DNA of 64,000 bases from Sediminitomix flava. Its GTDB lineage: Bacteria > Bacteroidota > Bacteroidia > Cytophagales > Flammeovirgaceae. Shown piece by piece: positions 1 through 64,000 of the stretch (position 1 is the stretch's first letter; the number at the start of each line of letters is the position of its first letter). The translations under genes were made by a program, and so were the position numbers. Under the pieces are notes generated by a model. The model was not told the origin of the DNA. It saw nothing but the letters and a program-made list of their open reading frames with translations, and did not search any database. The stretch is from assembly GCF_003149185.1 (NCBI RefSeq), contig NZ_QGDO01000004.1, positions 329,076-393,075 on the forward strand, in the 5' to 3' direction.

Positions 1-45
1 TGCCATGAGTAAACAAGCAGCTATATATAAAGTTAATTTTCTCAT
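1..45 (-). CDS. Partial exported protein, third gene after susC-susD
   Basis: An ATG at 45-43 on the minus strand opens a frame that runs off the window edge. The 15 visible codons read MRKLTLYIAACLLMA, a positively charged start followed by a hydrophobic stretch, which is how a signal peptide begins. It lies 63 nt after the susD stop codon on the same strand, so it is probably a further member of the same uptake operon, possibly a surface lipoprotein or a secreted enzyme. Nothing of the mature protein is visible, so its function cannot be named. Confidence 0.55.
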   Translation of the reverse strand, partial: MRKLTLYIAACLLMA

Positions 46-67
46 TTCTTAATTATTTTAGTAAAAA

Positions 68-94
68 GCAGTTCCTACTAGCTGTAGGAATTGC
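68..94 (-). terminator. Hairpin between susD and the next gene
   Basis: GCAGTTCCTA at 68-77 pairs with TAGGAATTGC at 85-94 (one mismatch). On the minus strand the stem is followed by a short T-run. It sits inside the apparent operon between susD and the following gene, so it may partly terminate or may protect the susCD part of the transcript. Confidence 0.5.
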
Positions 95-108
95 TCTCCT
101 TCAAAAAA

Positions 109-1656
109 TTATTTTCCTGCTTTTTGATCCCACCAGATTTTCTCTCCAACATCTGACTTTTGACCTGGCTTAGTTGCACTATTATTACGTTGCAACAAGC
201 TTTGTGGATAGATTGGAGAAGCTGGAAGATTTCCGTTCAATTTCGCTCTACCGTTTACAGAAATTGTAAGATCACCTACAGGGAAATTGATAAATGCATC
301 TTGACGATTCGCTGCAATATCAATATCATTTACAGCAGGATACTTTGTTCTGTTACGCTCCAAGAATGCCTCCCAATGTTGAGTTTTCGCGAAAGCAACC
401 CATCTTTGCATCGAGATTTGTTTTACCATTTCCTCTACAGAACCTGCCATAAATTCAGCATATCCACCTGCTTCAATGATTGCTACATCACCAAATCCGT
501 GGTGAACTAATGAAGCCTCCACACCTGCATCATAATACATTTTTGCAGAAACGGCATCGTTATTACGCGCATAAACTTCAGCTACGTTAAAGTAAACTTC
601 CCACATAGACATGATGAATAGATCATCATTGTATGCGAACTCTACAGTTGAGTATGATTCATCACTATCTAATGTACCATTACCATCTGAATCTTCTGTT
701 GAGAAGAAGTCACCTTGGAATGCTCCAAGTTGTCCGTTATCACCTTCTACGTAAATAGAAGCCAAACGAGGGTCTGCATTTACTCTCAAGTAATCCAAGA
801 ATGTCTTACTTGCTAGTACGTTTGTAGAGTAAAAGTTTGCACCTCCTACTTGAAGCTCTGCTTGTGGATGACGAGAACCGTCTTTATCAATAAAGTATGT
901 TGATCCATCAATTTTTGCAGACTCCGCTAGGAAATCAGCCGCATTAGCATCTACGTAAGCTACCGTTTCTGACAAATTGAAGCTTGATGTCTCTGATTGA
1001 CGAAGCATCAATTTCAACTTCAATGATTTTACAAAGTGAATCCAATGTTCTACGGCATGTCCATGGTCATGACCAAAAACAAAGTCATTTTTCTCTACAA
1101 TAGTTGCATCAGAAAAATCTTCAGCCAATAGAGCATCACATCTTGCGATAAGATCTGCATAAATAGCATCACCATTATCAAAATTAGGAGAATAAATTCC
1201 TTCATCACCTCTCAATGCTTCAAAATAAGGTACTGTACCCCAAGTATCTGAGAGCAATTGCCAAGTAAAGATTGAAAGCGCTTCTCCAATTAGATAGCTA
1301 CCCTTGTCTTCTTTAGCTAAAGCCATATTTTTTACGGCTTTCAAATCATTCAAAGCACCTGCTGTAAGTTCCGTATAAGAACCCGCAAACGATACTTCTT
1401 GATATTGCTCAATACCACGGAATTGAGATGCATTATGAGATTGCGTATAATATTGACTCCAGATAGCTCCAGTAAGTCCCATATCCCAACCCATCATTGT
1501 ATTGGCGATACTTACTTGTGCAGTAGGAATAACAACTTCTGGTTGATCCAACTCACTCAATTTGTTTGGATCAGTATTTACATCCAACCAATCTTCACAA
1601 CTTGTAAATACAAGCGATGCCGATAATAAGGATGCTAATATGATTGATTTCTTCAT
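109..1656 (-). CDS. SusD/RagB-family outer-membrane lipoprotein
   Basis: This 515-residue protein is a SusD-type surface lipoprotein that captures a nutrient and acts as the lid on the TonB-dependent channel encoded just upstream. The N-terminus is a lipoprotein signal peptide ending LVFTSC, with Cys20 as the expected lipidated residue, followed by EDWLDVNTDPN, the DxNxxPN-type start common in the SusD-like_2 group. Length is typical. The gene lies 42 nt downstream of the susC-like gene on the same strand, the usual SusC-then-SusD order. No glycoside hydrolase, protease or regulator is visible nearby, so the substrate cannot be assigned; SusD-like_2 proteins are not restricted to glycans. Family assignment is confident, substrate unknown. 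Confidence 0.93.
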   Translation of the reverse strand: MKKSIILASLLSASLVFTSCEDWLDVNTDPNKLSELDQPEVVIPTAQVSIANTMMGWDMGLTGAIWSQYYTQSHNASQFRGIEQYQEVSFAGSYTELTAGALNDLKAVKNMALAKEDKGSYLIGEALSIFTWQLLSDTWGTVPYFEALRGDEGIYSPNFDNGDAIYADLIARCDALLAEDFSDATIVEKNDFVFGHDHGHAVEHWIHFVKSLKLKLMLRQSETSSFNLSETVAYVDANAADFLAESAKIDGSTYFIDKDGSRHPQAELQVGGANFYSTNVLASKTFLDYLRVNADPRLASIYVEGDNGQLGAFQGDFFSTEDSDGNGTLDSDESYSTVEFAYNDDLFIMSMWEVYFNVAEVYARNNDAVSAKMYYDAGVEASLVHHGFGDVAIIEAGGYAEFMAGSVEEMVKQISMQRWVAFAKTQHWEAFLERNRTKYPAVNDIDIAANRQDAFINFPVGDLTISVNGRAKLNGNLPASPIYPQSLLQRNNSATKPGQKSDVGEKIWWDQKAGK

Positions 1657-1698
1657 AATTTCTAATATTAAAATTCTAAACGCTTAAGGTGTCTACTC

Positions 1699-4600
1699 TT
1701 AGAATGTTGCTGACAAACTGAAAGTATAAGACTCACGAGGAGGGTTAGACATAAACTCACCAAATCTCGCTCCCACATTGCTACCAAATGACGTAGCTTC
1801 AGGATCAATATATGGGTTGTCTGCAGGTGTCCATAACAAAATGTTACCTACATTGAAACCTAAGCGTAAAGCTTGCATTCCGTATTTTTGTACAACTTTA
1901 CTTGGTACATTGTAGCTTAAAACTACTTCACGAAGTTTAAGGAATGAACGATCAATGATTGCATATTCTGAAGATTCGAATGCACCATAATCGTTATAGA
2001 AGTTGTGGAATGTATTTGCTGTTACTGGAGTAGTATTTTCACTATATGTTCCGTTACCATTATCAACTACTGAATTAGGTACGATAAATGGGTTACGGTC
2101 ATTATAAGTAGATTCAACTGCACTACCAGTCCAGTGCATGTAGTCTTTTGTTCTAGAATACATATGACCACCATGTCTCCAATCTAGTGTAGCTCCAATC
2201 GAGAATCCTTTATACGTCAATGTAGATTTCAATCCCATTGCAAAGTCTTCGTTTACGTCTTTGTTCGTAAACTCTTCTTCAGTAGTAGGCAAAACATTAC
2301 CATTACCATCTACAACTGTATGAAGTGTTCCTCCTTCTGAAACTTCACGTCCTTCAGCATCCAACATTACAGTACGAGCTCTACTTGTTTTGAATACCCC
2401 CATTGGCATACCTGGTACTGCGTAAATACCTGCACCACCAAATCCACTTAAGAATACTTCACTTGTTGGTACCTCAAGTACTTCACTTTCATTCTTAGTG
2501 AAAGTATATACAAAGTTCAATGAAAGGTCATTTGTTTTGATTGGAGTCATATCCAACATCAACTCGATACCTTTGTTATTCACATCTGCTAAGTTGGCGA
2601 TTTGACTTGTGTAACCTGTAGTTGGATCTAGAGGTAATACAGCAATCATACCTTCTGTAGTTCTGTCGTAATAAGATGCATCGATATTAAATCTTTCATT
2701 GAAGAAACGAAGATCAATACCAAATTCAAGCTCTTTTGTAAGCTCTGGTTGTAGATCAAGACTACCTAATTGGTTAGAAACCATATAAGAGTTTACACCA
2801 CCTAGAGGTAATGTTAAGTTGTCTACATTTGAGTAACCAGGCATATAAACATTACCTGTCACAAAAGCAGGATTAACTTGATATGGAGCAGCATCGTTAC
2901 CCGTCATACCGTAAGCTACACGCAACTTACCAAAGTTCAAGAAGTCTGTTCCCATCACATTTTTCTCTTCCAAGAAATCCGTGAATACAAATCCAAGCGT
3001 TGCACCCGGGTAGAAGAACGAATTATTCTCTTTTGGAAGAGTTGAAGACCAGTCATTACGTGCTACTACGTTCAAGAACAAGTAGTTTTTGTAAGACATA
3101 TCAACTGTTGCAAAAGCACCAATCAAACGACGTCTACGTTGGTACTGGGATGCAAGTGCATCTGCTAATCCATTTCCTAAGTTATAGAAACCATCAACAT
3201 CTAATGCTTGAACCTCACCTGTTAATCTAGTATAGAATCTATCATTGATGTTCGTACCAACAATTGCAGACAACGTGAAGTCATCTGAAATAGTAGGGTT
3301 GAAGTTTAAGAAAGCATCGTGGTTAACTTCGTAACGAGACTTTGTAACCATTCTGTAGTTACCATCAGTTTCTGCAGAACTTCCTTCATTAGGAGCACCT
3401 GGAGTAAACTTGATCTTAGCTGTCCAGTACTCTTCTGTTGATGACTCTACGTCACCACCAAAACGGTACTTTACGCTCAAGTTGTCTCTTAAATTGTAAG
3501 ACATTTCTACTTTACCGAATAATTTGTGCTTTTCTTGCTCTGCACCATTCTCGAATAGAGAGTAATAAGGATTTATACCATATGGTGTAAAGTAGTTATC
3601 TAAGTTATTAAACTTAGAATTATAGTCTTTCAAGTCTACAATTGAAAGGTTCTCTGCAATCTCAAAAATAGAGTTATAAGCTGAAGCTCCTTGTCCTGTA
3701 GGTACCGAACGAGTCTTCTCTGTACTAAAGTTAACAGAAGAAGAAACTGTAAAACGATCTACTTTATGGCTACCTCTAGCTGAAATAGTACTACGCTTAT
3801 ATGTATCTACATCTTCAGGGAAGATACCGTCTTGACTTGTTTGAGAGAATGAAACAAAATAGTTTGTATTTTCATTTCCTCCTGAAGCTGAGATAGCATT
3901 TTTATAATTAATACCTAAGTCAAAATAATCATTGTATCTGCTTTCTTGGAATGCAAATGGAGCTACTTGTTGTTGACCATCTACAACGTTACCCCAAGGA
4001 CGAAGTTGACCATCATAACGAGGTCCCCAGTTTCCATTTTCATCTAGAGCATGTAATCCAGACCAACCTTGTCCAAACTCATTCTGACGACTAGGAATAC
4101 GACCAATTGAAGAGACACTAACGTTACCATTGTAAGTAACTCTCATTTTCCCTCCTGAATTTTTACCAGACTTAGTCACGATAATAATCGCACCATTTGC
4201 TGCACGAGAACCGTACAATGCTGTTGCTGCCGCACCTTTCAAGATTGTTTGACTCTCAATATCATCTGGGTTCAAAGCATTCAAACCAGAACCAAAATCA
4301 ACATAAGCATTAAGATTGTCTCCACTATTGTTTTGCTCATTTACCAATGGTACACCATCAATTACAATAAGAGGCTGGCTATTTCCAAATGAGTTAGCAC
4401 CACGAATCATAATATTTTGTGATGAACCTGGGTCAGCAGCACCTGTAATTTGAAGACCTGCTACTTTACCTTGTAATGAACTCATTGGGTTTACTGCTTG
4501 AGACAAAGCAATATCATCCCCAGAAACTGTAGTAGATGCATAACCAATAGATTTCTCTGATTTCGTAAAACCTAGTGCAGTTACCACTACTTCTTCCAAT

Positions 4601-4902
4601 TGTTCTGCATCTTCTTCTAAAGTAACATCTACTTTAGTTTTTGTGCCAATAGTAATTTGTTGTGTTTTATACCCTACACTTCTAAACTCAAGGCTAATTG
4701 CCTCTTCTGGAAGTTTTAAAGTGTAAGTACCTTCGAAGCTTGTTATTGAACCAGTAGTTGTTCCTACTACTAGTACTGAGACACCCGGTAAAGGTTCTCC
4801 TGATACATCAGTAACAGTTCCTGTTACCTGTCTTTCTTGTCCAAGGGCCATAGAGAATACCCCCATGATCATGGACAACATTAAAAGTGTTCTTCTCATC
4901 AT
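1699..4902 (-). CDS. SusC/RagA-family TonB-dependent outer-membrane transporter
   Basis: This large TonB-linked outer-membrane channel imports the ligand bound by the adjacent SusD-like lipoprotein. I start it at the ATG at 4902 because the frame upstream opens only with TTG and because the ATG immediately precedes a signal peptide (RRTLLMLSMIMGVFSMALGQ). Residues about 22-105 form a carboxypeptidase-regulatory-like beta domain (TGTVTDVSGEPLPGVSV). This is followed by the plug domain (SSLQGKVAGLQI, LIVIDGVPLVNE, LYGSRAANGAI) and a long beta-barrel ending in a C-terminal phenylalanine (SFSLSATF), as outer-membrane barrels do. About 1067 residues is normal for the family. No sigma/anti-sigma pair or hybrid sensor adjoins it, so regulation is not evident. 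Confidence 0.95.
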   Translation of the reverse strand: MMRRTLLMLSMIMGVFSMALGQERQVTGTVTDVSGEPLPGVSVLVVGTTTGSITSFEGTYTLKLPEEAISLEFRSVGYKTQQITIGTKTKVDVTLEEDAEQLEEVVVTALGFTKSEKSIGYASTTVSGDDIALSQAVNPMSSLQGKVAGLQITGAADPGSSQNIMIRGANSFGNSQPLIVIDGVPLVNEQNNSGDNLNAYVDFGSGLNALNPDDIESQTILKGAAATALYGSRAANGAIIIVTKSGKNSGGKMRVTYNGNVSVSSIGRIPSRQNEFGQGWSGLHALDENGNWGPRYDGQLRPWGNVVDGQQQVAPFAFQESRYNDYFDLGINYKNAISASGGNENTNYFVSFSQTSQDGIFPEDVDTYKRSTISARGSHKVDRFTVSSSVNFSTEKTRSVPTGQGASAYNSIFEIAENLSIVDLKDYNSKFNNLDNYFTPYGINPYYSLFENGAEQEKHKLFGKVEMSYNLRDNLSVKYRFGGDVESSTEEYWTAKIKFTPGAPNEGSSAETDGNYRMVTKSRYEVNHDAFLNFNPTISDDFTLSAIVGTNINDRFYTRLTGEVQALDVDGFYNLGNGLADALASQYQRRRRLIGAFATVDMSYKNYLFLNVVARNDWSSTLPKENNSFFYPGATLGFVFTDFLEEKNVMGTDFLNFGKLRVAYGMTGNDAAPYQVNPAFVTGNVYMPGYSNVDNLTLPLGGVNSYMVSNQLGSLDLQPELTKELEFGIDLRFFNERFNIDASYYDRTTEGMIAVLPLDPTTGYTSQIANLADVNNKGIELMLDMTPIKTNDLSLNFVYTFTKNESEVLEVPTSEVFLSGFGGAGIYAVPGMPMGVFKTSRARTVMLDAEGREVSEGGTLHTVVDGNGNVLPTTEEEFTNKDVNEDFAMGLKSTLTYKGFSIGATLDWRHGGHMYSRTKDYMHWTGSAVESTYNDRNPFIVPNSVVDNGNGTYSENTTPVTANTFHNFYNDYGAFESSEYAIIDRSFLKLREVVLSYNVPSKVVQKYGMQALRLGFNVGNILLWTPADNPYIDPEATSFGSNVGARFGEFMSNPPRESYTFSLSATF

Positions 4903-5690
4903 CAAATTGAGATTGCTAGTAAAATTGGTTTTATAAAAATCCCTCAATGCAAGGGAGTGATATACTTAATTATGTTTATCGTGAATAGACCTAAAAAATG
5001 AGTGTGTTTCTTAAAAATTTAATACGCACAAAAAGTGATTTGACATGGAATTATTTTGTCAACTCAATAGATCTAACAAAGATGTTTGCTGCTTGATAAA
5101 ATTGAACTTTTACAATATTTTAATTTAACACAAAGCAATATTAATGAATACACTCAATTGAATCAATAATATTTTAATATATTTTTAAAAAAAACACAGT
5201 AAAGGTTAAAATTTTGCAATTACAAAAATCATCACAAACACTTAATTATCAACATTTTGAAATACGCAAATTCATTAACATGCTTTTAGATAATCATAAG
5301 ATTTAAAAAATATTTTCACTGCCTTAAAGAAGCAACCTAATCTGTGTTACATGCATTTACTTTAGATGTTATTAAATGTTATATAATATATAAATATTTA
5401 AATGTACTTATTTACATTTATTCACAAAATGATTAACGAATAGGTCACACGATAAATATCCACCTCAAATCATGAAAAAAAAACTTCGAGGTCAACTCCA
5501 AGTTATGTTCAGACCAAATGAATAAGGTGTTTATAGATGATCTTAAATACCTATAAAGAAAGATTCCATTGATAATTCCTCGATTCTTTCATGTAATCCA
5601 CTATTTTTCTGCCTGTTTCGCAATAAATACCTACCTTTACGCCGCTTTTGATAAAAAAGAAATTGTGCACTAATTCAAAATCAAAATAAA
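4903..5690. other. AT-rich intergenic region between susC and aspS
   Basis: Nearly 790 bp separate two divergent genes. I see no ORF of credible length and no RNA gene. The sequence is very AT-rich, with short repeats such as AATATTTTAA (near 5115 and 5167). It must hold the susC promoter on the minus strand and the aspS promoter on the plus strand. I found no perfect TAnnTTTG element for susC; a candidate for aspS is listed separately. Confidence 0.5.
5632..5639 (+). promoter_or_regulatory. Candidate -7 element for aspS
   Basis: TACCTTTA matches the Bacteroidota -7 consensus TAnnTTTG at seven of eight positions and lies about 52 nt before the aspS start codon. A T-rich stretch about 22 nt upstream could be a weak -33 element. 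Sequence match only. Confidence 0.35.
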
Positions 5691-7439
5691 ATGTTAAGAA
5701 CACATTCATGCGGAGAGCTTCGAAGCAGCCATATCAACGAAGTGGTAACGCTTAGCGGCTGGGTGCAAACCATTCGTGATAAAGGTGGTTTGATATGGAT
5801 TGATATTCGTGACCGTTACGGTTTAACTCAGCTTGTAGTTGAAGATGAAGGAGAGAAAACTGCTCAGATCATCGAGACTGCACGTAAGTTGGGTAGAGAG
5901 TTTGTTATTCAAGCAAAAGGTACGGTTATCGCTAGAAATGCGGCCAATCCAAATATCCCTACAGGTGAAATTGAAATCCGTTTAGAAGAACTTTCGATCC
6001 TAAATGAGTCTTTAACTCCTCCTTTCAAAATTGAGGATGAAACTGACGGCGGTGAAGATCTTCGTATGAGATACCGTTACTTGGATATCCGTAGAAATGA
6101 TGTTCGTGAAAAATTAGTTTTGCGTCATAAAGTAGCGCAAGCTGTTCGTTCTTACTTAAGCGAGCAAGAATTTATTGAGGTAGAAACACCTGTTCTTATC
6201 AAATCTACGCCAGAAGGCGCTAGAGACTTCTTGGTACCTTCTCGTATGAACGAAGGCCAATTCTATGCTCTTCCACAATCACCTCAGACGTTTAAACAAC
6301 TTTTGATGGTTGGTGGTATGGATCGCTACTTCCAAATCGTTAAATGTTTCCGTGACGAAGACCTTCGTGCTGACCGTCAGCCTGAATTTACTCAGATTGA
6401 CTGCGAAATGGCTTTCGTTGAACGTGACGATATTTTGAACATCTTCGAAGAAATGATGAAGTATTTGTTCAAGAACCTAAGAAACTATGAATTGCCAGCC
6501 TTTCCTCACATGGAATATGCTGACGCAATGCGCTTCTATGGTTCTGACAAACCTGATACTCGTTTTGAGATGAAGTTTGTAGAATTGAACGAGGTTGCTC
6601 AAAACAAAGGCTTCAAAGTATTTGATGATGCTGAAGCTGTATTGGGTATTTGTGCTGAAGGTTGTGCAAGCTATACACGTAAACAATTGGATGAGCTTAC
6701 AAACTGGGTGAAAAGACCACAGATAGGAGCAAAAGGACTTGTTTATGTAAAATGTAACGAAGACGGCACATTCAAGTCTTCAGTAGATAAATTCTTTGAC
6801 CAGGAAGCTTTAGCTGCATGGGCTGAAAAAGCTGGTGCAAAAGCAGGTGATTTATTACTTGTACTTTCTGGTGAATTAGACACTGTTCGTAAACAATTAG
6901 GAGAGCTTCGTCTGGAAATGGGTGAACGTCTTGGTCTTAGAGATCGTAATGTATTCTCTCCTCTTTGGGTTGTAAACTTCCCTCTATTAGAGAAAGATGA
7001 GGAAACAGGTCACTACCACGCAATGCACCATCCATTTACTTCAGCACTAAAAGAAGATGCTGAATTGGTGAAAACAGAGCCTTGGAAAGCACGTGCTAAT
7101 GCTTACGACATGGTTATCAATGGCGTAGAAGTTGGTGGTGGTTCTATTCGTATTCACGATAAAGGCGACCAATCACAAATGTTTGACGCTCTTGGCTTTA
7201 CAAAAGAAGAGGCTCAAGCACAGTTTGGCTTCCTATTAGATGCATTCCAATATGGTGCACCTCCTCATGGCGGTATTGCATTTGGTTTCGACCGTCTTTG
7301 TGCGCTATTCGGTGGTGTTGATTCTATCCGTGACTTCATTGCATTCCCGAAAAACACTTCAGGACGCGATGTAATGATCGATGCACCATCTCCTGTAAAC
7401 AACGATCAATTAAAAGACTTGGGTATTAAACTGAAGTAA
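5691..7439 (+). CDS. aspS: Aspartyl-tRNA synthetase
   Basis: This class II synthetase charges tRNA-Asp with aspartate in the cytoplasm. The 582-residue length is right for the bacterial type with an inserted GAD domain. Visible landmarks are an N-terminal OB-fold anticodon-binding domain (residues about 1-105), motif 2 ([18 protein letters not shown], about residues 220-240), the GAD insert (about 290-410), and motif 3 near the C-terminus ([14 protein letters not shown]). Whether it also charges tRNA-Asn cannot be judged from the sequence, and the window contains no gatCAB. It is followed by a strong terminator and appears to be a single-gene unit. Confidence 0.98.
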
Positions 7440-7461
7440 GTTTATCCTCCAAAGTAAATAC

Positions 7462-7551
7462 AAACGCTTTCTCTTTATTCATTAAAGCCAAACAACGTGT
7501 TAGATGACACGATTTACTGGTTTTGGGAATCAAAGAGGAAGCGTTTTTTTT
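7462..7551 (+). terminator. Long-stem terminator after aspS
   Basis: AAACGCTTTCTCTTT at 7462-7476 pairs with AAAGAGGAAGCGTTT at about 7532-7546 with one mismatch, followed by a run of T. The loop is unusually long (about 55 nt) and contains its own small stem (CGTGT/ACACG). Confidence 0.75.
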
Positions 7552-7645
7552 CATTTTTATCATTTTTCTTACATCTACTCACTTTGTTGAATTTCATATC
7601 TATTTACGATTTGCTGTATATTCAGTCGCTTCTGACTGATTACCC

Positions 7646-10600
7646 ATGAACACACAAAATCTACATATTAAGCAATTCAAAAAAACACTCACCTTTTTAG
7701 GGGTTAATATCTTTGTACTAATATGTATACAAGGAGTTTGGCGAGTCCATGAACAAAACCATGAGGTCTACACACACATAAATACCGTAGCAGAAAAACA
7801 AAGAGTGAGTTGTCAGATGATTTCTCAAGAATTGCTCTTTCTCCATCAATATCCTGATCCAATAAAATTGGACACACTTAAAGCTGATATCATTTCAGCC
7901 TCTAATGAGATTGAAGTCTTACAAGCCGAGCTTGAAGAAATTGAAAGGGACTTTATCCTTTTTAAGCATACTGATGTAGAAGTAATTCATAGAGCTTTTC
8001 TGAATGTGGACAAGCATAGCTATCAGATTGCCCATATCGCAAAACAGGTGCTTTACTTTATCGAAAGTGACCTAGACCAAAGCAGACAACAAGTTATTAA
8101 TCGTTATTTCCATCAGCTTGAAAAACATGAATTCGCATATCTAAAAGCGATGGGTGCTGTTTTCAAACTTTTAGATAAGGCAAATACCCGATTTCATAAC
8201 TATACAGCACTTTACGAGGCTATTTCCTTTTGTATTTCACTTGGTGTATTTATTCTGATTGTGATTGCTTTTCTTCAGTTAAGAAAACAAAAGCTGATCA
8301 ATGAGATGCTTCCCTCACAATTTATTGATCAGAATAGCTCCGATGTTGTTTTTATATGTGATAAGCATACTAAAATTGTTTGGGCAAATAATAGATTTAA
8401 GGCATTTACAGAAAAAAGTGCTTACGAAATCAAGCACTATAAACTATGGCACTTACTGCCCAATGATCTAGCCTTCAACCAAGCTGTAGAAGACTTAAAA
8501 GTTGCTTGGGCAAATAAAAAAAGGCATACATCTATTATAACTTTAGAAGACGGGGTCACTCTTCAAATACAGATGCGTCCTGTACTCGATGCCAATATGG
8601 AAATTGAAAAGTGTATTTTCCGTATTTCGGACAGCCCTGTTACTGCTTTCAATGAATCTGATAATAAGCACTTCCAATCTATTTTGGAGGCTATTCCTGA
8701 CCTTGTTTTTGTAAACGATGCAAAAGGCACCTTCAAAGAGTACTATTACAACGACTCTGATCAATTATTTGTAAAAGAGAATTTTATAGGAAAAAACACT
8801 AGTGATATCCTACCGCCGAGTATCTCTAAAAAAGTACTTGCCGGCTTTCAAAAAGCAAAAAAGACAAAGAAAGTTATAGATGTAGAATACGAATTAACGA
8901 CCACAGACAACCAAAATCGTTACTTTCATGCACGTATTGTTTGTTTCTCTACAGACCTATTCTTAACTGTCGTTAGAGATATTTCTAACACTCAAAAGTC
9001 TAAAATTGAACTTCAGAAACTAAATGGTAGACTTGAAGAAATAGTACACCACAAGAGTAAAAAGTATTCTGAAAGTGAAGAAAAGTTCAAACTACTGTTT
9101 GAAAGTGCTAGTGATGGTATTCTATTGCTAGACAAGGATTTTAATATCGCTGAAATAAACCAAAAAGCACTTTCTCTTTTCAAATTCGACAGCAAAATAG
9201 ATTTAATAGGGAAAAATTTACTTCTTTTTAGCCCCGAAGTTCAAGCAGAAAACAATACTTCTCAATCTCTCCTAAATCAATATTTTAAAGAAGTAACAAA
9301 GCAAAAGTCAGTTTCATTTAATTGGAAATTCGGAAGCAACTCTTCCAAAGGTTTCACTGCAGAAGTAGCCATGAACCTCTTAGATATGCAAGGTCAGCAT
9401 ATGATCTTGGCTAATATCAGAGACATCACTAAAAGGTTTGAAAATGAATTAATGCTCAAAACCAGTGAAGAAAAGTTTAGACTACTTACAGAAAATACAG
9501 GAGACCTAGTAGTTCTTTTTGATCAAGAAGGAAATTGTACGTATGTCTCGCCTTCTTGTGCTGAAATGTTAGGATATTCGACCTCTGAACTTATGGGGAA
9601 AGATATGCTTCATCTTATGCATCCTGATGATTTTGAGCATGCACAAACCACACATCAACGTCTTCTGAAAGAGCAAAAAGTCACCGATTTCAAATTTAGA
9701 AATATACATAAAAACGGTAGTGTAATTTGGTTCAACTCTACTTTAAACCTTGTTCAAAACCGCAACAAAACTTTCGTAATTGTGGTCAGTAGAAACATCA
9801 CTGAACAAGTAAAAACAGAAGAAAAGCTAAAACTGAGTCAGCAACGTCTAAGAGAAAGTGAAGAACGATATCGCTTACTAGCCGATAATACTTCAGACGT
9901 TGTTATCATGTCTTACGAACCAGACGTAATTTCATTTGTCACTCCGTCTATAAAGGGTTTACTGAACTATAGCCCAGAGAAAATTTATCACCTGAAGTCC
10001 CCTAGACATATCGTATACGCTGAAGATTTACCTTTAGCCTATGATCTTGCCAAAAAGACTTTCAGAACGATGCAACCTCATACCTTCGAATGCCGCTTGG
10101 TTAATTCAGAAAATAAAACGGTATGGGTTGAAATTATAGTTAGCCCTGTCTTCAACTTGACCAAAGTTACAGGAACACTTTATTCCATTCGGAATATTGA
10201 AGAACGCAAAAAGGCTGAAGACAATATCATGAAAGCCTTAGAAAGAGAGAAACAAGTCAGTGAGCTTCAAAAAAGATTTATTTCTATTGCATCGCATGAG
10301 TTTCGAACTCCATTAACTACGATCTCTTCTAGTGTAGGTATTCTATCTCTCTTCATAAATAAAGTTCCTGACGATTTAATACCTAAATTCAATAAACATT
10401 TAGACAGAATAGCCAATGCAGGCGACAGACTTGTTAGCCTAATGAATGACATATTGCTGATAGGTAGAATTGAGGCTGATCGGACTCCTTTTACCCCTAC
10501 TAAAAATAATCCTGTTGAGTTTATAGAAAACCTTATTCATCAATCCTTCACTTCACCTACCGAAGGGGATAAGATAAAATTGAATACAGATGGAGATACT

Positions 10601-10969
10601 AAAAATGTGGCTTTTGATACTAATCTAATGACTCATGTATTTAATAATCTCATCAGCAATGCCATAAAATATTCACCTAAAGACACTCCTCCTGAATTGA
10701 ATATCCACTTTAGTCCCGATATGCTAGAATTTAATGTAGTAGACAAAGGCATAGGGATACCGAAAGAAGATCAAGCCAACCTCTTTCAGTCATTCTTTAG
10801 GGCTTCAAACGTAGGTAATATTGAAGGTACAGGGCTCGGTTTAGTTATCGCAAGAGAATTTGTACAGATGCACAATGGCGAACTCACTTTTGAGAGTGCA
10901 GTAAATGAAGGCACTTGCTTCACAGTCAAATTGCCACTTCTTCAAGATTTACCTGCAACTCAAAACTAA
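7646..10969 (+). CDS. Membrane-bound multi-PAS sensor histidine kinase
   Basis: This 1107-residue sensor kinase has a first membrane helix at about residues 14-30, an extracytoplasmic helical region to about 185, and a second membrane helix at about 190-208. About five PAS domains follow in tandem (roughly 222-330, 342-455, 480-595, 605-730, 745-870). The catalytic core has an H-box SIASHEFRTPLTT with the phosphorylated His at residue 884, an N-box (NLISNAIKYSP), a G1 box (DKGIGIP) and a G2 box (GTGLGL). There is no receiver domain in this protein. Its stop codon overlaps the next start codon (TAATG), and a receiver-kinase gene follows, so the three genes probably form one signalling operon. 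The input signal cannot be inferred. Confidence 0.93.
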   Translation: MNTQNLHIKQFKKTLTFLGVNIFVLICIQGVWRVHEQNHEVYTHINTVAEKQRVSCQMISQELLFLHQYPDPIKLDTLKADIISASNEIEVLQAELEEIERDFILFKHTDVEVIHRAFLNVDKHSYQIAHIAKQVLYFIESDLDQSRQQVINRYFHQLEKHEFAYLKAMGAVFKLLDKANTRFHNYTALYEAISFCISLGVFILIVIAFLQLRKQKLINEMLPSQFIDQNSSDVVFICDKHTKIVWANNRFKAFTEKSAYEIKHYKLWHLLPNDLAFNQAVEDLKVAWANKKRHTSIITLEDGVTLQIQMRPVLDANMEIEKCIFRISDSPVTAFNESDNKHFQSILEAIPDLVFVNDAKGTFKEYYYNDSDQLFVKENFIGKNTSDILPPSISKKVLAGFQKAKKTKKVIDVEYELTTTDNQNRYFHARIVCFSTDLFLTVVRDISNTQKSKIELQKLNGRLEEIVHHKSKKYSESEEKFKLLFESASDGILLLDKDFNIAEINQKALSLFKFDSKIDLIGKNLLLFSPEVQAENNTSQSLLNQYFKEVTKQKSVSFNWKFGSNSSKGFTAEVAMNLLDMQGQHMILANIRDITKRFENELMLKTSEEKFRLLTENTGDLVVLFDQEGNCTYVSPSCAEMLGYSTSELMGKDMLHLMHPDDFEHAQTTHQRLLKEQKVTDFKFRNIHKNGSVIWFNSTLNLVQNRNKTFVIVVSRNITEQVKTEEKLKLSQQRLRESEERYRLLADNTSDVVIMSYEPDVISFVTPSIKGLLNYSPEKIYHLKSPRHIVYAEDLPLAYDLAKKTFRTMQPHTFECRLVNSENKTVWVEIIVSPVFNLTKVTGTLYSIRNIEERKKAEDNIMKALEREKQVSELQKRFISIASHEFRTPLTTISSSVGILSLFINKVPDDLIPKFNKHLDRIANAGDRLVSLMNDILLIGRIEADRTPFTPTKNNPVEFIENLIHQSFTSPTEGDKIKLNTDGDTKNVAFDTNLMTHVFNNLISNAIKYSPKDTPPELNIHFSPDMLEFNVVDKGIGIPKEDQANLFQSFFRASNVGNIEGTGLGLVIAREFVQMHNGELTFESAVNEGTCFTVKLPLLQDLPATQN

Positions 10970-11400
10970 TGAATCATATTTATCAACCTCAAAAGGCTTT
11001 GTATAGCTACGCTCCTTACTTTGAGATTTACTTAGATAAATCTCAAAGGCTTGTGCGTACATTTTGGCATTTACAGTCTGAATGGATGAGCGATGATGAA
11101 TTCAAGGAGTGCATGTATAATTTTTGGGAACTAGTCTGTGAGCATAATCCGATTTGCATCCTCTCAGACACTCGTCTTTTCAACTTCATCATTGACAGCG
11201 AACTTCAAGAATGGTACGGAGAACTATCTGGAAAATATACTCCTGTAGATTTAAAAAAAATGGCTTATCTGAAATCTTCGGGTCTAATCGAACAGTTTTC
11301 AATTGAACAAGCCGTTGACGAAGACCCCAGAACCTATATCCAGACTTCTTACTTCAACACTGAACAAGATGCCTATAATTGGCTAAAACTTACAAAGTAA
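10969..11400 (+). CDS. Small protein coupled to the kinase, possible STAS/SpoIIAA-like fold
   Basis: A 143-residue soluble protein. I start it at the ATG at 10969, which overlaps the kinase stop codon by one base (TAATG), rather than at an upstream codon inside the kinase. This overlap suggests translational coupling. The sequence (for example YFEIYLDKSQRLVRTFWH, ILSDTRLFNFII, SYFNTEQDAYNWL) alternates short strands and helices. The final FNTEQDAYNWL resembles the end of STAS/SpoIIAA-like proteins of the Cytophagales, but I see no diagnostic motif. Its position between a sensor kinase and a receiver-kinase makes a role in that pathway likely. Function otherwise unknown. Confidence 0.75.
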   Translation: MNHIYQPQKALYSYAPYFEIYLDKSQRLVRTFWHLQSEWMSDDEFKECMYNFWELVCEHNPICILSDTRLFNFIIDSELQEWYGELSGKYTPVDLKKMAYLKSSGLIEQFSIEQAVDEDPRTYIQTSYFNTEQDAYNWLKLTK

Positions 11401-11473
11401 GATCTTTCATTTTATTCTAAAGCTTCCTCATTCTAAGGCTTAGTATCTTCAGACAGCGAATAAAATAACACCC

Positions 11474-12580
11474 ATGAAGAAAATACTAATCGTAGAAGAC
11501 GAAGAAAGCGTAAGAGAAAACATTTCGGAGATTCTTGAAGTACACAATTACGAAACTGAAACAGCTGAAAACGGAAGAGTAGGTATTGAAAAGGTCTTTC
11601 AATTCAATCCTGATCTCATTATCTGTGACATCATGATGCCTGAAGTGGATGGCTATGAAGTGATAGAAACCCTTCGAGAAAAAAATGACTATGGCATGCC
11701 TCCTTTTATCTTTCTATCTGCTCTTTCAGATAAAAGTGATCTACGAAAAGGCATGGACTTGGGAGCTGATGACTACCTTTCAAAACCGTTCAGAATGGAT
11801 GATTTACTTTCAGCGATAGAGAGTAAAATCAAGAAACATGATCGTCTGCAAAAAGATATAGAACAACAATTAACTAACAATTCCCTACTTTTACCTCCCG
11901 ACACGGCTTCACACGAGTTTAATACCCCTCTTAATGGAATTATGGGGCTTACAAATATGCTCTTGCAGTTCTATCATAATTTGAGCAAAGACGAAGTCAA
12001 AGAATACCTTATCGAGATCAAAAAATCGGGGCAACTACTCGAACGTTCTTTCAGAAACTTATTTCTTCATCACACCATTTCTACATACCCGAGTCCTCAA
12101 GATGCCGTAAAATTATTCAAGGCAGATTGCGTTAGTTCTATCTCAAAAATTCTTACACAAACCACTGAAGACTTAGCTAAAAAATATAATCGAAATAATG
12201 ATGTTGAATTCAACTTTACAGAAATAGAATTCCCTTCATCACTTTACTACCCAACGCTACTTTTGGAAGAAGTACTTGACAATGCACTCAAGTTTTCTAA
12301 AAACGGTGATGCTATCAAAATCTCGGGAGAAATAGAAGAAGATTATTACCATATTTCAGTAGTCAATGAAGGTTCTGATTTCCCTCAATCACAGATGAAT
12401 CAAATTGCTCCTTTCACTCAGTTCGGTAGAGATAAAAACGAGCAACAAGGTTTAGGTTTAGGACTCACCTTGATCAAGAAAATTATCGAGATCATGAATG
12501 GTCAAATCTCCTTTGAAGAAATTGACAATTGCACAAAAGTTACGATAAAGCTTTCTTTGAAAAATACTTTCAATGCTTAG
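11474..12580 (+). CDS. Receiver domain-histidine kinase hybrid (REC-HisKA-HATPase)
   Basis: This 368-residue protein starts with a receiver domain (residues 1-120: acidic DEE at 9-11, phospho-acceptor Asp52 in CDIMMPE, Lys104 in SKPF). It continues into a kinase module with an H-box SHEFNTPLNGI (His147), a degenerate N-box region (LLEEVLDNALKFSKNG) and a G2-like box (GLGLGL). The DGIP-type G1 box is poorly conserved (VNEGSDFP), so kinase activity is plausible but not assured. There is no DNA-binding output domain. With the upstream multi-PAS kinase it could form a phosphorelay in which the receiver controls the attached kinase; the final regulator is not in this window. Confidence 0.9.
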   Translation: MKKILIVEDEESVRENISEILEVHNYETETAENGRVGIEKVFQFNPDLIICDIMMPEVDGYEVIETLREKNDYGMPPFIFLSALSDKSDLRKGMDLGADDYLSKPFRMDDLLSAIESKIKKHDRLQKDIEQQLTNNSLLLPPDTASHEFNTPLNGIMGLTNMLLQFYHNLSKDEVKEYLIEIKKSGQLLERSFRNLFLHHTISTYPSPQDAVKLFKADCVSSISKILTQTTEDLAKKYNRNNDVEFNFTEIEFPSSLYYPTLLLEEVLDNALKFSKNGDAIKISGEIEEDYYHISVVNEGSDFPQSQMNQIAPFTQFGRDKNEQQGLGLGLTLIKKIIEIMNGQISFEEIDNCTKVTIKLSLKNTFNA

Positions 12581-12673
12581 AATTGTTTTTAAATAGACTT
12601 AAAGATTTTATACATCAATATTTGAATTCTATACATTTTCTTCTGCAAAACTTTGCATATTTGTAGTTAGAAC

Positions 12674-13078
12674 ATGTATAGATTTTCTTTTTTGAGAAAG
12701 CCATTTTTCCATATCGTTTTTGCTTTTGCCATTTTGTTTATGGCTTCGGGGCTACAGCTTAGTCTGCATTACTGTGGGCATATGCTTGTATCTGTAGAAG
12801 CTTATGCAGAAGAATCTCATTCTTGCTGTGGAAGTGAGGATAAAAAATCTGATTGCTGCAAAAATGAAAGCAAGCTTTTCCAAATTGAAGAAGCCTTACA
12901 ACAAGTTGATATTGCCTTAGACTTCCCTCCTATCTTATGGATGGAATTACCTTTTTCAGATCATTATCTTAAGGTAAAAGAACTGCAATTCAACAAAGTG
13001 TATAAATATTTCACTTCTTATATTCCGCCACCTCTTGTTCGGAGTATTCATATCATTATCCAACAATTCCGATTGTAG
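12674..13078 (+). CDS. HYC_CC_PP-type small exported or membrane protein linked to metal efflux
   Basis: A 134-residue protein with an N-terminal hydrophobic segment (FHIVFAFAILFMASGLQLS), then the signatures of the Bacteroidota HYC_CC_PP family. These are LHYCGH (about residues 31-36), a CC pair in HSCCGSEDKKSDCCK (about 49-63), and SYIPPPLVR near the C-terminus. Members are commonly found beside CusA/CzcA-type pumps, as here, where the pump gene begins 267 nt downstream. The Cys/His motifs suggest binding of copper or a similar metal in the periplasm. The biochemical role is not established to my knowledge; the family assignment rests on these three motifs. Confidence 0.85.
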   Translation: MYRFSFLRKPFFHIVFAFAILFMASGLQLSLHYCGHMLVSVEAYAEESHSCCGSEDKKSDCCKNESKLFQIEEALQQVDIALDFPPILWMELPFSDHYLKVKELQFNKVYKYFTSYIPPPLVRSIHIIIQQFRL

Positions 13079-13345
13079 TCTGCCTTTTTTACTTAAAATT
13101 CACCATTCTTATCGTGCTCATAATGAGACACTAATAAGGACATGGTCTATTTCTGTTTTTCATTTATGCATCTTCCTTCACGGTGGAAATATTCTTTACT
13201 TGATTGTCACCTTCATTTCTTTCTTCATACAAAAAAGAAGAGTTAATAAGTTCAGATACCTCCACATTGAATGAATTTCATAAGTGAAAACACATTTTCT
13301 CCTGCTTCATAATTTATAGAAGAAATAATAGCAGACTCACAAACA

Positions 13346-16300
13346 ATGCTAAATCATATTATTAAATTTTTTCTCAGCAATAGGCTCATCACTGCATTGA
13401 TGACATTAGCCTTTTTGTTTTGGGGAATAGCCGTTGCCCCTTTTGATTTCGGATTAGATTTTATCCCGAAATCGCCTGTGTCCGTTGATGCCATACCCGA
13501 TATCGGAGAGAACCAACAGATTGTTATGACCGAATGGATGGGGCGTTCTCCTCAAGATATCGAAGATCAAATTTCATATCCGCTCACTACGGCTCTTATG
13601 GGCATTCCGGGTGTAAAAACCATCCGTAGTAGTTCCATGTTTGGGCTTTCAAGCATCTATATCATTTTCGATGAAGAAGTGGACTTTTATTGGAGCAGAT
13701 CACGAATTCTCGAAAAGCTCAATGCCCTGCCTCCAAATACACTTCCTAAAGAAGTTCAACCTACACTCGGCCCCGATGCCACAGGCTTAGGTCAAATCTT
13801 TTGGTACACCCTTGAAGGCAGAGACCAAGACGATAATCCTACAGGTGGTTGGGATTTGCAAGAGTTACGTTCGGTACAAGATTATTATGTCAAATACGGA
13901 CTAATGTCTGCTGAAGGTGTTTCTGAGGTTGCTTCTATTGGAGGATATATCAAAGAATATCAGATTGACTTACGACCAGAAGCGATGAAAGCTTTCGGCG
14001 TTTCATTACCTCAAATTGTACAAGCCGTTCGGAATAGTAATTTGGATGTAGGCGCAAAAACCATCGAAATCAACCGAGCAGAATATTTTGTCAGAGGATT
14101 AGGCTATGTCAAAAAGTTGGAAGACTTAGAAAGTGCAGTGATAGCTGTAAACCAAAACACTCCCATTCGGATTAAAGATATTGCTAAAGTTTCTTTAGGC
14201 CCTGCTACACGAAGAGGAGCTCTTGACAAATCGGGTGCTGAAGTCGTCGGCGGAGTCGTAGTTGCTCGTTACAACTCTAACCCGATGGCTGTGATTGGAA
14301 ATGTAAAAGCCAAGATCAAAGAATTAGAAAAAGGATTACCAGCGAAAACTCTTGCAGACGGAACGACAAGCCAACTGAAAATTATCACTTCCTATGACAG
14401 AAGTGGACTAATTCAAGAAACACTTTCGACACTCAAAGAAGCCATTTCCCTCGAAATCTTAGTCACGCTAATCGTTATCGTTGTAATGGTGTATAACCTT
14501 CGTTCTTCATTACTGATTTCAGCCTTACTTCCACTCGGTGTTCTGATGACTTTTATTGCGATGAAAGCCTTTAACATCACCGCCAATATTGTTTCCTTAT
14601 CGGGAATTGCAATTGCAATCGGGACAATGGTTGATGTCGGAATTGTACTGACAGAAAATCTTCTCAAGCATCTTAAAATCAAGAAAGCTGAAGACAGTAT
14701 TTTCGATACGGTTTACAACGCATCTACCGAAGTAGGTAGTGCCATCGTGACGGCCGTAGCAACTACGATCGTAAGTTTTATTCCTGTATTTAGTCTTCAA
14801 GCTGCCGAAGGAAAGCTTTTCAGTCCATTGGCTTTTACCAAAACTTTTGCATTGCTTTCTGCTGTCATTATAGCGCTTTGCATTATCCCGACTTTCTCAC
14901 TTTGGGTATTTAGAAACTACAAATCAGATCAGTCAAGCCAATCAGATTCAGATAAAAAGAGTAGTTGGAAAATCTATTCGAAAATTTCAATCAATGTATT
15001 ATTTGTTGGTGCAGTTGCTTGGTGGCTGAGTAAAGCATGGATGCCTCTTGGTTTTGATACACACATTTTTTGGAACTTCCTTTTTACAGCTATTCTTCTC
15101 GGGTTGGTATTAGGAGGCTTTCAATTGTTCCAAAAATTCTACCCAAAGCTCTTAACTTGGGCATTAGCACATAAATTGACTTTTCTGAGTCTACCTATAG
15201 CTACTATTTTCTTTGGTGGCGTAGCTTGGACAAAACTTGGGTCAGAATTTATGCCTGCGCTCAATGAAGGTAGTTTTCTACTCATGCCCACGTCTATGCC
15301 TCATGCGGGTTTTGCAGAAAACCTTGACGTACTCCGCATGCTTGACATTCGAGTGACAGGAATTCCAGAAGTAGAAAATGTTTTGGGGAAAATGGGACGA
15401 GCAAACTCGGCATTAGACCCTGCTCCTATTTCGATGTATGAAAATATCATCAATTACAAAACAGAATATGTGCTTGATGAAGATGGAAATCCTCAACGCT
15501 TTAAAGTCAATTCGGATGGTGAATTCATCATTTTAGACCAACATCAGAAAGAAGTTTCTCTAAAAGAAAACGAACGTCTTCTTATTGACACCAAAAGACT
15601 CATTCCCGATACTGATGGCGCATATTTCAGACAATGGAGAGAGCACATTTTATCTCCCGATGATATTTGGGCTGAAATTGTAAAAGCCACCAAACTTCCG
15701 GGAGTAACTTCAGCACCGAAACTTCAACCCATCGAAACAAGACTCGTCATGCTCCAAACAGGGATGCGAGCACCTATGGGGATAAAAGTAAAAGGGCCTG
15801 ATCTTGCTACAATTGAAGCTTTTGGTTTTGAACTGGAAAAATACTTGAAAGAAGTTCCTTCAGTAAAAACAGAAGCTGTTTTTGCGGACAGAATGGTCGG
15901 GAAGCCTTACTTGGAAATCAATATCAACCGTCAGAAAATTGCTCGTTACGGACTCAGTGTTCAAGCGGTACAGATGGCCATTGAGACTTCTGTAGGTGGA
16001 ATGACCATTGAAAATACAGTAGAGGGCAGGGAGCGTTATCCTATTCGTGTTCGCTACCCGAGAGAGCTCAGAGACAGCCCCGATAAAATCGGTCAAATTC
16101 TCATCTCTACACCTACAGGTATCCAAATTCCTTTAGAAGAAGTAGCTGAACTTGAATATACACAAGGGGCACAAATGATTAAGAGTGAAGACACTTTCTT
16201 AGTGGGTTATGTCTTGTTTGATCGTAAAGATGGATTTGCGGAAGGAGAAGTAGTCAGTGAGGCACAGGCTTTCATTCAAGAAAAAATTGATTCGGGTGAG

Positions 16301-16957
16301 CTGAAAGTTCCTTCGGGAGTCAGTTACCGATTCTCTGGAAACTACGAAAATCAAGTCAGAGCAGAACAACGACTCAGCATTGTTGTTCCGATTGTCTTGC
16401 TGGTTATTTTCTTAATTCTCTATCTCCAATTCAGATCTATACCCACTACATTCATGGTCTTTTCGGGAATTGCGGTTGCTTTTGCTGGTGGTTTCTTAAT
16501 GCTTTGGGCTTACAGTTGGTCTGGATTTATGAACATCGAGCTTTTCAACATTGATTTCAGAAATCTTTTCCAAATCCATGAAATCAATCTGAGTGTAGCG
16601 GTTTGGGTTGGATTTATCGCCTTGTTCGGAATTGCCACAGACGATGGCGTTCTGATTGCCACCTATCTCACCCAGAATTTTGAGAAAGAAAAACCAACAT
16701 CTGTCGATCAAATCAGACAAACGGTATTAGAAAGTGGCATGAGACGCGTTCGTCCTGCTCTGATGACTTCGGCAACGACACTCTTAGCACTGCTTCCCGT
16801 TCTTACCTCAACAGGAAAAGGCTCTGATATCATGATTCCGATGGCAATCCCTTCTTTCGGAGGAATGACCATTGCACTCATGACTTTATTCGTCGTTCCA
16901 GTGCTTTATTCAGCTTGGGAAGAATTGAAGCTAAAACGTCTAAAGAAGGACAATTAA
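13346..16957 (+). CDS. cusA: CusA/CzcA-family heavy-metal RND efflux pump
   Basis: This inner-membrane proton-driven pump exports metal ions through a CusCBA-type tripartite system. The 1203 residues exceed the roughly 1050 of E. coli CusA, mainly through an extra loop and helices after TM6 (about residues 525-605) and an insert near the C-terminal membrane block (about 1050-1085). The TM4 signature GIAIAIGTMVDVGIVLTEN resembles the monovalent copper/silver group (HME4) rather than the DFG-type zinc/cobalt/cadmium group. Met residues in the periplasmic domain (FLLMPTSMPHAG) also fit soft-metal handling. It is followed by the matching outer-membrane and adaptor genes. Substrate Cu/Ag is an inference from these motifs and from the neighbouring Cys-rich proteins. 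Confidence 0.93.
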   Translation: MLNHIIKFFLSNRLITALMTLAFLFWGIAVAPFDFGLDFIPKSPVSVDAIPDIGENQQIVMTEWMGRSPQDIEDQISYPLTTALMGIPGVKTIRSSSMFGLSSIYIIFDEEVDFYWSRSRILEKLNALPPNTLPKEVQPTLGPDATGLGQIFWYTLEGRDQDDNPTGGWDLQELRSVQDYYVKYGLMSAEGVSEVASIGGYIKEYQIDLRPEAMKAFGVSLPQIVQAVRNSNLDVGAKTIEINRAEYFVRGLGYVKKLEDLESAVIAVNQNTPIRIKDIAKVSLGPATRRGALDKSGAEVVGGVVVARYNSNPMAVIGNVKAKIKELEKGLPAKTLADGTTSQLKIITSYDRSGLIQETLSTLKEAISLEILVTLIVIVVMVYNLRSSLLISALLPLGVLMTFIAMKAFNITANIVSLSGIAIAIGTMVDVGIVLTENLLKHLKIKKAEDSIFDTVYNASTEVGSAIVTAVATTIVSFIPVFSLQAAEGKLFSPLAFTKTFALLSAVIIALCIIPTFSLWVFRNYKSDQSSQSDSDKKSSWKIYSKISINVLFVGAVAWWLSKAWMPLGFDTHIFWNFLFTAILLGLVLGGFQLFQKFYPKLLTWALAHKLTFLSLPIATIFFGGVAWTKLGSEFMPALNEGSFLLMPTSMPHAGFAENLDVLRMLDIRVTGIPEVENVLGKMGRANSALDPAPISMYENIINYKTEYVLDEDGNPQRFKVNSDGEFIILDQHQKEVSLKENERLLIDTKRLIPDTDGAYFRQWREHILSPDDIWAEIVKATKLPGVTSAPKLQPIETRLVMLQTGMRAPMGIKVKGPDLATIEAFGFELEKYLKEVPSVKTEAVFADRMVGKPYLEININRQKIARYGLSVQAVQMAIETSVGGMTIENTVEGRERYPIRVRYPRELRDSPDKIGQILISTPTGIQIPLEEVAELEYTQGAQMIKSEDTFLVGYVLFDRKDGFAEGEVVSEAQAFIQEKIDSGELKVPSGVSYRFSGNYENQVRAEQRLSIVVPIVLLVIFLILYLQFRSIPTTFMVFSGIAVAFAGGFLMLWAYSWSGFMNIELFNIDFRNLFQIHEINLSVAVWVGFIALFGIATDDGVLIATYLTQNFEKEKPTSVDQIRQTVLESGMRRVRPALMTSATTLLALLPVLTSTGKGSDIMIPMAIPSFGGMTIALMTLFVVPVLYSAWEELKLKRLKKDN

Positions 16958-17023
16958 ACTGTTTGAAAAGCTAGTGAAACAAGCGAGCACAGTATCTTCA
17001 AACTTGAAAATGGAATTAAGCTA

Positions 17024-18265
17024 ATGAAAACATATATCATTCTATATATTTCACTCTTCTGTACACACTTTCTCCAAGCTCAAAGTTTAGAAGAATTGTT
17101 GATAGAAGCTGGTGAAAATCATCCTGCACTAGAGAGCAAATACAAACAATATTTGGCTTCGCTAGAAAAACTGCCGCAGGTAAGTGCACTTCCCGATCCG
17201 ATGTTGGGCATAGCACCATTTATTTTACCTGTAGAAACTCGTGTCGGTACACAAAGACTTAAATTGGGAATCAGTCAACAATTTCCTTGGTTCGGTACGC
17301 TGAAAGCAAGAAAGGAAGTAGCAGCACAACAAGCCTTAGAACAGTTAAGCGAGCTACAAATCTTGAAAAATCAGATTTATTTCGAAGTAAGAAAGAGCTA
17401 TTACCGTTTGTATCAGCTTAGAAAAGATGAGGCTTTGGTCAAAGAAAATATCCAGCTTTTAGAAAGTTATGAACAACTGACTCTTCAACGTTACGAAAGC
17501 AATACCGCACCTCTCACAGATATTTTTAGAACGCAGATTCAACTCAAAGATGAATACAATCATTTGCAAAATCTTGAAGTAGAAGACAGCGTACTCTTGG
17601 TACAGCTCAATGCTCAGCTCGGAAGAAGTAAAACGGCTCCAATTCAACTTCCTATGGCTTTACCTGCTGAATACCGAATTTTAGCTTCAGAGCTTAGCAT
17701 ACTCGCAGATTCTATGTTTTTGCACAACCCTTCATTACAATTGATCGAGCAGAAAAGAAATAGTATCAATAGTCAAAAAAATGCTGTTCATAAAGCAGGG
17801 ACGCCTAAGTTCTCCGTAGGGCTAGATTACGTTTTAGTCAGTCCGATTGAAAGCTCACAAGTCACCGACAATGGTAAAGATGTGTTGATGCCTATGGTTG
17901 GTATCAGTCTTCCCATTTTCTCTGCGAAAAAGACCAAGGCAAAAAACAGAGAATTAGCCCTACAATTAGAATCATTAAGTTATTCGGAAGAAAACATCAG
18001 CAATCAACTTTATGCCGAATTGAGCAAATACCAAGGACAAAGGGCTGATGCGAAAAGAAGTATGGAAGTCCTTAAAGAGCAAATCGAATTGAGTGAACGA
18101 ACACTTAATCTCCTTTTAGAAAGCTACGCCAATGACGGAAAGGATTTTGAAGAAATTCTAAGACTTCAGCAGCAACTTCTAAACTATCAGCTCAAATACA
18201 ACAAGGCTTTTACAGCAGAAGTCATGGCTTATGCAGGACTTTTATACTTGATCGGTGAAGGTTAA
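17024..18265 (+). CDS. TolC/CusC-like outer-membrane efflux channel
   Basis: A 413-residue outer-membrane efflux protein that should form the exit duct of the pump. It has a cleavable signal peptide (IILYISLFCTHFLQAQ) with no lipobox at the cleavage site. Two internally related helical halves follow (about residues 40-215 and 235-410), each with long amphipathic coiled-coil segments (for example RKSYYRLYQLRKDEALVKEN and DAKRSMEVLKEQIELSERTL), as in the TolC family. It lies 66 nt after the pump gene and 57 nt before the adaptor gene on the same strand. The signal peptide and gene order make the assignment secure. Confidence 0.92.
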   Translation: MKTYIILYISLFCTHFLQAQSLEELLIEAGENHPALESKYKQYLASLEKLPQVSALPDPMLGIAPFILPVETRVGTQRLKLGISQQFPWFGTLKARKEVAAQQALEQLSELQILKNQIYFEVRKSYYRLYQLRKDEALVKENIQLLESYEQLTLQRYESNTAPLTDIFRTQIQLKDEYNHLQNLEVEDSVLLVQLNAQLGRSKTAPIQLPMALPAEYRILASELSILADSMFLHNPSLQLIEQKRNSINSQKNAVHKAGTPKFSVGLDYVLVSPIESSQVTDNGKDVLMPMVGISLPIFSAKKTKAKNRELALQLESLSYSEENISNQLYAELSKYQGQRADAKRSMEVLKEQIELSERTLNLLLESYANDGKDFEEILRLQQQLLNYQLKYNKAFTAEVMAYAGLLYLIGEG

Positions 18266-18322
18266 TTCCAAGTCAAATTCAAAAATAAAATAATTGATGG
18301 CTGACTTCAAAACATTGAAATA

Positions 18323-20071
18323 ATGAAAAAAAGTAACAATAAATATATAATCCGAATACTGAAATCTCCTTTACCTTACATGTTTGTTGGAATTCTAATC
18401 GGATGGTTTCTAAACAGAAATTTTCAAGAAGAAAAATCGGATTCTCACCAACATAAAGCCACTGAGAAATCTCAAATTTGGACTTGTTCCATGCATCCTC
18501 AAATTCGTCAGAATGAACCCGGAAGCTGTCCGCTTTGCGGTATGGATCTAATTCCTCTCGAAGATGAATTAGTACATGAAGACCAAAGTACGATTCAACT
18601 TTCAGAAAATGCCATCAAACTTGCACAAGTACAAACAACAATCCTTCAGAAAGGAAAAGCAAGCAAAACACTTCGTCTGAATGGGAAAATCAAAATGGAT
18701 GAGCGTCGTAAATTTAGTCAGACCGCACACTTTTCAGGAAGAATTGAAAATCTGTATATCAATTTTACGGGTGAAAAAGTAAGAAAAGGACAACGTTTGG
18801 CTAGTATCTATTCACCACAGTTAGTGACGGCACAAAAAGAGTTATTTGAAGCACTCAAAGTAAAAGATAAACAACCTTACCTTCTCAATGCCTCAAGAGA
18901 AAAACTGAAGCGCTGGAAGCTTTCCGAACAGCAAATCAAGCAGATTGAAGAAAGCGGAAAAGTAATGACCAACTTCCCTATTTATGCCGATAGAAATGGT
19001 GTTGTCACTAAACTAGCAATTGCCAATGGCGATCATGTCATGGAAGGAAACGTATTGATGGAAATCGCTGATTTGGGTGAATTATGGGGAATGTTTGAAG
19101 CCTACGAGCAAGATTTGCCTTGGGTCAAAGAGGGAGATAAAATTGCCTTTACCGTCTCGGCATATCCATCTGATACTATAAAAGCAAAAATCAGTTATAT
19201 CGATCCTGTGGTAGATGCCAAAAGCAGAATTGCTCAAGTTCGGGTAGAAATTAAGAATCAAGACAAACGCTTAAAGCCCGAAATGTTTGCTGAAGGAATT
19301 ATCTATGCCGAACAGTATTTCAGAGAAAATCAATTGACCGTACCACAGTCTGCAATCATGTGGACAGGTGAGCGATCTGTGGCTTATGTGCAAACCCCGA
19401 ATACAAATGTTCCTTCATTTGAGATGAGAGAAGTTCTTTTGGGCGCTTCACTTGGGAAATCGTATGTGGTAAAAGGAGGCTTAAAAGAAGGCGACGCTGT
19501 CGTGACAAACGGAACATTCACCATAGACGCAGCCGCTCAATTGAGCAATAAAAACAGCATGATGAACCGTCTCTCTACCACAAAAGAAGAAGCTAAAAAT
19601 ACTACAGTCCAAAACTTCAAGGTTTCGAATACATTCAAAACACAGCTTTCGACCTTAACAAATGCTTATCTCCAATTCAAAGATGCACTTGTCAAATCAG
19701 ATGCTCAGTTAGCTTTCTCAAAAGTTGAAGCTATGCAAACTGCTTTCTCAAATATTGATATGAAATTACTAAAGGGCGAGGCACATATGGTATGGATGAA
19801 AGATGCTAAACGCATCCAAAAGCAGTTAGAAACGCTTAGTACCGAAAAAGATTTGGAGAAGCAACGTAAGACTTTCACTCAGCTTTCAGATATCTTGATT
19901 GCGACCAATAAAAGCTTTGGTTCGGTACGGACACTCTATCATCAGTTTTGCCCAATGGCTAATCAAGATAGTGGCGGACATTGGCTCAGTACCGAAGAAG
20001 AAATCGTAAATCCGTATTTTGGAGACATGATGCTAAACTGTGGCAATGTAGAAGAGGTTATTGAAAAATAA
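18323..20071 (+). CDS. cusB: CusB-like RND adaptor with metal-binding N-terminus and C-terminal DUF3347
   Basis: This periplasmic adaptor links the pump to the outer-membrane channel. An N-terminal membrane anchor (about residues 15-31) precedes a heavy-metal-binding domain with CSMHP and CPLCGMDLIP (Cys55, Met57, His58, Cys69, Cys72, Met74). Barrel-sandwich and beta-barrel adaptor domains follow (about 90-410; GEKVRKGQRLASIYSPQL). From about residue 430 to the end is a DUF3347 domain, recognisable by YHQFCPMA, NPYFGDMM and NCG. E. coli CusB lacks both terminal domains. The DUF3347 part closely resembles the separate lipoprotein two genes downstream. Cys, Met and His residues in both end domains suggest they pass copper-like ions along. 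Confidence 0.93.
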   Translation: MKKSNNKYIIRILKSPLPYMFVGILIGWFLNRNFQEEKSDSHQHKATEKSQIWTCSMHPQIRQNEPGSCPLCGMDLIPLEDELVHEDQSTIQLSENAIKLAQVQTTILQKGKASKTLRLNGKIKMDERRKFSQTAHFSGRIENLYINFTGEKVRKGQRLASIYSPQLVTAQKELFEALKVKDKQPYLLNASREKLKRWKLSEQQIKQIEESGKVMTNFPIYADRNGVVTKLAIANGDHVMEGNVLMEIADLGELWGMFEAYEQDLPWVKEGDKIAFTVSAYPSDTIKAKISYIDPVVDAKSRIAQVRVEIKNQDKRLKPEMFAEGIIYAEQYFRENQLTVPQSAIMWTGERSVAYVQTPNTNVPSFEMREVLLGASLGKSYVVKGGLKEGDAVVTNGTFTIDAAAQLSNKNSMMNRLSTTKEEAKNTTVQNFKVSNTFKTQLSTLTNAYLQFKDALVKSDAQLAFSKVEAMQTAFSNIDMKLLKGEAHMVWMKDAKRIQKQLETLSTEKDLEKQRKTFTQLSDILIATNKSFGSVRTLYHQFCPMANQDSGGHWLSTEEEIVNPYFGDMMLNCGNVEEVIEK

Positions 20072-20097
20072 ACTTAAAGGTCTAAACAAGTACAATC

Positions 20098-20238
20098 ATG
20101 AAAAACTGCTGTGAAGACTGCAATTGTGAAGAGAAAAAGAAAAGTCCAAACTACCTCAAAGTTCTGTTCTATGTCTTAGCCATCGGAATCGTTCTCAGTG
20201 TAATTGGCACAGATTTGTTTACATATTTATCAAAATAA
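20098..20238 (+). CDS. 46-residue Cys-rich single-pass membrane peptide in the efflux operon
   Basis: A short gene with an ATG at 20098 and TAA at 20236-20238, lying 26 nt after the adaptor and 15 nt before the DUF3347 lipoprotein. The N-terminus carries four cysteines in CCEDCNCEEKKK (Cys4, Cys5, Cys8, Cys10). It is followed by one hydrophobic helix (VLFYVLAIGIVLSVIGTDLF) of membrane-spanning length, and the protein ends YLSK. The positive cluster after the cysteines suggests a cytoplasmic N-terminus, so the thiols would face the cytoplasm. A soft-metal donor or accessory subunit for the pump is a plausible inference. I do not recognise the family. Confidence 0.72.
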   Translation: MKNCCEDCNCEEKKKSPNYLKVLFYVLAIGIVLSVIGTDLFTYLSK

Positions 20239-20253
20239 TAATTCTATAAAATC

Positions 20254-20712
20254 ATGAAGAAAACATTCAAACTTATTGTTTCAAGCTTATTCTTGGCTAT
20301 TGTTTTTACAAGTTGTACACAAGCACAAACTGAAAATAAAGTAAATGCTGCGGAAGTCGATACTTATTTAGCCATCAAAGATGCATTGGTAAAATCGGAC
20401 TTTGAAACGACAAAAACACTTGCGGCAAAATTGAATGGAGAAGCTTCGGAAGTCATCAAAACACAAGCTACGGCAATGGCTGAAGCGAGCGACTTGGAAA
20501 CTCAACGTACTGCTTTCAAATCATTATCAGATCAGTTACTAACAGAACTAGAAGCTAGCCCTATTGCAGGAAAGCCATTATATAAACAATACTGTCCTAT
20601 GGCATTCGAAAATACAGGAGCGGCTTGGGTTAGTGCTCAAAAGGAAGTTTATAATCCGTATTTTGGAGATATGATGCTTCGTTGTGGCAAAATGATTAAA
20701 GAGCTGAAATAA
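20254..20712 (+). CDS. DUF3347 lipoprotein, paralog of the adaptor C-terminus
   Basis: A 152-residue exported lipoprotein: signal peptide ending AIVFTSC, with the lipidated Cys at about residue 21. The mature part is a helical DUF3347 domain ending with YKQYCPMA, a Trp, then VYNPYFGDMMLRCG. The same set (YHQFCPMA, Trp, NPYFGDMMLNCG) ends the CusB-like adaptor upstream, so the two are related by duplication or fission. Two Cys and several Met residues are shared and could bind Cu(I). It is the last gene of the efflux operon and may be a periplasmic metal chaperone; that role is inferred. Confidence 0.88.
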   Translation: MKKTFKLIVSSLFLAIVFTSCTQAQTENKVNAAEVDTYLAIKDALVKSDFETTKTLAAKLNGEASEVIKTQATAMAEASDLETQRTAFKSLSDQLLTELEASPIAGKPLYKQYCPMAFENTGAAWVSAQKEVYNPYFGDMMLRCGKMIKELK

Positions 20713-20725
20713 ATACTAAAGTTCT

Positions 20726-20941
20726 TAAGTACTAGGACATAAGAAAATAGGTAAAACTATCCTTAGAGTTAACGAAGTGATCTAAGGATTTAGATATGAA
20801 AGTAAGAGTCTTCAGACTCGAAAAATATGTATAAAATCGAGCCTGAAGACTCTAGCTTCCATTTTTAGTTCGAAGATCGCTCCGCTAACTCTTCGAACAG
20901 AATACTATTATTTTACCAGAAATCATTTGTCCTAGTACTTA
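20726..20941. repeat. 216-bp fold-back (inverted repeat) element with internal stems
   Basis: The ends are inverted copies of a 14-nt sequence, TAAGTACTAGGACA at 20726-20739 and its complement at 20928-20941. The symmetry continues inward: GGTAAAA at 20750-20756 against TTTTACC at 20911-20917. Two side hairpins have related loops (20760-20788 with TCCTTAGA arms; 20868-20898 with GTTCGAAGA arms). A central stem has GAGTCTTCAGACTCGA at 20806-20821 against 20837-20852 (one mismatch). The whole folds as a clover shape. It contains no ORF. It could be a small non-autonomous mobile element, or a repeat acting as terminator between the convergent units. Confidence 0.8.
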
Positions 20942-20991
20942 TAAAATATCCCCCTCATGACTCTATTCTATATGAATCATGAGGTTTTACT

Positions 20992-21594
20992 TTATAGTAT
21001 AACTTCTTCTTTCTCTAAATCGTAATAATGGTCTTTTGCTTGACAAGTTAAAGGAGCGAACAATCCTGTCACTGCGTTTAAGCTTTTCATCGACTTACAT
21101 AAACAAGTTCCAAACTCTAGTACAAATCCACCTTTCGGAAAAGCATTTGAAATGGCTTTGCGGTCATCTTTTTGAACAGCAAATTTTCGAGTTCCTAGCA
21201 CATCCATATGTGCACCTACTTGCAATAAACCTGCTACTTCACTTTTATCCCAACGAGGTAGTAACTGCATATGGAAATCAATTGCCTCCATCATTACATT
21301 TACTCTGCCTTTTTCCACCCCCATCACACTCAAATAGTCTTTTATAGCCAAAGAACTACTGACTTGAAAAGCCCGATTTGCATCTGCATATAGCTCATGA
21401 AAGCCAATATCATGGAAAAGAGCTACTAAAGCCAACTCTTCATCATCATACGAAATAGACTTACTTTTCGCATATTTATTCCCTAAGAAATAAGTACGAA
21501 GCGAGTGGTTATATACATTTTTTGTGAGTGCCTGTGAAACTATTTCATTTGCCTCATTGACCAAGTTTGTATCGGGAAGAAGTAATTTCTGCAT
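20992..21594 (-). CDS. HD-domain metal-dependent hydrolase-like protein
   Basis: A 200-residue soluble protein with an HD-fold pattern: an early His (YNHSLRTYFLG, about residue 29), the metal-binding pair in LVALFHDIGFHELYAD (about residues 56-70), and a later IDFHMQ. Such arrangements occur in the cyanamide-hydratase-like and phosphohydrolase branches of the HD superfamily. The substrate cannot be assigned. It stands alone on the minus strand, between the fold-back element and the Ohr gene. A weak hairpin (CCTCATGA/TCATGAGG, about 20952-20983) follows its stop codon. Confidence 0.8.
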   Translation of the reverse strand: MQKLLLPDTNLVNEANEIVSQALTKNVYNHSLRTYFLGNKYAKSKSISYDDEELALVALFHDIGFHELYADANRAFQVSSSLAIKDYLSVMGVEKGRVNVMMEAIDFHMQLLPRWDKSEVAGLLQVGAHMDVLGTRKFAVQKDDRKAISNAFPKGGFVLEFGTCLCKSMKSLNAVTGLFAPLTCQAKDHYYDLEKEEVIL

Positions 21595-21635
21595 TATTCA
21601 GTGAAAAAGTGATTTTTACAAAATAGTAAAATCAT

Positions 21636-21670
21636 ACAAAAAAGGCGTAAAGAAACATCTTCTTTACGCC
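21636..21670 (-). terminator. Terminator after ohr
   Basis: GGCGTAAAGA at 21644-21653 pairs perfectly with TCTTTACGCC at 21661-21670. On the minus strand it is followed by a T-run, in the position expected for a rho-independent terminator of the peroxidase gene. Confidence 0.8.
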
Positions 21671-21710
21671 AAACTCTCATCAGTTTCAAGACTGAAATAT
21701 ATGCAGGTTA

Positions 21711-22139
21711 TTAGTTGTTCGTTGCTGTTACTTTCACTTCAATATTTCCTCTAGTTGCTTTAGAGTAAGGACATACTTGGTGAGCAGCTTCTGCCAAAGC
21801 TTGAGCTGTTTCCAAATCTACTTCTGGAATATTCACTTTTAAGTCTACCGCCAAGCCAAAACCCGACTCATCTTGTCCCAAATGTACGTCAGCTTCTACC
21901 GTAGTAGTGCCTGTCTTCACCTTCTGATTTCTGATCACCAAGTTCAATGCAGAATCAAAACATGCTGAATAGCCTGCTGCAAATAGTTGTTCTGGATTTG
22001 TAGCTCCTTCTTTCTCCGCACCACCCAAAGATTTAGGCATGCTCAGTGGCGTATCAATTACTCCGTCACTAGTGACTACTTTACCATCTCTTCCTCCTAC
22101 TGCTTTAGCGTTTGCTGTGTACAATGTTTTAAATGCCAT
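21711..22139 (-). CDS. ohr: Organic hydroperoxide resistance protein, Ohr/OsmC family
   Basis: A 142-residue thiol peroxidase that reduces organic hydroperoxides in the cytoplasm. The two catalytic cysteines are visible at residue 60 (GYSACFDSAL) and residue 123 (HQVCPYSKATRGN). The active-site partners in the family (Arg near residue 17, Glu at about 50 in NPEQLFAAGY) are also present. Length is standard. No OhrR-type regulator adjoins it. Ohr rather than OsmC is favoured by the N-terminal LYTANAKAVGGRDGKV and by the length. Confidence 0.95.
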   Translation of the reverse strand: MAFKTLYTANAKAVGGRDGKVVTSDGVIDTPLSMPKSLGGAEKEGATNPEQLFAAGYSACFDSALNLVIRNQKVKTGTTTVEADVHLGQDESGFGLAVDLKVNIPEVDLETAQALAEAAHQVCPYSKATRGNIEVKVTATNN

Positions 22140-22262
22140 TTCCTTATCTATTTATATTTTTCAAGATTATATCGTGCGCGATTTATATATAATACAGAAA
22201 ACAGACGGAAAAGGTTTTGAAAAAAGTAAAATAAATAATGAAAGACTTGAAAATGAATGAAT

Positions 22263-22826
22263 TTAACGAGAGAAAAAGTCTTTAGGAAAGCCTGTTGTTG
22301 GGTCAATTTCTTCTACAAAGTCAGAATTAGTTTTCTCTATTTGAGTTTCAAAGACTTTCTTCCAATGCTCTTTTCGGTAAGCAAAAAATATAATCCCGAC
22401 AAGCATTACAGCTGTTGTTGCAAATGTCATTCCTTCCCAAATTGAAACCCCAGCAACCTTTACTCTAACAAATAATTCGGCCACAAAAGCCGCATACAGG
22501 CCAATCACTGACCAATACATAAATGAGAAGTGAAGATATTTCCAATTCTTGATATATTTTTTCAAGAATATTGGCAGCATACCTACCGAAAGGGTAACCA
22601 AACTTATTATGGTTGTTACGTGAAATGGTCCAAAACCACCAAAAAGACGGTAAATCATAAATGCAGTAGCAATCACAGTTAGCATGCCCAGCACGTAAAT
22701 GTAGCCTGAAACCTTATGGAGTTTAGTTCCTTTTTTTAAGATAAGAATTAACGTACCGTAGAATAATGAGAAACATGCAGCGACCAGATGAACCAGCCCG
22801 ATGTGATCTGCATAGAGTGATGCCAT
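22263..22826 (-). CDS. DUF2306-family membrane protein
   Basis: A 187-residue integral membrane protein with about five hydrophobic helices. It shows the family pattern of a first helix (IGLVHLVAACFSLFYGTLILIL), then a charged turn with TKLHKVSGYIYVLGM, and a later HFSFMYWSVIGLY with a conserved His and Tyr. The function of DUF2306 is not known to me; the conserved His residues in helices are reminiscent of heme-binding membrane proteins, but that is a guess. It stands alone on the minus strand between ohr and the hydrolase-like gene. Confidence 0.8.
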   Translation of the reverse strand: MASLYADHIGLVHLVAACFSLFYGTLILILKKGTKLHKVSGYIYVLGMLTVIATAFMIYRLFGGFGPFHVTTIISLVTLSVGMLPIFLKKYIKNWKYLHFSFMYWSVIGLYAAFVAELFVRVKVAGVSIWEGMTFATTAVMLVGIIFFAYRKEHWKKVFETQIEKTNSDFVEEIDPTTGFPKDFFSR

Positions 22827-22997
22827 TTTTTATTTGGGTATTATTACAATGATTATTATGAAAAAATAGTCTTCTTGGGTTTAAAGTAGGAATTATTCTC
22901 TAGAAAGGAAAATTGAACTTCAAATCAATTTAGCTTATAAAGAAAATAAAAAATGAGGTATAAATCAAAGTTCTGACCTATACCCCATCTCAAATGA

Positions 22998-23792
22998 TCA
23001 ATTACCTTTCAACTGATCTAGAATAGGATGCAACCAAGTCAAATTGATGGGATGCTTTGTATCATACTGACTGTAGTCTTTTTCAAGATCAAAGGCTGCT
23101 TTATTGTGCGGTTGTTGATTGATAAATACATCATGCAAACACCATTGAGCTTCAGCCTCACAAGGACTTTCTACTCTCAATAAAATATGCTCAAATTTTT
23201 CTGGATAATGTTCTGCAAAAGCAATCATACTCTCATGATTTGCAGAATAGGTGTTGGTAAGCGTATCCAATGCCGAAATACTGTATCCCTTTTTAAGATA
23301 ATCCAACGAAGCATCTGAGAAAGCATTCTCATTTTCTCCTATTCCTCCATCTAAATTGACATAGAGTACTTTCTCTTTTAGCTGCTCATTCAAATCAGAG
23401 ACTTGAAGATGTCTGAAAAAGATATGTGCAGGAAATGAACCACTCGAATGAGCTACAACCACTAACTCAGACACATTTCCAACCTCCTTAAATTCATCAA
23501 ATAATGCTGAAATAGTAAGCTCTTGGCTATTGTAAAAAACTTCTTTAGGACCTTTAAAGACAAAAATATTGGAAAAAGTATCCTTTACTTCTTCATCTTT
23601 TAGCATTTCCATTGCCCACGTTTCTGCCCAATTTTGTTCAACGGAGTAACCAGGGAATAAAACCATGATTGGCTTTACTTCATCAGAGACTACTAATCTT
23701 GACAAAGTTTCATTTACACGATAAGATTGCGCATGTGTGATACTGCTCACTGCACAAAAAAGTAATAGTGATGTTAGTGTCGATAATCTCAT
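22998..23792 (-). CDS. Exported alpha/beta-hydrolase-like protein
   Basis: A 264-residue protein with a cleavable signal peptide (TLTSLLLFCAVSSITHAQ). An early strand-turn, KPIMVLFPGYS, looks like the oxyanion region, and LVVVAHSSGSFPAHI around residue 117 fits a nucleophile elbow (G/AHSxG with Ser). The VLYVNLDGG strand also fits the fold, and a late LTWLHPI could supply the His. Overall identity to named esterases is not apparent, so substrate and activity are unknown. It lies 25 nt upstream of, and in no obvious operon with, the following acetyltransferase. Confidence 0.65.
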   Translation of the reverse strand: MRLSTLTSLLLFCAVSSITHAQSYRVNETLSRLVVSDEVKPIMVLFPGYSVEQNWAETWAMEMLKDEEVKDTFSNIFVFKGPKEVFYNSQELTISALFDEFKEVGNVSELVVVAHSSGSFPAHIFFRHLQVSDLNEQLKEKVLYVNLDGGIGENENAFSDASLDYLKKGYSISALDTLTNTYSANHESMIAFAEHYPEKFEHILLRVESPCEAEAQWCLHDVFINQQPHNKAAFDLEKDYSQYDTKHPINLTWLHPILDQLKGN

Positions 23793-23816
23793 AAAAAATG
23801 TTAGTGTGTGTTGATA

Positions 23817-24344
23817 TTAGTCGTCTTTTAGAAGACCATAATAATGATCATCATAAAATTGTCCATTCTTAAAAATGGCTTTTCTTCCGATTCCTTCAAA
23901 TGTAAAACCTGCTTTCTCCATCACCTTTACAGATGATTTATTGTAGGCTATAACCGATGAAAATAAGCGATTTATATCAAAATTTTGCCATGCATAAGCA
24001 CAAATTTTTCGCAAAGCGGCCGTAGCAATGCCTTTTCCCCAATAAGCTTCGCCTAACCAATAACCTACTTTCATTGATTTTGCATAAATATCGGCTTGTG
24101 GAATTAGGGATATAATACCTACCAATACTCCCTCCCATTCTATGGCAAATGTACAAGTCTTCTCTTCTGACTCTGTTAAAGTCAAAAAGCGTTTTGCATC
24201 GTCCAATGTGTATGGAAAAGGAAAAAAATCAGGTAAGTTATCAAAAATCTTCTTGTTGTCAGCTATCTCTTGTAGCGGCTTCATATCCCGCTCATTCAGC
24301 CTACGCAATCGGATTTCAACAGGTCGGTTTGTTTTCATTTTCAT
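23817..24344 (-). CDS. GNAT-family N-acetyltransferase, RimJ/RimL type
   Basis: A 175-residue acetyltransferase using acetyl-CoA. I start at the ATG at 24344 because the longer frame opens only with TTG. Features of the RimJ/L branch are the N-terminal IRLRRLNERDMKPLQEIA, the acetyl-CoA loop GYWLGEAYWGKGIATAAL, and the C-terminal AYNKSSVKVMEKAGFTFEGI followed by YDDHYYGLL. Substrates in this branch include ribosomal protein N-termini and small amines or antibiotics; the target here cannot be told. A second protein of this family lies at 44345-44881. Confidence 0.92.
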   Translation of the reverse strand: MKMKTNRPVEIRLRRLNERDMKPLQEIADNKKIFDNLPDFFPFPYTLDDAKRFLTLTESEEKTCTFAIEWEGVLVGIISLIPQADIYAKSMKVGYWLGEAYWGKGIATAALRKICAYAWQNFDINRLFSSVIAYNKSSVKVMEKAGFTFEGIGRKAIFKNGQFYDDHYYGLLKDD

Positions 24345-24430
24345 TCGTTGATAATCATAAGAAATATACAATCACAACGTTTAAAATTATAGTAAGAATA
24401 CAATTTTTTTACCACAAGACCTCAAAGACT

Positions 24431-24967
24431 TTGAAAAATACCTTACTAGACCTACAGCTGCTACAATGTGATGCTAAAATCAGCAAAGACAAACACTTCA
24501 CTGCTGCCGAACGAAAAAGCAGTTACAACAAAAAACTTGGTGTTTCAGTCATTCTTATCAATGTTTTGATTGGCTCTACACTTATCGAATACTTCCCTGA
24601 GGGTTTTGGTAAGCAGCTTTTCATCAGTGCAATTTCATTCTTTGCAGCTTCTTTTGCTGCTATCCAAACCTTTTTCAACTTCTCCAAAGATGTAGAAAAC
24701 CATCGGAAAATTGGAAACGGATATCTTGAAGTTGTAAGAGAAATTGACCGATTGATTGCTTCTTTTTACGATGGACTTACCAGTGAAAAAAGTATACAGA
24801 ATTCACACGATAAGCTCATTCAGAAGTATTTCAAAATTAATAAAGAGGCCGAAGTTTGTCCCAATGCACCTTCTGATTATCAAAAAGCATTCAAAAAAAA
24901 TAAGGATACTAAGGAATCTCTGATCAAACTGAAAGAACAACGCCAACAGCTTGAAGTAGAAGCTTAA
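24431..24967 (+). CDS. Orphan SLATT-type two-helix membrane protein
   Basis: About 178 residues from a TTG at 24431. I chose this start because the upstream frame overlaps the opposite-strand acetyltransferase gene and has no membrane-protein character, and there is no ATG between. An amphipathic N-terminus with AAERKSSYNKKLG precedes two closely spaced membrane helices (VSVILINVLIGSTLIEYF and LFISAISFFAASFAAIQTFF). A long helical tail follows (DVENHRKIGNGYLEVVREID; SLIKLKEQRQQLEVEA). This is the layout of SLATT domains, 2-TM effectors often paired with nucleotide-sensing or SLOG proteins in defence. No such partner lies next to it here. The start codon is uncertain. Confidence 0.72.
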   Translation: MKNTLLDLQLLQCDAKISKDKHFTAAERKSSYNKKLGVSVILINVLIGSTLIEYFPEGFGKQLFISAISFFAASFAAIQTFFNFSKDVENHRKIGNGYLEVVREIDRLIASFYDGLTSEKSIQNSHDKLIQKYFKINKEAEVCPNAPSDYQKAFKKNKDTKESLIKLKEQRQQLEVEA

Positions 24968-25050
24968 ATTCACAAGATAGAAGGTTTGAATTTTCTTGGT
25001 TGAAATGTAACTTCCCATAAATCACTTTTCACAACATAGATATACACAAG

Positions 25051-26697
25051 ATGAAACCTAATATCATATTCGCCTTAATGGCAGCTTGTGGACTCATGTT
25101 CTCTGCCTGTAGTAATTCAAAAAAAGATACCAAACAGACCGAAAACATGGACGCTAAATACGAAGAACTCGCTACCTATGCTGATTTCACCTTGAAAGCC
25201 AATCTATCGCAGCTTTCAGACAATCAGAAAAAAATGATTCCTCTGATGATTGATGCCGCAAAAATCATGGATGAATTATTTTGGAGACAAGCATACGGAG
25301 ACAAAGAAACTTTACTAGGAGAAATTAAAGATCCTGTACTAAAGCAATATGCAGAAATAAACTATGGTCCTTGGGATCGTTTGAATGGAAATGAACCTTT
25401 CTTGGAAGGTGTTGGTCCTAAACCAAAAGGAGCCAAGTTCTACCCATTAGATATGACAAAATCAGAGTTTGATGCTTTTGTTGCTGAAGATAAGTTGAGT
25501 CTTTACACCATCATCAATCGAAATGATCAAGGTTTATTGGAAAGTATTCCTTATTCGAAATTCTATGAAGCGGAGTTACAAAAAACAGCTGAATTACTTC
25601 GTCAGGCAGCCGAACTAGCTGAATCTGAAAGCTTCAAAACTTACCTTTCTCTACGTGCTGATGCCTTACTTTCCAACGAGTATTTTGAGTCTGATATGGC
25701 TTGGATGAGCATGAGAGATAACAAAATGGATTTGGTTATCGGTCCTATCGAAAACTATGAAGATAAACTTTATGGTGCTAAAGCGGCTTTTGAAGCATAC
25801 GTATTGATCAAAGATATGGAATGGTCTAAGAAGCTTGAGAAATATGCGAGCTTCCTTCCTGAGTTACAAAAAGGACTTCCTGCCGATGAAAAATACAAAC
25901 AAGATGAAATCGGTACAGACTCTGATCTTGGAGCTTATGATATAGTCTACTATGCAGGAGACTGTAATGCTGGTAGTAAAACGATAGCCATCAACCTTCC
26001 AAATGATGAAAAAGTACAACAACAGAAAGGTACTCGTCGTGTTCAGTTGAAAAATGCGATGCAAGCGAAATTTGAGAAGATTATGGCTCCAATTTCAGAA
26101 GTACTTATCGACCCTTCGCAACGTCAGCATGTAACCTTCGATGCATTTTTTGCCAATACCATGTTCCACGAAGTAGCACACGGACTTGGAATCAAAAATA
26201 CAATTACAGGAAAAGGTACCGTAAGAGATGCTCTGAAAGAACACTCTTCCGCTCTTGAAGAAGGAAAGGCTGATATCTTAGGACTTTATATGGTTCAACA
26301 ACTGCATCAGAAAGGAGAAGTAGCTGGAGATATGAAAGATTATTACACGACATTCCTTGCAGGTATCTTCCGCTCTGTTCGATTTGGTGCAGCTAGTGCC
26401 CATGGTGTTGCCAACATGATTCGTTTCAATTTCTTCAAGAATAATGGTGCTTTTGAACGAAATGCAGATACGGGATTGTACAAAGTAAATTATGAAAAAA
26501 TGGAAGAAGCTATGAATGCTCTTTCGAGAAAGATTTTGCAGGTACAAGGTGATGGAAGCTATGAAGAAGCAACTGAAATGATCCAAAATTTAGGAATAGT
26601 GGATGATGAACTTCAAGCTGATTTAGAGAAATTGGGTGATGCTGGTATTCCTACCGATATCGTTTTCCAACAAGGTGTGAAAACATTGGGATTGTAA
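25051..26697 (+). CDS. M49-like zinc metallopeptidase lipoprotein
   Basis: A 548-residue lipoprotein: signal peptide ending LMFSAC, with Cys20 as lipid anchor. The C-terminal half carries FHEVAHGLG, an HExxH zinc motif at about residues 375-379. Further on, LEEGKADILGLYMV supplies the third-ligand Glu in an EExxAD setting. This pairing matches the dipeptidyl-peptidase III/M49-like group found in Bacteroidota, although true DPP III has HExxGH with one extra residue. It probably trims peptides at the cell surface or in the periplasm. It is monocistronic, with a hairpin terminator downstream. Databases have sometimes given members unrelated names; the zinc motif is the firm evidence. Confidence 0.85.
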   Translation: MKPNIIFALMAACGLMFSACSNSKKDTKQTENMDAKYEELATYADFTLKANLSQLSDNQKKMIPLMIDAAKIMDELFWRQAYGDKETLLGEIKDPVLKQYAEINYGPWDRLNGNEPFLEGVGPKPKGAKFYPLDMTKSEFDAFVAEDKLSLYTIINRNDQGLLESIPYSKFYEAELQKTAELLRQAAELAESESFKTYLSLRADALLSNEYFESDMAWMSMRDNKMDLVIGPIENYEDKLYGAKAAFEAYVLIKDMEWSKKLEKYASFLPELQKGLPADEKYKQDEIGTDSDLGAYDIVYYAGDCNAGSKTIAINLPNDEKVQQQKGTRRVQLKNAMQAKFEKIMAPISEVLIDPSQRQHVTFDAFFANTMFHEVAHGLGIKNTITGKGTVRDALKEHSSALEEGKADILGLYMVQQLHQKGEVAGDMKDYYTTFLAGIFRSVRFGAASAHGVANMIRFNFFKNNGAFERNADTGLYKVNYEKMEEAMNALSRKILQVQGDGSYEEATEMIQNLGIVDDELQADLEKLGDAGIPTDIVFQQGVKTLGL

Positions 26698-26719
26698 TTA
26701 TCAAACTTACGATTCTAAT

Positions 26720-26759
26720 AAAAAGTCAATCATAAACTATGGTTGGCTTTTTGTTTTTT
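26720..26759. terminator. Terminator between convergent genes
   Basis: AAAAGTCAAT at 26721-26730 pairs (with two G-U wobbles) with GTTGGCTTTT at 26742-26751, followed by a T-run. It can serve the peptidase gene on the plus strand and, with A-rich flanks, also the opposite gene. Confidence 0.65.
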
Positions 26760-27474
26760 AAATCAGAGCTAAAGCCTTGTGGTCTTGGTTAAGATAATAC
26801 CTTTTGAGTACTGTTTTTTTACTTAAAGAATTATACCAATCATGGCATACAAAATCGATACTCTTAACCACCATACTTCCCAAATAAAGATTCTTAAAGA
26901 GATTCATATACTCTAAAAGTAGCTTTCTATTGCTAATCACTTCTTTAAATCTCACAACTGTAGAATGAGCTGTCATCAATTTATATCGCTCCTGGAAATC
27001 TATTCCATTTACTGTTATCTGGTTTCTTAAAGCTTCTCTCAATTCTGCCAATGGAAACTCATAGAAGCCTTTCATAATTATAGCTCCATTACTGATCGTT
27101 AAGCCTTCAAAATTGACCAAAAACTCTGGTATTTGTGGAATGACATCACAAAATATTTTATCGTATTCTTCAACCAAATTCTCTTTATATCTAAAATCAT
27201 CATTTACTGTCACCACCGACAAAACAGTCAAATGAATATCACTAAGAGGGTAAAAATACTGATTTGGCATAACAGGTTTAAGGATTTCTAAAACCCTGTA
27301 AATATTCTCAAGTAGTTCATAATCTAAGTTCACAACTAAGCTCAAGCCCTTTCTATTATCTGTTCGTGGGTCCAGAAGATAATTATCAATCACTTCTTGC
27401 TTCACAGATATAGCATTTAAGCCATTCTCTTCTATCTCTTCATATTTATGATGCAAAAGTGTGGATGTTATCAT
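26758..27474 (-). CDS. 2H-phosphoesterase-like protein
   Basis: A 238-residue soluble protein with two HxTxxx motifs, IHLTVLSV (about residue 102) and AHSTVVRF (about residue 177), about 75 residues apart. That is the double-His signature of the 2H phosphoesterase superfamily (2'-5' RNA ligase/CPDase/AKAP18-like). Members act on 2',5' or cyclic phosphodiester bonds in RNA or nucleotides. It lacks a signal peptide. No tRNA or RNA-repair gene is adjacent, so the natural substrate is unknown. Its stop codon meets the convergent peptidase terminator. Confidence 0.75.
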   Translation of the reverse strand: MITSTLLHHKYEEIEENGLNAISVKQEVIDNYLLDPRTDNRKGLSLVVNLDYELLENIYRVLEILKPVMPNQYFYPLSDIHLTVLSVVTVNDDFRYKENLVEEYDKIFCDVIPQIPEFLVNFEGLTISNGAIIMKGFYEFPLAELREALRNQITVNGIDFQERYKLMTAHSTVVRFKEVISNRKLLLEYMNLFKNLYLGSMVVKSIDFVCHDWYNSLSKKTVLKRYYLNQDHKALALI

Positions 27475-27659
27475 AATTAGGCTTTTGTTTGGTTCGACTC
27501 TTAAATTCGGTTAACAAAAAATACTCATTCTTAGAATAATACAACAAAATTAATTACACGCATTAACACTTTATAGTTGCATTATTTTTCTTTCTTTAAC
27601 TCATTTTATATTTGACTACCATATTGATTTATGTTTTTAATTCTACTCAAAACTGTTTA

Positions 27660-27696
27660 TAAAAAAATCGCTTCCGTTTTCTAAAACAGAAGCGAT
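27660..27696 (-). terminator. Terminator after the DUF1214 gene
   Basis: ATCGCTTCCGTTTT at 27667-27680 pairs with AAAACAGAAGCGAT at 27683-27696 (one mismatch). The minus-strand product ends in a run of seven T. Confidence 0.85.
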
Positions 27697-27704
27697 CACA
27701 CTCT

Positions 27705-28280
27705 TCATCTACTATACATTACTGAATTATCAATTGGTGTTGGTAAAGGAAACTGCCAAGCCCCCATCAATAATTCTTTTCTAGGCTTGTAGAGGCGAAT
27801 CATACAAATCCAACCATCTTTAATGGATAAATTATTAATTGTCCCTTCCTCATTGCCAAAATTTATGGTTACAGAACCATCGGGGTTTTTATCTACTGAA
27901 GAATTATTGTAGGCATACAAACCAGAAGAATTTCGCAGCATTTTCCCTTGCTCGTCATACACCCCCACAGACCAAAATCCATCAACAGGAACGTCTTTTA
28001 ATGTGAGTTGGTGAGGGACAGCACCATTGTTAGCTTCGGGCTTTACTTTTAGATAGATCGCTTCTTCTTTCATATTTCTTCCGTAGATTATTGTTGTATC
28101 AACGGTATACCGCAATGGCGGATTATAAGTTTGTATTTGTTCTTCTACAATTTCGTAGACATTCTTTACCTTATCTGGGTACTTGTATGTGGTCTCATTT
28201 TTCAGATCATCTTCAGCTAAAACTTCCTGAAGAAGAATCACAGTTAGTATCGAGTAAGTTACTGTCAATAGCCTTTTCAT
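27705..28280 (-). CDS. DUF1214-domain exported protein
   Basis: A 191-residue protein with a signal peptide-like N-terminus (LLTVTYSILTVILLQEVLA). Its body matches the DUF1214 C-terminal pattern: FWSVGVYDEQGKML, NPDGSVTINFGNEEG, then IRLYKPRKELLMGAWQFP. Many proteins with this domain also carry DUF1254; that half is missing here, so this is the short form. Activity is unknown. It is a single gene with its own terminator. Confidence 0.75.
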   Translation of the reverse strand: MKRLLTVTYSILTVILLQEVLAEDDLKNETTYKYPDKVKNVYEIVEEQIQTYNPPLRYTVDTTIIYGRNMKEEAIYLKVKPEANNGAVPHQLTLKDVPVDGFWSVGVYDEQGKMLRNSSGLYAYNNSSVDKNPDGSVTINFGNEEGTINNLSIKDGWICMIRLYKPRKELLMGAWQFPLPTPIDNSVMYSR

Positions 28281-28687
28281 TTGTTGTGTCCAGTTTAGTT
28301 TTGAAAGGCGATTGATGATGAGTTGGGAACAGGAACAGAGTTGGTTCCAGTTTTCTTTCTAATCGTTAGTTTGTTGGTTGTTTGAACTCGATGTAACGAA
28401 GTTCATTTTCATATTTACCTTACTTTACCTACTCAATTTTTTTTAAGGTTTAAAAGTTCTTTAACCCTATTTTTTTGAACGCATATAATTGAGAAATACA
28501 ATCATTTATATGACTTGTGATGTCTGCTATTTCCCATATCTGTTTTTTTAGTTTGACCTTCTGATTAAAATAAACCATCATTTTCAAACATCACTATTAA
28601 GCGTTGTTGAGAGAATATAAATATTCTTTAAAGTTTGAGACAGTACCTTTGATACACATTATTTACTAACAAGTACTTTATTAACCT
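28281..28687. other. Divergent intergenic region
   Basis: About 400 bp between divergent genes. No ORF or RNA structure stands out. It ends with a candidate -7 element (28644-28651) for the plus-strand Gly-zipper gene. Confidence 0.5.
28644..28651 (+). promoter_or_regulatory. Candidate -7 element for the Gly-zipper gene
   Basis: TACCTTTG is a perfect match to the Bacteroidota TAnnTTTG element, 36 nt before the start codon. No good -33 TTTG is found at the usual spacing, so confidence is limited. Confidence 0.4.
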
Positions 28688-29206
28688 ATGGAATTTATTA
28701 AACCTTTTATCACATCCATTTTAATGGGTCTGACACTTCTGTCGTATGCTCAAAATCAAAACACAGAAGTAAATACGGGTATCGCTAAAAGTTTAGGTAT
28801 CTATATTTTCCCTTCAAACAATCAATCTCAGGAAACACTTAATGCAGATGAAATGGCTTGTTACCATTGGGCTATGGAACAGACCGCTTATGATCCGATT
28901 AATCCAACTAAAGTAGCAGCACAAGAAGTTGATTCTTCAAAAAGAAAAGGCTCTACCATAGTAGGAGCAGCAGGCGGAGCTGCCACTGGAGCCGCAATTG
29001 GTGCAATAGCTGGAGACGCAGGAAAAGGTGCAGCTATTGGCTCTGTAGTAGGAGGACTTCGTGGAAGAAGAGCGAAAGTTGTTGGAGATCATGTAGAGCA
29101 GCAACAAAACATTGAAACTGCAAAAGCTCAAGAGCAAGAATTAAAAGACAATTTCATCAAAGCTTTCTCTGCTTGTATGGAAGGAAAAGGATACACTGTG
29201 AAATAA
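28688..29206 (+). CDS. Glycine-zipper envelope protein
   Basis: A 172-residue exported protein: signal peptide to about YAQNQN, a polar region with ADEMACYHWAMEQTAYDP. Next is a glycine-zipper segment at about residues 95-125 (GAAGGAATGAAIGAIAGDAG, then GAAIGSVVGGLRG), followed by a charged coil and FIKAFSACMEGKGYTVK. The G/A-xxx-G spacing fits membrane-inserting Gly-zipper domains (YMGG/Rcf2-like). Two Cys (ACYHW and SACMEGKGY) resemble the ends of many Gly-zipper lipoproteins of Gram-negative bacteria. The likely place is the envelope; function unknown. Confidence 0.8.
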   Translation: MEFIKPFITSILMGLTLLSYAQNQNTEVNTGIAKSLGIYIFPSNNQSQETLNADEMACYHWAMEQTAYDPINPTKVAAQEVDSSKRKGSTIVGAAGGAATGAAIGAIAGDAGKGAAIGSVVGGLRGRRAKVVGDHVEQQQNIETAKAQEQELKDNFIKAFSACMEGKGYTVK

Positions 29207-29298
29207 TTCATATTTCTCTAAAAGCTTGGCTTGCCTTCAAGATTTAATTGCTTGTCCTCTGAAAAATTGAATGTATCTTTGTAGGAAATAGCAAAGGC

Positions 29299-29517
29299 AT
29301 GAAAGAAGGTAAAATCAAAAATATTGTTGACCGAGAAGTCAAACAATTGCAATGGATGTTGAAACATGGTCAGATTGATAAACAACTCGTTACTTTTGAC
29401 TTGTTTATTGAAGGCATTGTTGAAGATTTCCATGTTCCTGAAGATGATATGGATTTGCTAAAAGAGATCGTCTCTCAAGCACTTAAAGAAAAGGATATCA
29501 CGCTCAGTACTGAATAA
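29299..29517 (+). CDS. Small acidic soluble protein of unknown function
   Basis: A 72-residue protein from the ATG at 29299, rich in charged residues (REVKQLQWMLKHGQIDKQL; VEDFHVPEDDMDLLKEIV), predicted mostly helical, without signal peptide or membrane helix. I do not recognise the family. Codon use and the terminator directly after its stop codon support it as a real gene. It starts 92 nt after the Gly-zipper gene and might share its transcript. Confidence 0.65.
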   Translation: MKEGKIKNIVDREVKQLQWMLKHGQIDKQLVTFDLFIEGIVEDFHVPEDDMDLLKEIVSQALKEKDITLSTE

Positions 29518-29518
29518 T

Positions 29519-29550
29519 AAAAAAGGAATGGTATAGAACCATTCCTTTTT
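29519..29550. terminator. Bidirectional terminator
   Basis: AAAAAGGAATGGT pairs with ACCATTCCTTTTT across a loop of about five bases, with A/T runs on both sides, between convergent genes. Confidence 0.85.
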
Positions 29551-29572
29551 CATTTATATATTTTTTCAAATC

Positions 29573-30271
29573 TTAATGACAAAATAAGGCAGGTTGGCTA
29601 CCTGCATCCAATGTTACTTCTGGAGCAATCCCGATGGCGTATGCTCTCCATATCATGACAAAGCCAATAAGGATAAACAGAAATGGATAAATTTTTCTAA
29701 TTCGATTTCGCCACTGAACACTTATCAGTTGTCCCGCCACACTTACCAATAGCATTAGAGGTAAAGTACCTAAACCAAATAAAGCCATATAAGCCATTCC
29801 TTCTAATGCCGTACTTGTTGTAAGCGCTGCGGCCAATGCAGCATAAACCAATCCGCAAGGCAGAAAACCACTTAAGACTCCCAAGAAGAAGTGTGTATCC
29901 CAACTTGCTCCTTGAAGTTTGAGCGCCATTGTATTTTGGATCGTTTTTACAAAGGACTTGAAAAACGGCACTTTATTAATTATCTGATCTGGGTTTGATG
30001 AAAAAACTCCCATCAGAATAAACCCAACACCTAATAGAGCACTGATGTAAACCTGATACCCTACAATCCAAACTAAACTCTGCCCTAATATACCTGCTAT
30101 ATTTCCTAAGAATGCATAGGTTGTAATCCTTCCTAGATTGTAAAGAAGTTTATCTGTAAAAAGGAAAAATGGTTGACGGTTTTTCCCCCTAATTGCCAAA
30201 GCAATAGGCGCACACATTCCGACACAGTGGAAGCTTCCAAATAACCCCAATATAAAAGCTGACCATAGCAT
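29573..30271 (-). CDS. Sulfite exporter TauE/SafE-family membrane protein of the cbb3 cluster
   Basis: A 232-residue membrane protein with about six helices. It has the family's opening GLFGSFHCVGMCAPIALAI, in which the HCVGMCGP-like motif (His, Cys, Met, Cys) is potentially metal-binding, and an internal LSGFLPCGLVYAALAAALTT. Proteins of this type are regularly encoded with cbb3 oxidases and are thought to help deliver copper or heme. It is the last gene of the oxidase operon, 145 nt after fixH with a GC-rich hairpin between them. A transport role is inferred, not shown. Confidence 0.88.
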   Translation of the reverse strand: MLWSAFILGLFGSFHCVGMCAPIALAIRGKNRQPFFLFTDKLLYNLGRITTYAFLGNIAGILGQSLVWIVGYQVYISALLGVGFILMGVFSSNPDQIINKVPFFKSFVKTIQNTMALKLQGASWDTHFFLGVLSGFLPCGLVYAALAAALTTSTALEGMAYMALFGLGTLPLMLLVSVAGQLISVQWRNRIRKIYPFLFILIGFVMIWRAYAIGIAPEVTLDAGSQPALFCH

Positions 30272-30318
30272 ATTTTCAACAGGTAGTTGGTTCGTATCTT
30301 TTTTTATTTGAATGTATA

Positions 30319-30352
30319 AGGAGGGAAGAGGTCTGAGACCTCTCCTTCCTTC
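30319..30352. terminator. Hairpin between fixH and safE-type gene
   Basis: An imperfect stem of AGGAGGGAAGAGGTC against GACCTCTCCTTCCT around a TGA loop. No clear T-run follows, so it may be a processing or attenuation site in the operon. Confidence 0.45.
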
Positions 30353-30416
30353 AGAGAATACATCACAACATTATAAAAATGTTATCTTCAATCTCTTTAA
30401 GTTTCACAATACACTT

Positions 30417-30866
30417 TTATGGAATAAAAATGTTGTTTTGAGTATAGTAGTCCAACTCATCTTTCGACCATTCCAAGATCACAACCCAATGCCCTTTTGA
30501 AAGGTCTTTGATCTGGAATACTTGATGTCCTTTCTCGTTCAACACTAACTCATACTTTACATCTTGATGCTCATCTGATGGTCTGTAGAAGTGAACAATT
30601 CCCTCTGCTCCAGTCATCTGAGTTGGCATACTCAAAACAGCAAGTTGCTTTTCTTCTGCCAAAGCAATATCTATTTCTTCCAAATATGGTTCGGTATTAC
30701 TTATTTTCTTTGCTCTAGTATTTACAGCTCCGTCGTCCTGATAATAGTCCTTTGTCACCATATTGATTGGTACATCAAATGATTTGAATACAAAGTTGAG
30801 GATCATGCCTGCAAATAATATGAATGTTATAATGATACCGTGCCCAAAATGAAACTTGAATTTCAT
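30417..30866 (-). CDS. ccoH: FixH/CcoH-like cbb3 oxidase assembly protein
   Basis: A 149-residue protein with one N-terminal membrane helix (GIIITFILFAGMILNFVFKS). A periplasmic beta-rich domain follows, with KDYYQDD, then FYRPSDEHQDVKYEL and a closing GHWVVILEWSKDELDYY, the typical FixH pattern. FixH takes part in copper insertion or assembly of the cbb3 oxidase. It lies 117 nt after ccoG. Confidence 0.9.
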   Translation of the reverse strand: MKFKFHFGHGIIITFILFAGMILNFVFKSFDVPINMVTKDYYQDDGAVNTRAKKISNTEPYLEEIDIALAEEKQLAVLSMPTQMTGAEGIVHFYRPSDEHQDVKYELVLNEKGHQVFQIKDLSKGHWVVILEWSKDELDYYTQNNIFIP

Positions 30867-30913
30867 AGCAATTCTTTTTTTAAATGTCTGTGATCGTATT
30901 CTATTCTCTAGTA

Positions 30914-30947
30914 AAAATGGGAAGCCCTAAAAAGGGCTTTTCTCCCA
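30914..30947 (-). terminator. Hairpin between ccoG and ccoH
   Basis: AAGCCCT pairs with AGGGCTT around an A-rich loop; on the minus strand it is followed by a short T-run. Probably partial termination inside the operon. Confidence 0.5.
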
Positions 30948-30983
30948 TATATTTTGAAGTTAGTCGTTAGCGTAGCTGCTCTT

Positions 30984-32399
30984 TTATGACCGTGGCCCTA
31001 AGAAACTTGTTGAAACATGGTCGATCTTATTTTCATTTTCATATATATCTACTTCTATTTTAGTCTTCGCACCATCAAGAGCATTTGGCGGAAGATCTAT
31101 GAAAACCATTTCTTCAATATTGCTTTCTCCTTCTAATACCATTTCTGGTTCTCCTACAATAATGATTTCTCCATCTTGGTGTGAAGTAAGCACCAATTTG
31201 ATAGGTATATCTCTATGACTTTTATTGACAATTTTCAGCTTATACAGATTTCTGAAACTGCCTTCTTTCGTTTTGTAATACAACTGACCTGGTGCTCTCA
31301 AAAGCGTAGTTTCGGTAGTTGACCTTGAAAATAGCATAAACAATATCACTGAAGCTAAGAGTGTAAGAACCCCAGTATATGCCTTCATCCTTACATTGAA
31401 CTCAAACGGCTTATTGTTTTCTATCTCATTGTGTGTTGCATATCTGATCAGACCTGTAGGTTTATCGATCTTGGTCATGACAGCATCACAAGCATCAATA
31501 CAGGCTGTACAGTTTACACACTCTAGTTGTGTTCCGTTTCTGATATCAATTCCTGTCGGACAAACCTGTACACAAAGATTACAGTCAATACAATCTCCTT
31601 TTGGAGCTTCATTTTCTTCCTTTTTTCTTTTCTTTCCTCTTGGCTCTCCTCTTAAGAAGTCATAGCTGACATTGATCGAGTCTTTATCTAAAAGCACTCC
31701 TTGCAATCTTCCGTATGGGCAGATTGTCGTACAAGCTTGTTCTCTTAGGTAAGCAAAGACCCAATAGAAGACCACAGTGAAAATAAATAAGGCTGTAAAA
31801 GTTGTTAGGTTCTGCGTTGGTGGAAGAGTAACCATTTCAATAAGCTTATCACCTCCAACTATATAGCCTAAAAATGTATTTGCTATCGCAAAAGACACAA
31901 TGAAGAACAAACTGTATTTTGCTGATCGCTTAAATATCTTATCTGAATTCCAAGGAGCTTTATCTAACTTTCTTTGTTGGTTATGATCTCCTTCTATCCA
32001 ATATTCAATTCTACGGAAAACCATCTCCATAAAAATGGTTTGTGGACAAACCCACCCACAAAATAACCGTCCGTAGACAACGGTAAACAACACTATAAAA
32101 ATGATCCCGAAGATCATGGTAAGCACGAAAATGAAGAAGTCGTGCGGAAGGAATAATTGCCCGAAGATTACAAACTTTCTTTCGAGAACATTCAGCATGA
32201 GTAGAGGTTGCCCTCCAATTTTTATAAATGGACCTACAAACAGAAATACCAAAAGCACATAACTTAATTTCTTTCTACTGTTGTAGTATTTTCCATTTGG
32301 TTTTTTAGGATAAACCCATATTCTTTTACCGCTAGAATCTACGGTAGAAATGGCTTCTCTAAAATCTTCTTTATACCTATTGTCTTGTTGAGCTGCCAT
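30984..32399 (-). CDS. ccoG: CcoG/FixG-type membrane ferredoxin for cbb3 oxidase assembly
   Basis: A 471-residue protein with several membrane helices in the N-terminal half (about residues 43-240). It carries two 4Fe-4S-type motifs, CIDCNLCVQVCPTGIDIRNG and CVNCTACIDACD (about 265-310). One more helix and a periplasmic Ig-like domain make up the C-terminus (about 340-471). CcoG is associated with reducing copper or handling it for cbb3 assembly. Additional Cys-containing helices (RLFCGWVCPQTIFME; REQACTTICPYGRLQ) match the family. It follows ccoP in the operon. Confidence 0.96.
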   Translation of the reverse strand: MAAQQDNRYKEDFREAISTVDSSGKRIWVYPKKPNGKYYNSRKKLSYVLLVFLFVGPFIKIGGQPLLMLNVLERKFVIFGQLFLPHDFFIFVLTMIFGIIFIVLFTVVYGRLFCGWVCPQTIFMEMVFRRIEYWIEGDHNQQRKLDKAPWNSDKIFKRSAKYSLFFIVSFAIANTFLGYIVGGDKLIEMVTLPPTQNLTTFTALFIFTVVFYWVFAYLREQACTTICPYGRLQGVLLDKDSINVSYDFLRGEPRGKKRKKEENEAPKGDCIDCNLCVQVCPTGIDIRNGTQLECVNCTACIDACDAVMTKIDKPTGLIRYATHNEIENNKPFEFNVRMKAYTGVLTLLASVILFMLFSRSTTETTLLRAPGQLYYKTKEGSFRNLYKLKIVNKSHRDIPIKLVLTSHQDGEIIIVGEPEMVLEGESNIEEMVFIDLPPNALDGAKTKIEVDIYENENKIDHVSTSFLGPRS

Positions 32400-32464
32400 A
32401 GGCTTAGATGCTGTGAAATGTATTCTTGTGTATTCAGTAGTGTGTTAGTTTTCCTTGCTAGAGA

Positions 32465-32495
32465 AAATAGAAGTCCCCTGAGGAGACTTCTATTT
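32465..32495 (-). terminator. Hairpin between ccoP and ccoG
   Basis: AAATAGAAGTC pairs with GACTTCTATTT around an eight- or nine-base loop. On the minus strand a TTTTCT tract follows. It could reduce expression of the assembly genes relative to the oxidase subunits. Confidence 0.6.
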
Positions 32496-32505
32496 CAAAA
32501 GGATA

Positions 32506-33369
32506 TTACATTGGCATATGCTCTCCCTGAGGTGCTTTACCTGCTTCAGGAGTCGTACCTTGCAAGCTCATTACATAACTTGCCACATCTTTCATATCTG
32601 GAGGTGAGATTTTCTTATCCCAAGCAGTCATACCTTTAGACGTACCGTATTTGATTGTTTTGAAGATGTTTTTCACATCATTTCCATACAACCAGTACTC
32701 ATCTGTTAGGTTAGGACCGATACCTCCACCACCATCAGCTGCGTGACAAGCCACACAACGTTTGGTGAAAATAGCTTTACCATTCGCTAAGTCTTTTTCC
32801 TCTAACGAACGCTCTACATTCGATTCATCGATAGCTGCACCCAAAGCTGCCAAGTATGCATCAATTTCAGCTTCAGCTTCTGCTACTTCTGTTTGATACT
32901 CACTCACAGAAACTGGTGTATCAACTCCTGTGTGATAGATGTAGATGTAAACACCCGCAAAAACGATACTTACGTAGAACAAATATTTCCACCAAGGTGG
33001 TAAGTCATTGTCTAACTCTCTAATTCCATCGTATTCGTGTGCTAGTAAAATTTCTTTTTCCAAAGCGATTGGTTTTGCAGCATTAAATCGCTGCCAGAAC
33101 CATTGGTAACCGCCTTCTTCTTCGTATGCAAGCTCTTCTTCTGAAAGGTTTGCTTTTAGCTCTTTAGAAACAATCTTGTATAGAGTCAGAGAAACTAAAA
33201 GTACAGCAATAAACAAGATCACAATGACACCAAGCATTGCACCTATCAGTACTTCCAAATTCCCGATGCCATCAAACAAGCTTTCTGTGCTTGCAGCCAT
33301 TGCCGAATGCCCTGTAACAAGCAAGCTCAGCATAGCCAAAACGGGTTTATATATTCGATTGAATTTCAT
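32506..33369 (-). CDS. ccoP: cbb3 oxidase subunit III with single heme c (CcoP)
   Basis: A 287-residue membrane-anchored cytochrome c that passes electrons to the oxidase core. The N-terminus looks like a signal peptide plus helix (about residues 1-66). It is followed by a cytoplasmic segment, a second helix (WKYLFYVSIVFAGVYIYIY, about 128-146) and one cytochrome c domain with CVACH (about residue 207) and a distal Met in SKGMTAW. Proteobacterial CcoP has two heme-binding motifs; only one is present here, which is the form found in Bacteroidota. It ends with a short Met/His-containing tail (GEHMPM). Confidence 0.95.
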   Translation of the reverse strand: MKFNRIYKPVLAMLSLLVTGHSAMAASTESLFDGIGNLEVLIGAMLGVIVILFIAVLLVSLTLYKIVSKELKANLSEEELAYEEEGGYQWFWQRFNAAKPIALEKEILLAHEYDGIRELDNDLPPWWKYLFYVSIVFAGVYIYIYHTGVDTPVSVSEYQTEVAEAEAEIDAYLAALGAAIDESNVERSLEEKDLANGKAIFTKRCVACHAADGGGGIGPNLTDEYWLYGNDVKNIFKTIKYGTSKGMTAWDKKISPPDMKDVASYVMSLQGTTPEAGKAPQGEHMPM

Positions 33370-33390
33370 CTCATAGAAAATTTTTGGCCC

Positions 33391-33591
33391 TCAAATCTGA
33401 TTTGTGTTATTAGCCTCATGTTGTTCATCTTGTTCTAGATCGAGCGGAAGCATAGAATAAGAATCTACGCTCTCTTTTTTCATCTTAATGACATAAAAGA
33501 GCCAAGCGAGAAAGAAGGTAAAAAAGATAATGATCCCGATTACTGGATAGATATCCACTCCTTCGATTGACCTGAGAACATCTTTATACAT
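33391..33591 (-). CDS. ccoQ: CcoQ-like small subunit
   Basis: A 66-residue protein with one membrane helix (VIGIIIFFTFFLAWLFYVIK) and a short acidic tail. Its position between the ccoNO fusion and ccoP, its size and its single helix match CcoQ, which stabilises the cbb3 complex. The sequence itself is weakly conserved, so context carries most of the weight. Confidence 0.8.
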   Translation of the reverse strand: MYKDVLRSIEGVDIYPVIGIIIFFTFFLAWLFYVIKMKKESVDSYSMLPLDLEQDEQHEANNTNQI

Positions 33592-33612
33592 GGCTTATTC
33601 TTTTTTGAGAAG

Positions 33613-33637
33613 CTGCCAACCGAAGCCGGCAGCTCTT
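33613..33637. repeat. Hairpin between ccoNO and ccoQ
   Basis: AGCTGCC and GGCAGCT form a seven-base stem in the 62-nt gap between the two genes. There is no T-run, so it is more likely an mRNA stability or processing structure than a terminator. Confidence 0.4.
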
Positions 33638-33653
33638 ATGTTACTTGAGTAAA

Positions 33654-35846
33654 TTATTTGACAGGTACAGCTTCTGCGTTCTTGATATCAGTACCAATAC
33701 GTTGCAGATAAGCAATCAATGCAATGATTTCAGCATTTTCATTTACTTGCTCAGATGAGCCATCAGCTCTTGTCAATTCGCTTTCTAATCTATTCTTCAC
33801 TTGTAATGCTTGAGCTTTCAAGTCAGCTACTGCTTTTTGTGCATAACCTTCTGGATATGGTACGCCAAGCGCTTGCATTACTTCAATCTTCTTCTCAGTA
33901 TTAGCGATATCTAAATCATTCTCGAACAACCATGGATATTTTGGCATGATTGAGCCAGGAGAAGTAGATTCTGGATCGTACATGTGGTTGTAGTGCCACG
34001 AGTCGTTGTACTTACCACCTACACGGTGCAAGTCTGGGCCTGTACGTTTTGATCCCCACTGGAATGGACGATCATAAATGAATTCTCCAGCTTTAGAGTA
34101 TTCACCATAACGAGCTACTTCCGAACGGAATGGACGAATCATTTGTGAGTGACACAAGTAACATCCTTCTCTCAGGTAAATATCTCTACCTTCTAGCTCA
34201 AGTGGTGTATAAGGTTTTACTGAAGAAATAGTTGGTACGTTTTCTTCTACCATATAAGTAGGGATCAACTCTACCATACTACCAATCGAGATGGCCAAAA
34301 CAGATGCAATTGTCAATTGAACTGGCTTTCTTTCAATCCAAGATTGGAAGTTATTTCCGTGTGCTTTTGATGCTTCTAAAGGAGGAGCTGATGCTTCTTC
34401 CTCTTTTACTAATGTTCCGCTAGCTACAGTTTTCACTAAGTTATAAACCCCAACTAATGCACCTGCCAAGTAGATTGCTCCGCCAAATGCTCTTAGTTTA
34501 TACATTGGGATAATTTGAGTAACTGTGTCTAGGAAGTTGTCATAAACTAGTGTTCCATCTAGGTTAAATTCTTTCCACATTAGCGCTTGTGTCCAACCTG
34601 CCCAATACAACGGAACAGCGTAGAATACAATACCTAGTGTACCTAACCAGAAGTGGATATTTGCTAACTTAACAGAGTGTAATTTCGTGCTGTAGATTCT
34701 TGGAAGCATCCAGTAAAGCATACCGAATGTTAAGAATCCGTTCCAACCAAGACCACCAATGTGTACGTGACCAATAGTCCAGTCAGTATAGTGAGAAATT
34801 GCGTTTACAGATTTCAAAGACATCATTGGGCCTTCAAACGTAGCCATACCGTATGCTGTAACGGCTACTACCATAAACTTCAATACAGGATCTTGTCTTA
34901 CTTTATCCCATGCACCTCTCAATGTCAAAAGACCGTTCAACATACCACCCCAAGATGGAGCAATAAGCATGATTGAGAATACAGTACCCAATGACTGTGC
35001 CCAGTCAGGAAGTGAAGTATAAAGCAAGTGGTGTGGTCCTGCCCAGATATAAATAAAGATGAGTGCCCAGAAGTGGATAATCGACAAGCGGTAAGAATAT
35101 ACAGGACGATTAGCAGCTTTTGGAATGAAGTAATACATCAGACCTAAGTAAGGAGTAGTTAGGAAGAATGCTACCGCATTGTGTCCGTACCACCACTGAA
35201 CTAAGGCATCTTGTACCCCTGCAAACACTGGATAAGACTTTGTAAGTGTTACAGGCAATTCCAAGTTATTCACGATATGAAGAACTGCTACAGTCACGAA
35301 AGTTGCTAGGTAGAACCAAATGGCTACATACATATGCTTTTCGCGTCTTTTTACCAGTGTCATAATCATGTTAAGACCAAACACAACCCAAATAACGGCA
35401 ATGGCAATATCAATAGGCCACTCTAGCTCGGCATACTCTTTAGAAGATGTAATACCCAAAGGAAGTGTAATCAATGCCGAAAGGATGATAGCTTGCCAAC
35501 CCCAAAAATGGATTTTTGACAATACCTTGCTAAACATCGGGGCTTTTGCCAAACGTGGTAATGAATAGTATATTCCGGCGAACATACCATTTCCTACAAA
35601 GGCAAAAATAACGGCATTTGTATGTAAAGGTCTCAAACGTCCGAACGTAAGGAAGGACGTATCTAAGTTAAAAATAGGGTTGGTTAGCTGGAGGGCTACT
35701 ATTAAACCTACCAACATACCTGCAATACCCCAAAAAACGGTGGCGAAAGCAAAGTTCCGCACAACCTGATTGTCGTATGAGAAATGTTCAAGATTTCCCA
35801 CCGACGTCTGCTGCTGCTTGGTCGGAGTTTCTACTGCTGTGATCAT
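33654..35846 (-). CDS. ccoNO: Fused cbb3 cytochrome oxidase subunits I and II (CcoN-CcoO)
   Basis: A 730-residue fusion. The N-terminal 490 or so residues are the heme-copper catalytic subunit CcoN with about 12 helices (for example GHNAVAFFLTTPYLGLMYYF and WAGPHHLLYTSLPDWAQ with its His ligands). A linker and one more helix (about 515-535) lead to the CcoO cytochrome c domain with CYLCHSQ and RVGGKYNDSWHYNHM. The two subunits are separate genes in Proteobacteria; the fusion is typical of Bacteroidota. The ATG at 35846 is chosen because the longer frame opens with TTG. This start still overlaps the ccoS gene by 59 nt. The enzyme reduces oxygen with high affinity. Confidence 0.95.
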   Translation of the reverse strand: MITAVETPTKQQQTSVGNLEHFSYDNQVVRNFAFATVFWGIAGMLVGLIVALQLTNPIFNLDTSFLTFGRLRPLHTNAVIFAFVGNGMFAGIYYSLPRLAKAPMFSKVLSKIHFWGWQAIILSALITLPLGITSSKEYAELEWPIDIAIAVIWVVFGLNMIMTLVKRREKHMYVAIWFYLATFVTVAVLHIVNNLELPVTLTKSYPVFAGVQDALVQWWYGHNAVAFFLTTPYLGLMYYFIPKAANRPVYSYRLSIIHFWALIFIYIWAGPHHLLYTSLPDWAQSLGTVFSIMLIAPSWGGMLNGLLTLRGAWDKVRQDPVLKFMVVAVTAYGMATFEGPMMSLKSVNAISHYTDWTIGHVHIGGLGWNGFLTFGMLYWMLPRIYSTKLHSVKLANIHFWLGTLGIVFYAVPLYWAGWTQALMWKEFNLDGTLVYDNFLDTVTQIIPMYKLRAFGGAIYLAGALVGVYNLVKTVASGTLVKEEEASAPPLEASKAHGNNFQSWIERKPVQLTIASVLAISIGSMVELIPTYMVEENVPTISSVKPYTPLELEGRDIYLREGCYLCHSQMIRPFRSEVARYGEYSKAGEFIYDRPFQWGSKRTGPDLHRVGGKYNDSWHYNHMYDPESTSPGSIMPKYPWLFENDLDIANTEKKIEVMQALGVPYPEGYAQKAVADLKAQALQVKNRLESELTRADGSSEQVNENAEIIALIAYLQRIGTDIKNAEAVPVK

Positions 35847-35982
35847 ATTCTTCAAATAAAATCCTCACACTAGGTGTGTACGTATCCTCATATTGATCAG
35901 ACTTCACAGACCAAATAAAGACTGTGAGAAAAACGATAGCTACCGTCAAACTAATCCCGATCAAAATGATTATAGCACTCAT
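35788..35982 (-). CDS. ccoS: CcoS-like cbb3 oxidase assembly protein
   Basis: A 64-residue protein: an N-terminal membrane helix (AIIILIGISLTVAIVFLTVFIW) followed by SVKSDQYEDTYTPSVRILFEE, close to the CcoS pattern of a short helix then a GQYDDxxxP-like turn. CcoS is needed for cofactor loading of the oxidase. It is the first gene of the operon. The copper ATPase CcoI/FixI, which commonly precedes ccoS, is not present in this window. Its 3' end overlaps the start of ccoNO by 59 nt. Confidence 0.88.
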   Translation of the reverse strand: MSAIIILIGISLTVAIVFLTVFIWSVKSDQYEDTYTPSVRILFEEYDHSSRNSDQAAADVGGKS

Positions 35983-36017
35983 GTGTTTTAGCTTTTCTGA
36001 TATTTAAAATATATTCA

Positions 36018-36025
36018 CAAATATA
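36018..36025 (-). promoter_or_regulatory. Candidate -7 element of the cco operon
   Basis: On the minus strand 36025-36018 reads TATATTTG, a full TAnnTTTG match about 36 nt before ccoS. No convincing -33 element is seen at normal spacing, which would fit a promoter depending on an activator bound at the palindromes upstream. Confidence 0.45.
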
Positions 36026-36072
36026 TCCTCCATATATAGCCTTCTCTGATGATCGTGCTTAATGCAAATAAG

Positions 36073-36084
36073 TGACCTTTGTCA
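36073..36084. promoter_or_regulatory. Palindromic operator TGAC-N4-GTCA, proximal copy
   Basis: TGACCTTTGTCA has perfect TGAC/GTCA half-sites with a 4-nt spacer, the spacing of CRP/FNR-family sites. It lies about 91 nt upstream of ccoS. The same motif recurs at 36126-36137. A role in oxygen or nitrogen-oxide control of the oxidase is inferred. Confidence 0.6.
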
Positions 36085-36125
36085 TTGTTGAAATTTATCA
36101 TTCACAATGTTAAACGACTTATTAA

Positions 36126-36137
36126 TGACTTTTGTCA
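36126..36137. promoter_or_regulatory. Palindromic operator TGAC-N4-GTCA, distal copy
   Basis: TGACTTTTGTCA repeats the half-sites and spacing of the copy at 36073-36084. Centres are 53 bp apart, close to five helical turns, so two dimers could bind on the same face of the DNA. Confidence 0.6.
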
Positions 36138-36360
36138 TATTTTAAGTTAAATATTCACGCAAAAATGTTTAGACAAAAAATTAAGAAGGACGAATGTTAT
36201 CGGAACTTAAAAAAATGGTATTTTCGCATGAAAATGGCTTTATTTTGTGAATAAATGGTAATACTTAAAACACTTAATATTCAACTTAATAAACGGTAAA
36301 TCAACACTTAATAAAAAGAGTCAGATACAATACACTACAGTATATACTCAAAAAGTCCAT

Positions 36361-36936
36361 ATGAATATAATCCTAATTTCAAGCCCTGAAGAGGAGAAAA
36401 AAGAGCTAGAGAAAACAACAGAATTGTTTAAATCAGGCTTAACAAAATTACATTTAAGAAAACCGAAATGGAATAAAGAGGAGTATCGTAGATTTATCGA
36501 AAAAATTTCACCAAACTACCATCCACACATCATATTACATCAGTTTCATGAGCTGTTAGATGAGTTTGACTTAGGAGGGATTCATTACTCAGAAAAGACA
36601 AGACCCGAACGTCAAGAATTAGACTTGCATTGTTCTACATCTTTCCATCAGCTAGAACAATTAGAGCAAGATTGGGGAAGCTATAACTATGTATTTCTCA
36701 GTCCTATTTTTGACAGCATTTCGAAAGTAGGTTACAAATCTTATTTCAAACCAAAAGAATTAAAGTCAAAAATACAGACATCAAGATACCCTGTTGTAGC
36801 TCTTGGGGGAATAACACCCTACCAAATCCAAACCTGTAAAGATTTAGGATTTGATGGGGTTGCTGTATTGGGTTATGTATGGGCATCAGAAAACCCTTTA
36901 AGAGCGTATCAGGAATTAATAAAATCTTGCCAATAA
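36361..36936 (+). CDS. ThiE/TenI-family protein, second copy
   Basis: A 191-residue TIM-barrel protein related to thiamine phosphate synthase. The diphosphate-binding end is recognisable in FLSPIFDSISKVGYKSYF and VVALGGITPYQI, followed by GFDGVAVLGYVW. The HLG-type motif of true ThiE (HLGxxD) is replaced by GGIHYSEK, which is seen in the TenI-like Bacteroidota branch. It may be a second synthase or a TenI-like accessory protein. The gene faces the ThiF-like gene and overlaps its 3' end by 28 nt. It starts downstream of the cco control region, on the opposite strand. Confidence 0.85.
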   Translation: MNIILISSPEEEKKELEKTTELFKSGLTKLHLRKPKWNKEEYRRFIEKISPNYHPHIILHQFHELLDEFDLGGIHYSEKTRPERQELDLHCSTSFHQLEQLEQDWGSYNYVFLSPIFDSISKVGYKSYFKPKELKSKIQTSRYPVVALGGITPYQIQTCKDLGFDGVAVLGYVWASENPLRAYQELIKSCQ

Positions 36937-38009
36937 TCCATTCCACCAGAGAGGCTATGTAACTGTTCTGAAGCAATACTTTTTTGCTTCAGAAAACGTA
37001 GTGCTTGCATGCTTCTCCCTCCTTTCTGACAATAAATAACCGTAGGTTTTGAGAAGTCTACCTCACTGAATCTATGAGGTATAAAGGACAATGGAATATG
37101 CTGACCACCAATATTAAACTCTTCTCTTTCCCAAGCTTCTCGCACATCCAACAATTGAAAGTCTTTCTGACTACTTTGCCATTCTTTTAAAGTTTCTGCA
37201 GTTATTTCTTCAGCAGTAACTTCTTGCTCTAATCCACAAAATGCCACATAATTTTCTTCTAACTCTTCTCTCTCCAAATTCTGAGGATTCAAAGCAAATT
37301 CAAAATTAGAGCTTTGCATCGTTAGGGCATCGAAAACAAAGAACTTCCCAGACAACACATCACCAATACCTGTAATCATCTTAATCACCTCATTGGCTTG
37401 TAAACTACCGATAATACCAGGTAAAACACCTATCACTCCAATCTCTGAACAGTTTGGCATCTCGCCTGCACCAGGAGCTTCTGGGAACAAGCAGCGATAA
37501 GTTGGGCCTCCTTTATAGTTCAGTACTGTTACTTGACCATCAAACTTGAATATTGCACCAAAAACAAGAGGCTTTTTAAGAATAACACAAGCATCGTTAA
37601 TCATATAACGAGTCGGAAAATTATCAGTACAATCTACTACAACATCATACTGTTCAAATATCTCAAAGACATTATCTTTAGAAAGATGTGACGTATATAT
37701 TTTATAGTCCAACAACGGATTCATAGCTTTAAGCTTTTCCATAGCCTTCTCTGCCTTTGAGAACCCGATATCTTGAGTAGTATATAAAATCTGACGCTGG
37801 AGATTACTTAAACCTACTTGATCTCCGTCTACAATTCCGATAGTACCAACCCCTGCCGCACTCAAATATTGAAGAACAGGACATCCTAAACCTCCTGCAC
37901 CAATTACTAAAACCTTTGCAGATTTCAACTTCAACTGTCCTTCTTCTCCAATTTCTGAAAGCAATATATGTCTGCTATATCTATTTTTTTCTTCCTGACT
38001 AAGTAGCAT
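36909..38009 (-). CDS. ThiF/MoeB-type adenylyltransferase fused to rhodanese
   Basis: A 366-residue protein. Residues about 1-245 are an E1-like ThiF/MoeB/HesA domain (VLVIGAGGLGCPVLQYLSAA, DGDQVGLSNLQRQ, VDCTDNFPTRYMIND), which adenylates a C-terminal Gly-Gly of a sulfur carrier. From about residue 265 a rhodanese domain follows with the active Cys in VIYCQKGGRS. I see no CxxC pair of the usual zinc site. In this context its partner is most likely ThiS, encoded about 6 kb upstream, though MoaD is possible. Two terminators separate it from thiH, so it is probably transcribed on its own. Confidence 0.92.
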   Translation of the reverse strand: MLLSQEEKNRYSRHILLSEIGEEGQLKLKSAKVLVIGAGGLGCPVLQYLSAAGVGTIGIVDGDQVGLSNLQRQILYTTQDIGFSKAEKAMEKLKAMNPLLDYKIYTSHLSKDNVFEIFEQYDVVVDCTDNFPTRYMINDACVILKKPLVFGAIFKFDGQVTVLNYKGGPTYRCLFPEAPGAGEMPNCSEIGVIGVLPGIIGSLQANEVIKMITGIGDVLSGKFFVFDALTMQSSNFEFALNPQNLEREELEENYVAFCGLEQEVTAEEITAETLKEWQSSQKDFQLLDVREAWEREEFNIGGQHIPLSFIPHRFSEVDFSKPTVIYCQKGGRSMQALRFLKQKSIASEQLHSLSGGMDYWQDFINS

Positions 38010-38342
38010 TTGTATATTTTTATTGAGCTAAAAAACCTAGCTTTTCCATTTCGAAATACTCGCAATAATAAACTCTTTTGAAAGACAAAAGTTAATGTTT
38101 TTCTTCTAAGGATTTAGAATAAAAATAATAAGAAAGAGCAAATGAATTCCTAAACTTTCAGACAACATAATTGCACTATAGCTATAATTAGAGAGCTGAT
38201 TACCTCACAAAAAGTAGCCTTTTTTTTATACTCTCTAAAATAAAAGATGGTTATCTATTAAGTTTATTGTACCTAAAACACCTATTAATTTCACTCTGAT
38301 TATTTAAATCAATAGATAGGTTTCTTTAAAAAAATGAAGCAT

Positions 38343-38384
38343 AAAAAAGAGGATAATGATATTTCATCACTAGCCTCTTATAAA
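38343..38384 (-). terminator. Terminator between thiH and thiF
   Basis: AAGAGG at 38347-38352 pairs with CCTCTT at 38374-38379, with an inner TGAT/ATCA pairing; a T-run follows on the minus strand. Confidence 0.7.
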
Positions 38385-38461
38385 AATTTTCTTACTGATG
38401 TTCTCTTAAATCAGCAATTAATGTGTTGTATGTATTGTTTATTGGTTATTCAAATTTTAAA

Positions 38462-38496
38462 ATACAGTGACTAATCCAAATTATTAGTCACTGTAT
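38462..38496 (-). terminator. Perfect 14-bp hairpin downstream of thiH
   Basis: ATACAGTGACTAAT at 38462-38475 pairs perfectly with ATTAGTCACTGTAT at 38483-38496 around seven bases. The T-run on the minus side is interrupted, so it may be a terminator or a 3'-end stabiliser of the thi mRNA. Confidence 0.6.
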
Positions 38497-38741
38497 ATTC
38501 CCCTAAAAAAGATCAAAAAATAAAGACTAAAAATAATTCGCTCAAAGCTCAAAAAATCCGTAAACAATCAAAAAATAAAACTAAGCCTAAAAAATACACT
38601 TTCTGAAATGTCTCGCACCCAAGTAGTGTTTGTTTTACAATTGTAAAATTAGCTTTATTTAAGAATTAAGCAAACTATTTTTAGAATAATATTGTTAATA
38701 AGCGAAAAATAGGATTATTCTAATTTTTAATATTAAATAAA

Positions 38742-39860
38742 TTAGCCAATAGAGTATCCCATTTCCCAATCTTTCCATACTGCCTCATATCCATTTTCTT
38801 TGATCATATCGGCAATCGACTGTGCATTTCTTTCGTCAGAGATTTCAAATTGCTCTAAAGATTCTTCATAAACTGCATAGCCCCCAGGATTAGTTTTGGA
38901 AGCCGCACTTACTGAAGTAATTCCCAATTTGATTACATTATTTCTGAATGTTTCTGTCTCTCTTGTTGACAACGAAAGCTCGACCTCTTCATCCAATAAA
39001 CGATACGCACAAATCAATTGTACCAACTCTCGATCTGTCATTTCCACTTTAGGCTCCAATCCGCCAGAGAATGGACGCAAACGAGGGAATGAAATTGAAT
39101 ATTTGGTTTGCCAATACGTTCTTTCCAAATAGCGAAGATGAGCCGCTACATGGAAACAATCAGTTCGCCAATCTTCCAGCCCAATCAACACACCAATACC
39201 TATTTTATGAATACCTGCATTTCCCAAACGATCTGGCGTTTGAATTCGGTAATCAAAGTTCGACTTTTTCCCTTTCGGGTGATGCTTTTTATAATCTTCC
39301 TTATGATACGTTTCTTGGTAAACCAATACCGTATCTAAGCCTTCTGCTATTAGTTCTTCATAATCCGCCTGATCCATTGGCTGTACCTCCATAGAAATAT
39401 GAGAGAAGTGCGGACGAATTAGCTTGATGGCATTTTTGATGTAATCTACTCCTACGGTCTTATTCGCTTCTCCTGTTACCAACAAGACATGATCAAAACC
39501 CATTTTCTTGATGGCTTCCACTTCTTTCAAAATCTGTTCGTCAGTAAGTGTAACCCTGCGGATTTTATTATCTAGACTAAAACCACAATAGGTACAAATA
39601 TTCTGACATTCGTTGGACAGGTAAAGTGGAATATACATTTGAATGGTCTTCCCAAATCGTTTTTGAGTAAGCTGATGACTCAACTGAGCCATTTGTTCCA
39701 AATATGGAGCGGCAGCAGGAGAGATTAAGGCTTTAAAATCTTCTAAGTCTCTTTTCTGTTTTGCCAATGCTCGCTCAACATCTACCGCTGTTTTTGCATA
39801 AATGCTTTGCTTGATGTCATCCCAATTATATTGCTCGAAGGTGTCAGAAAAAGTATGCAT
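38742..39860 (-). CDS. thiH: ThiH, radical SAM tyrosine lyase
   Basis: A 372-residue radical SAM enzyme that cleaves tyrosine to dehydroglycine for the thiazole ring. The iron-sulfur motif is CQNICTYCGF (CxxxCxxC, about residue 85), followed by FDHVLLVTGE and the BATS-type C-terminal region with LSTRETETFRNNVIKLGIT and SVSAASKTNPGGY. It is the last gene of the thi operon. ThiH makes the route oxygen-sensitive, unlike ThiO-using bacteria; no thiO is present. Confidence 0.97.
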   Translation of the reverse strand: MHTFSDTFEQYNWDDIKQSIYAKTAVDVERALAKQKRDLEDFKALISPAAAPYLEQMAQLSHQLTQKRFGKTIQMYIPLYLSNECQNICTYCGFSLDNKIRRVTLTDEQILKEVEAIKKMGFDHVLLVTGEANKTVGVDYIKNAIKLIRPHFSHISMEVQPMDQADYEELIAEGLDTVLVYQETYHKEDYKKHHPKGKKSNFDYRIQTPDRLGNAGIHKIGIGVLIGLEDWRTDCFHVAAHLRYLERTYWQTKYSISFPRLRPFSGGLEPKVEMTDRELVQLICAYRLLDEEVELSLSTRETETFRNNVIKLGITSVSAASKTNPGGYAVYEESLEQFEISDERNAQSIADMIKENGYEAVWKDWEMGYSIG

Positions 39861-39974
39861 AATTTAATCTATTAAAACATATCCATAGGTGCTGATACAA
39901 ATTTGTTTCGTACTCCATTTACACCTACTCAACCACAGATGAGACTTCTTATTTTGTTCGATCTGTATTGTTCA

Positions 39975-40066
39975 TTTCTTTTCTTGATAAAAGAAACGAA
40001 CCAAAGAAAATCAAGCCACATAAAAAACGGTCATCCCACAACTCTTTACTACTCCGCTTTTGTGGC
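39975..40066 (+). repeat. Repeat copy 1: CTTGAT-loop hairpin with GCCACA/TGTGGC stem
   Basis: TTTCTTTT at 39975-39982 pairs with AAAAGAAA at 39989-39996 around a CTTGAT loop. Further on, GCCACA (40015-40020) pairs with TGTGGC (40061-40066). Positions 40008-40033 match 56987-57012 exactly (26 nt), and a second exact block (40052-40066) keeps the same 18-nt spacing in both copies. It lies in the 308-bp gap between thiG and thiH. Confidence 0.8.
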
Positions 40067-40168
40067 TAGCCTCCCGTTTACTAACTAATTGGTGGCTTTT
40101 TGTATCTTTTCAATTGAAACCGTATTCTTTTATTCAAAAAAAATACTAGATCAATAGCTAAACTATAT

Positions 40169-40930
40169 TTAGTCTAGGAAAGAAGTCAATGGACTACTTG
40201 CAATCGCATTTTGTGATCTTGCAGCCAATCTTGCTTCATAGGCCATTCGCCCTGCCTGCACAGCCAACTTGAATGCTTCAGCCATTTTCACTGGGTTGTC
40301 AGAAACTGCAATTGCCGTATTTACAAGTACTGCATCAGCTCCCATTTCCATTGCTTCTGCGGCATGTGATGGTGCTCCAATTCCTGCATCTACAATAACA
40401 GGTACAGAACTCTGCTCAATGATAATTTCCAAGAAATCCCTTGTTGCTAATCCTTTATTACTTCCAATTGGTGCACCCAAAGGCATTACAGCTGCCGTTC
40501 CCACATCTTCCAATCTTTTACACAAAACAGGATCTGCATGGATGTAAGGGAAAACTTTGAAACCTAGTTTTGCCAATTCTTCCGTTGCTTTCAGCGTCTC
40601 AATCGGGTCTGGCATTAAATATTTTGGGTCTGGATGAATCTCCAATTTCAATAGGTCTGTTTCTAGCGCTTCACGTGCTAGTTGTGCTGCAAATACAGCT
40701 TCTTTGGCATCTCTCACTCCCGAAGTATTTGGAAGCAGTTTGATACGCGGGTGTTTCAGATGCTTTAAGATGTCATCATCTTGACTGTGAGCATCAACTC
40801 TTTTTAAAGCCACAGTGACTAACTCACTTTCAGAAGCGACTAATGCCTCTTCCATAAGTTCACTACTGCTAAATTTTCCAGTTCCTGTAAATAAACGAGA
40901 ACCAAATTGTACACCTCCTACTTCAAGCAT
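40169..40930 (-). CDS. thiG: Thiazole synthase ThiG
   Basis: A 253-residue TIM-barrel enzyme that joins deoxyxylulose phosphate, dehydroglycine and sulfur from ThiS thiocarboxylate. Family landmarks are [12 protein letters not shown] at the start, VTVALKRVD (the Schiff-base Lys region), [30 protein letters not shown] and [21 protein letters not shown]. Length is normal. It sits between thiE and thiH in the operon, with hairpin repeats in both flanking gaps. Confidence 0.98.
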
Positions 40931-41025
40931 ACTGATTATTTTTTAATGATTAAGATCTTTTATTGTTGAGATCAATAAACTATAGCTTTGCTGTAGTCTT
41001 CTTGATTACATATTCCTTTTATCCT

Positions 41026-41051
41026 ATTCTTTTGTCTTGACACAAAAGAAT
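41026..41051 (+). repeat. Repeat copy 2: CTTGAC-loop hairpin
   Basis: ATTCTTTTGT at 41026-41035 pairs perfectly with ACAAAAGAAT at 41042-41051 around CTTGAC. The following AAAAAGTCAAGG resembles the AAAATCAAGCC that follows the other copies. It is a shortened relative in the gap between thiE and thiG. Confidence 0.75.
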
Positions 41052-41078
41052 CAAAAAGTCAAGGCTAAGATGCTTCAC

Positions 41079-41705
41079 CTAATTAAGCTTTGCTAGAATT
41101 TGCTGTGTAGCTAAAACAGGATTTTCAGCTTTACTAATCAAAGAAGAAAGAGCTACTCCATGTAAACCTGTACCTAATAATGAAGGAATGTCTTCGAGTT
41201 CTATTCCTCCGATTCCAACTATAGGTATTTGGATGCCTTCAGCTTTTGCTTTCTCCAATAATTCTTGATAGCCTTCCAATCCTAGAATAGGACTTAAGTT
41301 TTTCTTTGTAGTTGTAAAACGGAAAGGTCCTAAACCAATATAATCTACCTTTGCAGCAGCCAAACGTTGGACATCTTCATAATCATTGGCTGTTCCTCCA
41401 ATTACTACACCTTCTCCAACTAATGCTCTTGCTTCTACAGGAGACATATCCGTTTTACCCAAATGTAGACTATCTGCTCCAATTTCTTTTGCAATCTGAG
41501 CATTGTCATTCACACACAACTTAGCGCCATATTGGTGACACACTTCCAAACATTCTTTTGCGATGCTCTTCCATGTATCGTAGTCTGTATCTTTCACTCT
41601 GACTTGTACCCATTCTGCTCCACCTTCACAAGCAAGTTTTGTCTGCTCGGCATGGCTAAGGTTGGGTAAAGCTTGTGTGATGAAATGTAGTTTAGCTATT
41701 TCCAT
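41079..41705 (-). CDS. thiE: Thiamine phosphate synthase ThiE
   Basis: A 208-residue TIM-barrel enzyme joining the pyrimidine and thiazole halves into thiamine phosphate. I start it at the ATG at 41705 (MEIAKLHFITQ). The longer frame begins inside a repeated palindrome and would add a non-conserved extension. Family motifs are GAEWVQVRVKD, KLCVNDNAQIA, LHLGKTDM, GGTANDYEDV, GLGPFRFTTTKK and IVGIGGI. The gene lies after thiC, with the palindrome at 41735-41762 between them. A second, more divergent ThiE/TenI protein is encoded at 36361-36936. Confidence 0.96.
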   Translation of the reverse strand: MEIAKLHFITQALPNLSHAEQTKLACEGGAEWVQVRVKDTDYDTWKSIAKECLEVCHQYGAKLCVNDNAQIAKEIGADSLHLGKTDMSPVEARALVGEGVVIGGTANDYEDVQRLAAAKVDYIGLGPFRFTTTKKNLSPILGLEGYQELLEKAKAEGIQIPIVGIGGIELEDIPSLLGTGLHGVALSSLISKAENPVLATQQILAKLN

Positions 41706-41734
41706 AGATTGAAATATGCGGAAACTAGACAGAC

Positions 41735-41762
41735 GTAGAGACAAGGCATGCCTTGTCTCTAC
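41735..41762. repeat. Perfect 28-nt palindrome between thiC and thiE
   Basis: GTAGAGACAAGGCA is immediately followed by its exact reverse complement, giving two 14-nt arms with no spacer. Repeats of the GTAGAGAC-N-GTCTCTAC kind are known as highly iterated palindromes in many Bacteroidota and cyanobacteria. Its position 30 nt before the thiE start codon may place a strong hairpin in the thi mRNA. Confidence 0.85.
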
Positions 41763-41787
41763 ATATATCATGTTCTACAATACTTTA

Positions 41788-43674
<1,887 letters not shown>

Positions 43675-43783
43675 TTAAGGCTAAGATCAACCTTATACTT
43701 ATAAGGCGTTCGTAGCTAAAAATATGGTTACTGACCAAGAATGTGTCTTTCTCGATCTATAAAATATCAAGTGATTTATGGAA

Positions 43784-43984
43784 TTAACCGCCTTGTGTAG
43801 CTCTGATTATGGTCAACTGATCATTTTCATTGATCTGTAATTCAGACCAATTGTTTTTAGGAACAATCTGTTGATTGACAGCTACTGCGGTTCCTTGTGT
43901 TGGAATGCCTTGAGCAGAAACTAAATCTGCTAGTGTACTTGGCTGTTCGACTTCTTTTTTCTCTTTGTTGATAAATACAATCAT
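43784..43984 (-). CDS. thiS: Sulfur carrier protein ThiS
   Basis: A 66-residue ubiquitin-like protein ending in the required Gly-Gly (IIRATQGG), the site of adenylation and thiocarboxylate formation. I start at the ATG at 43984 (MIVFINKEK), because an upstream in-frame start adds only three residues and ThiS proteins begin directly with a beta strand. It is the first gene of the riboswitch-controlled operon. Confidence 0.95.
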   Translation of the reverse strand: MIVFINKEKKEVEQPSTLADLVSAQGIPTQGTAVAVNQQIVPKNNWSELQINENDQLTIIRATQGG

Positions 43985-44135
43985 ACCGTACAAGTTGAAT
44001 ACGATTCAAGATGAATTTTGAAGTGAAAACCTTGTGGGTGAGAAAAGACTTTTGGATTGACTGAGTAAAATGGTTTTAGCTAATGTTCCTTATTCGAGGT
44101 TGAATAAGATTAGTTTTTTAGCAAGTGTTTCGCTC

Positions 44136-44218
44136 AGCTTTTCCCTACGTCAGTGCAAACTGTATCAGGTTCAAAGGGTCTTTCTCAGTTCTCTTTTTAA
44201 GAGAACACCCCTAAAGCT
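44136..44218 (-). promoter_or_regulatory. TPP (THI-box) riboswitch ahead of thiS
   Basis: Read on the minus strand, the sequence has the conserved THI-box landmarks in order. These are a P1 arm AGCTTT, GGGGTG, a variable P3 hairpin (TTCTCTTAAAAAGAGAA), CTGAGA, ACCCTTTGAACCTGAT, GCACTGACGTAGGGAA and a closing AAAGCT. It binds thiamine pyrophosphate and lowers expression of the thiS-C-E-G-H operon. About 150 nt separate it from the thiS start. A CTTATTC/GAATAAG hairpin follows, but without a strong T-run, so whether control is by termination or translation is open. Confidence 0.97.
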
Positions 44219-44225
44219 TTCGTTA

Positions 44226-44258
44226 CGAAGGTAAGTTATAAAATAGTATTTCTCCAAA
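44226..44258 (-). promoter_or_regulatory. Promoter of the thi operon
   Basis: On the minus strand TTTG (44258-44255), 21 nt, then TACCTTCG (44233-44226) match the Bacteroidota pattern TTTG-N19-21-TAnnTTTG with one mismatch. Transcription would start at about 44219, just at the first arm of the riboswitch, which supports the call. Confidence 0.7.
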
Positions 44259-44344
44259 TCTTTTTTTATCGAATTTTAATTCGTAAAAAATGAATACTTA
44301 TTCAATATCAAACATTTGGAGCTAATCTAATCAACGTACACGAT

Positions 44345-44881
44345 TTATCGCTTTCTCATTTCGAGCCATTCTTTTCTCAATAAAGCATAGTTGAATAAAT
44401 CATCGTATTTCCCATTATTGAAGATTACCTCACGAGAAATTCCTTCTTTTGTAAAGCCTGCATTAATCGCTACTTTTTCAGACGGACGATTTTCTACACT
44501 CATCTTAATTTCAATTCGATTTAGAGTTGAATTGAGAAAAAGATAATCACTCAACATTTTCACTGCTTCTGTCATGTAGCCTTTTCCTCTCTGTTCTTTA
44601 TCCCAAAGACTGTAACCAAACTCTCGGATAGGAGCATAAGGACCTACGGTAAAGTAGCTGATTCCTCCAAGTGGCTTGTCAAACTTATCCACAATCAAAA
44701 AGACAGACCAATCTTCTGTTGCAAAACCCGTTTCCATAAAACCTTTTCTGATTTGTGCTGGATTTTTCAACATCCCATTCAAATGGTTACCTCGAATATC
44801 AAGGTCATTTGTATTCTGAATAAAAAGCTCAATCTCATCGGGTCTGATATGCCTGAGATTGATATTTTCTCCTCTAATCAT
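44345..44881 (-). CDS. GNAT-family N-acetyltransferase
   Basis: A 178-residue acetyltransferase of the RimJ/RimL branch, starting IRGENINLRHIRPDEIELF. The acetyl-CoA loop is recognisable in YSLWDKEQRGKGYMTEAVKM and the C-terminal part in NRPSEKVAINAGFTKEGISREVIFNNGKYDD. It has the same layout as the protein at 23817-24344 but is clearly a separate paralog. Substrate unknown. It is the last gene before the thi promoter region and is not part of the thi operon. Confidence 0.92.
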   Translation of the reverse strand: MIRGENINLRHIRPDEIELFIQNTNDLDIRGNHLNGMLKNPAQIRKGFMETGFATEDWSVFLIVDKFDKPLGGISYFTVGPYAPIREFGYSLWDKEQRGKGYMTEAVKMLSDYLFLNSTLNRIEIKMSVENRPSEKVAINAGFTKEGISREVIFNNGKYDDLFNYALLRKEWLEMRKR

Positions 44882-45096
44882 ACTTGTTAGATTTTTAATT
44901 AAAAAAATAGTTTAGCGAGAGTTTACGTCGATCTTCAAAAAGAGTTGTTTATTTCTGAAAATCAAATCAAAAAGTTAAAAGAGCGGACAATATTTAAAAA
45001 AGAAATAACAATTTCGGCTAATTCTCGTTTTCTCCTACAATATTCAATTTTCAGTGGAGATTTCCTTCTCCTATCAAACTAGACAAACTTCAATTT

Positions 45097-46521
45097 ATGC
45101 TTAAACAACTCTCCTTTACTTTTTTCATTCTTATATACGTTAGTAGTTGTAAATCATCTTCAAATACAACAACATCAAAAACAGCGACGCTAGATCATAT
45201 ATTTGAACTAGCGAAAAAAGATGATCGTCAATTATTAAGTTTTTTCACTGAAATGCCTAAAGGAGGTGATCTTCACCATCATGCAAGTGGAACTCCATAC
45301 GCAGAACAGTTTATAGAAAATGCCCTTGCTGATAGTGCCTTTATCAATCCGAAAACCTACAAATTATCCAAAAGTAAATTAGCTGATAAAGATGCGATTC
45401 CAATCCATGAATTCTTAAAAAGTCATCCGTCTCAGAAGGATTCTATTATTGATCAGTGGTCAGTCAGAAATCATAAATCTAATGGAAGAAGTGGACATGA
45501 TTGGTTCTTTGAAAGTTTTCCAAAATTTGATGCAGCTTTTGTCGGTCACGAATCAGAACTACTGAGTCAGATTTGTGAAAAAGCCGCCAACGATAATATT
45601 CAGTATATTGAAACCATCATCAATGTTCCAAATGTGCAAGACAGTGTAAAGCTTTTGGCTGATCAGAACTCTTGGGAAAAAGACAATAGACCTACAGAAG
45701 AAAAACTAGAAGCTTGGCTTACTTATTTTGAAGAAAAAGGCATCGATAAATGGGCTAAAGCTAATGCAGATTCTTTAGATGCTTTCCTTTCGAGAACAAA
45801 TACACACGGAATTAAACTCAAATTTCAGACTTTCGGACTTCGTATTTTTGAAGATCAATCACTCATTTTTGGGCATACAATTTTGTCTTTTAAAACTGCT
45901 TTGCTCACCGATAATTTGGTTGGAGTAAACTTTGTAGCTCCCGAAGACAATGCCTTAGCCTTAAAAAACTATAAGCTTCACATGCAGATGTTCGGATTCT
46001 TAAAAAAGAAATATCCTTTTGTAAATGTTGCTCTTCATGCAGGAGAATTAGTACTAGGCAAAGGAGAAGCACAACCCAATGACCTTACTTTTCATATTGA
46101 TGAAGCTCTGACAATTGCAAAAGCAAAACGCATTGGACATGGAGTTGATATTTCGAGCGAAGATAGAAAAGATGAAATTCTGAAATTCATGAAAGAAAAT
46201 GGCTTAGCAGTCGAGATCAACTTGGAAAGCAATGAAGTAATTTTAGAAACAGATAAAAGTGCTCATCCTATCAAAACTTACTGGGAAAGTGGCGTACCTA
46301 TCTGTATTTCTACCGATGATGAAGGCGTACTACGTACAAACCTAATCAATCAATATATTTTATTGACCAAATACCTTCCCGAAATCACTTATTCTGAAGT
46401 GAAAGAATTGGTCTATAATGGTATCAAATATTCGTTCTTATCAGAAAAGGAAAAGAATGAAACGCTGAAAGCTTTAGATCAGAAATTCAAACTTTTCGAA
46501 AGTAGTTTCTTAAACTCATAA
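45097..46521 (+). CDS. Adenosine-deaminase-family lipoprotein
   Basis: A 474-residue member of the adenosine/AMP deaminase family. It carries the metal-binding GGDLHHHASG (His60-62), a LHAGE motif, RIGHGVD and STDDEGVLRTNL, which together supply the zinc ligands and catalytic Glu and Asp. The N-terminus is a lipoprotein signal peptide (FFILIYVSSC, Cys18), so the enzyme is exported to the envelope, unlike cytoplasmic Add. It would deaminate adenosine or a similar nucleoside outside the cytoplasm. It is monocistronic, with a bidirectional terminator shared with miaB. Confidence 0.92.
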   Translation: MLKQLSFTFFILIYVSSCKSSSNTTTSKTATLDHIFELAKKDDRQLLSFFTEMPKGGDLHHHASGTPYAEQFIENALADSAFINPKTYKLSKSKLADKDAIPIHEFLKSHPSQKDSIIDQWSVRNHKSNGRSGHDWFFESFPKFDAAFVGHESELLSQICEKAANDNIQYIETIINVPNVQDSVKLLADQNSWEKDNRPTEEKLEAWLTYFEEKGIDKWAKANADSLDAFLSRTNTHGIKLKFQTFGLRIFEDQSLIFGHTILSFKTALLTDNLVGVNFVAPEDNALALKNYKLHMQMFGFLKKKYPFVNVALHAGELVLGKGEAQPNDLTFHIDEALTIAKAKRIGHGVDISSEDRKDEILKFMKENGLAVEINLESNEVILETDKSAHPIKTYWESGVPICISTDDEGVLRTNLINQYILLTKYLPEITYSEVKELVYNGIKYSFLSEKEKNETLKALDQKFKLFESSFLNS

Positions 46522-46530
46522 TGAATAAAT

Positions 46531-46563
46531 AAGCCCTTACTTCCAACTAGGAAATAAGGGCTT
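46531..46563. terminator. Bidirectional terminator between the deaminase gene and miaB
   Basis: AAGCCCTTAC-TTCC pairs with GGAA-ATAAGGGCTT around an AACTA loop, with A/T-rich flanks on both sides. Confidence 0.85.
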
Positions 46564-46588
46564 TATATTTAAATAAATGAATTGGTTC

Positions 46589-48055
46589 TTAGATTGACTC
46601 ACCAATAAGTGTAGCTGCTGTACAGTCATGAATTTTCACTTCTGCGTACTCTCCCAATTTGAAATCTTTCTTAGGGAATACGACTACTTTATTTGAAGAA
46701 GTACGTCCTTGAAGGTGCTCTTTCGAACGTTTCGAGTATCCTTCGATCAAGACTTTGTAAGTATTACCTACACACATCTTATATCTTTCTAAAGAATGCA
46801 CTCCTTGTTTCTCGATGATTTCAGCCAAACGACGTTTCTTTACATCCAATGGAATATCATCTTCAAACTTCTTCTCAGCCAAAGTACCCGGACGCTCTGA
46901 GTAATAGAACATGTAGCTCAAATCGTATTTCACGATATCCATCAAGCTCAATGTATCTTGGTGTTCTTCTTCTGTTTCAGTACAGAAACCTGTAATCATA
47001 TCTGAAGAAATACCACACTCTTCGCCCAAAATACGACGGATAGCCTCAACTCTATTCAAGTACCACTCACGATCGTAAGTACGGTTCATGATATCAAGTA
47101 CACGGCTATTTCCTGATTGCACAGGCAAGTGAATATAGTTACAGATGTTCTCGTACTTCGCCATGGTATGAAGCACTTCGTCTGTGATATCTTTAGGATG
47201 AGAAGTCGAGAAACGAACGCGAAGCTCTGGAGAAACTTTTGCCACCATCTCAAGAAGGTTGGCAAAGTTTGTAATTTCCATGTCTTCTGCTTTCTCTTTC
47301 TTTTCCAAACGAGCCTTATTGTTCTCGTCATCTGACCACTTGTAAGAATCTACGTTCTGACCAAGTAGTGTTACTTCTCTATATCCTTGATCGAATAATT
47401 CTTGTGCTTCAGCTACTACCGATTTAGGATCACGGCTACGCTCTCTACCTCTAGTGAAAGGCACTACACAGAATGAACACATGTTGTCACAACCTCTCAT
47501 AATTGAGATAAAAGCTGTAATTCCATTCGAGTTCAAACGCACTGGAGAAATATCTGCATAAGTTTCCTCACGAGAAAGGAATACGTTTACTCCTTTTCCT
47601 CCCTCATCTACTTCCGCTACCAATTTAGGAAGGTCACGGTAAGCATCTGGCCCTGCTACGATATCAACAATTTTTTCTTCTTCAAGAAGTTTTGTCTTCA
47701 AACGCTCAGCCATACAACCTAGTACTCCAATAAGAAGTCCTGGCTTATTTTTCTTCACATTGTTATAATGTTGAAGACGCTTACGAACGGTTTGCTCAGC
47801 TTTATCACGGATTGAACAAGTGTTCAAGAAAATAAGATCAGCTTCTTCTACATTAGAAGTTGTTCCAAAATTATTTTCTTCCATAACCGATGCCACAATC
47901 TCAGAATCTGAGAAGTTCATTTGACATCCGTAGCTTTCAATGTATAACTTTCGCTGCCCATCCTTGGCATTATCCTGAGAGATACGTGCCTCACAGCTGA
48001 TATCCTTTTCCTCTTTCTTAGGAAGAATATCAAGATCTTTAATCAAGTCGCTCAT
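46589..48055 (-). CDS. miaB: tRNA 2-methylthio-N6-isopentenyladenosine synthase MiaB
   Basis: A 488-residue radical SAM methylthiotransferase acting on isopentenyl-A37 of tRNAs. The N-terminal UPF0004 domain has the cluster cysteines ([32 protein letters not shown]). The radical SAM motif is [22 protein letters not shown] (CxxxCxxC), and a C-terminal TRAM domain (about 425-488) completes it. It is distinguished from RimO/MtaB by the GRERSRDP sequence. Length is slightly above the E. coli protein, with an N-terminal extension. Confidence 0.97.
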
Positions 48056-48169
48056 TACAAGATGAAGTATAAGACAGAAGGTAGATTTTCAGTCTCCCTC
48101 ATGCTTCTAGTAAAATCAATTTATATGTGTAACACTTTTTAGAGGCCTCTTAGCCTCCAAAAAGACTCG

Positions 48170-48200
48170 CAAAAATACAAAATAGGCTTAAGACAACCAA
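48170..48200 (-). promoter_or_regulatory. Promoter of miaB
   Basis: On the minus strand TTG (48200-48198), 20 nt, then TATTTTTG (48177-48170) match the Bacteroidota promoter pattern about 115 nt upstream of the miaB start codon. Confidence 0.6.
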
Positions 48201-48473
48201 TTGATTACCACTCTTTCACTTTTACTAGGCTTGATAAGTGTCAGACTTTCAAGCTAAACTGTCTGAATAAAATAGGAGAATCTCTATTTTGAATTATAAC
48301 TTACTTGTCTAAAAGTAAAGGCTTTTTTAAATTTCGAAAAAACTCAATACTATTTAACTGCAATCCCATTAGAAAGCTTTTTAGATAAAGCCTCTTTATA
48401 CTAGTACTGAGCTAAAACTGATATACTTTCACAAATGAGCCTTTGTTTAGGCATGATAAAATAAGCGAATACA
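48178..48473. other. Divergent intergenic region between miaB and the hydrolase gene
   Basis: Part of a 418-bp gap. Apart from the miaB promoter I see no RNA gene or ORF. The part near 48240-48300 has short inverted fragments (GTGTCAGACTTT / AAACTGTCTGA) but no convincing terminator. Confidence 0.4.
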
Positions 48474-49343
48474 ATGCTAACTCAAGCAGCATCATTTACT
48501 ACAGATTATAGTTTTGTACGAGGAAAATACGAGTGTATTAGCCTAATCCCCGATAAAGTAACTCAACCTCACCCATTGTTATTTCTTCATGGCGCTTGGC
48601 ATGGCGCATGGTGTTGGGAGAAACACTTCTTACCATTCTTTGCTCAAGAAGGTTGGGAATGTCATGCGATCAGTTTTCAAGGACATGGCAATAGCCTAGA
48701 ACGAAAACACATTCTAGGGACTTCGATCAGTGATTATGTCACAGACTTGAAAGAAATCATCACGAATATGAAAATAAACCCTATTCTTATCGGGCACTCA
48801 TTAGGTGGCTGGGTCATTCAAAAGTACTTACAAAAAACACCGAACATCCCTGCCATGATTTTGATGAATAGTATTCCTATTCAAGGTACTTGGAATACTA
48901 CAAAGACCATTTTCAAAGAAAATATTGGCGCTTGGAAAAGTGTTTTGAGAAGAAATTCAAAACTTTTGATGAATACCCCTGACAAGGTGAAAAGTCTATT
49001 TTATACAGGAATGGATGAAGATGAAGCTACGCTTCAACAAAACCTCAAACGCCTAGACAAAGAATCTTTACGAGTAGTTATGGATACGGCTATTCCTATT
49101 CGAAAAATCGATCATAAAATACCCGCTTTGATCATGGCTTCAGAAAATGACTATTTTTTCAGTCCTAGTCAACAAAAAGAGACTGCCGACTTCTATGATG
49201 CGGACTTCTTTGTGGTTGTTAATTCTGGGCATAACATCATGTTATCCTCTGAATGGGAACAAGCTACAACTGCTATTAAACACTGGCTTGATAAATACAA
49301 AGCTAAAAGAATGCATCTTCAAAATGCTGAACATCGATCTTAG
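48474..49343 (+). CDS. Alpha/beta-fold hydrolase
   Basis: A 289-residue soluble hydrolase. Landmarks are LFLHGAWHGAWCWEKHFLPF (oxyanion region), LIGHSLGGWVIQKYL with the nucleophile Ser in GHSLGG (about residue 106), LIMASENDYFFSP with the acidic residue, and NSGHNIMLS supplying the His. The tryptophan-rich start is typical of the lysophospholipase/MhpC-like group. Substrate unknown. Its 3' end overlaps the yraN gene on the other strand by 41 nt. Confidence 0.9.
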   Translation: MLTQAASFTTDYSFVRGKYECISLIPDKVTQPHPLLFLHGAWHGAWCWEKHFLPFFAQEGWECHAISFQGHGNSLERKHILGTSISDYVTDLKEIITNMKINPILIGHSLGGWVIQKYLQKTPNIPAMILMNSIPIQGTWNTTKTIFKENIGAWKSVLRRNSKLLMNTPDKVKSLFYTGMDEDEATLQQNLKRLDKESLRVVMDTAIPIRKIDHKIPALIMASENDYFFSPSQQKETADFYDADFFVVVNSGHNIMLSSEWEQATTAIKHWLDKYKAKRMHLQNAEHRS

Positions 49344-49659
49344 TATTTCTCTCTAGGATAGCGACAATATCAAAACGAAGAAATGCTTCTTTCTCAAAGT
49401 TTTCTAGGTAAAATTCAGCAGCTTGTTTTAGCATTTTTTCTTTGTGGGAACTTACCGCTGCTTCTGGAAATCCAAAACGATCTGAGCTTCTGTATTTCAC
49501 CTCTATAAATACTAAAAAAGGAGACTTGAACGCTATAATATCGACTTCACTACGTTTGTAACGATAGTTTTGGGCTAATATCTCATAGCCTTTTTCAGTC
49601 AGATATTCTCGAGCGATCAACTCTCCTTTTTTTCCTTTCTGAAGATGGTTATTTCCCAA
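49303..49659 (-). CDS. YraN (UPF0102) nuclease-like protein
   Basis: A 118-residue protein of the UPF0102 family, with the PD-(D/E)xK-like core in RSEVDIIAFKSPFLVFIEVKYRSSDRFG (Asp and the ExK pair visible). Family members resemble Holliday-junction-resolvase-fold nucleases; their function is not firmly established. It lies two bases after the thioredoxin gene, so the two are probably cotranscribed. Confidence 0.93.
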   Translation of the reverse strand: MGNNHLQKGKKGELIAREYLTEKGYEILAQNYRYKRSEVDIIAFKSPFLVFIEVKYRSSDRFGFPEAAVSSHKEKMLKQAAEFYLENFEKEAFLRFDIVAILERNTKIDVQHFEDAFF

Positions 49660-49661
49660 TC

Positions 49662-49961
49662 TTAAATATGCTGTTTTAAAATTCCTTCTAACTCTGTAGC
49701 CGATTTAACTCCTGTACCTCTCCATTGCATCACCCCTCCTTTGAAAAGAATCATTGTCGGAATACTACGCACTTGATATTTCTGCGATACCGCTTGATTC
49801 TTGTCTACATTGACCTTTATAATTTTGATGGCATCTCCCATATTTCCTGCAACCTCTTTTAATACTGGTGCGAGTGCATGACAAGGCTGACACCAATCTG
49901 CATAGAAATCTACTAAAACTGGAGTATTCGGATCACTAATTAACTTCTGGAACTTACTCAT
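49662..49961 (-). CDS. Thioredoxin
   Basis: A 99-residue thioredoxin fold with active site WCQPCH (Cys24, Cys27). The CQPC form differs from the usual CGPC, and the residue after the second Cys is His. Other family positions are present: VDFYADW before the site and the cis-Pro in RSIPTMILF. It has no signal peptide and is cytoplasmic. The altered dipeptide may change its redox potential; that is an inference from the family. Confidence 0.93.
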   Translation of the reverse strand: MSKFQKLISDPNTPVLVDFYADWCQPCHALAPVLKEVAGNMGDAIKIIKVNVDKNQAVSQKYQVRSIPTMILFKGGVMQWRGTGVKSATELEGILKQHI

Positions 49962-50048
49962 TACTTCTTCTTAACTTTTGTATTACACTGAATGTACTAC
50001 AAAACTACCAAATGTCCCGAATTGTTATTGCCACTTTTGTAACACAAC

Positions 50049-50192
50049 TTAAGGAGCTTCATTTTTCAAAACATGAACCTTTTCTGTACTTGCTTTTTGC
50101 ACAGTAGGCCCTGAAGATATTTGTTTAGCATTGCTTAGTTTTAAGAAAAAGAAAAGTGCTAGTACAAGAAATAAGATCAAAACGCGCATCAT
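50049..50192 (-). CDS. 47-residue single-pass or exported peptide
   Basis: A short minus-strand frame with tandem ATGs at 50192 and 50189 and a TAA at 50051-50049. The protein has one hydrophobic segment (VLILFLVLALFFFLKLSNAK) that could be a signal peptide (cleavage after SNA) or a membrane anchor. A polar tail follows (SSGPTVQKASTEKVHVLKNE). It lies between the thioredoxin gene and the outer-membrane protein gene on the same strand. Small size and no known family make this moderately uncertain. Confidence 0.5.
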   Translation of the reverse strand: MMRVLILFLVLALFFFLKLSNAKQISSGPTVQKASTEKVHVLKNEAP

Positions 50193-50255
50193 AGATATTT
50201 AGGTTAAAGGTCTTTAGTATTTCTACAATTGAGAAAGCTACTTCGACAAAAAATC

Positions 50256-50948
50256 TTAGCCTTTTCCTAAAACATATTTGAGAGATGCAGAAAATTGAAG
50301 GGTATTGTTCTTTAAAGATTCTTCTTTGAACACATCTTCAGGCCATTCTTTAGCATTCATATCAACAAGTCCTAAATTGAGTCGAGCGTTAAATCCTAAA
50401 ATAATATTTTCCACAATGTAAAGATCAACCCCAGTACCAAATGAAAATCCCATATCAAAATCATTAAAAAGATTTTCGTTTTCCAATACTGAACCAAAAT
50501 CATAGGATACATCTTGGACACTAGAACCTTGAAGCCAGGACACATAACTTCCACCTTCAATATAGAATTTCCCCTTATCACCTTTTGATCTGAATTTGAT
50601 TAGAATAGGTACTGTTTTATAAAAAAGATCGTGAGTTGCTGGAATAAGATACGGGTTTAGGTTATCAACCTCAGACTGAAATACAACACCATCATCTATG
50701 GCATATGACCTGTTTTCAAATATAAAGCCTGTAGAAAACCCGACATGTTCAGATAGGTACATTTCAGCTACTAAAGATGTACCCATTCCTTTCTTACCAT
50801 TTACAGATGTCGAATTTATGTTCTGCCCTTGTTGACTTGTTCTCAGAGTATTAAAACCTTGAGAAATACCAATTTGAAATTCTTGGGCAAAAGCAAACAG
50901 TGTAAAAAAACTGAAAAAAATTGAGAGGATGATTTTTTTTGAGTTCAT
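50256..50948 (-). CDS. Outer-membrane beta-barrel protein, PorT/OmpW-like
   Basis: A 230-residue exported protein: signal peptide to AFAQ, then alternating strands with aromatic girdles (FQIGISQGFNTLRTS, EHVGFSTGFIFENRSY, KFYIEGGSYVSWLQG, ENIILGFNARLNLGLVDM, TLQFSASLKYVLGKG). This pattern fits an eight-stranded outer_membrane_beta-barrel (PF13568-type) protein of Bacteroidota. The function of such single barrels is usually unknown. It is downstream of the ion channel gene, 105 nt apart on the same strand. Confidence 0.85.
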   Translation of the reverse strand: MNSKKIILSIFFSFFTLFAFAQEFQIGISQGFNTLRTSQQGQNINSTSVNGKKGMGTSLVAEMYLSEHVGFSTGFIFENRSYAIDDGVVFQSEVDNLNPYLIPATHDLFYKTVPILIKFRSKGDKGKFYIEGGSYVSWLQGSSVQDVSYDFGSVLENENLFNDFDMGFSFGTGVDLYIVENIILGFNARLNLGLVDMNAKEWPEDVFKEESLKNNTLQFSASLKYVLGKG

Positions 50949-51053
50949 AGTTATCGTCTTAGAAAAAGGTTTACCATTTACCTAATAACACAATTACCTT
51001 TTCTAAGTAGTCAATACTTTAACAGCGGTTAACTCACTTGTTAAAACCCTCAA

Positions 51054-52181
51054 TTATTGATGGAGATTATACTTTTCTAATACACGTTTCCATGCTGATT
51101 TTGAGGTTTTATCAGCAAGTTCAGGGTTTATTTTATCTAGCAGTTTACTTTGTTTTGGCATCAGAAGACTGAAGTAATGACGATTAAATGTAACTGGCAT
51201 TATCTTCAATTTATTGGAAAGCTGTTCTACATTCGTGAGATATTTCATCACTGGTTTTTCATAGACAAATACATCTATTTCTTTTTTAGATAAGGCAATC
51301 ATACCATCCTTAGGTGTTTCATAAACCTTATAGGTCGAAATATTATAATTATCTAAGAAATCGTGGCTGCTTGAAAAGTTGACTGTCCCAATTTTTTTAA
51401 CCTTTTTCAAGTCTTCAAGATTCTCAATCTGATATTCCAATTGATTTACTGTAAGACGAGACGTAATCGTCGCTGTAAAACTGGAAATCAAACTAATAGC
51501 TGCAAACATCCACAACATAGAAATAAACCTTCCTAGCGGAGTTTTCGGAGTTTTATCACCATAACCGACAGTTGTAATAGTCACTGTTGACCACCAAATC
51601 CCATCCATAATTCCAACTATTCCATCTCTAAATTCATGTTGGTTAATCTTACGTTCTGCCAACCAAACCAAGACTCCAAAACCAAATACGATCATCATCA
51701 AGAGCATGACGAGCTTGATAAATCCGTATGAGAAAATATTGGAAACAAATATCTGTATTTGAGAATCTTCGGCATTTCGAACAGCAACACCAATACTAGA
51801 AGTAAAAAATGGATGCGTAACTCCTAATTGTCGGATACGTGTTCCACTCACAGGCATTGGGTTTATCGACAAGTCTATTTTTTTTCTGCTCAAACCTAAA
51901 AGCATTGCAGAAGTATGTTCATATTCCTCAAACTCATAAAGCAGATGTAACTCTTCGGCAAGCATGTACCAAAGATCAATACTCAAGCCATAGAACGACC
52001 CATCCTCATCTTTCATCACAAAAGGTGGGTCTTCTTGAACTCCTACTTTCAAGATTTTGGGAAACTCTTTTGGCTCTTCATCCATTGCTGAAATGGCATT
52101 GGGAAAGGAGAAAAAGAGTAGTAAATAAAAGAATATAGTTAGTCGTAGCGTAGAAAGTTGTTGCATGTATTTCCTTTTCAT
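51054..52181 (-). CDS. GluR0-type ligand-gated potassium channel (SBP3-TM-P-TM-SBP3)
   Basis: A 375-residue protein with the layout of prokaryotic ionotropic glutamate receptors. It has a signal peptide (to about 32) and the first half of a periplasmic amino-acid-binding-protein domain (about 42-135; LKVGVQEDPPFVMKDEDGSF). Then come TM1 (about 151-174), a pore helix and selectivity filter TVGYGD (204-209), TM2 (about 217-238), and the second half of the binding domain (about 245-372). The TVGYGD filter predicts potassium selectivity, as in cyanobacterial GluR0, with four subunits per channel. The ligand is probably an amino acid but not identified. It was recognised from domain order and motifs alone, with high confidence. 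Confidence 0.93.
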   Translation of the reverse strand: MKRKYMQQLSTLRLTIFFYLLLFFSFPNAISAMDEEPKEFPKILKVGVQEDPPFVMKDEDGSFYGLSIDLWYMLAEELHLLYEFEEYEHTSAMLLGLSRKKIDLSINPMPVSGTRIRQLGVTHPFFTSSIGVAVRNAEDSQIQIFVSNIFSYGFIKLVMLLMMIVFGFGVLVWLAERKINQHEFRDGIVGIMDGIWWSTVTITTVGYGDKTPKTPLGRFISMLWMFAAISLISSFTATITSRLTVNQLEYQIENLEDLKKVKKIGTVNFSSSHDFLDNYNISTYKVYETPKDGMIALSKKEIDVFVYEKPVMKYLTNVEQLSNKLKIMPVTFNRHYFSLLMPKQSKLLDKINPELADKTSKSAWKRVLEKYNLHQ

Positions 52182-52386
52182 TAGGTCTGCTTCGCATAAA
52201 GCAAATCCTATAAAAATATATGGTTTTTACCCACTTATCCAAGCTTTTGAGATAGAGCTTTCATAAGAAGTCAGATTATCACCTTTTTTCTATGTCTTTA
52301 CCCTAACAATATGTTAGAACATTATTCAAACATATCGTCACTATTTAAGTTTTTCTAGTAACTTGTCAATAAAACTGAATAAACTT

Positions 52387-53028
52387 ATGATGACTGGAAT
52401 TACCCACACGCACAAGCTTGTGGTTACATTGTTTTTGTTGATTTACTTAATCAAACTCGTACTTCTTCTCACAAATAAGAAGGATGCCCTCGCAAATTTC
52501 ACAAAGAGATTCAAAGTCCCTGAAATGATCATCAGCTTCCTTTTCCTTGCTACAGGAGGATATATGCTGTATTCAGGAGTAGCTTACACAAACCTTTTTG
52601 CCTTTAAATTAGCAGCTGTTTTTGCATCAATTCCACTTGCTATCATTGGATTCAAAAAGCAGAATAAAGCTTTAGCGGTACTTTCTGTATTGTTGATTTT
52701 CGGAGCATACGGAATGGCTGAAGTTCACAAGAAGAAAGTAGCTCGTGGAGAAGTATCTTCAGCTATTGAAGAAGCATCTTCTGAAACTGTTTCTGCAGAA
52801 TTGGAAGTAGGGTACAGAGTTTATAAACAACGTTGTAATGTTTGTCATGGAAAAGACGGTGCAAAGCAACTAAGTGGTGCTGCAAACCTTCAAGAAAGTG
52901 AATTGAATCAAGAAGACATCATCCATATCATCAATAATGGTAAAGGACGTATGGCTTCTTATGGAAACTTACTGACAAAAGATGAAATCAATGAGGTTGC
53001 TAAATACGTACAAAGCCTCAGAAAATAA
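52387..53028 (+). CDS. Membrane protein fused to a C-terminal cytochrome c
   Basis: A 213-residue protein. I start at the first of two ATGs (52387) rather than at a TTG upstream. About four helices occupy the N-terminal half, starting HTHKLVVTLFLLIYLIKLVL, with the pattern of SirB-like membrane proteins. A C-terminal class I cytochrome c domain follows with CNVCHG (Cys150, Cys153, His154) and a Met region (NGKGRMASYGNLL). The heme domain would face the periplasm. It may pass electrons from the quinone pool or to an oxidase; there are no other respiratory genes beside it. Confidence 0.85.
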   Translation: MMTGITHTHKLVVTLFLLIYLIKLVLLLTNKKDALANFTKRFKVPEMIISFLFLATGGYMLYSGVAYTNLFAFKLAAVFASIPLAIIGFKKQNKALAVLSVLLIFGAYGMAEVHKKKVARGEVSSAIEEASSETVSAELEVGYRVYKQRCNVCHGKDGAKQLSGAANLQESELNQEDIIHIINNGKGRMASYGNLLTKDEINEVAKYVQSLRK

Positions 53029-53075
53029 TAAACACGAAAATTAATCTTTTTACTTTTTATAAAACACGTTAGAAA

Positions 53076-53996
53076 ATGAGAACAAAATTCTCTACACTGA
53101 TCGGATTGATCGGTTTGGTATTTTTTGCATTCGGAACACAAGCACAACAATTGCCAGCGCCTAGCCCTGCTGCTTCTGTTTCTCAGACAGTAGGTCTTAC
53201 AGAAATTACGATTGATTACTCATCTCCTGCCGTAAAAGGACGTACAGTATTTGGTGAATTAGAGCCTTTCGGTAAAGCTTGGAGAGCAGGTGCAAATGCG
53301 CCTACTAAAATCACTTTCAGCTCAGATGTAAAGATTGGTGGTAAAGATGTGAAAGCAGGTTCTTACAACATCTTCCTAACTCCTCAAGCTGAAGGACAAG
53401 ACTGGACTTTCCACTTCAACGGAGCAGGTAAAAGCATCTTCGCTTACAACACTGCTGAAGGACAAGATTACGCTGCTATCGAAGCTGACGATGTGGCTAG
53501 TACAAAAGTAAAAGCTGAAGCAGCTCCAATGCGTGAGCGTTTGGTTTACCTTATCGAGAGTGTTTCTGACTCTGAAGGTAAAGTTACTTTGTGGTGGGAC
53601 AAAACAATGGTTTCTTTCTCAGTAGAGACACCTACAACAGCACTAGCTGAAGCTAATGTTGAAAAAACAATCAAAGAACTTAACGGAACTTGGAGAAAGT
53701 ATTTTGACATCGCGAACTACTATGCAGCTAGCGATCTTGAAAAAGCACTTTCATTCATTGACAAGTCTATCGAAGCTGACAAAGCTCATGTAGCTCCAGC
53801 ATTCACTAAAGCGCAATTCTTGGCTAAACAAGAAAACTTTGACGCTGCAATGGCTCAATTGCTAGTAGCGCTTTCTTTGGACACTCAAAAAGGATGGTTC
53901 AACTACTTGAAGCCTCAAATGGATGCTTCTAAAGAAGAGTGGATGTCTAAAGTTTCTAAAACTTGGAAAAAGAAAAACAAGAAACTTATCCAATAG
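53076..53996 (+). CDS. DUF2911 exported protein with TPR-like tail
   Basis: A 306-residue protein with a signal peptide (LIGLVFFAFGTQAQQ), then the DUF2911 domain (about residues 25-170; SPAASVSQTVGLTEITIDYS, RAGANAPTKITFSSDV, GSYNIFLTP). A helical, TPR-like tail follows (AEANVEKTIKELNGTWRKYF through KNKKLIQ). DUF2911 proteins are abundant exported proteins in Bacteroidota; no function is assigned. Codon use is strongly biased to a few codons, suggesting high expression. A strong terminator follows. Confidence 0.93.
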   Translation: MRTKFSTLIGLIGLVFFAFGTQAQQLPAPSPAASVSQTVGLTEITIDYSSPAVKGRTVFGELEPFGKAWRAGANAPTKITFSSDVKIGGKDVKAGSYNIFLTPQAEGQDWTFHFNGAGKSIFAYNTAEGQDYAAIEADDVASTKVKAEAAPMRERLVYLIESVSDSEGKVTLWWDKTMVSFSVETPTTALAEANVEKTIKELNGTWRKYFDIANYYAASDLEKALSFIDKSIEADKAHVAPAFTKAQFLAKQENFDAAMAQLLVALSLDTQKGWFNYLKPQMDASKEEWMSKVSKTWKKKNKKLIQ

Positions 53997-54021
53997 ATTT
54001 GGGCATTAATCCCTAAACATT

Positions 54022-54063
54022 AGGCGACAGGAAAAGCAATTGCAAAAACCTGTCGCCTTTTTA
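54022..54063 (+). terminator. Terminator after the DUF2911 gene
   Basis: AGGCGACAGG at 54022-54031 pairs perfectly with CCTGTCGCCT at 54049-54058, followed by T-rich sequence. Confidence 0.85.
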
Positions 54064-54181
54064 TTTGGATGGCAATAGTTTGATTATTCTACTGTTATAA
54101 TTTCTAAAATCGTCTCTCTTCTCAAAGACTCTCCTTACATTGATCTTTATATTCAGTCCAAAGAATATCTTATTTTTAAGT

Positions 54182-56698
54182 ATGAAAACGTTTTTTACAC
54201 TCAGCCTTATCCTCACAAGTATAATGGCTTGGGCACAATATCAGCCATTCCGTTCGCTAAGTACTGCTGAGATTAAGCACAAAATTGACAAACTAGAAGT
54301 ACTCGGAAGTGTGATGTATATTGCGGCTCACCCCGACGACGAAAACACAAGACTCATCGCTTACCTTGCTCAAGGTAAAAAATACGAAACCACTTACCTT
54401 TCACTGACTCGTGGTGATGGTGGACAAAACTTGATCGGAAAAGAAGTTCGTGAAGAACTTGGAATGATCCGTACACAAGAACTTTTAGCGGCTCGTCGTA
54501 CCGATGGTGGTTCTCAAATGTTCTCAAGAGCCAACGATTTTGGTTACTCAAAACATCCAGATGAGACTTTAAACATCTGGGAAAAAGAAGAAATTTTAGC
54601 AGATGTAGTTTGGGCTATCCGTAAATTTCAGCCCGACGTGATCATTACGCGTTTTTCTCCAAATTCTGCAGGAAGAACACACGGACATCATACCACTTCT
54701 GCATTATTGGCACAGGAAGCTTTCACTGCTGCTGCCGATCCAAAACAATATCCTGAGCAACTGAAATATGTAGAAGCTTGGGAAACTAAGCGTATTTTCT
54801 GGAATACTTCACCTTGGTTTTTCAGAGCTGCCAAGAAAGAATTCAAAGCCGAAGATTACCTTCCAATTCCTGTAGGTGAATTTGATCCTATTCTTGGTAA
54901 ATCTTATGGTGAAATAGCCTCAACTAGTCGCTCACAACACCGTAGCCAAGGCTTTGGTAGTGCGATGCAACGTGGTACAAACACAGAGTATCTAGAACTA
55001 CTAGACGGTAAGAGTGCATTTGCAGATATCATGGATAACATCGATATCTCTTGGGAAAGAATTGAAGGTGGAAAAAAAGTTGCTTCTAAAATCAAGAAAC
55101 TAAAAGACGATTATAACATTTCAGCTCCCGAAAAATCAATACCCGCTTTAGAAGAAATCCTTTCTGACCTTAGAGCATTAGACCAACAGAATGTTTGGGT
55201 CAACAGAAAAGAGCTTGAAGTAGAAGAATTACTCTTGCAATGCGCAGGACTTTGGGTAGAAGCAAATAGCCCAGTCTATAGCGTAGCTGCTGGCGATTCT
55301 TTGAAAATTGAAGCGAGTTTTACACCTCGTGCGAAAGGTGTGAAAGTAGAAATAGATGAAATTGCCTTTGGCACATTCAAACCTTATACATCTGATACGG
55401 TACTCATCGAAAATAGAACACAGACTTTCGAAACGACCGTATTGATTCCCGAATCACACAATACAACTCAGCCATATTGGTTAACGGAAAAAGCGGATTT
55501 AGGAATGTACAAAGTAGAAAATCAATTACTACGCGGACTTCCAGAAAACCTTCCAGCGATCACGGTCAGTGCCAAACTGAAAATCAACGATACTGAAATA
55601 ATCGTAAAGCGTCCTGTCCTTTATAAATGGGTTGATCCTGCCTACGGCGAAAAATACAGACCACTTGCAATCACTCCTCCTGTTGCGCTAACTATGGAGA
55701 AAGAAGTTTTCTTCTTCCCAAGTGAAGAGGGCAAAACAGTGAAGATTAAAGTGAAATCTTTACAGAAAGAATTGAAAGCAAATATTGCTTTGTCTGCTCC
55801 AAAAGGTTGGACAGTAAAGCCAGCTTATCAAGCAGTAGACATTAAAGGTACTTACAATGAAAAATGGCTGAATTTCACGCTTACTCCTCCATCAGAATCT
55901 TCGGAAGGGGAACTAGGTGTAATCGCTGAAATGAATGGTAAAGTGTACGAAACCGATATGAAAACTATCGAATATGAGCACATTCCTGTTTTAGTACATT
56001 TCCCACAGTCAAAAGCTAAAGTTGTACACTTAGATGCTCAAATTCCTCAGAAATCAATTGCTTACATCATGGGAGCAGGAGATAAAGTACCTGAAACCTT
56101 AAGAGAAATTGGCTACAAAGTAGATGAGCTAGACAACAGCGAATTGAGAGCTGAGGTATTGAGAAAATATGATGTTGTTATGGTCGGTATTCGTGCTTAC
56201 AATACCAACGAACAATTGAAATTTGCACAATCTGCTCTAATGGAATTTGTGAAAGATGGTGGACACATGATTGTACAGTACAACACTTCTCACCGTCTGA
56301 AGACAAAAGAACTTGCTCCTTATGCTCTTCAACTTTCTCGTGATCGTGTAACAGTAGAAGAAGCTCCGGTGACATTCTTGGCTCCAGAACATCCTGTACT
56401 TAATTACCCGAACAAGATCACAGCCGTAGATTTTGAAAATTGGGTACAAGAAAGAGGCTTGTATTTCCCGAACAAATGGGATGAAAACTTCACACCGATT
56501 TTATCAATGAATGACCCTGGGGAAACGCCTAAAGAAGGAAGTTTATTAGTCACTACATACGGACAAGGTTCATATATCTACTCAGGGATTTCTTGGTTTA
56601 GAGAATTGCCTGCAGGAGTATCGGGTGCAATCCGATTATTCATAAATATGATTTCATTTGAAGCATCAGTAGATACAGAAAATAAAAATCTGAAATGA
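54182..56698 (+). CDS. Secreted PIG-L-family deacetylase with C-terminal GATase-like domain
   Basis: An 838-residue exported protein from the ATG at 54182; the frame upstream opens only with TTG. A signal peptide (TFFTLSLILTSIMAWAQ) precedes a PIG-L/LmbE domain with the zinc motif AAHPDDEN (about residue 47) and the second ligand region RTHGHHTTSALLAQEAF. The middle is beta-rich. The final 230 residues resemble a class I glutaminase/ThuA-like fold (YDVVMVGIRAYNTNEQL, VKDGGHMIVQYN). The PIG-L domain removes acetyl groups from N-acetylglucosamine-type sugars. The next gene overlaps its stop codon, and a sodium:solute symporter follows, suggesting linked breakdown and uptake. Confidence 0.92.
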   Translation: MKTFFTLSLILTSIMAWAQYQPFRSLSTAEIKHKIDKLEVLGSVMYIAAHPDDENTRLIAYLAQGKKYETTYLSLTRGDGGQNLIGKEVREELGMIRTQELLAARRTDGGSQMFSRANDFGYSKHPDETLNIWEKEEILADVVWAIRKFQPDVIITRFSPNSAGRTHGHHTTSALLAQEAFTAAADPKQYPEQLKYVEAWETKRIFWNTSPWFFRAAKKEFKAEDYLPIPVGEFDPILGKSYGEIASTSRSQHRSQGFGSAMQRGTNTEYLELLDGKSAFADIMDNIDISWERIEGGKKVASKIKKLKDDYNISAPEKSIPALEEILSDLRALDQQNVWVNRKELEVEELLLQCAGLWVEANSPVYSVAAGDSLKIEASFTPRAKGVKVEIDEIAFGTFKPYTSDTVLIENRTQTFETTVLIPESHNTTQPYWLTEKADLGMYKVENQLLRGLPENLPAITVSAKLKINDTEIIVKRPVLYKWVDPAYGEKYRPLAITPPVALTMEKEVFFFPSEEGKTVKIKVKSLQKELKANIALSAPKGWTVKPAYQAVDIKGTYNEKWLNFTLTPPSESSEGELGVIAEMNGKVYETDMKTIEYEHIPVLVHFPQSKAKVVHLDAQIPQKSIAYIMGAGDKVPETLREIGYKVDELDNSELRAEVLRKYDVVMVGIRAYNTNEQLKFAQSALMEFVKDGGHMIVQYNTSHRLKTKELAPYALQLSRDRVTVEEAPVTFLAPEHPVLNYPNKITAVDFENWVQERGLYFPNKWDENFTPILSMNDPGETPKEGSLLVTTYGQGSYIYSGISWFRELPAGVSGAIRLFINMISFEASVDTENKNLK

Positions 56699-56844
56699 AA
56701 GAAATAGAAAAAAAGGAAGGAAGGGATCCACAACTCCCTTCCCTTTTCAAATCTTGGAATCAGCTTTATGCCTTTGTTTTCGGCGAATTGATTTTACTAA
56801 TCATTCTCTTTTATCAATTTACGGCGTCCTTTAGTGGGTTTTAG
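56695..56844 (+). CDS. 49-residue membrane peptide coupled to the PIG-L gene
   Basis: A short gene whose ATG at 56695 overlaps the TGA of the deacetylase (ATGA), a strong sign of translational coupling. The N-terminal half is polar (KEIEKKEGRDPQLPSLF), then KSWNQLYAFVFGELI leads into one membrane helix (ELILLIILFYQFTASFSGF) reaching the C-terminus. The gene sits between the PIG-L enzyme and the sodium:solute symporter, with a repeat element in between. I believe a small peptide in this position is common in Bacteroidota; it could be a symporter subunit. That role is inferred. Confidence 0.8.
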   Translation: MKEIEKKEGRDPQLPSLFKSWNQLYAFVFGELILLIILFYQFTASFSGF

Positions 56845-56953
56845 ATTGAAGATTTTAGCCCCTGTTTTAGAGGTTTATTTTATTAATAGTATTTCATTCT
56901 AAATACCCTTTCACTGTGGGGACACTCGTTCTTTTAAGGTATTTCGGTCTTCA

Positions 56954-57240
56954 TTTTTTGTCTTGATACAAAAAACGAAGCAAAAAAAATCAAGCCACAT
57001 AAAAAACGGTCAGCCCACTAGCCTTCGCGTCTCCGCTTTTGTGGCAATCTCCCCACTTCTAAAAATAACAGATGGCATTAGATTCGAAGTCGTAAAATTT
57101 ACTGAAATGAGAACGTTAAGAAAATTCTCATGTTTGAGCGAAGCGAGTTTAGAATTTTTAGTGGGAATGAAAGTGAATTTAGACCCGAGAATCTACGGCC
57201 TTGATTTTTTGGTACTTTTTCATCAAGGAAAAAGTACAAA
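56954..57240. repeat. 287-bp fold-back repeat between the coupled peptide and symporter genes
   Basis: The left end is a hairpin TTTTTTGT-CTTGAT-ACAAAAAA followed by AAAATCAAGCC. The right end, read on the minus strand, is TTTGTACTTTTTC, loop CTTGAT, GAAAAAGTACC, then AAAAAATCAAGGCC. So both ends carry related CTTGAT-loop hairpins facing each other. Positions 56987-57012 and 57031-57045 match copy 1 at 39975-40066 exactly. It also has an internal GCCACA/TGTGGC stem. No protein gene is supported inside. Confidence 0.75.
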
Positions 57241-57353
57241 GATCTAAGGAATAAGAAATCAAGTAGTTTGGTGCATAAATGTGATAAGCTTGAAGTTCAT
57301 ATCTTTTGTACCAAAATACTTTAAACTAAAAATACCAACACAAAATAGAAACT

Positions 57354-59054
57354 ATGAAAGCCCTTGATTGGATTGTGCTTTCCAGCACCTTACTTTTTAT
57401 CGTAGTCTATGGGATTTGGAAAACACGCAAGCAAAAAGACATGAAAAGCTATTTGCTTGGTGACAAAGATGCCAAATGGTTTACGGTAGCCCTTTCCATC
57501 ATGGCTACGCAAGCCAGTGCCATCACATTTCTGTCTGCGCCAGGTCAAGCCTTTACAGACGGAATGCGATTCGTACAATTTTACTTTGGTTTGCCATTGG
57601 CCATGATTGTTCTTTCGGCTTTTGTCGTGCCGATTTATCATAAATTAAATGTCTTTACGGCTTACGAATACCTCGAAAAACGATTCAGTGTATCGGCAAG
57701 GGTCGGAACAGCATTTCTGTTTTTGATCCAAAGAGGATTAGCCGCAGGTTTTACCATTTTCGCTCCATCACTGATTCTTTCATCGCTGTTAGGATGGGAT
57801 ATCAATCTGACCAATCTCATTATCGGGATTATTGTGATTGTCTATACCGTATCGGGAGGTACAAAGGCAGTGAGTCAGACACAAAAGCTTCAGATGTTTG
57901 TGATCTTTGTCGGGATGACGATTGCTGGTGTGATGGTTGTACAGATGATTCCTGAAAGTGTGAGTTTCAATAATGCTATGCATTTGGCAGGTCATTTAGG
58001 CAGATTAAATGCGGTAGAATTGGAATTTGACCCTTCTAGCAAATACAACATTTGGTCGGGAATTATTGGAGGCTTCTTTCTTGCAATGTCTTATTTCGGA
58101 ACAGACCAATCGCAAGTACAACGTTACTTGACTGCTAAATCAATTGGGCAAAGCCGTTTGGGATTACTTTTCAACGGTATGATTAAAATCCCTATGCAGT
58201 TCTTGATTCTCTTTATCGGAGCGATGTTGTATGTGTTCTATATCTTCCAACCAGCTCCATTAAACTTCAATAAGACTTTGGTAAATGAGGTGAAAAGCTC
58301 TGAGATTGGAGCCGATTACCAAGCTAAAGAGTTGGAGTACCAAGAAGCTTTAGGAGAAAGACAACTACAAGCAATCGCATTTGTCGATGCTTTGGAAGGA
58401 AATGATTTGGCGGCTAAAGAAAATGCTTCAGCACAGCTAAAAGAAAGCAACCAAAAAGCAGAAGATATCCGTAAGGAAGCGAAAGCAATGATCAATGAAA
58501 ATTTGCCTAGCCTAGACACGAACGATACCAATTATATCTTCTTGAATTTTGTGACAGAAAATCTTCCTGCAGGTCTGGTAGGTTTGTTGATTGCTGTAAT
58601 CATCTCAGCATCTATGTCATCAACTTCGTCTGAATTGAATGCACTTGCCTCAACAACTGTGGTTGATTTATACAAAAGATTATTCAAGCCAGAAGCATCT
58701 GAAAAGCATTACTTGAATGCCTCAAGATTTTTCACAATTGCATGGGGTGTTCTAGCCATTATTTTCACCTTCTATGCCAACCGATTGGGCTCTCTTATTG
58801 AGGCTGTAAATGTATTAGGTTCGTTGGTTTACGGTACAATTCTAGGAATCTTTACTGTAGCTTTCTTCCTAAAACATATTGGTAGTAAAGAAGTATTGAT
58901 TGGAGCTGTACTTTCAGAAGCTATTATCATTTACTGTTTCTTCTTTACAGACGTACCATTCCTTTGGTACAATGTAATTGGCTGTCTGACTGTCGTAGGA
59001 TTCAGCATTGTGATCAATAAGTATTTGGAATTAAGCAGAAAGCTAGAAAAATAG
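57354..59054 (+). CDS. Sodium:solute symporter, SSS family
   Basis: A 566-residue sodium-driven transporter with about 13-14 helices. Family features are the early SYLLGDKDAKWFTVALSIMATQASAITFLSAPG, the GGTKAVSQTQKLQMFVIFVG loop, SYFGTDQSQVQRYLTAKS and LIAVIISASMSSTSSELNALAST. An inserted charged loop (about residues 310-385) lies between helices, as in the SLC5-like Bacteroidota proteins. The substrate is probably a sugar, amino sugar or organic acid. Its position after the PIG-L gene and coupled peptide suggests a deacetylated amino sugar product, which is an inference. Confidence 0.93.
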   Translation: MKALDWIVLSSTLLFIVVYGIWKTRKQKDMKSYLLGDKDAKWFTVALSIMATQASAITFLSAPGQAFTDGMRFVQFYFGLPLAMIVLSAFVVPIYHKLNVFTAYEYLEKRFSVSARVGTAFLFLIQRGLAAGFTIFAPSLILSSLLGWDINLTNLIIGIIVIVYTVSGGTKAVSQTQKLQMFVIFVGMTIAGVMVVQMIPESVSFNNAMHLAGHLGRLNAVELEFDPSSKYNIWSGIIGGFFLAMSYFGTDQSQVQRYLTAKSIGQSRLGLLFNGMIKIPMQFLILFIGAMLYVFYIFQPAPLNFNKTLVNEVKSSEIGADYQAKELEYQEALGERQLQAIAFVDALEGNDLAAKENASAQLKESNQKAEDIRKEAKAMINENLPSLDTNDTNYIFLNFVTENLPAGLVGLLIAVIISASMSSTSSELNALASTTVVDLYKRLFKPEASEKHYLNASRFFTIAWGVLAIIFTFYANRLGSLIEAVNVLGSLVYGTILGIFTVAFFLKHIGSKEVLIGAVLSEAIIIYCFFFTDVPFLWYNVIGCLTVVGFSIVINKYLELSRKLEK

Positions 59055-59077
59055 CTATTGCCACTTTCTAAAAATAT

Positions 59078-59125
59078 AAAGCCTTCAGATTCTTTTAGCA
59101 TATCAGAATCTGAAGGCTTTATTTT
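59078..59125. terminator. Bidirectional terminator after the symporter gene
   Basis: AAAGCCTTCAGATTC at 59078-59092 pairs perfectly with GAATCTGAAGGCTTT at 59106-59120, with a T-run on the plus strand and A/T on the other side. Confidence 0.9.
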
Positions 59126-59143
59126 TCACAATAAAAAATCAAA

Positions 59144-59398
59144 CTATAGACTTAATACATAACTGTAGAAAACCATAGCAAGAGCAAAGCTTATCCCAAT
59201 GTAGAGTACTACTTGCAATCTATTTTTAAAAAGAATCTTTCGTCTAATTTCTTTAAGTCTTTTCGGGTCAGCTTTTTGTTCAGAGAGCAATGATTTTCTT
59301 CTTTTAGCTTTCCCATGATCTCTTTCAAAGTAGCTTATACTATGCCCAATACTTCTGTTCCGTTCTAAGGACTTGACTGCGCTATCTTGGAATCCCAT
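59144..59398 (-). CDS. Small basic single-pass membrane protein, unknown
   Basis: An 84-residue protein with a highly charged basic N-terminal two-thirds (RDHGKAKRRKSLLSEQKADP, KRLKEIRRKILFKNR) and one C-terminal membrane helix (LQVVLYIGISFALAMVFYSYVL). I do not recognise the family. The basic region suggests the N-terminus stays in the cytoplasm, possibly touching RNA or membrane lipids. Its 3' end faces the symporter terminator. Confidence 0.65.
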   Translation of the reverse strand: MGFQDSAVKSLERNRSIGHSISYFERDHGKAKRRKSLLSEQKADPKRLKEIRRKILFKNRLQVVLYIGISFALAMVFYSYVLSL

Positions 59399-59483
59399 AC
59401 ATAATAACTTTATAGTTAGAAGATTGTCTTACCAAAAATAAGATAGCTAATTAAGTTTAATCATCAAACTAAAAAATGAAAGA

Positions 59484-59538
59484 ACCCAATTCTTATTTCC
59501 CTTATAAAGAAGTACATAAGAATTGGGTTTATTTTTTA
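59484..59538 (-). terminator. Terminator after the BASS transporter gene
   Basis: AACCCAATTCTTAT at 59484-59497 pairs perfectly with ATAAGAATTGGGTT at 59517-59530. T-rich sequence follows on the plus strand and a shorter one on the minus strand. Confidence 0.8.
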
Positions 59539-59558
59539 TTCAATGTAGAAACGTTCAC

Positions 59559-60467
59559 TTAGAGTACAGCCTCTGATTTTTCTTCAGCAACTACATCATC
59601 TGTATTTCTTCCTTTATTAAATAAGAAAACGGCAACAGCTCCGGTCGCAAACATAATCAAACTGTAAACTGCTGGTGTAATTGCCATTTCTGAGCTATTC
59701 AAAATAGAAGTTGCAATCACAATAGCCATTGTTCCATTCTGAATTCCTGTTTCAATGGAAATTGTCACAGATTGCTTACGGCTTAACTTGAATAAAAAAG
59801 CAATCGCAAAACCTAAGAACATTGTCCCTGCATTTAGAATCAAAGCTGAAAGCCCTACCTGTTGGAAGAAACCCAGTACATTTTCTCTTTCCTTCACCAA
59901 AAGCCCAATTACGATCAAAGCTAGAAAGGCTGCTGAAAGAATTTTGACAGGTTTCTCCATTTTAAGCGCAAATTCGGCTTTATAATTTCGGATGACCATT
60001 CCTAAGCTTACAGGCACGATCGTAATCACAACAAGCTGTAATAAAGTCTTAGGGATATCCATTTCAATTACTTTACCTCCTTCAACCAATTGGAAATAAT
60101 CCAATGCGAAATTCATCACCAACGGAATCGTGAAAATAGTCATGATACTACTAATTGCCGTAAGCGTGATGGATAGTGCTGTATCTCCTTTTGAAAGATG
60201 TGAGAAAAGATTAGATGTTACTCCTCCAGGACAAACCGCCAATAATACCAAACCTACAGCCAATGCTGCTGGAAGATTAAAAGCAATGGCTAGTCCAAAG
60301 CCAATTAGCGGTAATAAAACCATCTGATTGAGCATTCCGATGAGTACAGCCTTTGGATAGACTAATACTCTCCTAAAATCTGACGGAACTAAGGACAGTC
60401 CCATCCCTAGCATAATGATAAAGAGTGATAGAGGTAAGAAGACCTCTGATAAAAAGCTCTTTTCCAT
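59559..60467 (-). CDS. Bile acid:sodium symporter (BASS) family transporter
   Basis: A 302-residue membrane protein with about nine to ten helices, matching the BASS/ArsB-NhaA-like superfamily: GMGLSLVPSDFRRVLVYPKAV, VLLAVCPGGVTSNLFSHLSKGDTALSITLTAISS (crossed-helix ion site with CPGG) and ETGIQNGTMAIVIATSIL. Bacterial members carry organic anions such as pantoate or keto acids; true bile-acid transport is unlikely in this organism. It is a single gene. Confidence 0.93.
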   Translation of the reverse strand: MEKSFLSEVFLPLSLFIIMLGMGLSLVPSDFRRVLVYPKAVLIGMLNQMVLLPLIGFGLAIAFNLPAALAVGLVLLAVCPGGVTSNLFSHLSKGDTALSITLTAISSIMTIFTIPLVMNFALDYFQLVEGGKVIEMDIPKTLLQLVVITIVPVSLGMVIRNYKAEFALKMEKPVKILSAAFLALIVIGLLVKERENVLGFFQQVGLSALILNAGTMFLGFAIAFLFKLSRKQSVTISIETGIQNGTMAIVIATSILNSSEMAITPAVYSLIMFATGAVAVFLFNKGRNTDDVVAEEKSEAVL

Positions 60468-60667
60468 AAATGTAAAAAGTTAAGTTAGTTTTTGATGTTA
60501 TCTAATTCTGACAATCGAATAATTTAGAGATTATTGGAGGGCTATCCTAATATTTGAGAAAGACACAGAAAAATTCCTTCAGTCGTGAAGATTATTATTC
60601 TTCATCACTGATGTTTCTGTCTATTAAGAAATCTTAGGATTATACAATTTGGAAGGAGGGTATAAAA

Positions 60668-60762
60668 AAACAAGCTGATAACGCATCTGCTCAACTATCT
60701 ACCCTTGCTTGCTTCCGCACCTGGGGGATTTAATAGGAGCTGATCGTATCAGCTTGCGGGTA
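60668..60762 (-). ncRNA. ffs: Small signal recognition particle RNA (4.5S-type)
   Basis: Read on the minus strand, the RNA has a terminal stem CAAGCTGATA/TATCAGCTTG (60756-60747 with 60680-60671). The conserved SRP domain IV is CCCCCAGG, UGC-GGAA-GCA tetraloop stem (tetraloop at 60716-60713), then AAGCAAGGGU. This core is diagnostic for Ffh binding. The 3' end runs into seven U, so the closing stem also terminates. It is about 90 nt, a standard length for the small bacterial type. It guides the cotranslational insertion of membrane proteins. Confidence 0.93.
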
Positions 60763-60792
60763 CAAATGTAGGTAATATTTTTAATAAAACAA
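60763..60792 (-). promoter_or_regulatory. Promoter of the SRP RNA gene
   Basis: On the minus strand TTG (60792-60790), 19 nt, then TACATTTG (60770-60763) is a near-ideal Bacteroidota promoter immediately upstream of the SRP RNA. Confidence 0.75.
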
Positions 60793-60796
60793 TACC

Positions 60797-60828
60797 TTTC
60801 CTAAAAAAAATGATTTTTTGTACATTTG
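60797..60828 (+). promoter_or_regulatory. Promoter of the ABC-F gene
   Basis: TTTC (60797-60800), 20 nt, then TACATTTG (60821-60828) fit the Bacteroidota pattern. The start point would lie about 70 nt before the start codon. A small CCCTT/AAGGG hairpin lies in the leader (about 60837-60849). Confidence 0.6.
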
Positions 60829-60900
60829 CATCATTCCCTTGTAAAGGGGAGTATTTTCTAGAAAAAGTCATATTCTACTCATAATCAAATTAAAAGGTAA

Positions 60901-62520
<1,620 letters not shown>

Positions 62521-62545
62521 GCTTTAGAGTTTTAATAAAATATAG

Positions 62546-62580
62546 AGACTTTCTCAGCAATGGGAAAGTCTTTTTTTTTG
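62546..62580 (+). terminator. Terminator after the ABC-F gene
   Basis: AGACTTTCTC at 62546-62555 pairs with GGGAAAGTCT (one mismatch) and is followed by nine T. Confidence 0.9.
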
Positions 62581-62590
62581 TACTAATAAA

Positions 62591-62619
62591 AAAGTCACCC
62601 AACGAATGCTGAGTGACTT
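62591..62619 (-). terminator. Terminator after the permease gene
   Basis: AAGTCAC and GTGACTT form the outer stem of a hairpin; on the minus strand it is followed by a T-run. It sits back to back with the ABC-F terminator. Confidence 0.75.
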
Positions 62620-62642
62620 CATTTTATATTCTGAAAAAGAAA

Positions 62643-63890
62643 TTAAGCAATTACAGCTGCTTCTTCTTTTTTCTCTTCTTTCATTCTTTCTTCCTTCTCT
62701 TCTCTTGGTTCTGGAAGGATTAGGTTTAGAACAATACCTACAATACTTGCCAATCCAATACCAGAAAGGTGAGTTTCTCCAATTTCTAAAACAGCACCAC
62801 CAATACCAGCAGTCAAGATCATACCTACAATGATCTGATTTCTTGTACTACTCATCAAACCTTTTTTATCAGCCAAAGTCTTGATACCTACAGTAGCAAT
62901 CATTTGGAATAATAAAAGCATGATACCACCCAATACAGGTGTAGGGATGACTTTCAAGAAAGCACTCAATTTCCCACAAAGTGAGAATAGAATAGCCGTA
63001 ACAGCTGAAATACGAAGGATAGCAGGATTTGTCATTTTAGTCAATGAAATCGCTCCTGTTACTTCAGAATATGTAGTATTTGGAGGTCCTCCCATAAACC
63101 CAGCAAACATAGTTGCAATACCATCACCTAACAATGTACGGTGAAGCCCTGGCTTTTTCACAAAATCTTTCTTTGCTACAGCACTAATTGCATGCATATC
63201 CCCGATGTGTTCAATCAATGGAGCTACAGCCACAGGAAGCATAAACCAAATAGCATTCAAGTCGAATGTAGGCATCACAAATTTTGGCAATTGGAACCAA
63301 GCAGCTTCTACCACAGGAGTAAAATCAACATTACCCGTAACAAGTCCGTACAAGAACCCTACGACAATACCGATAAATACAGGTACAAGCTTCAAGAATC
63401 CTTTTCCATACAAAACACTAATCATAGCTGAAAAAAGTGCCACAAGTGCCATTACCCAGTTATCCTTTGCCATACCAACTCCTACAGGAGCTAATCCTAG
63501 ACCAATAACCATAATTACAGGTCCCACAACTACAGGAGGGAAGAGTTTCTCAATAATTTTTGAACCTCCAAAACGAATCACAGCAGACATTACGGTATAA
63601 ACAGCACCAACAGCTATAATACCTGCCATGGCTCCAGACATTCCGTATAGTTCAGCACCCTTTTGTATAGGAGCAATAAAGGCAAAGCTACTGCCTAAGA
63701 AAACAGGAACATTGCCTTTAGTAATCAAATGAAAAAGAAGTGTACCAATACCAGCCGTAAAGAGGGCTACTGCAGGGTCAATACCTGTAAGAAGAGGAAC
63801 GAGTACTGTAGCTCCAAATGCTACAAACATAAATTGTACGCCCAACGCAAGCTTTTTAGGATTGCTTAGTGAGGTTGTATCCTTAGTCAT
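62643..63890 (-). CDS. Uracil/xanthine permease, NCS2 family
   Basis: A 415-residue nucleobase transporter with about 14 helices. NCS2 landmarks are LGVQFMFVAFGATVLVPLLTG at the start, GTLLFHLITKGNVPVFLGSSFAFIAPI, the substrate-site helix VAPLIEHIGDMHAISAV with Glu-His, and GGPPNTTYSEVTGAISLTK. The EH and NTTYSE motifs are those of the UraA uracil-type branch rather than of purine carriers, but the substrate is not certain. A charged tail (EPREEKEERMKEEKKEEA) extends the C-terminus. A TATTTTTG -7 element precedes it. Confidence 0.95.
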   Translation of the reverse strand: MTKDTTSLSNPKKLALGVQFMFVAFGATVLVPLLTGIDPAVALFTAGIGTLLFHLITKGNVPVFLGSSFAFIAPIQKGAELYGMSGAMAGIIAVGAVYTVMSAVIRFGGSKIIEKLFPPVVVGPVIMVIGLGLAPVGVGMAKDNWVMALVALFSAMISVLYGKGFLKLVPVFIGIVVGFLYGLVTGNVDFTPVVEAAWFQLPKFVMPTFDLNAIWFMLPVAVAPLIEHIGDMHAISAVAKKDFVKKPGLHRTLLGDGIATMFAGFMGGPPNTTYSEVTGAISLTKMTNPAILRISAVTAILFSLCGKLSAFLKVIPTPVLGGIMLLLFQMIATVGIKTLADKKGLMSSTRNQIIVGMILTAGIGGAVLEIGETHLSGIGLASIVGIVLNLILPEPREEKEERMKEEKKEEAAVIA

Positions 63891-63938
63891 GAAGTTAAGT
63901 ATTTGTTAGAATCAAGTGTTACTTTTTGTAACCAGATG

Positions 63939-63966
63939 CAAAAATACGTGAAAAAAACGTAAGCAA
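63939..63966 (-). promoter_or_regulatory. Promoter of the permease gene
   Basis: On the minus strand TATTTTTG (63946-63939) matches the Bacteroidota -7 element, with a TTG at 63966-63964 (17-nt spacing, slightly short), about 50 nt before the start codon. Confidence 0.5.
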
Positions 63967-64000
63967 TTCTTAATAAGATTTAGGCAAAAAAATTAGGCAT

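Follow-up and report, generated by a model that had tools for sequence, protein, structure and literature searches.

Among the closest described systems is GluR0 (slr1257) of Synechocystis PCC 6803, a glutamate-gated K+ channel that Chen et al. are said to have described in 1999. Green sulphur bacteria, which sit in Bacteroidota under GTDB, presumably account for several of the Group 1 prokaryotic iGluRs that Ger et al. went on to describe. That group comprised 12 sequences in the available text of their report (Ger et al., 2010; PMC2950845), and the class had thus already been described when the sequence-only reading of this DNA called Bacteroidota examples little studied. No study of a Flammeovirgaceae member appeared among the literature matches listed (with most subscription journals outside the search), and the functional work among those matches concerns Synechocystis GluR0. 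According to the available portion of that work, GluR0 resides in the plasma membrane and sustains the growth of E. coli deficient in K+ uptake, its PhoA fusions indicate an inverted topology (with some values not significant), cells without it shrink faster after a KCl upshock, and the mutant does better on high-KCl agar (PMC13099474).

We analysed a 64,000-nucleotide stretch of the Sediminitomix flava genome, hereafter the window, and found on its minus strand one intact open reading frame of 375 codons with an ATG start and zero internal stops, exactly where the sequence-only reading had placed it and with the content it had given (Table 1). Chance, a frameshift and a pseudogene were considered as origins of this gene and rejected, given the open frame and its recurrence in relatives. 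The true start may instead be the ATG of residue 6 (window 52164–52166), because a Met aligns with it in 47 of the 54 rows of our first alignment of relatives (window counted; the count is uncertain by at most one row, L045).

Pfam assigned residues 44–372 to SBP_bac_3 (E = 1.9e-18), with Lig_chan (residues 159–262, E = 2.7e-17) and Ion_trans_2 (residues 161–244, E = 6e-15) nested within that span, and 19-residue hydropathy windows exceeding 1.3 were centred at residues 15–25, 151–170 and 223–232. The binding domain is interrupted, with M1–pore–M2 sitting between its halves, and the pore holds a TVGYGD filter, so that Pfam order, hydropathy and filter all bear out the split binding domain that had been described from the letters. 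No domain precedes S1 in the 375 residues, a hydropathy peak after S2 is absent, and NCBIfam profiles gave no match above their curated cut-offs. With S1 and S2 flanking two transmembrane helices and a pore loop, and with a K+-channel filter in that loop, the S. flava protein is a Group 1 prokaryotic iGluR (GluR0 type), from a kind known since 1999.

Table 1. Coordinates in the window of the channel gene, its parts and two nearby genes. Residue numbers count from the first ATG.
Feature	Window coordinates	Strand	Basis or remark
GluR0-type channel gene	51054..52181	-	375 aa; later start at Met6 possible
Signal-peptide-like N-terminus, residues 1-32	52086..52181	-	hydropathy; end inferred from sequence
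S1 half of binding domain, residues 43-136	51774..52055	-	holds R115 (alpha-carboxylate) and P110
M1 helix, residues 152-177	51651..51728	-	hydropathy and model
Pore helix and K+ filter, residues 188-209	51555..51620	-	sequence, Pfam, model (weak at 205-209)
TVGYGD filter, residues 204-209	51555-51572	-	
M2 helix, residues 215-243	51453..51539	-	SFTATITS at 234-241; hydropathy and model
S2 half of binding domain, residues 252-372	51066..51428	-	holds S270-S272, E308 and F337
YraN/UPF0102 gene	49303..49659	-	two genes between it and channel gene
Cytochrome c gene	52363..53028	+	divergent from channel gene

When the channel was compared with solved structures using phmmer, it matched the GluA2 AMPA receptor (E = 1.8e-13), the Nostoc GluR0-type core 2pyy (2.5e-12), GluR0 itself (1iit, 4.8e-12) and, through its pore, the ordinary K+ channel Lmo2059 (4h33, 8.6e-11). 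Once the two halves had been joined, the strongest matches were the ABC-transporter binding protein 6h30 (5.8e-17), 2pyy (3.8e-16), AncQR (7.7e-15) and GluR0 1iit (9e-15), with those to 2pyy and 1iit spanning most of the core. A profile of 34 relatives (alignment A2, a chosen subset) ranked 6h30 (2.8e-53), 2pyy (3.6e-45) and AncQR (5.3e-40) first and an AMPA receptor after these (7.4e-36), the last aligned as a single stretch that takes in S1, the pore and S2. In addition, the channel's SFTATITS aligns at the place of SYTANLAA, the iGluR gate motif (PMC3483616, available text). The ranking of 6h30 and 2pyy above AMPA receptors in the profile is a point against the GluR0 reading. The GluR0-like architecture and the kinship to GluR0 and animal iGluRs, both proposed in the sequence-only reading, were nevertheless recovered in sequence, profile and fold matches.

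The domain family and the fold are both common to uptake proteins, as would be expected had the gene instead encoded a binding protein for amino-acid uptake whose hydrophobic stretches arose by chance. We consider that scarcely credible: a K+ filter and the Lig_chan and Ion_trans_2 matches lie between the halves, the architecture recurs in relatives, and none of the six neighbours scanned with the channel is an ABC permease or ATPase by Pfam.

The cleft was modelled and its fold compared with that of GluR0, as had been suggested from the sequence. AlphaFold2, run on the monomer with five sequences, gave a mean pLDDT of 71.6 and a pTM of 0.51 (a two-sequence model, at 35.3 and 0.22, was unusable). 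In ten-residue blocks, pLDDT was 77–91 over residues 41–130 and 71–88 over 251–370 except at 311–330 (49 and 52), and the model was weak at the filter (pLDDT below 50 at 205–209) and at 313–321. This five-sequence monomer model supports the folding of S1 and S2 into one two-lobed binding domain, and halves left unassembled were not seen.

Among 1000 realigned chains, first place went to the L-glutamate-bound GluR0 core 1ii5 (Z = 26.1, rmsd 2.1, 218 of 221 residues, 23% identity) and third place to 2pyy (Z = 25.9, rmsd 2.1, 212 of 212 residues, 23% identity); GluK and GluA cores reached Z values of about 23, and the NMDA receptor chain 9unk aligned over 319 residues at 4.2 Å. Because glutamine-binding proteins came within 1 Z of the GluR0 cores, the fold alone cannot single out a glutamate receptor. 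The best 50 Foldseek rows were all AMPA receptors, at TM-scores of 0.50–0.64 and rmsd of 5.6–8.3, values at which the modelled placement of the pore relative to the binding domain is not to be trusted.

Direct support for the GluR0 reading comes from the gene being intact, the order of its domains, the K+ filter, sequence homology and a model that has both halves in one domain, and we put the probability that the gene encodes an amino-acid-gated, K+-selective channel of this type at roughly 85%. Such a channel would be anchored in the inner membrane, its S1 and S2 halves facing the periplasm; M1 and M2 would span the membrane, the pore loop would dip in from the cytoplasm, inverted relative to KcsA, and four subunits would form the pore. 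An alpha-amino acid would be held between the lobes, its carboxylate on R115 and its amino group on E308, and lobe closure would pull M2 open at SFTATITS and let K+ flow down its gradient. Here we infer topology, tetrameric state, gating, K+ selectivity and a fast ionic or osmotic role from GluR0.

Because the pore also resembles those of ordinary K+ channels (Ion_trans_2; Lmo2059), one might picture the protein in the ordinary K+-channel orientation, with its binding domain in the cytoplasm. Several features make this very unlikely. The N-terminus is hydrophobic and signal-like by hydropathy, the binding family is an exported one, and positive charge is higher in the pore–M2 loop (three Lys or Arg, one Asp or Glu) than in the segment before M1 (none of either), the M1–pore loop being balanced (three and three). 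The PhoA fusions of GluR0 described above also speak against it.

To compare pockets we used an alignment of 70 rows (the window and 69 others), of which 66, window counted, entered the pocket and filter counts; the fragments L039 and L071 and the duplicates L015 (= L010) and L062 (= L057) were left out. Its GluA2 register is partly assumed, and its GluR0 register comes from the joined-halves alignment. In GluA2, positions 450, 478, 480, 485, 654 and 705 contact the ligand backbone and positions 653, 655, 704, 708 and 732 the ligand side chain (PMC12226733, available text). The channel has P108, P110, R115, S271 and E308 at 478, 480, 485, 654 and 705, and S270, S272, Y307, V311 and F337 at 653, 655, 704, 708 and 732.

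Position 485 is Arg in 63 of the 66 rows, and the channel keeps it as R115, aligned with the GluR0 arginine. Three positions differ from most relatives: 705 is Asp in 62 rows and Glu, as in the channel, in two; 732 is Tyr in 58 and Phe, again as in the channel, in two; and 480 is Thr or Ser in 52, with Pro, the channel's residue, in 11. The pairing of E308 with F337 is confined among the 66 rows to the window and G017, whereas the Flammeovirga rows share Pro at 480 but retain Asp 705 and Tyr 732. In the available text of Ger et al. (PMC2950845), the S2 Asp that meets the alpha-amino group is totally conserved across the 22 sequences of Groups 1 and 2, and the channel's Glu, which leaves the charge unchanged, is a further point against the GluR0 reading. 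In the alignment R115 and an acidic 705 are both preserved, which points to an alpha-amino acid as the class of ligand. The name 'glutamate receptor' used in the sequence-only reading stands as a statement of homology, but not as one of ligand, given the three altered positions.

Glu 705, Phe 732 and the loss of Thr 480, as seen in the window and G017, might tune the channel to an amino acid other than glutamate (glycine, serine or another), the pocket of a GluR0-type channel having been retuned in this lineage; such a switch would differ from the main GluR0 reading in ligand alone, and we regard it as possible, with the odds somewhat against it. In the animal code, Ser 653 with Phe 732 goes with glycine or D-serine, and 655 is hydrophobic (PMC12226733, available text). 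The channel fits at 653 and 732 but has Ser272 at 655, and GluR0 (Thr 653, Ala 655 and Tyr 732 in our alignment) misfits the code as well, which makes the code doubtful for bacterial receptors. AMPA receptors, moreover, have Glu at position 705. At most, the animal code weakly hints at glycine or serine for the channel and gives no clear call.

The same three odd positions would also be expected if the binding domain were vestigial, on a K+ channel that had lost its gating and was constitutively open or silent, and a leak current passes through a placozoan receptor that has no Asp at 705 (PMC12226733, available text). We think this improbable for the S. flava gene, in which the frame is free of stops and R115 and an acidic residue at 705 are kept, with S1 and S2 well kept in the family, and we retain the reading of an amino-acid-gated, K+-selective channel.

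The TVGYGD filter recurs in 55 of the 66 rows. Elsewhere in the alignment, five class or phylum relatives (L065, L067, L068, L056 and L063; 5 of the 66 rows) have filters other than TVGYGD, TTGYGD or TIGYGD, namely SGGCEN, TAGFGD and VGGTDN, with the remaining two aligning poorly, and K+ selectivity has possibly been lost in these five. Three loci from one other family of the order (L016, L017 and L018) have His or Arg at 732, and in L018 Tyr replaces the carboxylate-binding Arg, a pocket change adjoining the window's clade.

At E ≤ 1e-20 the channel had matches in 13 of 18 family genomes, in 23 of 390 genomes sampled from the order and in 15 of 395 sampled from the class (its own genome counted in each), a recurrence beyond chance. 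In a sample of 395 genomes from the phylum, 40 had a Lig_chan match at E ≤ 1e-5 (34 of these passing the curated cut-off), against 0 of 14 control genomes. The S. flava genome (6.6 Mb, 99.4% complete, 39 contigs) holds a single full-length copy of the channel, which is also its only match to SBP_bac_3 at E ≤ 1e-5, the one family of amino-acid-binding domains searched for; SBP_bac_3 occurs in 12 of the 14 control genomes. Ion_trans_2 has six matches in the S. flava genome, five of them in other genes.

The nearest relative of the channel is G017 (59%), and in a tree of 65 of the 70 aligned rows (L010, L039, L056, L063 and L071 left out) the window and G017 group together with nine Flammeovirga genus-group rows (100/99). 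L010, from the same GTDB family, and L015, from Flammeovirga pacifica, encode an identical channel protein. In all ten loci L003–L012 YraN/UPF0102 lies directly downstream of the channel gene, and in S. flava thioredoxin and outer-membrane-protein genes stand between the two; the divergent cytochrome c gene is common to the window and G017 only. These neighbours look like inherited gene order, and YraN is probably not a functional partner of the channel. The recurrence of YraN after the channel gene in ten loci, together with a GC content of 35.5% for the gene against 37.2% for the window, makes a recent gain within the family unlikely. Older losses or transfers are possible, because the two remaining family loci (L013 and L014) lack a flanking YraN match and branch elsewhere in the tree, and 5 of the 18 family genomes have no match to the channel at E ≤ 1e-20.

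Relatives also turned up on mobile and viral DNA. Plasmids of Rhizobium tumorigenes (29.7%), Salmonella enterica (24.5%) and the cyanobacterium Kovacikia minuta (21.8%) carry relatives that cover 90–94% of the channel query, the first two annotated merely as 'transporter substrate-binding domain-containing protein'. On a 264-kb IMG/VR contig (3300018080_000099), L080 (1947–2960) is a full-length S1-M1-pore-M2-S2 protein with the filter TVGYGDK, 24% identical to the channel. The contig also carries a terminase gene (198701–199312, E = 1.3e-27) and a Gp23-type major capsid gene (193149–194174, E = 6.2e-88), while the PF04984 tail sheath was not found on it; from its sequence, L080 looks like a large-phage K+ channel of the GluR0 type. 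A putative glutamate receptor in chloroviruses and plain K+ channels in phages have been published (PMC6163359, available text), and a phage GluR0-type channel was not found in the literature searched.

Two further full-length channels (L078/L089 and L079/L091), on IMG/VR contigs of 119 and 40 kb, share a cassette of a CesT_Tir_1-family gene, a PspA/IM30-like gene and the channel, with both PspA matches below the Pfam cut-off; the channel gene of L081, on a 211-kb contig, is the same as that of L078. The viral nature of these three contigs is unsure, since the terminase, capsid and sheath families tried had no match on them. Among named phages, 23 records matched L078 and 0 covered 80% of it. 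In BFVD, E3T502 of Cafeteria roenbergensis virus, a 'putative ABC-type amino acid transporter', matched 373 columns of the channel model (Foldseek E = 1.8e-18, TM 0.56, rmsd 11) and, going by this model comparison, may be glutamate-receptor-like.

What is new here is a Flammeovirgaceae member of the GluR0 type with an unusual pocket; the class itself is known. Bacterial iGluRs are living models of how the animal neurotransmitter receptor arose out of an inverted K+ channel and a binding protein. A Bacteroidota channel that is single-copy and kept in the family, whose pocket has changed and whose genome yielded no SBP_bac_3 uptake protein, offers a clean test case for the evolution of ligand choice, and for the use that a bacterium makes of such a channel. 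If the pocket has been retuned, a bacterial iGluR would have switched ligand naturally, in a genome where no other SBP_bac_3 sensor domain was found.

Set beside known systems, the channel resembles animal AMPA, kainate and NMDA receptors in its unbroken S1–pore–S2 profile match and in the position of the gate motif; unlike it, these receptors have an extra N-terminal domain and M4 and usually have no GYG filter (PMC3483616, PMC12332018; available text). AvGluR1 of Adineta vaga shares the glutamate-receptor core (4io7, Z = 23.2) and, in the available text of PMC12332018, a K+-channel filter signature, but has eukaryotic iGluR architecture. The ABC binding proteins GlnH, ArtJ and AncQR have the fold of the channel's binding domain (Z of about 23–26) with no pore between their lobes. 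The Nostoc punctiforme core 2pyy has the same fold at 23% identity, in a comparison that covers the soluble core, the only part in the PDB, and not the pore. GluR0 and Group 1 share with the channel the order S1-M1-pore-M2-S2, the GYG filter, the carboxylate-binding Arg and a signal-like N-terminus, and like it do without an N-terminal domain or M4. The GluR0 core superposes on that of the channel at 2.1 Å over 218 residues, with about 23% identity, and the differences lie in the pocket, where the channel has Glu and not Asp at the amino-group position, Pro and not Ser at 480, and Phe and not Tyr at 732.
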